Source of the DNA: an uncultured Bacillus sp.
Lineage (GTDB): Bacteria > Bacillota > Bacilli > Bacillales_B > DSM-18226
DNA length: 36,147 nucleotides
NCBI RefSeq assembly: GCF_946478885.1
Contig: NZ_CAMLDX010000028.1
Coordinates: 1 to 36,147, forward strand
Direction of reading: 5' to 3'
Positions within the stretch are counted from its first letter, which is position 1; each line of letters begins with the position of its first letter. The position numbers and the translations under genes are program-made. Below the pieces are notes generated by a model. That model had not been told where the DNA came from. It made no database searches and was given only the letters and a program-made list of their open reading frames with translations. This document shows, piece after piece, positions 1 to 36,147 of this stretch.

Positions 1-827
1 TTGCACAGACAGAAGCATCGTTTAATATTATGCTGGATCAGCTTTCGAAAAAAATCCCAACAGAAATTAGTCGTACAATGAACGATGATTTTCATAACTT
101 ATCAAAAAAAATTAAAGAAAAATATGATGCTAAAATCCATTCTCCTTATGAAGTTTTTTGTAATCCAGCACCGCTTACCATCATTTATACAACTAGAGAG
201 TTTCAACCGTTTGAAGAAACATTTGACCAAACATACAAATTTGTAGGTCCCTCCATTTTTTTACATCCAACACAGGGAAATTTCAATCTTGCTGCAATCA
301 AGGGAAAAAGTTTAATATACATTTCGCTGGGTACTGTCTTCAATCAAGCAATTGATTTTTATCAGCTTTGTTTTAAGGCATTTGAGAACACTCATCATAC
401 CGTTGTCATGTCTATTGGGAAAAAAGCTCAAATATCTGATTTAGGGGAGATTCCTAAAAATTTTATTGTTAAGCAATATGTTCCACAAACTGAAGTGCTG
501 AAATACACTAGACTTTTTATCACACATGGCGGAATGAACAGCACGAATGAAGCTCTCTATTGTGGGATACCGTTAATTGTAATCCCGCAAGGCGCTGATC
601 AGCCGATTATTGCCAGACAAGTTGCTAATATCGGAGCAGGTATTACATTACAAATGCAAAACTTGACTGCGGATCAACTCCGTGAAACTACAGATCATGT
701 GTTAAACCATTTATCTTTCCAAAAAGCTGCGGCAAATATGAGGGGATTCTTCCAAAAATCAGGTGGTTATCACCAAGCGGTAGATGAGATTTTTAAATTT
801 AAAAGCGAACATGATATCAAAAAATAA
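1..827 (+). CDS. MGT-family glycosyltransferase, 3' part only
   Basis: The reading frame is already open at base 3, so the gene starts before the window; about 274 C-terminal residues remain of a family usually near 400. It is a GT-B fold UDP-sugar glycosyltransferase of the YjiC/OleD (macrolide glycosyltransferase) type. Visible motifs are the start of the nucleotide-binding half (YISLGTVFNQ), then QYVPQTEVL and the donor-binding block THGGMNSTNEAL followed by GIPLIVIPQGADQP, where the conserved His, Gly and Asp-Gln contact the nucleotide sugar. Family members glucosylate small lipophilic acceptors such as flavonoids and macrolides, usually in the cytosol. The acceptor cannot be read from this half. 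The gene converges on the ABC-F gene to its right. The frame is intact to its stop, so it is truncated only by the window edge. Confidence 0.85.
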   Translation, partial: AQTEASFNIMLDQLSKKIPTEISRTMNDDFHNLSKKIKEKYDAKIHSPYEVFCNPAPLTIIYTTREFQPFEETFDQTYKFVGPSIFLHPTQGNFNLAAIKGKSLIYISLGTVFNQAIDFYQLCFKAFENTHHTVVMSIGKKAQISDLGEIPKNFIVKQYVPQTEVLKYTRLFITHGGMNSTNEALYCGIPLIVIPQGADQPIIARQVANIGAGITLQMQNLTADQLRETTDHVLNHLSFQKAAANMRGFFQKSGGYHQAVDEIFKFKSEHDIKK

Positions 828-1311
828 ATATTCCCGTCTACAGGTAAACTGTGGAATTGTTTTAAATTTAAAAAAATGCTCAAAATTAGTTTCTGAGCAT
901 TTGAAACAGATTACCCATCAAAGAGTTAATAATATCAATGGGCTATTTATAGCTATGGGGTTATTTCTTAATCATAGCTCTTTAAGAAACATCTCCAATT
1001 TGATTTTTTCTTTAATAAAACATTTAAAAATAAAATTTGTAAAATATAAAGAGTAACCAAAATCCAGAGGCATAGCACCTTCTAATCATTCGATTGTGAC
1101 AAATATCTTCAAATAAAATTGAAAGTACAAAAGCCAGAAAACAATACCTATTAAGAATAAAATTATACCATTCTCAATTAAATATTTATGAGGATGAAAA
1201 AGAACGTATCCTTACTTAATTGATTTCCGGTAAACTCTTATACTTTAAATTGCCTAATTACATCATTTGTAGCATTTTTCCTGTCTTTACCGTTTGATGC
1301 TTAATCATTTA
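828..1311. other. AT-rich intergenic region, no convincing gene
   Basis: This gap separates two convergent genes. It contains one good terminator hairpin at its left end and a second inverted repeat, AGCTATG at 951-957 with CATAGCT at 973-979, that lacks a T-run. A 90-codon frame at 784-1056 overlaps the glycosyltransferase end, runs through the terminator and has no ribosome binding site, so I do not treat it as a gene. Confidence 0.6.
870..902 (-). terminator. Intrinsic terminator facing left
   Basis: A perfect 9-bp stem (AAATGCTCA at 874-882, TGAGCATTT at 894-902) with an 11-nt loop is followed, read leftward, by seven T. It would stop minus-strand transcripts running out of the ABC-F gene about 410 bases upstream. 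Rightward the tail is only TTTGAAAC, so it is weaker for the glycosyltransferase. Confidence 0.65.
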
Positions 1312-2778
1312 TTAATTTTTTCTGACTGTTAGTTTGTGTTCTTCAATGGCATATTCACAATCAGCGACTCGTTTAATGAACATACGATCATGTGATACGA
1401 GAATGACTGTACCCTCATATCCTTTTAAAAAGCACTCTAATGCTTCAATACAAAAAACGTCCAAAAAATTGGTCGGCTCATCTAAAATGAGCACATTGTA
1501 TCTTCCTAGAAACAGTTGACACAATACTAGACGAATCGCTTCACCACCACTTACATGGGTGACGTTCTTGTTCAGATCGTTTCCTGTAAAATTCATGGAG
1601 TATAAGACGGAACGTATTTTACTTTCATTGTAGTCACTTCTTTTTTTAAAAAAACCAAGAACACTTTCCTCTTTATTAAATTGATAATCCATTTGTTCAT
1701 AGGCTCCGATAACAGCTTTAGGGGATAGGATGACTCCTTCTCCACGGTTTAAAATATGGCGAAGTAGGGTTGTTTTCCCTGCTCCGTTGCTGCCTGTAAT
1801 CACAATCGTTTTACCTAACGGAAATTGAAAACTTGCTTCTTTGAGCAGTATATTATCACCGGCTTTTAAAGTTACACATTCACCCATGATTGGGTATTTA
1901 TTGTGTATCTGAAGTGCCGGAGATTGCTGGAAACGGAGTAGGTGTTCCTTCTTTGGGACATCTATCCTTTCTAGTTGTTCTACACGCTTTTCAATCGCTT
2001 TTGCCGCACGTTGAACTGCCTTTTGGCCTGTGTCTTTCGATTTGGTCATGAACATTTTATTAGCCTTTGCTTTCGTTTCCTTTTTTGATATGTGACCATT
2101 CGCTTGCGTAATTTTATCAGCCTTTTTCTTTTTTTCCTCTGCCGCTTTTAAAAGATGATTCTTTTCTTTTATATAGTTTTCATGCAGTTCTTGTTGCTGT
2201 TTTCTCTGCCGCTTTTTTTGTGTAACGTAATCTGAATAATTTCCTGTGTATTCAGTTATATGTCCATCTTCAATTTCCCATATTTTCGTGACGAGTTTAT
2301 CTAACACGTAGCGGTCATGACTTACAAGTACGAGCGCTCCATAATAATAAGTCATTTCTTCGATAAAAAATTGTTTACCTAATTCGTCAAGGTGAGTGGT
2401 TGGTTCGTCAATCAATAAACCTTCATGATCGTTTGATAAAATTTGTGCTATCTTCAATCTTGTTTGTTCACCTCCACTAAAGTTTTCAATTTCAGTTTGC
2501 GGGATGGATAACTTTCCGATTAACTCATAATTTACTTCCCGATTAATTGGGGATGCTAATTGATCAAAATACGCAAAATCCGTAAACCGTCTTATATGAC
2601 CTTTCTCTGGTTGAATCTGACCAGCCATTAGTTTCAGCAGCGTACTCTTTCCTGCACCGTTTCTTCCAACGATCCCGATGCGATCAAATTGATGAATAGA
2701 AAGATTGGAAATATTTAATACTAATCTGTCTAAAAATGAAACTTCAATATTTTCTAATTCAAGACATACCTTTTCCAT
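1312..2778 (-). CDS. ABC-F ribosome-protection ATPase (Msr-like)
   Basis: This 488-aa protein has two ABC ATPase domains and no membrane segments, the ABC-F layout. Domain 1 shows Walker A GRNGAGKST (38-46), signature SGGEQ (101-105) and Walker B with LLIDEPTTHLD (121-131). Domain 2 shows GSNGAGKTT (329-337), SGGEA (410-414) and VLILDEPTNFLD (429-440). A long, very Lys-rich linker (about 185-300) joins them; in antibiotic-resistance ABC-F proteins this element enters the E site and reaches the peptidyl transferase centre to displace bound drug. Length matches Msr(A)/Msr(D) (about 487-488). It lies 30 bases after the rRNA methyltransferase gene, with GTGAGG as ribosome binding site, and is therefore the second gene of the leader-controlled operon. 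Macrolide protection is inferred from the leader peptide; lincosamide or pleuromutilin protection is also possible. Confidence 0.85.
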   Translation of the reverse strand: MEKVCLELENIEVSFLDRLVLNISNLSIHQFDRIGIVGRNGAGKSTLLKLMAGQIQPEKGHIRRFTDFAYFDQLASPINREVNYELIGKLSIPQTEIENFSGGEQTRLKIAQILSNDHEGLLIDEPTTHLDELGKQFFIEEMTYYYGALVLVSHDRYVLDKLVTKIWEIEDGHITEYTGNYSDYVTQKKRQRKQQQELHENYIKEKNHLLKAAEEKKKKADKITQANGHISKKETKAKANKMFMTKSKDTGQKAVQRAAKAIEKRVEQLERIDVPKKEHLLRFQQSPALQIHNKYPIMGECVTLKAGDNILLKEASFQFPLGKTIVITGSNGAGKTTLLRHILNRGEGVILSPKAVIGAYEQMDYQFNKEESVLGFFKKRSDYNESKIRSVLYSMNFTGNDLNKNVTHVSGGEAIRLVLCQLFLGRYNVLILDEPTNFLDVFCIEALECFLKGYEGTVILVSHDRMFIKRVADCEYAIEEHKLTVRKN

Positions 2779-2808
2779 TTTCTTTACCTCACTTTTCTAA
2801 AACTCAAA

Positions 2809-3687
2809 TTATCGATCATTTAATCCGATTAATATATCTAAATCGACTGTAATCTCGGATGAAACACGATTAATAAACGACTCAATATCTGTTTTTTCTG
2901 CGTTCCAAGAAAGGGGAGACATTTGAGCTAAATTTATTAGTTCTACATGATTCAATCTTTTTGTATAACATAAATTAAAACCATCTTTTAACTTGAAATG
3001 TGTTTTAAAAAGCTCTACCGTATTGTCATTTTTATAAATCACCTTTTTGGAATCTTCGAAAAGTGCCTCTCGTAGCTCTTTTAAATAATTCGAGTGAGGA
3101 ACAACTTTGATGTAAAGACCATTCGGAACTAATATTCTTTTAAATTCCTTGTAATTTGAAGGAGATAAAATATTAAGAATGACATGAAACGATTTATCTT
3201 CTAATGGTGATTTTGCTAAATCACCTACAAGCCAAATTGGTTCTTTATAATTCTTGGCGGCCATGACAATGCTATCCTTTGAAATATCCAATCCAACCCC
3301 TGTTATAGCTGTACTCCTGCATTCATCTAGAATCCTGTGTAAATGTGAACCTTCACCACAGCCTGCATCAAGAATTAAAGATGGAAATGTAGGATGCTCA
3401 GCCAGATGTCCTTTTATCACCTTTGATATCTTCTTATGAAGCAATCCGTATAAGTTACTTTCCATAATGATTTTTTGCCTTGCTTCAAATAATTGCTTAT
3501 TGTAATTACTTTTAAAAGAATGAGTCATTAAATTTACATATCCTTGTTTAGCAAAATCAAAAGTATGATTTTTACTGCATTTTAGGCATTTTAAATCAAT
3601 AACCAGTAAAGAACCTTTACAATGTGGACATCTAAATGCTTCTACAAATTTTTTAAAAACTTCGACGCTTTTTATTTTTTTAGTCAT
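2809..3687 (-). CDS. 23S rRNA (guanine-N1) methyltransferase, RlmA(II)/TlrB-like
   Basis: This 292-aa protein matches the RlmA family. An N-terminal zinc site (Cys20, Cys23, Cys34 or Cys37, His41) is followed by FDFAKQGYVNLM, typical of RlmA. The SAM-binding motif I is LDAGCGEG (106-113) and the acidic motif is GLDIS (132-136). Family enzymes methylate N1 of G745 (RlmA-I) or G748 (RlmA-II, TlrB) in helix 35 of 23S rRNA, at the nascent peptide tunnel where macrolides bind; TlrB contributes to tylosin resistance. The start has AAAGGAAG eight bases upstream. It is first in an operon with the ABC-F gene, behind a leader with a macrolide-type stalling peptide. That context suggests inducible resistance rather than housekeeping. 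Exact target base (G745 or G748) is inferred. Confidence 0.85.
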   Translation of the reverse strand: MTKKIKSVEVFKKFVEAFRCPHCKGSLLVIDLKCLKCSKNHTFDFAKQGYVNLMTHSFKSNYNKQLFEARQKIIMESNLYGLLHKKISKVIKGHLAEHPTFPSLILDAGCGEGSHLHRILDECRSTAITGVGLDISKDSIVMAAKNYKEPIWLVGDLAKSPLEDKSFHVILNILSPSNYKEFKRILVPNGLYIKVVPHSNYLKELREALFEDSKKVIYKNDNTVELFKTHFKLKDGFNLCYTKRLNHVELINLAQMSPLSWNAEKTDIESFINRVSSEITVDLDILIGLNDR

Positions 3688-3710
3688 GTTTTCTCTTCCT
3701 TTCAGACAAT

Positions 3711-3741
3711 AAAAAAATCACAGGCGATCTGTCTGTGATTT
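3711..3741 (-). terminator. Leader terminator just before the methyltransferase gene
   Basis: On the minus strand AAATCACAG and CTGTGATTT (3741-3733 and 3723-3715) form a perfect 9-bp stem with a 9-nt loop, followed by a run of seven T (3717-3711). It ends 24 bases before the methyltransferase start codon. Since the promoter lies about 400 bases upstream, it sits inside the transcript leader and can only be a conditional terminator. Confidence 0.8.
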
Positions 3742-3843
3742 CAGAGTAAAGGGAAGAAGACCCATCCTTATTAGGTTTGAGCTGTTAAAAGCCATCCTCA
3801 AATAACCTTCATTTTGAGTAGCGATAGAAGGTAATTTAGACAT

Positions 3844-3876
3844 AAATAAAAGAAAGGCAGAATCATCCACCTTTCT
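3844..3876 (-). terminator. Second terminator inside the resistance-operon leader
   Basis: The minus strand reads AGAAAGGTGGA, loop TGAT, TCTGCCTTTCT, then TTTATTTA. The stem is 11 bp with two G-U pairs. It is the upstream member of two tandem terminator-like hairpins between the leader peptide and the methyltransferase gene. Confidence 0.65.
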
Positions 3877-4052
3877 AAACATTACATATTTTTACTATCT
3901 CTGAACAACGATAGTATCAAGAAAACACAACGTAAATTTGCTGAATGGGCAAAAAAATACGTGTATTTCTAATATGAAATGAAGATTATTAAAAAAGGAC
4001 AGACTAATCCCGTTACTCTGCATACACAAAACAGAGCCTTTGAACTATTCAA

Positions 4053-4097
4053 TTACTTGTTCAAAGTTGGGAATCGAAGTCTCATAGCATATGTCAT
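4053..4097 (-). CDS. ErmD-leader-like macrolide-sensing peptide (14 aa)
   Basis: The ORF encodes MTYAMRLRFPTLNK and is preceded by AGGAGG (4114-4109) at ideal spacing. As I recall it, the ErmD leader peptide is MTHSMRLRFPTLNQ, so 11 of 14 residues match, including all of MRLRFPTLN. The Arg-Leu-Arg core is the known macrolide arrest motif: with drug in the tunnel the ribosome stalls with Leu7 in the P site and cannot transfer to Arg8. Here codon 7 is at 4079-4077, and the stalled ribosome's footprint would cover the hairpin arm at 4066-4059. No erm gene follows; the controlled genes are an RlmA-type methyltransferase and an ABC-F protein. Confidence 0.9.
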   Translation of the reverse strand: MTYAMRLRFPTLNK

Positions 4098-4136
4098 TTT
4101 TTAATAATCCTCCTAAATATATTAAATACAGTAATC

Positions 4137-4164
4137 ATTATAGATTTTCCTTTAAAAAAGTCAA
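4137..4164 (-). promoter_or_regulatory. SigA promoter of the resistance operon
   Basis: Read on the minus strand, TTGACT (4164-4159), a 16-bp spacer and a consensus TATAAT (4142-4137). Transcription would begin near 4130, about 15 bases before the leader peptide's ribosome binding site. Confidence 0.8.
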
Positions 4165-4404
4165 GGGAAAATAATGCTATTAGTCTGTTCCATAAATTTT
4201 TGCTAGTTGCATAATCAAATTCCCATTCTATTTAATCATTGGTTTACTGGTATTTCATTAAATGTTGCATTTAATATTGCAATTTACGACAGAATCGTGA
4301 AATATAGTTTTTATGTAAATAAATGGATAATTTTGGGTTGGTATGTTAAAATTTATTATTGTAATAGTCATAATAGTAAATCCAACGGAAAATGCATTCG
4401 TCCT

Positions 4405-4655
4405 AAAATTTAATTGTAAACGTAATAAAGAATCCAATCGAAGCAAACGATCCAGTAATCACAAATGCAAACATTAACTGTATACGAACTAAAGTAGAAG
4501 CAGCAATTACTCGTTTTTGATTCTAAATTTGTCAGAGCTCAACAATTAATACTTGCAGGTGCTGGTTTGGCTCTATTAGCATCTGAATGGGGAGTACCCG
4601 TAATAGCAGTAGGTTAGCTGCTATAGCTGGAATGCTAGGCTTATGTGATTGAAAT
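4405..4655 (+). pseudogene. Decayed small membrane-protein gene (possible)
   Basis: No intact gene fits here, but three overlapping frames read like one interrupted protein. Frame one gives NPIEANDPVITNANIN then RTKVEAAITRF and a stop near 4520. A shift continues as DSKFVRAQQLILAGAGLALL, then ASEWGVPVIAVG and a stop at 4617. A further shift gives LAAIAGMLGLCD and a stop. The hydrophobic Gly/Ala/Leu stretches resemble a short two-helix membrane protein of the DUF2892/YgaP-C type, but that identity is a guess. At least two frameshifts would be needed. It lies between the resistance operon and an AT-rich segment, as expected of a decaying accessory region. Confidence 0.3.
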
Positions 4656-4705
4656 GATAAAGGTTTTTAATGAATGCCATATAATAAAAGTATGGGGTGA
4701 TTTTA

Positions 4706-4870
4706 ATGCATAAAGCTTTGAACCTGTTTTTAGGAGTTGTCCTTGTTTTATATATCGCTTTATCACTTTTTCTGGATCTCGGTGATAAGGATCTACCCTT
4801 CATATTCTTAATGTTTATTCTACTATTTATATCTGTATTTATTAGACAGAGAAATTTTAAAAAAAGATAA
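4706..4870 (+). CDS. Small two-helix membrane protein (54 aa)
   Basis: I do not recognise this gene. It starts at ATG with GGGGTGA six bases upstream. The 54-aa product has two predicted membrane helices, about residues 5-23 (NLFLGVVLVLYIALSLFL) and 31-47, joined by a short acidic turn DLGDKD, and a basic tail RQRNFKKR that would stay in the cytosol. A TATAAT at 4680-4685 could be the -10 of a promoter. An overlapping 139-codon frame on the other strand lacks coding character and is taken as a shadow. The gene is followed by a terminator at 4995-5030. Function unknown. Confidence 0.65.
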   Translation: MHKALNLFLGVVLVLYIALSLFLDLGDKDLPFIFLMFILLFISVFIRQRNFKKR

Positions 4871-4994
4871 TGTTTATCTGTGCCACTGAATTTTACTATT
4901 TCAGAAGATGAACAAATGACCATTGCGGAATGAAATAATAATAGTACAAACAATCCATATCTTTTCGAGTGCGAGAAGCTTTTTAATTGTAAAG

Positions 4995-5030
4995 GAATGC
5001 CAAGGATAGCTCCTTGCATTCTTTTTTTTT
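4995..5030 (+). terminator. Intrinsic terminator after the 54-aa gene
   Basis: GAATGCCAAGGA, loop TAGC, TCCTTGCATTC form an 11-bp stem with one bulged C, followed by nine T. Strong rightward signal. Confidence 0.8.
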
Positions 5031-5124
5031 GCACCGACATGGATGATAACTTGTGCCAAATAAAAAGATAAGGCTTATTTCTTTTGTTTAAATGTATGAG
5101 TATAGATATTTTCTTACCTTTGTT

Positions 5125-5156
5125 AAAAAAATAGACTTAGAAAATTCCTAGTCTAT
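5125..5156 (-). terminator. Hairpin with leftward T-run upstream of pheA
   Basis: ATAGACTTAG (5131-5140) pairs with CTAGTCTAT (5148-5156) with one bulge. Read leftward it is followed by seven T; read rightward the tail is GCTTTATT. No leftward gene ends here, so it may instead be a 5'-leader hairpin of pheA. Confidence 0.35.
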
Positions 5157-5209
5157 GCTTTATTATAGATTTTGAGTTATACTAGAAAAAAATGGAAGGG
5201 GTTTTGAGA

Positions 5210-6031
5210 GTGAAGGTTGCTTATTTAGGACCACAAGGCACATTTTCAGAAGAGGCTGCATTCCGTTACTTTGCATCTAATGAAATAGAATGGCTGATGT
5301 GTGATTCCATTCTAGATGTACTTGATGCTATTTCAGAACAGAGAGCTGATAAGGGGCTAGTACCAATTGAAAATTCAATTGAAGGGACAATTAATTTAAC
5401 AGTAGATGGCTTATTAATGGATCAGTTCTTTATTGAAGAAGAAGTGATTTTACCAGTTTCTTTACACTTGCTTACAATAGAAGGTGTGGAAACAAATCAA
5501 GTTCAAGAAGTCTGGTCTATCCCTCCGGCGTTAGCTCAATGCAGAGAATATATTAGAGAACTGAAAGCGACAAGTAAACATTTTAACAGTACAGCTTCTG
5601 CAGTAAGAACTTTACATGATGAAGGAAGAAATAATGTAGGTGCTATAGGCTCAGAATGGTCAGCACATATGTTTAATTTACAAGTGGCAAAAAGAGATAT
5701 ACAAGATTATGAGGGGAATTGTACCCGATTTGTTTTAGTATCAGGTTCTCAAAATAAGGTTGTTCATGCAACAAAGACTATGTTGGTTGTAACACCAAAT
5801 GAAGAACGGTCAGGTTTATTAGCTATTATCTTAAACGTATTTTCATCACTTTCTATTAACCTCACATGGATTGAATCTCGTCCTACCAAGAAAAAATTAG
5901 GTACATATCGTTTTTTTATAGAAGCTGAAATTGGCCTTTACGAAGATAGAATATGTAAGGCTATTAAGATTTTGAAAACTTATGGCTATGATGTTCTAGT
6001 TTTGGGGAGTTATCATACGACAAAATTATAG
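5210..6031 (+). CDS. pheA: Prephenate dehydratase
   Basis: It converts prephenate to phenylpyruvate in phenylalanine synthesis. With the GTG start the product is 273 aa, typical of the stand-alone enzyme. The dehydratase domain begins KVAYLGPQGTFSEEAAF and includes VPIENSIEGTINLTVD (51-66), the NSTASA segment (126-131) and the catalytic CTRF (171-174). A C-terminal ACT domain (about 188-270) carries GLLAIILNVF and the phenylalanine-binding ESRP (222-225), so feedback inhibition by phenylalanine is expected. GTG at 5210 is preferred over ATG at 5192, because GGAAGGGG (5194-5201) then sits eight bases upstream and the protein begins as in B. subtilis. It stands alone, in AT-rich surroundings, away from other aromatic genes. 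Confidence 0.92.
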   Translation: MKVAYLGPQGTFSEEAAFRYFASNEIEWLMCDSILDVLDAISEQRADKGLVPIENSIEGTINLTVDGLLMDQFFIEEEVILPVSLHLLTIEGVETNQVQEVWSIPPALAQCREYIRELKATSKHFNSTASAVRTLHDEGRNNVGAIGSEWSAHMFNLQVAKRDIQDYEGNCTRFVLVSGSQNKVVHATKTMLVVTPNEERSGLLAIILNVFSSLSINLTWIESRPTKKKLGTYRFFIEAEIGLYEDRICKAIKILKTYGYDVLVLGSYHTTKL

Positions 6032-6135
6032 CTTCATTTAATATTCGGATGATTATTATGTATTTTTTGAATTCTATAATATATAGATTTTTTAAATGAA
6101 ATGATTCAAATTCTGTTTGGAACATTAAAAATTGC

Positions 6136-6270
6136 TCATTTGATGAGGTTTATCCCGTGAGCGGTCATCATTGGCTTTTTTTCATATGGTAGATATTTTG
6201 CTTTTTTTGGCATGGATATCCCGCCTTCGCTGGGATTTCGTGTATGATCGATGTATTTATTGCTCATCAT
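6136..6270 (-). CDS. Small basic protein of unknown function (44 aa)
   Basis: I do not recognise this product. It starts with ATG ATG, with AAGGAG seven bases before, and ends at TGA. The 44-aa peptide has a Pro/Lys/Tyr-rich middle (MPKKAKYLPYEKKPMM) and no hydrophobic helix or signal peptide, so it should be a soluble, basic small protein. A short stem CTCAT/ATGAG (6147-6135) followed by CAATTTTT just after the stop could serve as terminator. It lies divergently from the uspA gene across about 250 bases without another feature. The good ribosome binding site and coding-like composition support it. Confidence 0.55.
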   Translation of the reverse strand: MMSNKYIDHTRNPSEGGISMPKKAKYLPYEKKPMMTAHGINLIK

Positions 6271-6525
6271 GTACGCACTCCTTCGATTTTTAAAACGACC
6301 CCTGCGCCGTTAATTGTTATAATAGTGTTAGCAGTAGTTGTGATTTTTCAGATTTTGAACGAAGAACGGTGGGAGATTTAGGGAACATTACATAATCGAT
6401 TCCAAGTTTATTCCTCATGGATGTTCCATTTATCATTGAGGCACTGCCAATTAGCTATGTTCGAAGATCTGAAATCAAAGCTGTCTGCCTACTAGACACG
6501 GATGTTAAAAATGGAGTGATGAAAC
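6271..6525. other. Divergent intergenic region upstream of uspA
   Basis: Nothing firm is visible besides a TATAAT on the plus strand near 6318-6323 without a convincing -35 box, and a matching TATTAT on the minus strand that might serve the 44-aa gene. No RNA gene or repeat was recognised. Confidence 0.4.
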
Positions 6526-6948
6526 ATGTATAATCGGATTTTAGTGGCCATAGATGGCTCTGAGCATTCCCTGCGTGCTGCACAGGAGGCGGCAAAAATT
6601 GCTTCCTGCAAAGACGACAGCCGGGTTGAGCTTGTCTATGTCGCTGACTTTGCAAAAGCAAAGGATGAAGTATTGCCTTCACAAGGAAAAGAGGAAGAAC
6701 TAGAGCAGGCGAGAAGAAGTCGAATGCGGCCTGTCGAAGACCTTTTGACAGAAAATAAGATTGCCTATGATGTAAAAATACTGTGCGGAGAACCAGGACC
6801 GGCCATTGTTGAATATGCCAATCAAGGGGAATTTGATTTGGTTGTCATTGGAAGCAGAGGATTAAATTCCCTACAGGAAATGGTACTCGGTAGCGTTAGC
6901 CATAAAGTGGTTAAAAGAGTTCAATGCCCGGTAATGGTGATCAAGTAA
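6526..6948 (+). CDS. Universal stress protein, UspA family
   Basis: This 140-aa cytosolic protein has the single-domain UspA fold. It begins YNRILVAIDGSEHSLRA, the usual first strand and loop, and ends with the ATP-binding motif GSRGLNSLQEMVLGSVS (G-x2-G-x9-G-S) and CPVMVIK. The motif suggests the ATP-binding UspFG-like branch rather than the non-binding UspA branch. The start has GGAGTGA nine bases upstream. A strong terminator closes the gene 50 bases on, so it is monocistronic. The precise physiological role is not readable from sequence. Confidence 0.93.
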   Translation: MYNRILVAIDGSEHSLRAAQEAAKIASCKDDSRVELVYVADFAKAKDEVLPSQGKEEELEQARRSRMRPVEDLLTENKIAYDVKILCGEPGPAIVEYANQGEFDLVVIGSRGLNSLQEMVLGSVSHKVVKRVQCPVMVIK

Positions 6949-6998
6949 TAGGAAAAAAGCAGAATCATAGATGAAGCCTGATCCATAGTTGACCTTTG

Positions 6999-7032
6999 GG
7001 AATCGGAAAAAATCTTCCGGTTCCATTTTTTT
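6999..7032 (+). terminator. Intrinsic terminator after uspA-like gene
   Basis: GGAATCGGAA pairs with TTCCGGTTCC (10 bp, one G-U) across a 6-nt loop, followed by A and seven T. Confidence 0.85.
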
Positions 7033-7126
7033 GTATGAGCATGACTGGTTTCGGAAAATTCAACAAGTTGTTCTCCGTCAGGCGGACTCTAATCTGTGTC
7101 GCTGGACAAGGCAATCCTGCTTTTCT

Positions 7127-8002
7127 TTAACACTGCGGTTCAATATGAATATTCGAATCTTGGACCTCATGTTCCTGAAATAATCGTTCCTCTACATCCT
7201 CGGCAATCTGGTGACCTTCGACAATCGTTAAGGTCGGTTCTACAAAGATCGTGGCATCCACGATCGTCCGGTTGCCGTGCAAACGGGCTTTAATGTCCTT
7301 GACTAATTTCACACCGGGTGTTTGATTAATAGTATCTTCTATTTCCTGCAGCTTTTGCACCTCGAATGCATCCGTTAAATCCAGTGAGGCTTCCTTGAAG
7401 ATACTCCATGCTGTACGGCAAATCATCAATCCAACCAGAATTGCTGCCAATGGATCAAGCCAGCGGAGTCCAAAATAGGTGCCAATGATCCCGATCGCTG
7501 CTCCGATGCTGACAAGGGCATCCGAGCGGTTATCCTGAGCTGCGGAATAAAGTGCTTTACTGTTAAGCTTTTTGGACAGCTTGAGGTTATAGATATAGAC
7601 GCCAAACATAAAAGCGGCAGAAAGTAAGGCAACAAAGGCAGTTAAAAAATTCGGGCTACCTTCATCCGAACGGTAAAAGGATTGAACAGATTGAGAAATG
7701 ACCTGAAAGCCAACAGCAAACATAATTAAAGCAGCGATTAACGAAGCAATGGTTTCTGCTCTGGAATGTCCATATCGATGATTTTCATCAGGCGGTTTTT
7801 GTGAAATTCGTAAGCCGATTAACACTGCAATCGAGGCAATAATATCTGTTAAATTATTTAACCCATCTGCTTGCAATGCATCCGAATGACCCAGTGTTCC
7901 AGCTGTCAATTTGATGCCTGATAAGAAGATATAAGCAGAAATACTAATCCAAGCACCTTTTTCAGCCTTTTTTAAATTCGATTCCCACATAGAATCCCCC
8001 AT
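7127..8002 (-). CDS. CDF-family cation exporter, manganese type
   Basis: This 291-aa inner-membrane protein has about six helices and a cytosolic C-terminal domain (about 208-291), like B. subtilis MneS (YeaB) and MneP (YdfM). The helix-2 metal site is Asn49-x3-Asp53 (in ADGLNNLTD) and the helix-5 site is Asp157-x3-Asp161 (DNRSD). The N/D-x3-D plus D-x3-D pattern marks the Mn-type branch of the cation diffusion facilitators, unlike the H-x3-D of the neighbouring zinc-type exporter. It also has the inter-helix stretch KPPDENHRYGHSRAET. Function is predicted as proton-driven Mn(II) export. The start at 8002 has AGAAGG upstream; ATG at 7990, with GGGGGA, is an alternative. It is transcribed away from czcD. 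Confidence 0.87.
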   Translation of the reverse strand: MGDSMWESNLKKAEKGAWISISAYIFLSGIKLTAGTLGHSDALQADGLNNLTDIIASIAVLIGLRISQKPPDENHRYGHSRAETIASLIAALIMFAVGFQVISQSVQSFYRSDEGSPNFLTAFVALLSAAFMFGVYIYNLKLSKKLNSKALYSAAQDNRSDALVSIGAAIGIIGTYFGLRWLDPLAAILVGLMICRTAWSIFKEASLDLTDAFEVQKLQEIEDTINQTPGVKLVKDIKARLHGNRTIVDATIFVEPTLTIVEGHQIAEDVEERLFQEHEVQDSNIHIEPQC

Positions 8003-8136
8003 TTATACCTTCTCTCATTTTCTCAATTAGTATCTATTTTTTTGCCAAATTTTATACTGCGCTCCAGCCATGAACAAAGCGGATAACGGAAACAAAAATA
8101 ATTATAATAAAAATGAGAAAAATAGTTAAAAATCAG

Positions 8137-8192
8137 TTGAACTTTTTGCACTTCTATTTCATAATATATATATGAACATATATTCATATATA
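8137..8192 (+). promoter_or_regulatory. czcD promoter with ArsR-family (CzrA-like) operator
   Basis: TTGAAC (8137-8142), 17-bp spacer, CATAAT (8160-8165). Immediately downstream, 8167-8192 is a 26-bp palindrome with one mismatched pair, centred on TGAA-N6-TTCA (8173-8186). This is the half-site arrangement of zinc-sensing ArsR/SmtB repressors. It covers the transcription start, so repression by the CzrA-like protein encoded at the far end of czcD is expected, with relief by zinc. Confidence 0.8.
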
Positions 8193-8208
8193 GAAAGAAG
8201 GCGGTAGA

Positions 8209-9135
8209 ATGGGACATCATCATGGTCACCAACACGCGCATCATGGTCACTCACACGGCCATACCGGAAATAAAAAAGCGCTGTTTTCAGCCTTTTTGCT
8301 CATTTCCCTCTTTATGATTGTAGAGGTTATCGGAGGAGTGGTTACCAACAGCCTTGCGCTTCTATCGGATGCCGGTCATATGCTGAGTGATGCTGTGGCA
8401 TTAGGGTTGAGTTTTTTTGCTCTACAGCTTGGCGAAAAAAAAGCCTCCCAATCCAAAACATTTGGCTACAGAAGATTTGAAATTATTGCGGCCTCGCTCA
8501 ATGGGTTGGCGTTAATTCTGATTGCACTGTACATTTTATATGAAGCCTCTCAGCGCTTTCTGAATCCGCCAGAGGTTCAAAGCAGCGGGATGCTGGTGAT
8601 TTCTATTATTGGGTTAATCGTCAATATTGCAGCAGCAAGGATGTTGATGGGTGGCGATAAAGATGAAAATTTAAATGTAAGAAGTGCTTTTCTTCATGTG
8701 ATCGGAGATATGCTAGGCTCGATTGGGGCTATTGTAGCCGCCTTGTTCATGATTTTCTTTGGCTGGAGTCTTGCTGACCCAATCGCCAGCGTCGTAGTGG
8801 CTATCTTGATTATGGTCAGTGGCTGGAGAGTAACAAAGGATTCTTTTCATATCCTAATGGAAGGAGCTCCTGATCAATTTGATCTCGATGATGTGAAATC
8901 GGAATTGTTAACCATTCCGCATGTGATCGAAGTACATGATCTCCATATCTGGTCCATTACATCCGGAATGCCGATGCTGAGCTGTCATATTGTCATTGAA
9001 GCAGCAGGCATTCATGACACCATTCTGCTGGAGGCGCAGACGATCTTGCATGATCATTTTGGGATCGAGCATAGCACTCTCCAGGTAGAAAATAATCAAA
9101 ATGGATGTCCGAACCCGCATCAAAGCTGTAATTAA
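8209..9135 (+). CDS. czcD: Zinc-type cation diffusion facilitator CzcD
   Basis: A 308-aa membrane exporter of Zn(II), probably also Co(II) or Cd(II). The N-terminus is extremely His-rich (eleven His in the first 18 residues), a likely metal-capturing cytosolic tail. Two H-x3-D zinc sites are seen, in helix 2 ([13 protein letters not shown]) and helix 5 ([11 protein letters not shown]). Six helices are followed by a cytosolic ferredoxin-like domain with [21 protein letters not shown]. The start has GAAGGCGG upstream. The gene is convergent with the arsR-type gene and shares four bases with it. Its promoter carries the palindromic operator at 8167-8192, so induction by zinc is expected. Confidence 0.95.
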
Positions 9136-9455
9136 TGATGTGCATGTTCGATGGTTTTTTGGAGAATATCCATGACGTGTTCATCGTCATGGGAATAGTA
9201 TAAAGTTGTGCCCTCTCGTCGAAATTTGACGAGACGTAAATTTTTCAGGAATCTCAGTTGATGTGAAACTGTTGATTGCAGCAGTGATAGCTTCTCGGCA
9301 ATTTCATTGACCGAATGTTCTCCTTGAAAAAGCAGATGGAGTATCCGGATACGTGTCGGATCAGATAATGCTTTAAACGTCTGGGCGACAATAAATAAGG
9401 TTTCTTCATCTAAATCCTGCACAACAGCAGCCGGCTGTTTTTCTTTTTCTTCCAT
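9132..9455 (-). CDS. ArsR-family zinc-responsive repressor (CzrA-like)
   Basis: This winged-helix repressor has 107 aa with the ATG at 9455, which stands nine bases after GGAGG; a TTG at 9464 in the same frame abuts the ribosome binding site and is less likely. Core motifs are [11 protein letters not shown] and the recognition helix region [19 protein letters not shown]. The C-terminal helix carries D-x-H-x10-H-x2-H (about 91, 93, 104 and 107), the alpha-5 zinc site of CzrA/SmtB. The Cys pair of arsenic or cadmium sensors (CxC near alpha-3) is absent. It should repress czcD, and perhaps itself, when zinc is low. A TATAAT on the minus strand at 9481-9476 may be its -10 box. Confidence 0.93.
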
Positions 9456-9500
9456 CGTAATCAACCTCCTTCCATTATTATAACGAAAAAGATAGCAGAT

Positions 9501-9542
9501 AAAAAATCATGAATGCTGTAGGAGGATTCATGATTTTTTTTT
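9501..9542. terminator. Bidirectional terminator upstream of arsR
   Basis: A perfect 14-bp inverted repeat (aaaaaatcatgaat at 9501-9514, its complement at 9526-9539) with T-runs on both strands. Its position between divergent genes is unusual: it may insulate them, or lie in the arsR leader if that promoter is further right. Confidence 0.75.
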
Positions 9543-9582
9543 GAGATTTCTTTACAATTTTTCGAACGAGAAAGCCCATCAA

Positions 9583-9656
9583 GGTCTATAGACCGCCTTT
9601 AGGTTTATAATAAAACATGTTATAGTTAAATAAAATATGTCTAAAGCTATAGACAT
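9583..9656 (+). promoter_or_regulatory. Palindromic operator-like sites before the CNNM gene
   Basis: GGTCTATAGACC (9583-9594) is a perfect 12-bp palindrome. A second site, ATGTCTA-N6-TAGACAT (9637-9656), uses the same TCTA/TAGA half-sites with different spacing. A consensus TATAAT stands at 9606-9611, with the first palindrome at the place of its -35 box. Two sites bracketing a -10 box suggest a dedicated regulator; I cannot name it. Confidence 0.45.
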
Positions 9657-9733
9657 GGAATGAGAATATTTTACACAAGGTATGTTTGAATTATAAGGGA
9701 GGTGAACCCTCGTTTTATCAAGAGGGGGACTTG

Positions 9734-11065
9734 TTGGACGGGTTTAAGTTGTTTGTACTATTTATATTAATTGCCTTAACGGCTTTTTTTGTTGCAGCAG
9801 AGTTTTCGATTATCCGTGTCAGAGGGACAAGGATCAGTCAGCTCGTAGAAGAAGGAAATAAAAAGGCAATGGCAGCACAAAAGGTGCTCACCCATTTGGA
9901 TGAATATTTATCAACCTGTCAATTAGGAATAACCATCACAGCATTGGGAATTGGGTGGCTTGGAGAGCCAACTGTTGCTCACATTTTTAAAGATCTATTT
10001 GCCAGTTTGGATATTGCTCCAGCGTTATCCAAAACCCTTGCTGTTATACTCGCTTTTATGATTATTACTTTTCTGAACGTAGTAGTGGGAGAATTAGCGC
10101 CGAAATCCTTTGCGATTCAAAAAAGCGAACAGCTGACACTAAGGATTGCTAAGCCGTTAATTTGGTTTAACCGTCTAACGTATCCGATTGTTTGGTCGAT
10201 GAACCATTCTGCGCGATTCATCACTGGGCTTTTCGGTTACAAAACGGTCTCGGAAAATGAATTGTCACGTTCTGAAGAGGAGCTACGGATCATTCTTTCA
10301 GAAAGCTATGAAAGCGGTGAAATCAATCAATCAGAATATAAATATGTAACCAATATCTTTGATTTTGATGAACGTGTTGCAAAGGAGATTATGGTACCAC
10401 GGACAGAGATGGTGACAATCTCTGTTAATGACAGTAAGGAAAAGATTCTTAGTATTATGGATCAGGAGAAATATACCCGTTATCCGGTCGTCGAAGATGG
10501 CGATAAGGATAATATTATCGGGATTGTTCATATGAAGGATTTATTAACGGCATGGATTGACCGCCAAAATGCTCCGCTAAAGGATTTTATTAAACCGACT
10601 ATCAGTGTCATTGAAACAATTCCAATTCATGATCTTTTGCTTCTGTTGCAGAAGGAACGGAGCTATGTAGCTATTCTTCTTGATGAGTATGGAGGAACGG
10701 CTGGAATGGTCACAATGGAGGATATGGTGGAAGAAATTGTCGGAGAAATTCGAGATGAGTTTGATGCGGATGAGATTCCGGAAATTCGGAAAAAGGGTGA
10801 GGATCATTATATATTAGATGCAAAGCTCCTCATTTCGGAAGTGAATGATCTGTTGGGAATTCATCTGGATGAGGAAGACGTTGATACGATCGGGGGCTGG
10901 TTCTTAAACCAAACCTATGATGTAAAGCTTGGGGATAGCATAGAAGCTGACGGCTATTTGTTTACAATAAGCGAGATAGATGAACACCACATTATTTTTA
11001 TTGAAGTGAAAAAAGAGGCACCTGCAGGAGTAGATAATGAAATAGAAGAAGCTCGTCCATCCTAA
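9734..11065 (+). CDS. CNNM/CorC-family membrane protein (hemolysin-like, CBS pair)
   Basis: The 443-aa protein has the order CNNM transmembrane domain (about 1-180), CBS pair (about 195-325) and C-terminal CorC_HlyC domain (about 345-430). Family signs are FFVAAEFSIIRVR, TCQLGITITALGIGWLGE, GELAPKSFAIQ and VPRTEMVTISV. The closest model I recall is B. subtilis YhdP (MpfA), a magnesium exporter; transport of Mg(II) or Co(II) is inferred, not shown. TTG at 9734 is preferred, after GAGGGGG, because the family begins at this point (LDGFKLFVLFILIAL). A TTG at 9686, after AAGG, would add 16 residues and cannot be ruled out. It is probably monocistronic. Confidence 0.9.
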   Translation: MDGFKLFVLFILIALTAFFVAAEFSIIRVRGTRISQLVEEGNKKAMAAQKVLTHLDEYLSTCQLGITITALGIGWLGEPTVAHIFKDLFASLDIAPALSKTLAVILAFMIITFLNVVVGELAPKSFAIQKSEQLTLRIAKPLIWFNRLTYPIVWSMNHSARFITGLFGYKTVSENELSRSEEELRIILSESYESGEINQSEYKYVTNIFDFDERVAKEIMVPRTEMVTISVNDSKEKILSIMDQEKYTRYPVVEDGDKDNIIGIVHMKDLLTAWIDRQNAPLKDFIKPTISVIETIPIHDLLLLLQKERSYVAILLDEYGGTAGMVTMEDMVEEIVGEIRDEFDADEIPEIRKKGEDHYILDAKLLISEVNDLLGIHLDEEDVDTIGGWFLNQTYDVKLGDSIEADGYLFTISEIDEHHIIFIEVKKEAPAGVDNEIEEARPS

Positions 11066-11096
11066 CATCGGATTTTTCTACTAAGAAATTGCGAGG

Positions 11097-11125
11097 TTGT
11101 GTCCTATTGTATTACGAACTATAAT
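11097..11125 (+). promoter_or_regulatory. Promoter upstream of csbA
   Basis: TTGTGT (11097-11102), 17-bp spacer, TATAAT (11120-11125): a plausible SigA promoter about 110 bases before csbA. I looked for a SigB box, known for csbA in B. subtilis, and did not find a clear one. Confidence 0.55.
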
Positions 11126-11238
11126 AGTAATGACCAGCAGAAAGTTGGCTTTATCGAATCGGCATATCTGCTATCCAATCAAAGGGAAAAAAATCTCCCG
11201 TTGATTCCTTACGAGTCGGAAAAAAGAGGGTGTCTTAA

Positions 11239-11472
11239 GTGGTATTAAAGTATTTATGCGCTTTTGTATTACCATGTCTGATTGTAATTTTATTTGCCAG
11301 AGTGACCTATAACCGGATTCTGGCCTTAGTATTGACAGTGGCTCTTATTGCCGGCTCGGTCTATAAAGGGTATACTGATTCGCTTGCCTTGATCGTTATA
11401 GATGCCTTTTCTCTGACAGTCGGTTTTTGGTATGCGGAGAAAATTAAGAAAAGAGCGAAGCAGCAACCTTAA
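11239..11472 (+). CDS. csbA: CsbA-like small membrane protein
   Basis: A 77-aa integral membrane protein with three hydrophobic stretches. The segments LPCLIVILFARVTYN and YKGYTD, with IDAFSLTVGFWYA near the end, match my memory of B. subtilis CsbA, a general-stress protein of unknown biochemical role encoded just before uvrB, as here. The GTG start has GAGGGTG about eight bases upstream. In B. subtilis csbA is SigB-controlled; no convincing SigB promoter is visible here, and a SigA-like promoter stands at 11097-11125. Confidence 0.85.
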   Translation: MVLKYLCAFVLPCLIVILFARVTYNRILALVLTVALIAGSVYKGYTDSLALIVIDAFSLTVGFWYAEKIKKRAKQQP

Positions 11473-11568
11473 CAGTATCTTTATGAGACTCTGTCTCCTG
11501 TGAGAGTCGTTCTCCGACCCTTTATAATTACATCATATAGTGATAGATGACGATAATATAGAAGAAAA

Positions 11569-11690
11569 AAAGGGCTGTCCCATAAGGTGTCAGGCATCCA
11601 CAATTGATCTATATCCAGTGCAGATTTTATGCAAATTGATATGGATCCTGTATGGTGGTGTCTGACACCTTTGTTTTGGGAAGGCACCTT
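11569..11690. repeat. Compound inverted repeat with GGTGTCAGGCA/TGACACC ends
   Basis: TCCCATAAGGTGTCAG (11578-11593) is an imperfect inverted copy of the stretch ending CTGACACCTTTGTTTTGGGA (to about 11681). The right arm contains the 13-bp palindrome GGTGTCTGACACC (11657-11669). The inside can also fold (TATCC with GGATA around a 25-nt loop). The same GTGTCAGGCAC core recurs in the his-operon terminator at 29602-29651, so this appears to be a dispersed palindromic element. It ends in GGCACCTTTTT and may act as a terminator for csbA. With the short flanks it fills the 370-base csbA-uvrB gap. Confidence 0.65.
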
Positions 11691-11697
11691 TTTAAAT

Positions 11698-11749
11698 AGA
11701 ACTTTTGTTCGTTTTTCGTAGTTTATTTTTGAATTATTTGTGGTAGAAT
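11698..11749 (+). promoter_or_regulatory. LexA box and promoter of uvrBA
   Basis: AGAACTTTTGTTCG (11698-11711) matches the Bacillus SOS box CGAAC-N4-GTTCG at all but the first base. It is followed by an extended -10, TGGTAGAAT (11741-11749). LexA bound here would overlap or precede the -35 region, so uvrBA should be DNA-damage inducible. A hairpin ATCTGCCA/TGGCAGAT (11781-11807) lies in the untranslated leader. Confidence 0.8.
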
Positions 11750-11843
11750 GGTTTATATGTAAATGAGAGGATTCGGCATAATCTGCCATGGAGACCATTT
11801 GGCAGATCAGATAGAGCAGCAATATGGACGGGGGGAAGCATGA

Positions 11844-13823
11844 TTGAAAGATCAATTTGAATTAGTTTCAAAATATTCACCGCAAGGGGATCAGCCTAAG
11901 GCCATTGAACAAATTGTAGAAGGAATTCGGAAGGGAAAACGCCATCAAACCCTGCTTGGAGCAACCGGGACAGGAAAAACCTTTACGATTTCGAACGTGA
12001 TTAAGGAAGTCAACAAGCCAACTCTGATTATTGCCCATAACAAAACTCTCGCCGGGCAGCTATACAGTGAATTTAAAGAGTTTTTTCCTAACAATGCTGT
12101 TGAATATTTTGTTAGCTATTATGATTATTACCAGCCTGAAGCATATGTGCCGCAGACAGATACCTTTATCGAAAAGGATGCCAGCATCAATGATGAAATT
12201 GACAAGTTGCGCCACTCGGCAACTTCCGCTTTGTTCGAACGCAAGGATGTTATCATCATTGCCAGTGTTTCCTGCATCTACGGCTTAGGTTCGCCTGAGG
12301 AATATCGCGATCTCGTATTATCGCTAAGAACCGGTATGGAAATCGAGCGGAACCAGCTGTTGCGCCGTCTTGTTGATATTCAGTACGACCGTAATGATGT
12401 GAATTTTATCCGCGGGACATTCAGAGTGCGTGGGGATGTGGTAGAGATTTTTCCAGCCTCCAGGGATGAGCATTGTATTCGAGTGGAATTCTTTGGGGAT
12501 GAAATTGACCGCATTCGTGAAGTGGATGCCTTGACAGGAGAAATCATTGGGGAGCGTGAGCATGTGGCTATTTTCCCGGCTTCCCACTTCGTTACTCGTG
12601 AGGAAAAGATGCAGCTGGCCATCGTGAATATTGAAAAGGAATTGGAAGAGCGCCTTGCTGGATTAAGGGAAAATGATAAATTACTTGAGGCTCAGCGGCT
12701 TGAGCAGCGGACACGCTACGACTTGGAAATGATGAGAGAAATGGGCTTCTGCTCAGGTATTGAAAACTACTCCCGTCATTTGACATTAAGACCTCCAGGG
12801 TCTACTCCCTATACTCTCCTAGACTACTTTCCAGATGATTTCTTAATCGTGATTGATGAGTCACATGTGACGTTGCCGCAGATTCGCGGGATGTATAATG
12901 GGGACAGGGCGAGAAAACAGGTTCTGGTAGATCATGGATTCCGCTTGCCATCCGCAATGGATAATCGTCCGTTAACCTTTGAAGAATTTGAAAAGCATAT
13001 TAAGCAAATTGTCTATGTATCGGCAACACCAGGTCAATACGAACAGGAGCATTCGCCGAAAATGGTGGAACAGATTATCCGTCCAACAGGACTTCTGGAT
13101 CCAATTATTTCTGTACGTCCAATTGAAGGGCAGATCGATGATTTAATCGCCGAAATCCATGAACACGTGGCGAAAAATGAGCGTATCTTAGTTACAACCC
13201 TAACCAAGAAAATGTCCGAGGATTTAACCGATTATTTAAAAGAGATTGGGATAAAGGTTCAGTACCTTCATTCCGAGGTTAAAACACTAGAACGGATCGA
13301 AATCATTCGCGAACTCCGCTTGGGAACCTATGATGTATTGATCGGGATTAACTTGCTTAGGGAAGGGCTCGATATTCCAGAAGTTTCATTAGTGGCCATC
13401 CTTGATGCAGATAAGGAAGGCTTCCTGCGTTCCGAGCGATCTCTTATTCAAACGATTGGTCGTGCTGCCCGTAATGCGAACGGAATGGTTATTATGTATG
13501 GCGATAGAATAACAAATTCGATGGAGATCGCTATAAATGAAACGAAAAGACGCCGTGCGATTCAGGAAGAGTATAACCGCAAACATGGTATCATACCGAA
13601 AACGATCCAAAAGGATATTCGTGACGCAATTCGCGCAACACATGCGGCGGAGGAACAGGAAGAATATCAACCTTCTGCAAAATACAAGAAGCTGTCCAAG
13701 AAGGAAAAGGACGAATTTATTATGAATATGGAAAAAGAGATGAAAGAAGCAGCAAAAGCCCTCAATTTCGAACGTGCGGCAGAGCTTCGTGATCTTATTT
13801 TAGAGCTGAAAGCGGAGGGATGA
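11844..13823 (+). CDS. uvrB: Excinuclease ABC subunit B
   Basis: UvrB (659 aa, full length) is the damage-verifying helicase-like subunit of nucleotide excision repair. It is loaded by UvrA and then recruits UvrC. Walker A is GATGTGKT (39-46); the beta-hairpin region [19 protein letters not shown], the DESH Walker B ([11 protein letters not shown]) and motif VI (QTIGRAARN) are all present. The UVR motif that contacts UvrC closes the protein (about 623-657). TTG is the start: GGGGGGAAG lies just upstream and the N-terminus [11 protein letters not shown] matches B. subtilis. uvrA follows six bases later in the same operon. Confidence 0.98.
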
Positions 13824-13829
13824 GCATTT

Positions 13830-16691
13830 ATGGCGATGGATAAGTTGATTGTAAAAGGTGCCAGAGTTCATAATCTGAAAAATATTGATGTTACAATTCC
13901 AAGAGATAAATTAGTTGTCTTAACAGGGCTTTCTGGATCAGGAAAGTCCTCACTTGCGTTCGATACGATCTACGCGGAAGGGCAGCGAAGATATGTTGAA
14001 TCGCTGTCTTCCTATGCCCGGCAGTTTCTCGGACAGATGGATAAGCCAGATGTTGATTCAATTGAGGGGCTGTCGCCGGCTATCTCGATCGACCAGAAAA
14101 CAACAAGCCGAAATCCGCGCTCAACCGTCGGGACCGTTACGGAAATATATGATTATTTTCGTCTCCTGTATGCCAGGGTGGGCCACCCGACATGTCCGGA
14201 ACACGGGATTGAGATATCTGCGCAAACGATTGAACAAATGGTCGACCGGATTCTTACTTATCCGGAAAAAACAAGAATTCAAATCTTGTCTCCGGTTATC
14301 TCAGGCAGAAGGGGAGCACACGTGAAGGTCCTTGAGGATATTAAAAAACAAGGCTATGTCCGTGTCCGCATCGACGGAGATATCTATGATTTAAGTGAAG
14401 ATATCCAATTGGAAAAAAATAAAAAGCATACTATTGAGGTCATTGTGGATCGGATTGTTGTGAAGGATGGGGTTTCCGCCCGCCTTTCTGATTCACTTGA
14501 AGCGGCCTTGAAGCTTGGAGAAGGCAATACAATCGTTGATGTGATGGGTGAGGAGGAACTGTTGTTCAGTGAAAACCATGCTTGTCCGATTTGCGGGTTT
14601 TCCATTCCTGTTCTTGAACCGAGGATGTTTTCCTTTAATAATCCATTTGGGGCTTGCCCGGAATGCGATGGTCTTGGAATGAAGAAAAAGGTCGATGTCG
14701 ATCTGGTAATTCCGAATAAGGAACTATCTTTGAAGGAGCATGCGATTGCCCCGTGGGAACCGACAAGCTCGCAATATTATCCGCAGCTGTTGGAATGTGT
14801 CTGCCATCATTATGGTATTGATATGAATATCCCGGTGAAGGATATCCCAGAACATTTAATGAATAAAATTCTTTATGGATCAGATGGGGAAAAAATTCAT
14901 TTCCGCTATGAGAGTGATTTTGGACAAATTCGTGAAAATGACATTGAATTTGAAGGGGTTTTGAATAATATCGAGCGCCGCTACCGGGAGACAAGCTCCG
15001 ATTGGATCCGGGAGCAAATGGAAAAATATATGGCGGAGCGCCCGTGTCATTCCTGCAAAGGTAATCGTCTGAAAAAAGAAGCATTGGCTGTATTAATTAA
15101 TGGAAAACAGATTGCAGAGATTACTGATCTCTCGATTGTCGAGGCTTTGGATTTTTTCAATGCTTTGAAACTATCGGAAAAAGAAATGCAGATTGCTAAA
15201 TTAATCTTACGTGAAATCAACGAACGCTTGGGCTTTCTGAAAAATGTCGGCCTTGATTATCTGACATTAAGCCGTGCAGCAGGAACGCTTTCCGGCGGAG
15301 AAGCGCAGCGGATAAGGCTGGCGACTCAGATTGGTTCCCGTCTGACAGGTGTACTCTATATTTTAGACGAACCGTCAATTGGTCTGCATCAGCGGGATAA
15401 TGACCGTCTGATCGCCTCACTGCAGGAAATGCGGGATATTGGGAATACATTAATTGTCGTAGAGCATGATGAGGATACGATGCTCTCGGCAGATTATTTG
15501 ATTGATGTCGGACCGGGAGCCGGGGTTCATGGCGGACAGATTATCTCTGCCGGAACACCGGAAGAGGTTATGCATGACCCGAATTCCTTAACGGGGCAGT
15601 ATTTATCTGGCAGGAAATTTATCCCGCTGCCAATCGAACGACGCAAGCCAGATGGACGCTATGTTGAGATTAAAGGAGCGCAGGAAAACAACCTGAAAAA
15701 CGTGAATGTTAAATTTCCGCTTGGCCTCTTCATCGCAGTCACAGGGGTATCCGGCTCAGGAAAAAGCAGTTTAATTAATGAAATTCTTCATAAATCATTG
15801 GCACAGCAACTTCAGCGGGCAAAAACACTGCCGGGCAGACACCGTTTAATAAACGGAGTGGAGCATTTAGAAAAAGTCATCGACATTGATCAATCGCCGA
15901 TTGGCCGTTCACCCCGCTCGAATCCTGCTACTTATATTGGAGTGTTTGATGATATCCGCGATGTTTTTGCTGCGACAAATGAAGCAAAGGTGCGTGGCTA
16001 TAAGAAAGGCCGTTTTAGCTTTAATGTCAAAGGTGGAAGATGTGAAGCCTGCCGCGGGGATGGAATTATTAAAATTGAAATGCACTTTTTGCCGGATGTC
16101 TATGTCCCTTGTGAGATGTGTGGCGGAAAACGCTATAACCGTGAAACGCTTGAAGTGAAATATAAAGGCAAAAATATTGCGGAAATTCTCGAAATGACCG
16201 CTGAGAATGCGTTGGAGTTCTTTGAAAATCTGCCAAAAATCAAGCGCAAGCTTCAGACTATTTATGATGTTGGATTGGGGTATGTGAAGCTTGGCCAGCC
16301 GGCAACGACGTTATCAGGCGGGGAAGCACAGCGAGTGAAGCTGGCTTCGGAACTCCACCGCCGAACAAACGGAAAAACCTTGTATATTTTAGATGAGCCG
16401 ACAACCGGCCTGCATGTGGATGATATTTCCCGTCTGCTGGTTGTGCTGCAGCGTCTTGTAGAAAATGGCGATACCGTCCTTGTTATTGAGCATAATCTGG
16501 ATGTCATTAAAACAGCTGATTATATCATTGACCTCGGACCTGAGGGAGGGGATAAAGGCGGTACGATCGTAGCTCATGGGACGCCTGAGGAAGTGGCTGA
16601 AGTAGCCGGATCATACACAGGTAAATATCTAAATCCTATTCTGAAGCGGGATCGCATCCGGATGCAGGAGCAATATGCAGTAACAGACTAA
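13830..16691 (+). CDS. uvrA: Excinuclease ABC subunit A
   Basis: UvrA (953 aa, full length) is the dimeric ABC ATPase that finds bulky DNA lesions and loads UvrB. The two ATP sites are split by inserted domains: Walker A at 33-41 (GLSGSGKSS) and near residue 640 (GVSGSGKSS), with signatures [12 protein letters not shown] and [12 protein letters not shown]. Zinc modules are visible as CPIC...CPEC, CHSC, and CEAC...CEMC. The start ATG has GGAGGG upstream inside the uvrB end. Transcription depends on the uvrB promoter with its LexA box. Confidence 0.98.
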
Positions 16692-16730
16692 CTAGACATT
16701 CGTTATTTCAGCGGATGAAAGGATTATTTT

Positions 16731-16756
16731 TGAAACTTTCTATTTTTTCATTCGTA
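16731..16756 (+). promoter_or_regulatory. SigW-type promoter of yvlB-yvlD
   Basis: TGAAAC (16731-16736), 16-bp spacer, CGTA (16753-16756): a perfect match to the SigW consensus (TGAAAC-N16-CGTA). In B. subtilis the yvlABCD operon belongs to the SigW envelope-stress regulon, which fits. Confidence 0.85.
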
Positions 16757-16800
16757 TGTTTATTATAGGCAGTTTCTCTAGAAAAGGAGGAATAAATATA

Positions 16801-17913
16801 ATGAATGAACAACGCAAACGGATTTTAAAAATGGTAGAAGAAGGAAAATTGACGGTTGATGAGGCACTTGTATTATTAGCAGAGCTTGATAAAAGCACGG
16901 ACGCAATGGAAGCGAAGCAGGATCATTTGATCAAGGAATTGTCGACCTTTGTCCAGTTTGACGAAAAGCTAAAGGAAGATCATAAGGAACAAGGCTCCCA
17001 TTTTAAAAATCATTCAACCAAGGATAAGATTTTTGATTTTGTCGATATGGCATTGAAAAAAATAAAGGATTTCGATTTGGATTTGAATTTTGGAAAGAGC
17101 ATTGAAATCTCGCATATATTCCAGCAAACAGACCCTTATATTAAACAGATTGATGTTGATGTGGCAAATGGAAACATCTCTATTGTACCATGGAATCAAA
17201 AGGACGTTCGCGTGGAATGCCAAGCCCGAGTATACCGTGTGGAAAGCCAGGAACAGGCTAGAATGAACTTTTTAAAGGATATTATCTTTGCTATCGAAGG
17301 TGATTGTCTCCGCTTTTCAACAGGACAGAAGTGGATGAAGCTTAATGCGGTTATTTATATTCCACAAGCCGATTATGAAAAAATTAATATTAGAATGTTT
17401 AACGGCAGCATCGACAGCCGTCAATTAAATGTAACAAAGTTTAAGGTAAAAACGGCGAATGGTAAAATTAAAATGGAAGAAATCAAAAGCCAGATTGTAG
17501 AGGCTGAAACGGCAAATGGGGCCATTACCTTTAATAATTGCGACATTGAGGATATTGATGCCGAAACGATCAACGGAGCAGTCAAGATTAATGGTGATTT
17601 TCGTAAGGTTGAACTGCAGTCCTTTAACGGGGATGTGGAGTGTAAAGTGTTTGGCTCAAAATGTGAAATGATCGATGCCAAGACCACGACAGGCGGCATT
17701 CATTTGACCCTTCCGGAAAGCGCAGCAGTTAACGGTGAATTGAAGTCAAATTTAGGCAATTTCAAGGTTGATGTGGAAGGCATCCAAATCGTCGAGGAGA
17801 AGAGCGAGCTCATTCAGAAAACGCTAAACTTTAAATCAATGAAGGAAGCTGACAACAAGATTCATGTTTTTGCTGATTCAAAAACAGGCACTGTTGCAGT
17901 CGGCAAATCCTGA
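16801..17913 (+). CDS. yvlB: DUF4097 family protein YvlB
   Basis: The product is 370 aa when started at ATG 16801, nine bases after GGAGG; an upstream in-frame start at 16756 lies on the promoter and is rejected. Residues 1-32 form the N-terminal helix pair typical of YvlB (MNEQRKRILKMVEEGKLTVD). Residues about 120-350 are a DUF4097 beta-repeat domain with recurring strands such as ETANGAITFNN and ETINGAVKING, which suggest a beta-solenoid. No signal peptide or membrane helix is seen. The biochemical role is unknown; a part in the SigW cell-envelope stress response is inferred from promoter and operon. Confidence 0.9.
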   Translation: MNEQRKRILKMVEEGKLTVDEALVLLAELDKSTDAMEAKQDHLIKELSTFVQFDEKLKEDHKEQGSHFKNHSTKDKIFDFVDMALKKIKDFDLDLNFGKSIEISHIFQQTDPYIKQIDVDVANGNISIVPWNQKDVRVECQARVYRVESQEQARMNFLKDIIFAIEGDCLRFSTGQKWMKLNAVIYIPQADYEKINIRMFNGSIDSRQLNVTKFKVKTANGKIKMEEIKSQIVEAETANGAITFNNCDIEDIDAETINGAVKINGDFRKVELQSFNGDVECKVFGSKCEMIDAKTTTGGIHLTLPESAAVNGELKSNLGNFKVDVEGIQIVEEKSELIQKTLNFKSMKEADNKIHVFADSKTGTVAVGKS

Positions 17914-18017
17914 AACCTTGAGGGTAAATATTGTATGTTGAAGAATTGAACAGCTGGGTTAAGGCATATATTAATGAAAAGCCTTGAGTATTTTTCAGCT
18001 TAAAGAGGTGTTGAACT

Positions 18018-18368
18018 ATGAGGTGGCTACTGGGTATTTTAATTAATGCGGTGTTATTCATGGCCCTGGCCGGCTTTTTTAAAGAATCGATTTACATTGA
18101 GAACATTTATGCAGCATTAGGGGCTAGCGTCGTTTTGTCGTTATTAAATATTCTGGTAAGGCCCATCCTGATTATTTTGACACTTCCGGTAACTGTCTTA
18201 ACTTTAGGATTGTTTTTACTTGTGATAAATGCCCTGACCCTGTTAATAACTGATAATATTATGGGGAGTTCCTTTGAACTGAACAGTTTTGGAACAGCTT
18301 TATTAGTGGCGGTTATCATGTCGATTGTAAATGTGGTTATTCAAAATCAATTTAAGGAAAAAGAATAG
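18018..18368 (+). CDS. yvlD: Phage-holin-family membrane protein YvlD
   Basis: A 116-aa protein with four predicted membrane helices (about 2-20, 28-48, 52-76 and 90-110) and the family motif NILVRPILIILTLPVTVLTLGLF. It corresponds to B. subtilis YvlD of the phage_holin_4/DUF360 group, which despite the name is chromosomal and of unknown function. AGGTG lies eight bases before ATG. It follows yvlB by 104 bases and precedes a strong terminator. In B. subtilis a PspC-like yvlC sits between yvlB and yvlD; it is absent here. Confidence 0.88.
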   Translation: MRWLLGILINAVLFMALAGFFKESIYIENIYAALGASVVLSLLNILVRPILIILTLPVTVLTLGLFLLVINALTLLITDNIMGSSFELNSFGTALLVAVIMSIVNVVIQNQFKEKE

Positions 18369-18386
18369 CAGTGATGGTTGTTGTAC

Positions 18387-18434
18387 AAAAAAAGACTAAT
18401 GGAAGAGTTTGTTTCTTCCATTAGTCTTTTTTTT
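18387..18434 (+). terminator. Strong terminator after yvlD
   Basis: AAAAAGACTAATGGAAGA pairs perfectly with TCTTCCATTAGTCTTTTT around a 7-nt loop, with a T-run on the right and an A-run on the left, so it can act in both directions. Confidence 0.9.
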
Positions 18435-18530
18435 GATTTGCCTACCTTGCCAGCCACTAATTGTAATGGATGAAAGGTCAATCAGAGCAAATTCTTACGC
18501 TACATTTTAGATGGAATGAGTCATTCAAAT

Positions 18531-18558
18531 TTGGTTCTTACACAAAACGTGTTAAAAT
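18531..18558 (+). promoter_or_regulatory. Promoter of the hprK-lgt cluster
   Basis: TTGGTT (18531-18536), 16-bp spacer, TAAAAT (18553-18558), about 110 bases before hprK. The leader contains ACACTG...CAGTGT followed by TTTT, a weak hairpin of unclear role. Confidence 0.55.
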
Positions 18559-18668
18559 AGTGTTTACTGAATAACTGTATTAGAACTACACTGTTAAAGC
18601 GTCCGGCAATGTGTGACAACGGCAGTGTTTTCGATAAAGTAGCACTATTTTCGAAAGGAGGATACTCA

Positions 18669-19610
18669 ATGGTTAAAGTTCGTACGAAAGACGTGATAGA
18701 GAAGTTTAAGCTTGAAATGATTAGCGGGGAAGAAGGAATTAACCGCCCGATTACAACGAGCGATATATCGAGACCAGGGCTGGAGTTTGCCGGCTATTTT
18801 GATTTTTATCCGGCAGATCGCATTCAATTGATCGGCATGACGGAATTGACTTTTGCAGAGAAATTAACCTCGGGTGAACGTGCTATCCGCATGGAAAATC
18901 TTTGTACAGATGTGACCCCGGGCATTATTATTACGAGGGATCTCCCGGTTCCGATGGAACTAATTGAAGCCGCTGAGCGCGAATCGGTTCCGCTAATGCG
19001 TGCAAAGCAAAAGACCACTCGTTTTTCCGGATTATTGACAAACTATTTAGAAAGCAAACTCGCTCCGACAACAGCCATTCATGGAGTATTAGTCGATGTT
19101 TATGGGGTCGGTGTCCTGATTATGGGGCAGAGCGGTGTCGGAAAAAGTGAAACGGCATTGGAGCTTGTCAAAAGGGGACATCGTTTGGTGGCTGATGACT
19201 GTGTGGAAATCCGTCAGGAGGATGAAAATACACTTGTCGGAACATCTCCGGAATTAATCGAACATCTCCTGGAGATTCGCGGTCTAGGAATTATTAATGT
19301 TATGACCTTATTTGGTGCGGGAGCTGTATTAAGCCATAAAAAGATTTCGCTTGTGATCAATCTGGAAACTTGGGATCAGGCGAAACAATACGATCGGCTT
19401 GGTCTCGATGAAGAGAAAATGAAAATCATTGATACGGATTTAATCAAGCTGACTATTCCTGTACGCCCGGGGAGGAACCTAGCCGTTATTCTTGAAGTTG
19501 CGGCCATGAATTTCCGCCTGAAACGAATGGGGGTTAATGCAGCAGAGATCTTTACGAATAGACTGTCTGACGTTATTGAAGACGGTCAGCAGGATGATTT
19601 TTTATATTGA
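18669..19610 (+). CDS. hprK: HPr kinase/phosphorylase
   Basis: HprK phosphorylates HPr (and Crh) at Ser46 in response to glycolytic intermediates and reverses it with inorganic phosphate, driving CcpA-dependent catabolite repression. The 313-aa protein starts at ATG 18669, after AAAGGAGG; the frame extends upstream but lacks a better site. Visible are the N-terminal domain ([18 protein letters not shown]), catalytic His138 region ([13 protein letters not shown]), Walker A GQSGVGKS (153-160), LVADDCVEI, and the signature [16 protein letters not shown]. The C-terminal [17 protein letters not shown] completes it. lgt follows after 51 bases, as in B. subtilis. Confidence 0.98.
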
Positions 19611-19661
19611 ATGCTTTATTGGATAGAAGGATAAAACTGAAGAGTCATAGGAGGAAAGAGG

Positions 19662-20477
19662 ATGGAAACTGAAATACAGCCACTGGATCCGATAGCGCTC
19701 TCGCTGGGTCCGATTCAGGTTCATTGGTATGGAGTGATTATTGGCGCTGGCATTCTCCTTGCACTGATCATTGCCATGAGGGAATCAGTCAGGCGTGGAA
19801 TGGACAAGGATCTGTTTACCGATTTAATGTTATGGGCCATTCCGATTGCCATCATTTCTGCCCGGATTTATTATGTAATTTTTGAATGGGATTATTATTC
19901 ACAGCATCTGGGAGAGATTATAGCCATCTGGCATGGCGGGATCGCGATACACGGTGCGTTAATCGGTTCTGTGTTGACCGCTTATTTTTTTACAAAAAAA
20001 AGAAATATTTCTTTTTGGAAACTGGCTGATATAGCTGCGCCTAGTATTATTCTTGGACAGGCCATCGGCAGATGGGGGAATTTTATGAATCAGGAGGCGC
20101 ATGGCGGAGAGGTGTCGCGCGCTTTTCTGGAAAATCTGCATCTGCCAGAATTTATCGTTAATCAAATGTATATTGACGGGGTGTATTATCATCCAACCTT
20201 TTTGTATGAATCCATTTGGGATTTTCTCGGTTTTCTCGTGTTAATCCTTCTTCGCAGAGTGAATCTCGGCAGAGGGGAAATGTTCCTTACCTATGTGATT
20301 TGGTATTCTGCGGGACGATTTTTTATCGAGGGTCTTCGTACCGACAGTTTGATGATAGGTGACCTGAGGATGGCCCAGTTCATTTCGGCGGCATTGATTG
20401 TGCTTGCTATCGTTATGCTGATCTATAGACGGATAAAGGGCTATGCAAATATCCGTTATTTAGATAAAATCAGATAA
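19662..20477 (+). CDS. lgt: Prolipoprotein diacylglyceryl transferase
   Basis: Lgt transfers diacylglycerol from phosphatidylglycerol to the lipobox cysteine of prelipoproteins in the membrane. The 271-aa protein has about seven helices. It shows VHWYG near the N-terminus (20-24), the conserved HGG...HG segment (91-98) and the signature [10 protein letters not shown] (136-145) with its essential Asn and Glu, followed by [14 protein letters not shown] precedes the ATG. It ends IRYLDKIR, after which the same frame reads on for another 49 codons (see next entry). Confidence 0.97.
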
Positions 20478-20627
20478 AAAGCATTCGAAGGCGGGGCAGC
20501 TTTTTTGTTTGCTACGGTCGGCAGGAAGCATGTCACAGAGAAGCTGTTGCGAGATGCCGTGCCTCTGGTGTCTATTCTCCTTGTATCGGACATTGCGGGA
20601 GCTGTTCCTGAGCCTAACGTTTTTTGA
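20478..20627 (+). pseudogene. In-frame coding-like stretch after lgt stop (possible remnant)
   Basis: Directly after the lgt TAA the same frame stays open for 49 codons and reads like protein: FEGGAAFLFATVGRKHV, then TEKLLRDAVPLVSILLVSD and IAGAVPEPNVF. No start codon with a convincing ribosome binding site is present. An alternative reading of its first 30 bases is a weak terminator, AAAAAGC...GCTTTTTT (20476-20506). Either a remnant of a lost gene or chance; identity unknown. Confidence 0.25.
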
Positions 20628-20741
20628 ATAGCAGGATTCCTAAGATAATTTCACTGTCTTGCCGTGAACGGGAGAGAAGCTTTTATCTAAAATACCCGGA
20701 TAAAAGAATTTGAAGCATCAAGATAAGGGAGATAATGAAAA

Positions 20742-21683
20742 ATGGTTGGAACATTAAAAAGAGGATTTTTGGTCGGATTGCAGGTAACCTGGACATTCGG
20801 AAAAATTATTTTTCCTATTACATTAATCGTGACCCTGTTGCAGTATACTCCGGTTTTTCCGTGGTTGATGGACTTGATCTCACCGTTTATGAGCCTTCTT
20901 GGATTATCTGGTGATGCAGCAATTCCGCTTGTCATTGGGAACTTTCTGAATCTTTACGGGGCGATTGGGGCAATATTGTCACTTGATTTAACCGTTAAGG
21001 AGGCCTTTATCATTGCTGTCATGCTGTCTTTTTCACATAGTATGCTGATCGAATCCAGTGTTGTGTTAAAGGTGGGTGTCAAGCTTTGGATTGTGTTGTT
21101 AGTCCGGATTGGGCTGGCTCTCAGTTCGGCCGTTTTGATTAACCTGCTGTGGCAGGGAGGATCAAAGCCGGCAAAGTTCGGTCTGGGTGAAACAGTCGCA
21201 ACGGTACCGGATGGCTGGATGGACATCGGTCTGTTCGGTTTGCAGCACGCATTCATGGGTGTTGTTCAGTTAGCCATGATTGTTATCCCGCTCATGATTG
21301 GGATTCAGTTTTTGAAAGAAAAAGGCTGGATTGACTTGTTTGCCAGCTGGATGTCACCGGTGACCCGCTTTTTAGGAGTGAGTGAGAATACCGCGACAAC
21401 GCTTGCTGCAGGTTTGACATTCGGTCTTGCCTATGGCGCAGGTGTCATGATACAGGCAGCTAAAGAAGACGGTGTCACAAAAAAGGATTTAACTTTAGCC
21501 TTTATTTTTCTCAGCACGTGCCATGCGGTGATAGAGGATACTCTTGTATTTACCCTGCTTGGTATCCCGGTATACTATTTGCTGTTAATCCGCCTGAGCG
21601 TGGCGATCATCTTAACGGTTGTGATATCAACCCTTTGGAATCGATCTGAAATAGCAAAAAGAAAGGAATTTACGTATGAATAA
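20742..21683 (+). CDS. yvoD: Nucleoside-recognition (Gate) domain membrane protein YvoD
   Basis: A 313-aa protein with about eight helices arranged as two halves, each containing a Gate domain (roughly 40-150 and 195-300). It corresponds by position and sequence type to B. subtilis YvoD, which belongs to the same broad family as spore maturation proteins SpmA/SpmB and SpoIIIAE-like nucleoside-recognition proteins. The substrate, if it is a transporter, is unknown. AGGGAG lies about 13 bases before the ATG. Its end overlaps the ppaX start by eight bases, so the two are translationally coupled. Confidence 0.85.
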
Positions 21684-22329
21684 GCACATATCAACGCTGC
21701 TATTTGATTTAGATGGAACCTTAATAAATACGAATGAATTGATTATCAACTCTTTTTTGCATACATTGGAGAAGTTTTATCCAAATAAGTATAAGCGTGA
21801 GGATGTCATTCCGTTCATGGGACCGCCGCTGGAAGAGACTTTTTCTAAAGTGGATCCGGATAAACTGGATTTACTCAGGCAAACTTACATTTCCTTTAAC
21901 AAGGAGCAGCATGATCACTATGTTACAGAATTTGCCGGAGTTTACGAGGCAATGGAAGCTTTGAAAAAATCAGGCTATAAGCTTGGTATTGTGACAACGA
22001 AACGGGCTGAAATTGTGCAGATGGGACTTCGATTAACAAATCTGACGCCTTTTTTTGAAACGGTTGTGGCCTTTGAAGATGTAAATAAGGTCAAGCCGGA
22101 TCCGGAAGGAGTCAATAAAGCATTGAGTTACTTTGGAGCCTCTCCAGAGGAAGCGATTATGGTAGGAGATAACTATCATGATATTAAAGCGGGGAAGAAT
22201 GCCGGCACGAAAACAGCCGGTGTGGCCTGGTCGCTTAAAGGAAAGGAATTCTTACAGCGCTGGGAGCCTGATTACATGCTTGAGACAATGGAAGACCTGC
22301 TGCACATTCTCGGAGGAAATCAACGATGA
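21676..22329 (+). CDS. ppaX: Pyrophosphatase PpaX (HAD superfamily)
   Basis: PpaX hydrolyses the pyrophosphate released when HprK dephosphorylates Ser46-phosphorylated HPr, pulling that reaction forward. The 217-aa protein shows the HAD motifs: nucleophile and acid Asp11 and Asp13 in LLFDLDGTL, the Thr/Ser motif IVTTKR, the Lys in KVKPDPEG, and the terminal acidic motif [11 protein letters not shown]. The gene overlaps yvoD by eight bases and yvoF by four (ATGA), forming a tight unit with hprK nearby. Confidence 0.95.
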
Positions 22330-22805
22330 GGCAGACGGATCGGTTTCCTGTTGAGGGAGCAAATTCTCTGCGGCATGTATATAAAACCGTGCCATTTTGG
22401 AAGGTGGTAAAAAACTTTGTCGTGATTCAGGTTGCCCGCTACTGTCCTTTTCTCGGCATGAAAAACTGGCTTTATCGTACGTTTTTGCGGATGAGGATCG
22501 GAGAGCAGACTTCCTTTGCTCTTATGGTGATGCTGGATATCATGTTCCCGGAAAAGATCAGTGTTGGACGAAACACGGTCATCGGTTATAATACCACGAT
22601 CCTTGCACATGAATATTTAATAAAAGAATACCGGCTCGGTGAAGTGAAGATTGGCAGTGAAGTCATGATTGGAGCCAACTCCACGATCCTTCCCGGCGTG
22701 ACAATCGGTGATGGTGCCATTGTCTCAGCTGGCACACTGGTACATAAAGATGTACCGGTGGGTGCCTTTGTGGGAGGAAATCCGATGCAAATCATTAAAG
22801 GGTGA
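22326..22805 (+). CDS. yvoF: Hexapeptide-repeat acyltransferase YvoF
   Basis: A 159-aa protein of the left-handed beta-helix acetyltransferase family. The hexapeptide repeats run from about residue 78 to the end: [48 protein letters not shown] and the cap [12 protein letters not shown] coenzyme A-dependent O-acetyltransferase activity is expected from the family; the acceptor is unknown. It matches B. subtilis YvoF in position, after ppaX with an ATGA overlap. It ends just before a terminator, so it closes the upstream cluster. Confidence 0.9.
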
Positions 22806-22825
22806 ACACTGGTACCACCCGTTTA

Positions 22826-22863
22826 GGTGACAGATTCCCTTCAGGATTCGCGTCGCCTTTTTT
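22826..22863 (+). terminator. Terminator after yvoF
   Basis: GGTGAC (22826-22831) pairs with GTCGCC (22852-22857), with a further TCC/GGA inner pairing, and is followed by six T. A second hairpin GGGTG/CACCC (22799-22820) overlaps the yvoF stop. Confidence 0.65.
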
Positions 22864-22914
22864 ATTTGACGCCGTTTTTCTTAGTATCCTAGGCTTAAAC
22901 GTCATCTTTTCTTC

Positions 22915-22944
22915 TTGACAACATTGATCAGGGAAGGATACAAT
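22915..22944 (+). promoter_or_regulatory. Promoter of the histidine operon
   Basis: Consensus TTGACA (22915-22920), 18-bp spacer, TACAAT (22939-22944), starting transcription near 22951, about 55 bases before hisZ. The short leader has no room for a full T-box. Confidence 0.8.
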
Positions 22945-23006
22945 AACTTTAATTTACTAATACATTAGCGAACTAAAGTATTTTTGAAACTGAGGTGTTT
23001 TAGCGA

Positions 23007-24197
23007 ATGAGTCGCTTATTTATGTTCGAAAAACCGTTAGGCATGAGAGATACATTGCCAGAATTATACGAAATGAAGCATTCTGTCCGAATTTCTATCA
23101 GTGAGGTAATGAAGCAATGGGGCTATCAATTTATTGAAACACCGACGTTGGAATATTACGAGACAGTCGGTGCTGCTTCCGCTATTTTAGATCAGCAGTT
23201 GTTTAAGCTCCTTGACCAGCAGGGACATACCCTTGTGCTTAGACCGGATATGACCTCGCCGATTGCCAGGGTAGCCGCTTCCAAGCTGTTAAAGGAAGAT
23301 TTGCCGCTTCGTCTCGGTTATTCTGCCAATGTGTTTCGGGCACAGCAACGTGAAGGGGGACGTCCTGCTGAATTTGAACAAATTGGTGTTGAGTGTATCG
23401 GTGATAGTACAATTAGTGCTGACGGCGAAAGTATTGCCCTTTTGATCGATTCCTTGACCGAAACCGGATTGGTGAATTTCCAGCTATCTGTCGGCCATAT
23501 TGGCTTCGTGAAGGAATTTTTTATAGATATATTAGGAACGGAAGAACGGGTTAATGCTTTAACAACCTTTTTATATGAAAAAAATTATGTTGGCTACCGT
23601 GAGCATGTTAAGCAATTAACACTATCCTCAATCGATAAGCAGCGTTTGCTTAATTTTCTGAAGTTAAGAGGAGGGGCAGAGGTCATTGAGGCTGCCTTAG
23701 AACTGTTGGAAAACGAAAAAGGAAAAACAGCCTTGCTTGAATTGCAGCAATTGTGGGATATTTTAACAGATTATGGTCAGGCGGGGACTCGGGTAAAATT
23801 TGACTTAACACTTGTCAGCCATATGAGCTATTATACAGGGATTTTATTTGAGGTATATGCCGATCAGGTAGGATTTCCGATTGCCAGCGGCGGACGTTAT
23901 GACAGGCTGTTGAAAAAATTCGGCAAGGATACAGGGGCTACCGGATTTGCCATCCGTCTTGACCGTCTACTTGAAGCGCTGGGAGAAATCAGCGAAGCTA
24001 AAGAACCTGTTCAATGCATTTTATTCAGCAGTGAACGCCGGAAGGAAGCGATTGCCTTAGCTGCGGAAAAAAGAAAAGCAGGAATAAAGGTCGCTCTTCA
24101 GGATATTAGTGGGGTAAGCGATATTGATGCCTGCACGAAATTATATGAAGAAGTTGTCATGTTAGTTGGAAAAGCAGGGAAGGAGTCAGCGCTATGA
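23007..24197 (+). CDS. hisZ: ATP phosphoribosyltransferase regulatory subunit
   Basis: HisZ is a catalytically inactive histidyl-tRNA synthetase paralogue that forms a hetero-octamer with short HisG and gives it activity and histidine feedback. The 396-aa protein keeps class II synthetase-like sequence ([33 protein letters not shown]) and [17 protein letters not shown], which resembles motif 3. It lacks the anticodon-binding domain of a true HisRS. GAGGTG lies eight bases upstream. Its stop overlaps the hisG start (ATGA). It is the first gene of the operon. Confidence 0.97.
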
Positions 24198-24835
24198 ACG
24201 AGCCGTTAACAATTGCGATGCCGAAGGGACGTATTTTTGAGGAAGCGGCTGCCTTGCTGCGGGAAGCAGGATTCAGGCTGCCGCCGGAATTCGATGATTC
24301 ACGGAAATTAATTATTGATGTACCAGAAGAAAATTTCCGTTTTATTTTGGCAAAGCCGATGGATGTGCCGACCTATGTTGAACATGGAGTGGCTAACCTT
24401 GGAATTGCCGGTAAAGACGTAATGCTTGAAGAGGAACGGGATGTGTACGAGGTCCTTGATTTGAATATCAGTAAATGCCATTTAGCGGTTGCCGGTTTGC
24501 CAAATACAAAGATGAACGATGTCGCTCCGCGTATTGCGACGAAATATCCTCATGTGGCCGCGGCCTATTTTCGCGAGCAAGGAGAGCAGGTCGAAATCAT
24601 TAAGCTGAATGGTTCGATTGAGCTGGCTCCGATGATTGGCTTAGCCGACCGCATCGTCGATATTGTGTCAACGGGCAGGACATTAGTAGAAAACGGATTA
24701 GTAGAATATGAGCATATTGTTGACATCACTTCACGATTAATTGTTAACCCGGTCAGCTATCGGATGAAGGATGAACGAATCAATGAAATCGTAGAAGCCA
24801 TTGCCAAAGTGTTGAATAAAGAAATAGTCAAATAA
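24194..24835 (+). CDS. hisG: ATP phosphoribosyltransferase, short form
   Basis: HisG catalyses the first step, ATP plus PRPP to phosphoribosyl-ATP. At 213 aa it is the short form that lacks the regulatory C-terminal domain and needs HisZ, encoded immediately upstream with a four-base overlap. It begins [14 protein letters not shown], and the PRPP-binding region reads [19 protein letters not shown]. hisD follows after 37 bases. Confidence 0.98.
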
Positions 24836-24872
24836 TCCTCTGGAGAAAATGAAAGGGTTAGGAGCAAGAACA

Positions 24873-26141
24873 GTGAAAATTATCCAAGTAAACGAAAACA
24901 TTTCATTGAAACGATCAGTTGACAGCGGAACAGAGGAGCAGCGTGCGATTGTAAAGGATATCATTGCCGCAGTACAAAAAGACGGCGATCGGGCCCTGAT
25001 GGATTACACAGAAAAATTTGATCGTGTCCGCCTTACATCACTGGCTGTAACGGAAGATGAACTGGAAGAAGCTTATAATGAAGTTGAAGAAGAAATGATC
25101 GGAATTATTAAGGAAGCGGCGCAAAATATCCGTTCCTTCCATGAGAAGCAATTAAGAAATTCATGGATAACGACAGAAAAAGACGGCACAATGCTCGGGC
25201 AAAAGATTACTCCGCTTGATTCAGTTGGAGTCTATGTACCTGGAGGCACAGCTGCGTATCCTTCCTCCGTGTTGATGAATGTCGTGCCGGCTCAGGTTGC
25301 CGGAGTGGAGAGGATTGTCATGGTATCGCCTCCGGGCAAGGACGGCAGGCTTCCAGCAGGGGTCTTAGTGGCAGCAATGGAGGCCGGGGTCAAAGAAATC
25401 TATAAAGTAGGCGGTGCCCAAGCGATTGCTGCACTCGCTTATGGAACAGAAACGATTAAAGCGGTTGATAAAATTACGGGTCCGGGAAATATCTTTGTCG
25501 CTCTTGCAAAGCGTGAAGTATTCGGTGATGTGGATATTGATATGATTGCCGGTCCAAGTGAAATTACGATTCTTGCGGATGACACGGCCAAAGCGAATGA
25601 AGTGGCTGCCGACCTGCTTTCGCAGGCAGAGCACGATGCCAGAGCCTGCAGTGTTCTAGTCACTACTTCCCGCACATTGGCTGAAGAGGTGGCGGCCAAA
25701 GTTGAAAAGCAGCTTGCAGTCCTGCCTCGTAAAGCGATTGCGGCCCCTTCCATTGCTGATTACGGTGCTATTTATGTAGCGGAGACCGTTAATGAAGCGA
25801 TTGATACCGTGAATAAACTGGCACCTGAGCACCTTGAAATTGTTATGGAAAATGCGATCGAAAAGATTGGAAAGATCCGTCATGCTGGGGCAATCTTTGT
25901 CGGACGCTATAGCTCAGAGCCGGTAGGCGACTATTTCGCCGGTCCGAACCACGTTCTGCCGACAAACGGAACAGCCCGTTTCTCAAGTCCGCTGAATGTT
26001 GAAGATTTCCAAAAGAAATCAAGTATTATTATGTATAGCGAGCAAGCTTTTAACGAAAATGCGGCAAAAATTGCTGCGTTTGCCCGCCTTGAGGGGCTTG
26101 AAGCACACGCGAGAGCCATTGAAGCGAGACATCAGAAGTAA
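24873..26141 (+). CDS. hisD: Histidinol dehydrogenase
   Basis: HisD oxidises histidinol to histidine in two NAD-dependent steps, the last of the pathway. The GTG at 24873 is chosen because TTAGGAGC lies about nine bases before it and the protein then begins VKIIQVN like B. subtilis; an ATG 24 bases earlier has no site. The 422-aa length is normal. Signature stretches are [44 protein letters not shown] and the zinc-binding DLLSQAEHD and GPNHVLPT. An 82-base gap with a small hairpin (CTAGGAC/GTCCCTAG, 26164-26183) separates it from hisB. Confidence 0.97.
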
Positions 26142-26223
26142 TTTTTATAAAAAAGTGTAAGAGCTAGGACGGGGATGTCCCTAGTCAATCAGGCAAAAGT
26201 AAAAAGAATAGGGAGAATCAAAC

Positions 26224-26814
26224 ATGACAAGAAGTTCTTCTATTGTAAGAAATACATCAGAAACACAGATTGAACTCGAGCTGAATATTGACGGGACAGG
26301 CCAAGCTCAAATAGAAACAGGCGTCCCTTTTTTAAACCATATGCTAGATTTGTTTGCTAAGCATGGTCAGTTTGATTTAAGAATTCAGGCAAATGGAGAT
26401 ACACATATCGATGACCATCATACTACAGAGGACATTGCCATTTGCCTAGGGTCAGTGTTAAGAGAGGCCCTTGGCGATAAAAAGGGCATCAAACGCTATG
26501 GAAATTTCTTTATTCCGATGGATGAAACACTTGCACAGGTCGTTGTTGATTTAAGCAATCGGCCAGCATTTGTGATTCGGGGTGCTGATTTTCCAAGTCA
26601 AAAGGTAGGAACCTTTGATACAGAGCTTATTCATGAATTTCTGTGGAAGCTGGCTCTTGAAGCTAGGATGAATCTTCATGTGATTGTCCATTATGGTCAA
26701 AATACCCATCATATGATTGAGGCTATTTTTAAAGCAATGGCAAGAGCACTTGATGAGGCAACGACGATTGATCCGCGAGTTAAAGGAATTCCGTCATCAA
26801 AGGGGATGTTATAA
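26224..26814 (+). CDS. hisB: Imidazoleglycerol-phosphate dehydratase
   Basis: HisB dehydrates imidazoleglycerol phosphate to imidazoleacetol phosphate. This 196-aa protein is the single-domain form, without the histidinol-phosphatase domain of enterobacteria. Manganese-binding histidine motifs are clear: [27 protein letters not shown], and [17 protein letters not shown] with [16 protein letters not shown]. The start follows AGGGAGAATCAAAC. hisH begins two bases after its stop. A histidinol-phosphatase gene is not present in this operon. Confidence 0.97.
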
Positions 26815-26816
26815 AA

Positions 26817-27434
26817 ATGATTGGGATTGTAGATTATGGCATGGGAAATTTATTCAGTGTCAGCAAGGCGCTTGAGAGGCTCCATATTCAATACTTCATT
26901 TCGGAAAAAGCCTCCGAGCTTCAGAGGGCAGATGCTCTCATTCTTCCCGGTGTGGGTGCTTTTAAGGACGCGATGCTTCGCTTGAATGAAACGGGTCTCG
27001 CTGATTTTATCCGTGAATTTGCTGCAGCTGAAAAGCCACTGCTCGGCATTTGCCTCGGCATGCAACTACTATTTGAAGAAAGTGAAGAGAATGGATATAC
27101 AAAAGGCTTATCACTTCTGCCGGGAAAGATTGTTCGTTTTCCTGGTGAATCTGTAGATGGAATTTCTTATAAAGTGCCGCATATGGGCTGGAACCGACTG
27201 GAATGGGTAAATGGTTCCATCTTAACAGATAATTTGCAGGAAGATTATGCTTATTTTGTCCATTCCTATTATGTCAAAACAGACGATCCTTCGATTATTA
27301 TTGCAAAGGCTTCTTATTATGAAGATGTACCGGCTGTTGTAGGCAGAAAGAATGTCTTTGGAATGCAGTTTCATCCTGAAAAAAGCAGCAATCTTGGTGT
27401 TGAACTGCTGCGCAATTTCACGGAGTTAGCGTAA
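26817..27434 (+). CDS. hisH: Imidazole glycerol phosphate synthase, glutaminase subunit
   Basis: HisH hydrolyses glutamine and channels ammonia to HisF. This class I glutamine amidotransferase (205 aa) has the nucleophile Cys79 in GICLGMQLLFE and the partner His186 and Glu188 in GMQFHPEKS. The N-terminal IVDYGMGNLFSV and oxyanion-loop segment LPGVGAF are typical. The ATG overlaps no upstream gene but starts two bases after hisB, implying coupled translation. Confidence 0.97.
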   Translation: MIGIVDYGMGNLFSVSKALERLHIQYFISEKASELQRADALILPGVGAFKDAMLRLNETGLADFIREFAAAEKPLLGICLGMQLLFEESEENGYTKGLSLLPGKIVRFPGESVDGISYKVPHMGWNRLEWVNGSILTDNLQEDYAYFVHSYYVKTDDPSIIIAKASYYEDVPAVVGRKNVFGMQFHPEKSSNLGVELLRNFTELA

Positions 27435-27453
27435 TAGGAAAGGGGACTAAGTC

Positions 27454-28188
27454 ATGGCTTTTACCATATACCCTGCCATTGATATGAGAGGCGGAAAATG
27501 TGTACGATTAATACAAGGTGATTATAACCAGGAAACAGTTTACGGTGATTCGCCGTTTGATATGGCCAAAACCTTTAGCGAGGCGGGGGCTCAGTGGATA
27601 CATATGGTTGATTTGGACGGAGCCAAGGATGGCAGACGTGTGAATGATACATTTGTGATTCAAGCGGCGAAAGAGCTGAACGTCGATGTCCAAATTGGCG
27701 GCGGTATTCGTACAGAAGCGGATATTAATCATTATTTAGAAAATGGAATTGCAAGAGTCATTATCGGCAGTATAGCCATTTCAAATCCGGAATTTGCTAT
27801 TGAAATGGTGAAAAAATACAGCAGTCGCATTGCCGTTGGCATTGATGCAAAAAATGGCTATGTAGCCACGCATGGCTGGTTAAATACATCGGAGGCAAGT
27901 GCGGTGGAACTTGGAAAACGCTTTGCGGATGCCGGCGCGGAAACATTTATTTTTACCGATATTGCAACAGATGGTATGCTGACAGGTCCGAACACAGAGG
28001 CGGTCAAGCAAATGGCGCTCGAAACTGGAAAAAGCGTTATTGCTTCCGGCGGTGTCAGCTCCCTTGAGGATTTAGCTGTACTGAAGGAGCTGGAACAAGC
28101 AGGTGTATCTGGTGCAATTGTCGGAAAAGCGATTTATGAGGGGAAATTCACGGTAGCAGATGCCTTAAAAGAGGTGGGGGTTTCATGA
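27454..28188 (+). CDS. hisA: Phosphoribosylformimino-AICAR ribotide isomerase
   Basis: HisA is a (beta/alpha)8 isomerase that opens the aminoaldose ring of ProFAR to PRFAR. The 244-aa protein has Asp10 ([12 protein letters not shown]) and Asp131 (GIDAKNG) as the expected catalytic pair, and phosphate-binding loops QIGGGIRT and [16 protein letters not shown] precedes the ATG. Its stop overlaps the hisF start by four bases. hisA and hisF are adjacent, related half-barrel duplications. Confidence 0.97.
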
Positions 28189-28943
28189 TTACAAAGAGAA
28201 TCATTCCTTGTCTTGATGTGAAAGAAGGTCGTGTCGTAAAAGGCATCCAGTTTGTTCAGCTCCGCGATGCGGGCGACCCGGTTGAGCTTGCTCGTTTTTA
28301 TGATGAGCAGGGTGCGGATGAGCTTGTATTCCTTGATATTTCGGCTTCACATGAGGGACGAAAAACGATGATAGAGGTTGTAAAAGCGGTGGCATCCGAG
28401 CTGGCGATTCCGTTTACTGTCGGGGGAGGAATTAATTCCCTTGATGATATGAAACGAATTTTACGGGCTGGTGCCGATAAGGTATCTTTAAATACAGCAG
28501 CAGTCAATCATCCTGAACTAATTACAGAAGGTTCCGCCTTTTTTGGTTCCCAGTGTATTGTCTTAGCCATTGATGCTAAATGGGACGAGGAGCTACACTC
28601 ATGGCGTGTATATACACATGGCGGCAGAACACCTGTTGATAAAGAGGTCATCGCTTGGGCACAGGAAGCGGTTGAACGTGGTGCCGGTGAAATCCTCCTG
28701 ACCAGTATGGATTGCGATGGTGAGAAAACCGGCTTTGATCTCGCACTGACAAAGGCAGTCAGTGAAGCGGTGCCGGTCCCGGTCATTGCTTCAGGCGGGG
28801 CGGGAAACGCTGAGCATTTTGCAGAAGCATTTTTAGAAGGACAGGCAGATGCCGCACTGGCAGCATCCATTTTTCATTATAAAGAAACCTCTGTTCGTGA
28901 AGTGAAATCCTACTTAAGGGAAAAAGGTGTAAATATCCGATGA
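28185..28943 (+). CDS. hisF: Imidazole glycerol phosphate synthase, cyclase subunit
   Basis: HisF uses ammonia from HisH to convert PRFAR to imidazoleglycerol phosphate and AICAR, the latter feeding purine synthesis. This barrel protein of 252 aa has the catalytic Asp11 ([15 protein letters not shown]) and Asp130 (VLAIDAKW), with phosphate loops TVGGGINS and IASGGAG. It overlaps hisA and hisI by four bases at either end. Confidence 0.98.
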
Positions 28944-29272
28944 ACATGGATCACATAAAATTTGATGAAAAAGGACTAATCCCGGCAATCGTTCAAAATG
29001 CGGAAACGAAGGAAGTATTAACGTTAGCGTATATGAATAAAGTATCGCTGGCGAAATCTATTGAAACAAAGGAAACATGGTTTTATAGCCGTTCGCGTCA
29101 GGAACTGTGGCATAAAGGGGCAACAAGCGGAAATACGCAAAGAATTGTGGAAATGAAGCTTGACTGCGACCGGGATGCCATTGTCGTACTGGTGCTTCCT
29201 GCAGGACCGGCCTGTCATACCGGAGCGGTTAGCTGTTTTTCAGAACGCATTATGAAGGAGGAAGAAAAGTGA
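28940..29272 (+). CDS. hisI: Phosphoribosyl-AMP cyclohydrolase (stand-alone)
   Basis: HisI opens the adenine ring of phosphoribosyl-AMP. The 110-aa protein contains only the cyclohydrolase domain: [19 protein letters not shown], the Mg/Zn cluster DCDRDA (Asp75, Cys76, Asp77, Asp79) and CHTGAVSCF (Cys92, Cys99). In B. subtilis and enterobacteria this domain is fused to HisE; here the two are separate overlapping genes (GTGA overlap at 29269-29272). The reading frames are intact, so this is a gene arrangement, not a frameshift artefact. Confidence 0.96.
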
Positions 29273-29589
29273 AACAAGAAGCAAATCTAGCAGACTATCA
29301 AATTCTCATCGATTTAGAAAAAATTATCAATCAGCGTGAACAAGAACGTTCTGAAGGTGCTTATACAACCTATCTTTTTGAAAAAGGCGTCGATAAAATT
29401 TTGAAAAAAGTAGGCGAAGAAGCATCCGAGGTTATTATTGCAGCAAAAAATCGCAGTCATGAGGAATTAAAATGGGAGACTGCGGATTTGTTATATCACC
29501 TGTTCGTTCTCCTGCGTGAACAAAGACTTCCATTCGAAGAAGTCCTCAAAGTATTACAGGAAAGACACATTGCCAAAGAAGAGAAATAA
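29269..29589 (+). CDS. hisE: Phosphoribosyl-ATP pyrophosphatase (stand-alone)
   Basis: HisE removes pyrophosphate from phosphoribosyl-ATP, the second step of the pathway. The 106-aa all-alpha protein of the MazG-like fold shows VGEEASEVIIAAKN with the metal-binding Glu residues and WETADLLYHLFVLLRE. The GTG start has AAGGAGGA at good spacing, and the first codon overlaps the hisI stop. It is the last gene of the operon, followed after 12 bases by the strong hairpin terminator. Confidence 0.96.
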   Translation: MKQEANLADYQILIDLEKIINQREQERSEGAYTTYLFEKGVDKILKKVGEEASEVIIAAKNRSHEELKWETADLLYHLFVLLREQRLPFEEVLKVLQERHIAKEEK

Positions 29590-29601
29590 ACCTTCTCTTC
29601 A

Positions 29602-29660
29602 AGTGCCTGACACCGCAAAAAGACATTTGTCTTTTTGCGGTGTCAGGCACTGTTTTTTTT
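29602..29660 (+). terminator. Very strong terminator of the his operon, built on a repeat palindrome
   Basis: A perfect 23-bp inverted repeat (29602-29624 with 29629-29651), loop ATTT, then TG and eight T. The outer 12 bp, AGTGCCTGACAC/GTGTCAGGCACT, share the core of the repeat found at 11569-11690. Confidence 0.95.
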
Positions 29661-29743
29661 GTTTATTTCACATAACCTTCTCCGCATGGATGAAATTGTG
29701 TTATACTAGATTAGTTAGAAACCTTTTCATATTGGAGGATAAC

Positions 29744-31243
29744 ATGAGTAAAAACTCACAGGTTACACAACCAAAAGGTCAGCTAGTATCGTTTATTCCA
29801 ACGGGCGAATATTATTTTACTAAAGGGCTAAAGGCATTTCGCCACCGTGATTTTCATAAAGCAAAAAAATATTTACAACGTGCTCTTCAGCTTGAGCCGT
29901 ACGAACCGATGATTGCCTGCCAGTTGGCGATTATCCATACAGAAATGGGCGAATATCAGGAATCAAACCGCCTTTTGCATATGGTGCTGGAAGAATTAGA
30001 TCAAGAAATGACAGAGTGCCATTACTTTCTCGCCAATAACTATGCGCATTTAGGTTTTTTTAAGGATGCCTATCATCATGCAAAAAGCTATTTGGAAATA
30101 GCGGAGTGCGGAGAATTTGCCGAGGATGCAGAGGATCTCCTCGATGTGCTGACGCTGGAGGCGGATGGACTGGATGATGAGGAACTGTACGACCAGGATG
30201 ATTTAATTACAAAGCAGGAGCAAGCGCACAGCCTGCTGGAATCCGGTCATTTCCATAAGGCAATAATCATTTTAAAAGAAGTTATTGAAGAATATCCGGA
30301 ATATTGGTCAGCGCACAATAATTTGGCACTGGCATATTTCTATCTCGGCGAGTTTGAAAAGGCAGAACAGATATTAGATGCCGTAATGGAACAGAATCCG
30401 GGGAATCTCCATGCCATTTGCAATAAGCTGGTTTTTTCCCACTTACTGAAGAACTTTGAACAGGTTAATGAGATTAAGAGTATGCTCAAAAAGGTACAGC
30501 CGATATTAACAGACCACCAGTTTAAATTAGGGGCTACCTTCGCCTTGATCGGGGAATATGAACCAGCCTACACGCTGCTTCGCAAGCTCCAGAAACAAGG
30601 ATACGAAGGGGATGGTCCATTCTATTACTGGCTTTCCTATGCAGCTTATTTTACGGGGAAGGAACAGCTCGCGCATAGTATGTGGGAAAAGGTGCTGGAA
30701 ATGAGTCCCGAAAAGGCGGGATTTGAACCATGGAGTGAAAATCATCCGAATGCCAGCGGATACGAGGAAAATGAAGCATCCATTCTCAAAAAGCTGGAAA
30801 GCAGCCATACTGAGGAAAGGCTCTTCGCGGTATTTCTTTTGTCTCTGTCACCCAAAAAAGATGCAGATCTATTAACAAAGGAAACGGCTAATAGATTCTC
30901 CTCTTTGGAAAAACAATACGTTTCTATGATACGTTCAGGAATCCAGCCGGAAAACGTCCAGATCCCGGCTGCCCATGAAGTGGCTCTGCAGTTGTATGAG
31001 CAGCATCAGCCGATCGGCACCGCAGAAGCCGGACTATATTTAATGTGGTTTTCCGTCTTTATTTCGATGATAAAGGATAATATTCCGTTAAAAAATAAAA
31101 AGGCATATGCAGCAGCGATTGAGTACATTTGGAATAAGCTGCGTAATGAAAAAGTTTCGCAGCAGCAAGTAGCCAATCAATACGGTCTCTCCCTGTCAAC
31201 ATTGCAAAAATACATTAAGCTGGTTAACCATTATTTGCAATGA
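29744..31243 (+). CDS. TPR-repeat protein with C-terminal helix-turn-helix (YvcD-like)
   Basis: The 499-aa protein starts at ATG 29744, after TTGGAGG; a longer upstream frame runs through the his terminator and is not coding. Residues about 20-350 hold tetratricopeptide repeats, for example AKKYLQRALQLEPYEPM, NNLALAYFYLGEFEKAEQIL and YYWLSYAAYFTGKEQLA. The last 32 residues (VSQQQVANQYGLSLSTLQKY) read as a helix-turn-helix, hinting at DNA binding or protein contact. Position between his and trxB matches B. subtilis YvcD, of unknown function. An extended -10, TGTTATACT (29699-29707), probably drives it. No signal peptide or membrane helix. Confidence 0.88.
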   Translation: MSKNSQVTQPKGQLVSFIPTGEYYFTKGLKAFRHRDFHKAKKYLQRALQLEPYEPMIACQLAIIHTEMGEYQESNRLLHMVLEELDQEMTECHYFLANNYAHLGFFKDAYHHAKSYLEIAECGEFAEDAEDLLDVLTLEADGLDDEELYDQDDLITKQEQAHSLLESGHFHKAIIILKEVIEEYPEYWSAHNNLALAYFYLGEFEKAEQILDAVMEQNPGNLHAICNKLVFSHLLKNFEQVNEIKSMLKKVQPILTDHQFKLGATFALIGEYEPAYTLLRKLQKQGYEGDGPFYYWLSYAAYFTGKEQLAHSMWEKVLEMSPEKAGFEPWSENHPNASGYEENEASILKKLESSHTEERLFAVFLLSLSPKKDADLLTKETANRFSSLEKQYVSMIRSGIQPENVQIPAAHEVALQLYEQHQPIGTAEAGLYLMWFSVFISMIKDNIPLKNKKAYAAAIEYIWNKLRNEKVSQQQVANQYGLSLSTLQKYIKLVNHYLQ

Positions 31244-31369
31244 GCAAACAAGTGGACTTCCGATCCGTTGTTTTATAGGATAGTGATAAGAAGGAAACAC
31301 TAAAAAAATCGTATCACAGGATGTTTTACAAAAGGCTACGGCTGAATTGGGAATGCGGCTGTGGTATAG

Positions 31370-32344
<975 letters not shown>

Positions 32345-32485
32345 TTTGTTTAGGGATAAAATAGGATGGAGTTAGAAAATTTTTACAAAAATTCATACTG
32401 TTTTAATTTGTTTGTAACCATTACGAAATATTGATACGTTATGATGAAAGTAGAAATTGACCCCCTTTAAAGATATTTAATGGAT

Positions 32486-32517
32486 GCACAGGCAGCAGCA
32501 CAGCCTGTGCTATTTTT
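32486..32517 (+). terminator. Terminator after trxB
   Basis: GCACAGGC pairs with GCCTGTGC (8 bp, 9-nt loop), then TATTTTT. It lies in a 405-base gap that also contains the yvcI promoter. Confidence 0.75.
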
Positions 32518-32543
32518 GCTTACCTGCAAAAAGATCTGTTTCA

Positions 32544-32572
32544 TTGTGGCGGATTCACAAAAATAGTATAAT
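32544..32572 (+). promoter_or_regulatory. Promoter of the yvcI-rapZ-yvcK-whiA cluster
   Basis: TTGTGG (32544-32549), 17-bp spacer, TATAAT (32567-32572). The 170-base leader contains GGGAT-TTC-ATCCC and a 29-codon ORF (32698-32787, after GGAAGGAAACAGG) that overlaps the yvcI start; whether it is translated is unknown. Confidence 0.65.
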
Positions 32573-32749
32573 ATAGTGAATGTAAAATTGAGCACCTTGT
32601 TTACCTTTACATAAAAGGCTTGCAAATTGAAGGGGATTTCATCCCAATATTTGATTTTTGTTATAAAATAAGGTACAGCTCATTGGAAGGAAACAGGATG
32701 AATATAAATATACTATTCGCTTTTGACAGTCTAACCCGAGGTGATTTAG

Positions 32750-33208
32750 TTGCAGCGAGTAACAAATTGTGTGTTGTTAAAGGATAATAAAGTATTGCTG
32801 TTGCAGAAGCCACGACGTAATTGGTGGGTTGCTCCGGGAGGAAAAATGGAACCCGGTGAATCAGTTCGTGATTCCTGCATTCGGGAATTCCGCGAAGAGA
32901 CCGGCATTTATCTCCGTAACCCGAATATTAAAGGGATTTTCACCTTTATCATGAAGGATGGAGATAAGATTGTATCGGAATGGATGATGTTTACGTTTTT
33001 TTCAACAGCTGCAGATGGACTCAATGTGGAAGAATCGGATGAAGGGATAATCTGTTGGCAGCCGATTGATGGGATCAGAAATCTTCCAATGGCGGAAGGC
33101 GACTATCATATTTTAGAGTATATGATTCATGGGAACGGAGTCATCTATGGGACTTTTACATATACTCCAGACTTTAAATTGCTCAGTTATCGTCTCGATC
33201 CAAGCTGA
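32750..33208 (+). CDS. yvcI: Nudix hydrolase YvcI
   Basis: A 152-aa Nudix protein with a full catalytic box, G-x5-E-x7-R-E-x2-E-E-x-G, at about residues 30-52 ([18 protein letters not shown] then REETG). It hydrolyses a nucleoside diphosphate linked to another group; substrate unknown, although the first residues ([20 protein letters not shown]) resemble the MutT-type 8-oxo-dGTP branch. The TTG start with AGGTGA upstream matches the family N-terminus. rapZ begins 17 bases after its stop. First gene of the yvcIJKL operon as in B. subtilis. Confidence 0.92.
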
Positions 33209-33225
33209 TAAAGGAGGGAATAGTG

Positions 33226-34119
33226 ATGAGTACAGGCACAGTAAATGATATTCAAATTGTAATAATTACTGGAATGTCAGGGGCAGGAAAAACTGTAGCG
33301 ATTCAAAGCTTTGAAGATTTAGGTTTTTTCTGTGTTGACAACCTGCCTCCTACTCTTCTGCCAAAATTTCTGGAGCTTATGAAGGAATCCGGAAATAAAA
33401 TGAACAAGGTTGCGTTAGTCATGGACTTAAGAGGAAGAGAGTTCTTTGATCATCTGTTCAAGGCGCTCGATAATTTAGCTGAAACATCATGGGTGACGCC
33501 GCAGATTCTATTTCTTGAGGCAGATGATGCCACACTTGTCAGAAGATATAAAGAAACACGCAGAAATCATCCGCTTGCCAAAAACGGACTTCCGCTCGAG
33601 GGGATTCAGCATGAAAGAGAATTGTTGGATGAACTGAAAGGAAGAGCGCAGATCACTTATAATACATCAAAAATGAAGCCTCGGGAATTAAGAGAAAAAA
33701 TTTTAACTGAGTTTGCTTCAACTAAACAATCTTTATTTACAGTGAATGTCGTATCATTTGGGTTTAAGCACGGCATTCCCATTGATGCTGATTTAGTGTT
33801 TGATGTCCGCTTTTTGCCGAATCCTCATTATATCGAGCATATGCGTCCAATGACTGGAATGGATGACGAAGTATCGGGTTATGTCCTGAAATGGAATGAA
33901 ACGCAAAGGTTCCTTGAAAAAGTCATCGATCTGTTGAGCTTCATGCTGCCATACTATAAACGTGAAGGAAAGGCACAGCTGGTAATTGGCATTGGCTGCA
34001 CAGGCGGTCAGCACCGTTCTGTAGCACTGGCGGAGTATATCGGTCATCATTTTCAAAAAGATTATCATACGAGAATTTCACACCGGGATATTCAAAAGAG
34101 AAAGGAATCACCATCATGA
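33226..34119 (+). CDS. rapZ: RNase adapter RapZ/YvcJ
   Basis: A 297-aa P-loop nucleotide-binding protein, corresponding to B. subtilis YvcJ. Walker A is GMSGAGKT (16-23), and [13 protein letters not shown] follows. The C-terminal domain has [21 protein letters not shown] and [14 protein letters not shown], the RapZ signature. In E. coli RapZ controls glmS through small RNAs and binds GlcN6P; in Bacillus YvcJ binds and hydrolyses GTP and affects competence. ATG at 33226, seven bases after GGAGGG, is preferred over the GTG just before it. Its stop overlaps yvcK (ATGA). Confidence 0.95.
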
Positions 34120-35093
34120 CGAAAAACAGACAGCCCCGAATTGTCGTCATCGGCGGCGGGACTGGATTGCCGGTATTGTTAAGAGGATTAAAGAAATATC
34201 CTGTTGATATTACGGCAATTGTCACTGTGGCAGATGATGGCGGCAGTTCCGGCAGATTGCGGGAGGAGCTGAATATTCCTCCTCCAGGCGATGTTCGTAA
34301 CGTTTTAGCTGCCCTCTCAGATGTTGAGCCATTAATTGAAGAAATGTTTCAGCATCGTTTTAAAGCTGCGAATGATTTATCGGGACATTCGCTTGGAAAT
34401 TTAATTTTGGCTGCTATGACCTCGATTACGGGGAATTTTATGTACGCGATTCAGGAAATGAGCAAGGTTTTAAATGTCAGAGGAAAAGTGTTACCTGCCT
34501 CTAATCAGAGCGTTGTTTTGCATGCTGTATTTGAGGACGGCTTTATGATTTCCGGTGAATCGAAGATCCCGAACTGCGGCAAAAAAATTAAAAGGGTTTT
34601 TTTAACGCCTGCCAATGTGATGCCGCTTCCAGAAACGCTTCAGGCTATTAAAGAGGCTGATTTAATTGTTATTGGACCTGGAAGTCTTTATACGAGCATT
34701 CTGCCCAACCTTCTCGTTCCAAAAATTGGTGATGAGGTGTGCCGGGCACAGGCGAAAAAGGTGTATATCTGCAATTTAATGACACAGGCAGGGGAAACCC
34801 ATAATTATACAGCAAGCGACCATGTCCGAGCTATTTATGATCATATCGAACGACCGTTTATTGATACGATTCTGGTAAATAATGAAAATATTCCATTACA
34901 GGTTCAGGAAAGATACAGTAAAGAGGATGCCGAACCTGTTCATTATGATTTAGACAGCTTGTATTCATTAGGGTTGAATGTGATTTTCGGTGAGATCGTT
35001 TGCATCGAAAATGGCGTGATCCGACATGATACAAATGAAGTAGCGAAAATTTTGTATTCCCTGCTGATTAATGAAACTTTTAAACGGGAATAA
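34116..35093 (+). CDS. yvcK: Gluconeogenesis factor YvcK
   Basis: YvcK (325 aa) binds UDP-sugars such as UDP-GlcNAc and is required for growth and normal morphology on gluconeogenic carbon sources, with effects on PBP1 placement. The protein is a CofD/YvcK-family Rossmann fold: [16 protein letters not shown] (nucleotide loop at 13-17), [35 protein letters not shown] and [15 protein letters not shown]. Four-base overlap with rapZ implies coupled translation. whiA follows after a structured 145-base gap. Confidence 0.95.
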
Positions 35094-35123
35094 GCGTAAT
35101 ACTATGAAAACGATGCATACCAG

Positions 35124-35219
35124 GTCAAGTTATAATTGCTGCTTGACGCCGGAATTTATCCCGGTAGTTGGGCGGCATTGGTTCGAGTCAGCTGTCAAGC
35201 GGGTGGCCTTCCGCTTTTT
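35124..35219 (+). promoter_or_regulatory. Candidate attenuator between yvcK and whiA
   Basis: Four segments can pair in exclusive ways. Segment 1 GTCAAG (35124-35129) and segment 2 CTTGAC (35142-35147) form a hairpin. Segment 2 (GCTTGAC, 35141-35147) can instead pair with segment 3 GTCAAGC (35194-35200), enclosing GCCG/CGGC (35148-35151 with 35173-35176). Segment 3 overlaps AAGCGG (35197-35202), which pairs with CCGCTT (35211-35216) followed by TTT, a terminator-like hairpin 20 bases before the whiA start. Pairing 1:2 would free the terminator, pairing 2:3 would block it. An ORF of 39 codons (35104-35223) spans it, without a clear ribosome binding site. Assignment is by inspection only. Confidence 0.45.
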
Positions 35220-35238
35220 ATAATGAGGGGGTGAAGTA

Positions 35239-36147
35239 GTGTCGTTCGCTTCAGAGACGAAAAAAGAATTAACGAATTTAGAGGTAAAAAACTGCTGCGG
35301 CAAGGCCGAGTTATCGGCACTGATCCGGATGAACGGCTCACTCTCGTTTGCAAATAAAAAACTGGCTATTGATATCCAAACTGAAAATGCCGCAATTGCT
35401 AGACGAATTTATTCACTTATTAAAAAATATTATACGGTAAGTGTTGAACTGCTGGTTCGCAAAAAGATGCGGTTAAAAAAGAATAATGTCTACATTGTTC
35501 GTTTAGTAGAAAATGCCCGTCAAATTCTCTCTGATTTGAAAATCATTGGTGAGGGCTTTGAATTTGTCCACGACATTTCTTCGGAATTGATTAAGAAAAA
35601 ATGTTGTAAGCGTTCTTATTTGCGCGGTGCTTTTCTCGCTGGAGGATCTGTTAATAATCCAGAAACGTCTTCCTATCATCTGGAAATTTCTTCACTCTAT
35701 AAAGAGCATAATGATGCTTTGTGCGAGCTGATGAATTCATTTGATTTAAATAGTAAAACACTGGAACGAAAGAAAGGCTTTATCACCTATTTGAAGGAAG
35801 CAGAAAAAATAACGGACTTTTTGATTATTATTGGCGCCAATATTGCTCTGTTGAAGTTTGAGGACGTCCGGATTGTCCGCGATATGAGAAATTCTGTTAA
35901 TCGGCTGGTCAATTGTGAAACTGCAAACTTAAATAAAACGATAGGGGCGGCCATCCGACAAGTGGAAAATATCAAGTATATTGAAGAAACAGTCGGTCTC
36001 GGAATCCTTCCTGAAAAGCTGCGGGAAATCGCTGAACTGCGTGTAGCTTATCAGGATGTGACCTTAAAGGAATTAGGCGAAATGGTATCAGTAGGAAATA
36101 TCAGCAAGTCGGGAATCAATCACCGGCTACGAAAAATAGATGAAATC
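35239..36147 (+). CDS. whiA: DNA-binding protein WhiA, 3' end cut by window
   Basis: The frame is open from the GTG at 35239 (GAGGGGGTGAAG just upstream) to the last base: 303 codons of about 316. The sequence matches WhiA/YvcL, with an N-terminal LAGLIDADG-like domain ([49 protein letters not shown]) and a C-terminal helix-turn-helix ([24 protein letters not shown]). In actinomycetes WhiA is a sporulation transcription factor; in B. subtilis it affects cell division and chromosome segregation. The LAGLIDADG nuclease residues are not expected to be active. Position after yvcK is the conserved Bacillus order, with crh expected next. Confidence 0.95.

Follow-up and report, generated by a model that had tools for sequence, protein, structure and literature searches.

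Leaders related to one another were tabulated in 2015 in front of mef(A), mef(E), mef(I), msr(A), msr(C), erm(K), erm(D) and ermJ (PMC4335068, cited here from excerpts). The same excerpts place erm(K) and mef(E)/mel under transcription attenuation, with two adjacent terminators at erm(K), and state that the 5' regions of mef(E) and erm(K) have no discernible homology beyond the peptide. MefAL is described as closely related to ErmDL (excerpts of PMC10314930), and ErmDL arrests the ribosome at Arg6-Leu7-Arg8 with telithromycin and erythromycin (excerpts of PMC8298421). Another macrolide leader, MIIQFIRYR, precedes the RlmA gene tlrB (yxjB) of B. subtilis, which is controlled by translation and transcription attenuation combined; the excerpted 2019 account also mentions 180 predicted leaders of tlrB homologues in which the motif is C-terminal (PMC6851288). 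Finally, an RLR leader of 14 residues precedes hflXr in the rli80-hflXr locus of Listeria monocytogenes, where ribosome-dependent transcription attenuation involves a terminator and an antiterminator (PMC6310831, 2018, from excerpts).

The locus analysed here lies in a 36,147-nt stretch of DNA from an uncultured Bacillus sp. (contig NZ_CAMLDX010000028.1), which we call the window. It is like ErmDL/erm(K) of B. licheniformis in 11 to 12 of 14 leader residues, in the RLR motif and in having two adjacent terminators (excerpts of PMC8298421, PMC10314930 and PMC4335068), but its output is rlmA and an Msr-type ABC-F gene, not erm. Because the output is rlmA and abcF, we describe it as an ErmD-type sensor and attenuator and not as an erm operon. 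In mef(E)/mel, mef(A)/msrD, msr(A) and msr(C), leaders of the kind MTASMRLR, MTASMRLK and MTASMKLRFELLNNN precede efflux or Msr genes, and the mef(E) attenuator is terminator-based like the system proposed here (excerpts of PMC4335068 and PMC10314930). The tlrB locus is alike in its RlmA-family output, its leader of the macrolide-stalled kind and its attenuation (excerpts of PMC6851288), and differs in the sequence of the leader. The likeness to rli80-hflXr, by description with the Listeria RNA outside our alignment, extends to the RLR ORF, terminator and antiterminator, whereas the output there is a ribosome-splitting GTPase (excerpts of PMC6310831). Open-licence PubMed Central searches returned no description of an ErmD-type leader before rlmA-msr, and none of the RNA as one family across outputs. 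By its sequence, the window system belongs to a known switch type, to which it adds a new output pair; the larger RNA family at which it hints appears to be unnamed so far.

The leader and its rlmA-abcF operon

The leader ORF has 14 codons (MTYAMRLRFPTLNK, followed by a stop) and runs on the minus strand from the start codon at 4097 to the stop codon at 4053. On the same strand it is preceded by the Shine-Dalgarno (SD) sequence AGGAGG (4109..4114) and by a sigma-70-type promoter, TTGACT-16 nt-TATAAT (4137..4164), which matches the consensus at 11 of 12 positions and stands 39 nt 5' of the leader start. Eleven of the 14 residues are identical to ErmDL (MTHSMRLRFPTLNQ, printed in the excerpts of PMC10314930) and 12 to the erm(K) leader (MTHAMRLRFPTLNQ, from Table 3 of PMC4335068, as excerpted). 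The earlier note had read the ORF as an ErmD-type leader with AGGAGG and a promoter, and these features bear that reading out. The MRLR arrest motif is present behind a strong SD; RLR is followed by FPTLNK, so the R/K-X-R/K motif is not adjacent to the stop codon, unlike in the tlrB type.

We scanned 84,980 genomes (contigs) for the codon pattern of MRLRFPTLN and found it in 74 places. At 72 of these, a short leader, mostly MTHxMRLRFPTLN, stands behind an AGGAGG-like site and aligns over the module described below, so we rejected a chance ORF as an explanation. The SD-led leader was absent at only two of the 74 places (L011 and L074), which are chance pattern matches and were left out throughout. 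Promoters with at least 10 of 12 consensus matches stand upstream in 65/73 loci, the window included, as compared with 4.3% of shuffles.

The gene nearest to the leader starts 365 nt past its stop codon and encodes an RlmA-type 23S rRNA (G745/G748) methyltransferase of 292 aa (2809..3687, minus strand). After a further gap of 30 nt follows a gene for an Msr-family ABC-F ribosomal protection protein of 488 aa (1312..2778, minus strand). The ABC-F protein scored 733 bits with the NCBIfam model ABCF_Msr_all, above the cut-off of 680, and its best sequence match in the PDB was 5zlu (E 1.8e-129), which we take to be MsrE on the ribosome. The methyltransferase was assigned from profile matches, a PDB match and a tree. 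The best-scoring named model was PRK11088 (153.9 bits, below its cut-off of 303), followed by Erm(32), ChrB and MyrA, all below their own cut-offs; going by name, all four models represent G745 or G748 enzymes. The Pfam domains Zn_ribbon_RlmA (PF21302, 42.3 bits) and PF13649 (38.4 bits) both exceeded their cut-offs of 27, and the protein resembles the RlmA of PDB 1p91 (2.9e-28). Its family membership suggests G748 (or G745) as the target base.

On the plus strand, at 3-827, a glycosyltransferase frame of the macrolide family (MGT, 263.8 bits against a cut-off of 260) runs off the left end of the window. The frame and the rlmA-abcF operon are convergent, so the operon may have a third macrolide-related gene beside it.

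Predicted lock and terminators of the leader RNA

We aligned the 72 loci and the window from the SD onward (alignment A1, 73 sequences). The sequences are alike over about 140 nt and diverge beyond, with a mean column identity of 75% over the 73 rows. The window module has an identity of 0.94 to its best copy before RlmA genes, 0.93 before ABC-F genes, 0.93 before Mef genes and 0.92 before Erm genes, the mean over the 17 erm-linked copies being 0.90. Both the RNA sequence and the predicted fold are common to the window and the erm-linked copies, which include the Bacillus loci L041, L051 and L057.

In the predicted fold, all of it on the minus strand, the RNA past the leader codons closes back on the leader as a lock of five helices. 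P1 pairs GAGGATTATTAAAAAA (4097..4112), which takes in part of the SD, with the anti-SD arm TTTTTTAATAATCTTC (3981..3996). P2 joins AGACT (4078..4082), within the MRLR codons, to AGTCT (4001..4005), and P3 joins TCCC (4069..4072) to GGGA (4008..4011). P4 pairs CTTTGAAC (4059..4066), overlapping the Thr-Leu-Asn codons of the leader, with GTTCAAAG (4038..4045), and P5 is the hairpin CTCTG...CAGAG (4016..4036). The best helix of the leader SD region has its partner in RNA about 80-115 nt past the second Met codon, with at least 12 bp in 60/73 loci and at least 9 bp in 70/73.

The 41 pairs of the lock are formed in 97.8% of cells in A1. Within this close set, covariation did not rise above shuffles (1 double-changed cell against 0.5; 194/500 shuffles as high). 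In A2, a structure-blind alignment of 105 diverged rows, 148 cells had changed on both sides of a pair, compared with 66.6 in shuffles (0/500 as high) and at most 99 in slid versions of the lock. The covariation score was 0.185, against 0.135 for shuffles and at most 0.092 for slid versions, and 86.3% of cells were paired, against at most 55.1% when slid. Pairs with a double change numbered 23 as compared with 13.3 in shuffles, but slid versions reached 22. The weakest of the helices is P3, of whose cells 69.6% are paired in the broad set. A model-fitted alignment, which leans to structure by construction, gave 326 double-changed cells against 101. The compensatory changes in the structure-blind alignment support the predicted lock. 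An RNAalifold consensus of A1 (31 pairs) pairs AGGAGG with a CCTTTT stretch instead; the longer P1 was preferred and tested. With Rfam 15, no gathering-score match was found in the window, and the element and four other loci gave only weak unrelated ones, the best being SNORA64 (E 0.041); a known Rfam family was rejected.

Between the lock and rlmA, the sequence contains two adjacent predicted intrinsic terminators on the minus strand, each a hairpin with a T tract: T1 (AGAAAGG...CCTTTCT, 3851..3876) and, just before rlmA, T2 (AATCACAG...CTGTGATT, 3716..3740). Both recur whether the locus leads into Erm, RlmA, ABC-F or Mef, simple patterns finding T1 in 69/73 loci and T2 in 67/73. A hairpin of -12 kcal/mol or better followed by a T tract was present in 66/72 regions, compared with 13/216 shuffled ones, and a terminator-like hairpin of -10 or better in 93/102 regions of the broad set, compared with 4/102. 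Two segments of the lock are complementary to the terminators: segment A, CTCTGTTTTGTG (4025..4036), the 5' part of P5, to the 5' arm of T2, and, with weak support, segment B, AGTCTGTCCTTTTTT (3991..4005), to the 5' arm of T1. The A:T2 pairing is slightly better within a locus than between permuted loci (3/30 permutations as low), and 20/67 loci pass the 1st percentile of shuffles. The B:T1 pairing is no better within than between loci (26/30 permutations as low); its mean is -11.4 kcal/mol, against -6.8 with shuffled arms, and 2/69 loci pass the 1st percentile. Of the cross pairings, B:T2 is also better than shuffles (-8.9 against -5.2) and A:T1 is not (-6.4 against -6.8).

Equilibrium folding was carried out for the 63 loci in which both terminators were located, with masks for a stalled-ribosome footprint, for a covered SD and for control positions. 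The A:T2 antiterminator beats T2 in 3/63 loci when the RNA is free, in 22/63 with the footprint at the stall codon, in 50/63 with the footprint plus a covered SD, the shielding of the SD being an assumption, and in 2/63 with a control mask elsewhere. At the window, the probability of T2 falls from 0.66 to 0.00 and that of the antiterminator rises from 0.00 to 0.90. An antiterminator of T1 was not preferred at equilibrium, even with the SD covered (5/63 loci; 0.02 at the window). Since T1 shows no equilibrium switch, a kinetic effect of segment B on T1 is possible, as a guess.

We consider it likely that the rlmA-abcF operon is under ribosome-mediated transcription attenuation, with the leader as the sensor. 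In drug-free cells, the segment 3981-4011 would lock the leader SD and the arginine codons through P1-P3; segment A would be unavailable, T1 and T2 would form and transcription would end short of rlmA. When a macrolide or ketolide is present, a ribosome that had begun translation before the lock closed would stall with Leu7 in the P site and Arg8 next to be added, and would keep P1-P4 open. This would free segment A for the 5' arm of T2, while segment B would perhaps pair with the 5' arm of T1. With T2, and perhaps T1, disrupted, RNA polymerase would read into rlmA and abcF. The basis of this mechanism in our analysis is sequence, conservation, covariation of the lock, recurring terminators and a predicted T2 switch; the drug-dependent stall and read-through we infer by analogy with ErmDL, erm(K), mef(E) and hflXr. 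Among the points against it, P5 forms locally and would not be opened directly by a ribosome stalled on the leader, and in the folding model the footprint by itself tips the balance away from T2 at fewer than half of the loci (22/63). The covariation at shuffle level in A1, the slid versions that nearly equal the count of double-changed pairs in A2, the T1 result at equilibrium and the modest A:T2 and B:T1 pairing also speak against it. The earlier account of control was right about the ErmD-type sensor but overlooked both the fold of the RNA and the pair of terminators on which the proposed mechanism rests.

Control could instead be mainly translational, with constitutive read-through and drug-stalled ribosomes freeing the SD of rlmA as in erm(C). 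The predicted window fold pairs the rlmA SD region with upstream RNA, and both kinds of attenuation act together at tlrB of B. subtilis (excerpts of PMC6851288). Yet terminator hairpins with T tracts, needless for an SD lock alone, recur before every output (66/72; 93/102), and mainly translational control seems unlikely to us.

Outputs of the RNA in Bacilli

At 71 of the pattern loci (L001, at a contig end, was left out of output counts), the first gene called downstream encodes an ABC-F protein (27), RlmA (18), Erm (17) or a Mef-like transporter (9). These family names rest on representatives and not on every member: NCBIfam was run on 6/10 and 3/5 representative proteins, and the remaining members were assigned by BLAST to those clusters. 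Three Erm representatives are above the cut-off of Erm23S_rRNA_broad; for the transporter representatives, Mef(A) is the best model for one and Mef(B) the second best for another, both below cut-off. In 16 of the 18 RlmA loci, the next gene encodes an ABC-F protein, as in the window, and within the stretch examined it is absent at the other two, L025 and L067. At L050, the ABC-F gene lies 1,232 nt past the leader motif with no other gene called between.

One Bacillus sonorensis contig carries two ErmD-type leaders about 8.4 kb apart (L028 and L041), each with its own Erm gene. Short ABC-F frames stand behind intact leaders at L008 (179 aa), L064 (233 aa) and L153 (255 aa); these are probably decayed outputs whose sensor was kept.

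We built a covariance model of the module, R1, and ran it over 299 genomes from the order to which the L003 genome belongs; 98/299 matched at E 0.001. In the window, with filters off, the element itself scored 173.5 bits, its antisense 30.7 bits and other matches at most 26.7 bits. Because chance matches and the element's own antisense reach these scores, we counted matches from 50 bits upward. Of 115 matches analysed in the order, 11 scored less than 50 bits and do not enter the counts; three loci already collected and 10 antisense matches, each overlapped by a stronger match on the sense strand, had been set aside. The remaining 104 matches, together with those three loci, come from 94 genomes. 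Their first genes encode mainly Mph-like kinases (27), ABC-F proteins (21), Mef-like transporters (19), HflX (19), RlmA (6) and Erm (6), so that 98/104 stand before one of six families; the rest are a weak ABC-F match, an OpuC-like protein, a DHA2 transporter and a short-chain dehydrogenase (one each), with no gene at two, the OpuC-like and DHA2 labels being assigned by eye. For the Mph representative, Mph(B) was the best model at 405 bits, below its cut-off of 615. The HflX representative is above the cut-off of the HflX model, but this model draws no distinction between HflXr and ordinary HflX. At 103/104 matches, R/K-X-R/K is present in an in-frame leader (97 at first reading and six more at a second), L251 having none.

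Some individual matches depart from this picture. At L164, a 136.9-bit module whose leader frame runs on to 35 codons precedes the gene of an OpuC-type substrate-binding protein (by eye), one of the few outputs without a tie to macrolides. Weak matches at L251, L255 and L257 (37-51 bits) stand before short-chain dehydrogenase genes, with leaders that lack R-X-R, and are possibly a distant cousin or chance.

Thirteen genomes contain two copies of the module: in nine they precede two different families of the six, in two the same family, and in two one or both outputs are unresolved or of another kind. Among 398 genomes of the class, R1 matches 68 at E 1e-6. In all 24 loci L342-L365, among the class matches listed, tblastn gives a match to a member of the six families, its position and strand relative to the element not being checked singly and L342 coming from a genome already seen; a simple leader search (one strand, strict SD) found the leader in 8/24. 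A tree of 161 module rows requires 47 changes of output, between the least possible of 5 and a shuffled mean of 100.1. Most of its forks are weak, and the well-supported branches force 1 to 5 changes per output.

On this basis, we lean towards reading the ErmD leader as one case of an undescribed and widespread RNA family, a modular macrolide sensor with a transcription attenuator that spans roughly 350-450 nt between promoter and gene. In Bacilli, this part would have been combined repeatedly with six or more unrelated outputs (Erm methylase, RlmA methylase, Msr-type ABC-F protector, Mef-like efflux, Mph phosphotransferase and HflX-type GTPase), and some genomes would use two copies to drive different defences. 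The earlier note had proposed that the sensor was joined to a different output. One sensor-attenuator RNA does precede differing resistance genes (71 loci; 98/104 matches), but this is not peculiar to the window, and related leaders were already in print. With regard to the lack of homology stated in the excerpts of PMC4335068, R1 finds related RNA before Mef-like genes in Bacilli, those with MTASMRLR leaders included, the scan being by order and class and not by named streptococcal, staphylococcal or enterococcal copies.

The element may answer to a cue other than macrolides, such as other ribosome inhibitors, amino-acid supply or general translation stress, and lincomycin as well as erythromycin induces the Listeria hflXr gene behind its RLR leader (excerpts of PMC6310831). 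As against this, 98/104 matches precede one of six families with a link to macrolide resistance, which for HflX runs by way of its relative HflXr, and 103/104 have the in-frame R/K-X-R/K leader; we give a different main cue little chance.

RlmA lineages and a possible shared control part

The earlier note had suggested a search for this leader upstream of RlmA-type genes in other Bacillaceae; the pattern scan over the 84,980 genomes yielded 18 loci with an RlmA gene besides the window. In 15 of the 18 genomes with such a locus, no second RlmA was found with the zinc-ribbon model. The L052 genome has a second RlmA gene behind a MIIQFIRYR leader, so both kinds of sensor are present. We calculated a quick tree of 77 RlmA proteins, whose inner forks are soft; the near-duplicates L009, L062 and L067 were omitted, and L285 is counted as ErmD-type although its module lies about 1 kb before the gene. 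All 23 rows with an ErmD-type module, the window included, fall into one group of 36 rows with a support of 99, the remaining 13 rows having other or no recognised leaders. Five rows with RYR or RFR leaders (L283, L303, L305, L306 and L314), the tlrB type, fall outside this group, and R1 has no match at their genes; a tlrB-type leader was therefore rejected for the window. Since these rows are outside the group and have no R1 match, two RlmA lineages appear to use two different macrolide sensors. Because the leader precedes rlmA at 18 other loci and all 23 rows share the group with support 99, the pairing of leader and rlmA is, as judged from these sequences, old and kept.

The closest RlmA to that of the window (2809-3687) among those seen, 80% identical, is from Hazenella coriacea of the Thermoactinomycetaceae (L025), where it has no ABC-F partner. 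This likeness hints at transfer between families.

The reading that the leader is a relic, the operon having once stood behind an erm gene or having been placed by chance behind an ErmD leader and now being constitutive or silent, is very improbable: decay does happen, as the truncated ABC-F frames at some loci (L008, 179 aa; L064, 233 aa) tell, but the window copy retains promoter, SD, leader, lock, both terminators and their spacing at 173.5 bits, and the pattern scan shows rlmA behind this leader at 18 further loci, with the 23 leader-linked rows in one group.

In the rlmA-msr operon, a target methylase and a ribosome protector stand under one sensor. Macrolide-inducible genes have so far been described singly, each with its own leader. 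Should leader, lock and terminators prove to be one inherited RNA, a single control part would be common to resistance by methylation, protection, efflux, drug phosphorylation and perhaps ribosome splitting, and one model would recognise it in a genome. Inducible resistance would then be predictable from sequence, also for ketolides, at which ErmDL stalls (excerpts of PMC8298421), and the evolution of sensor-output swapping would become testable.
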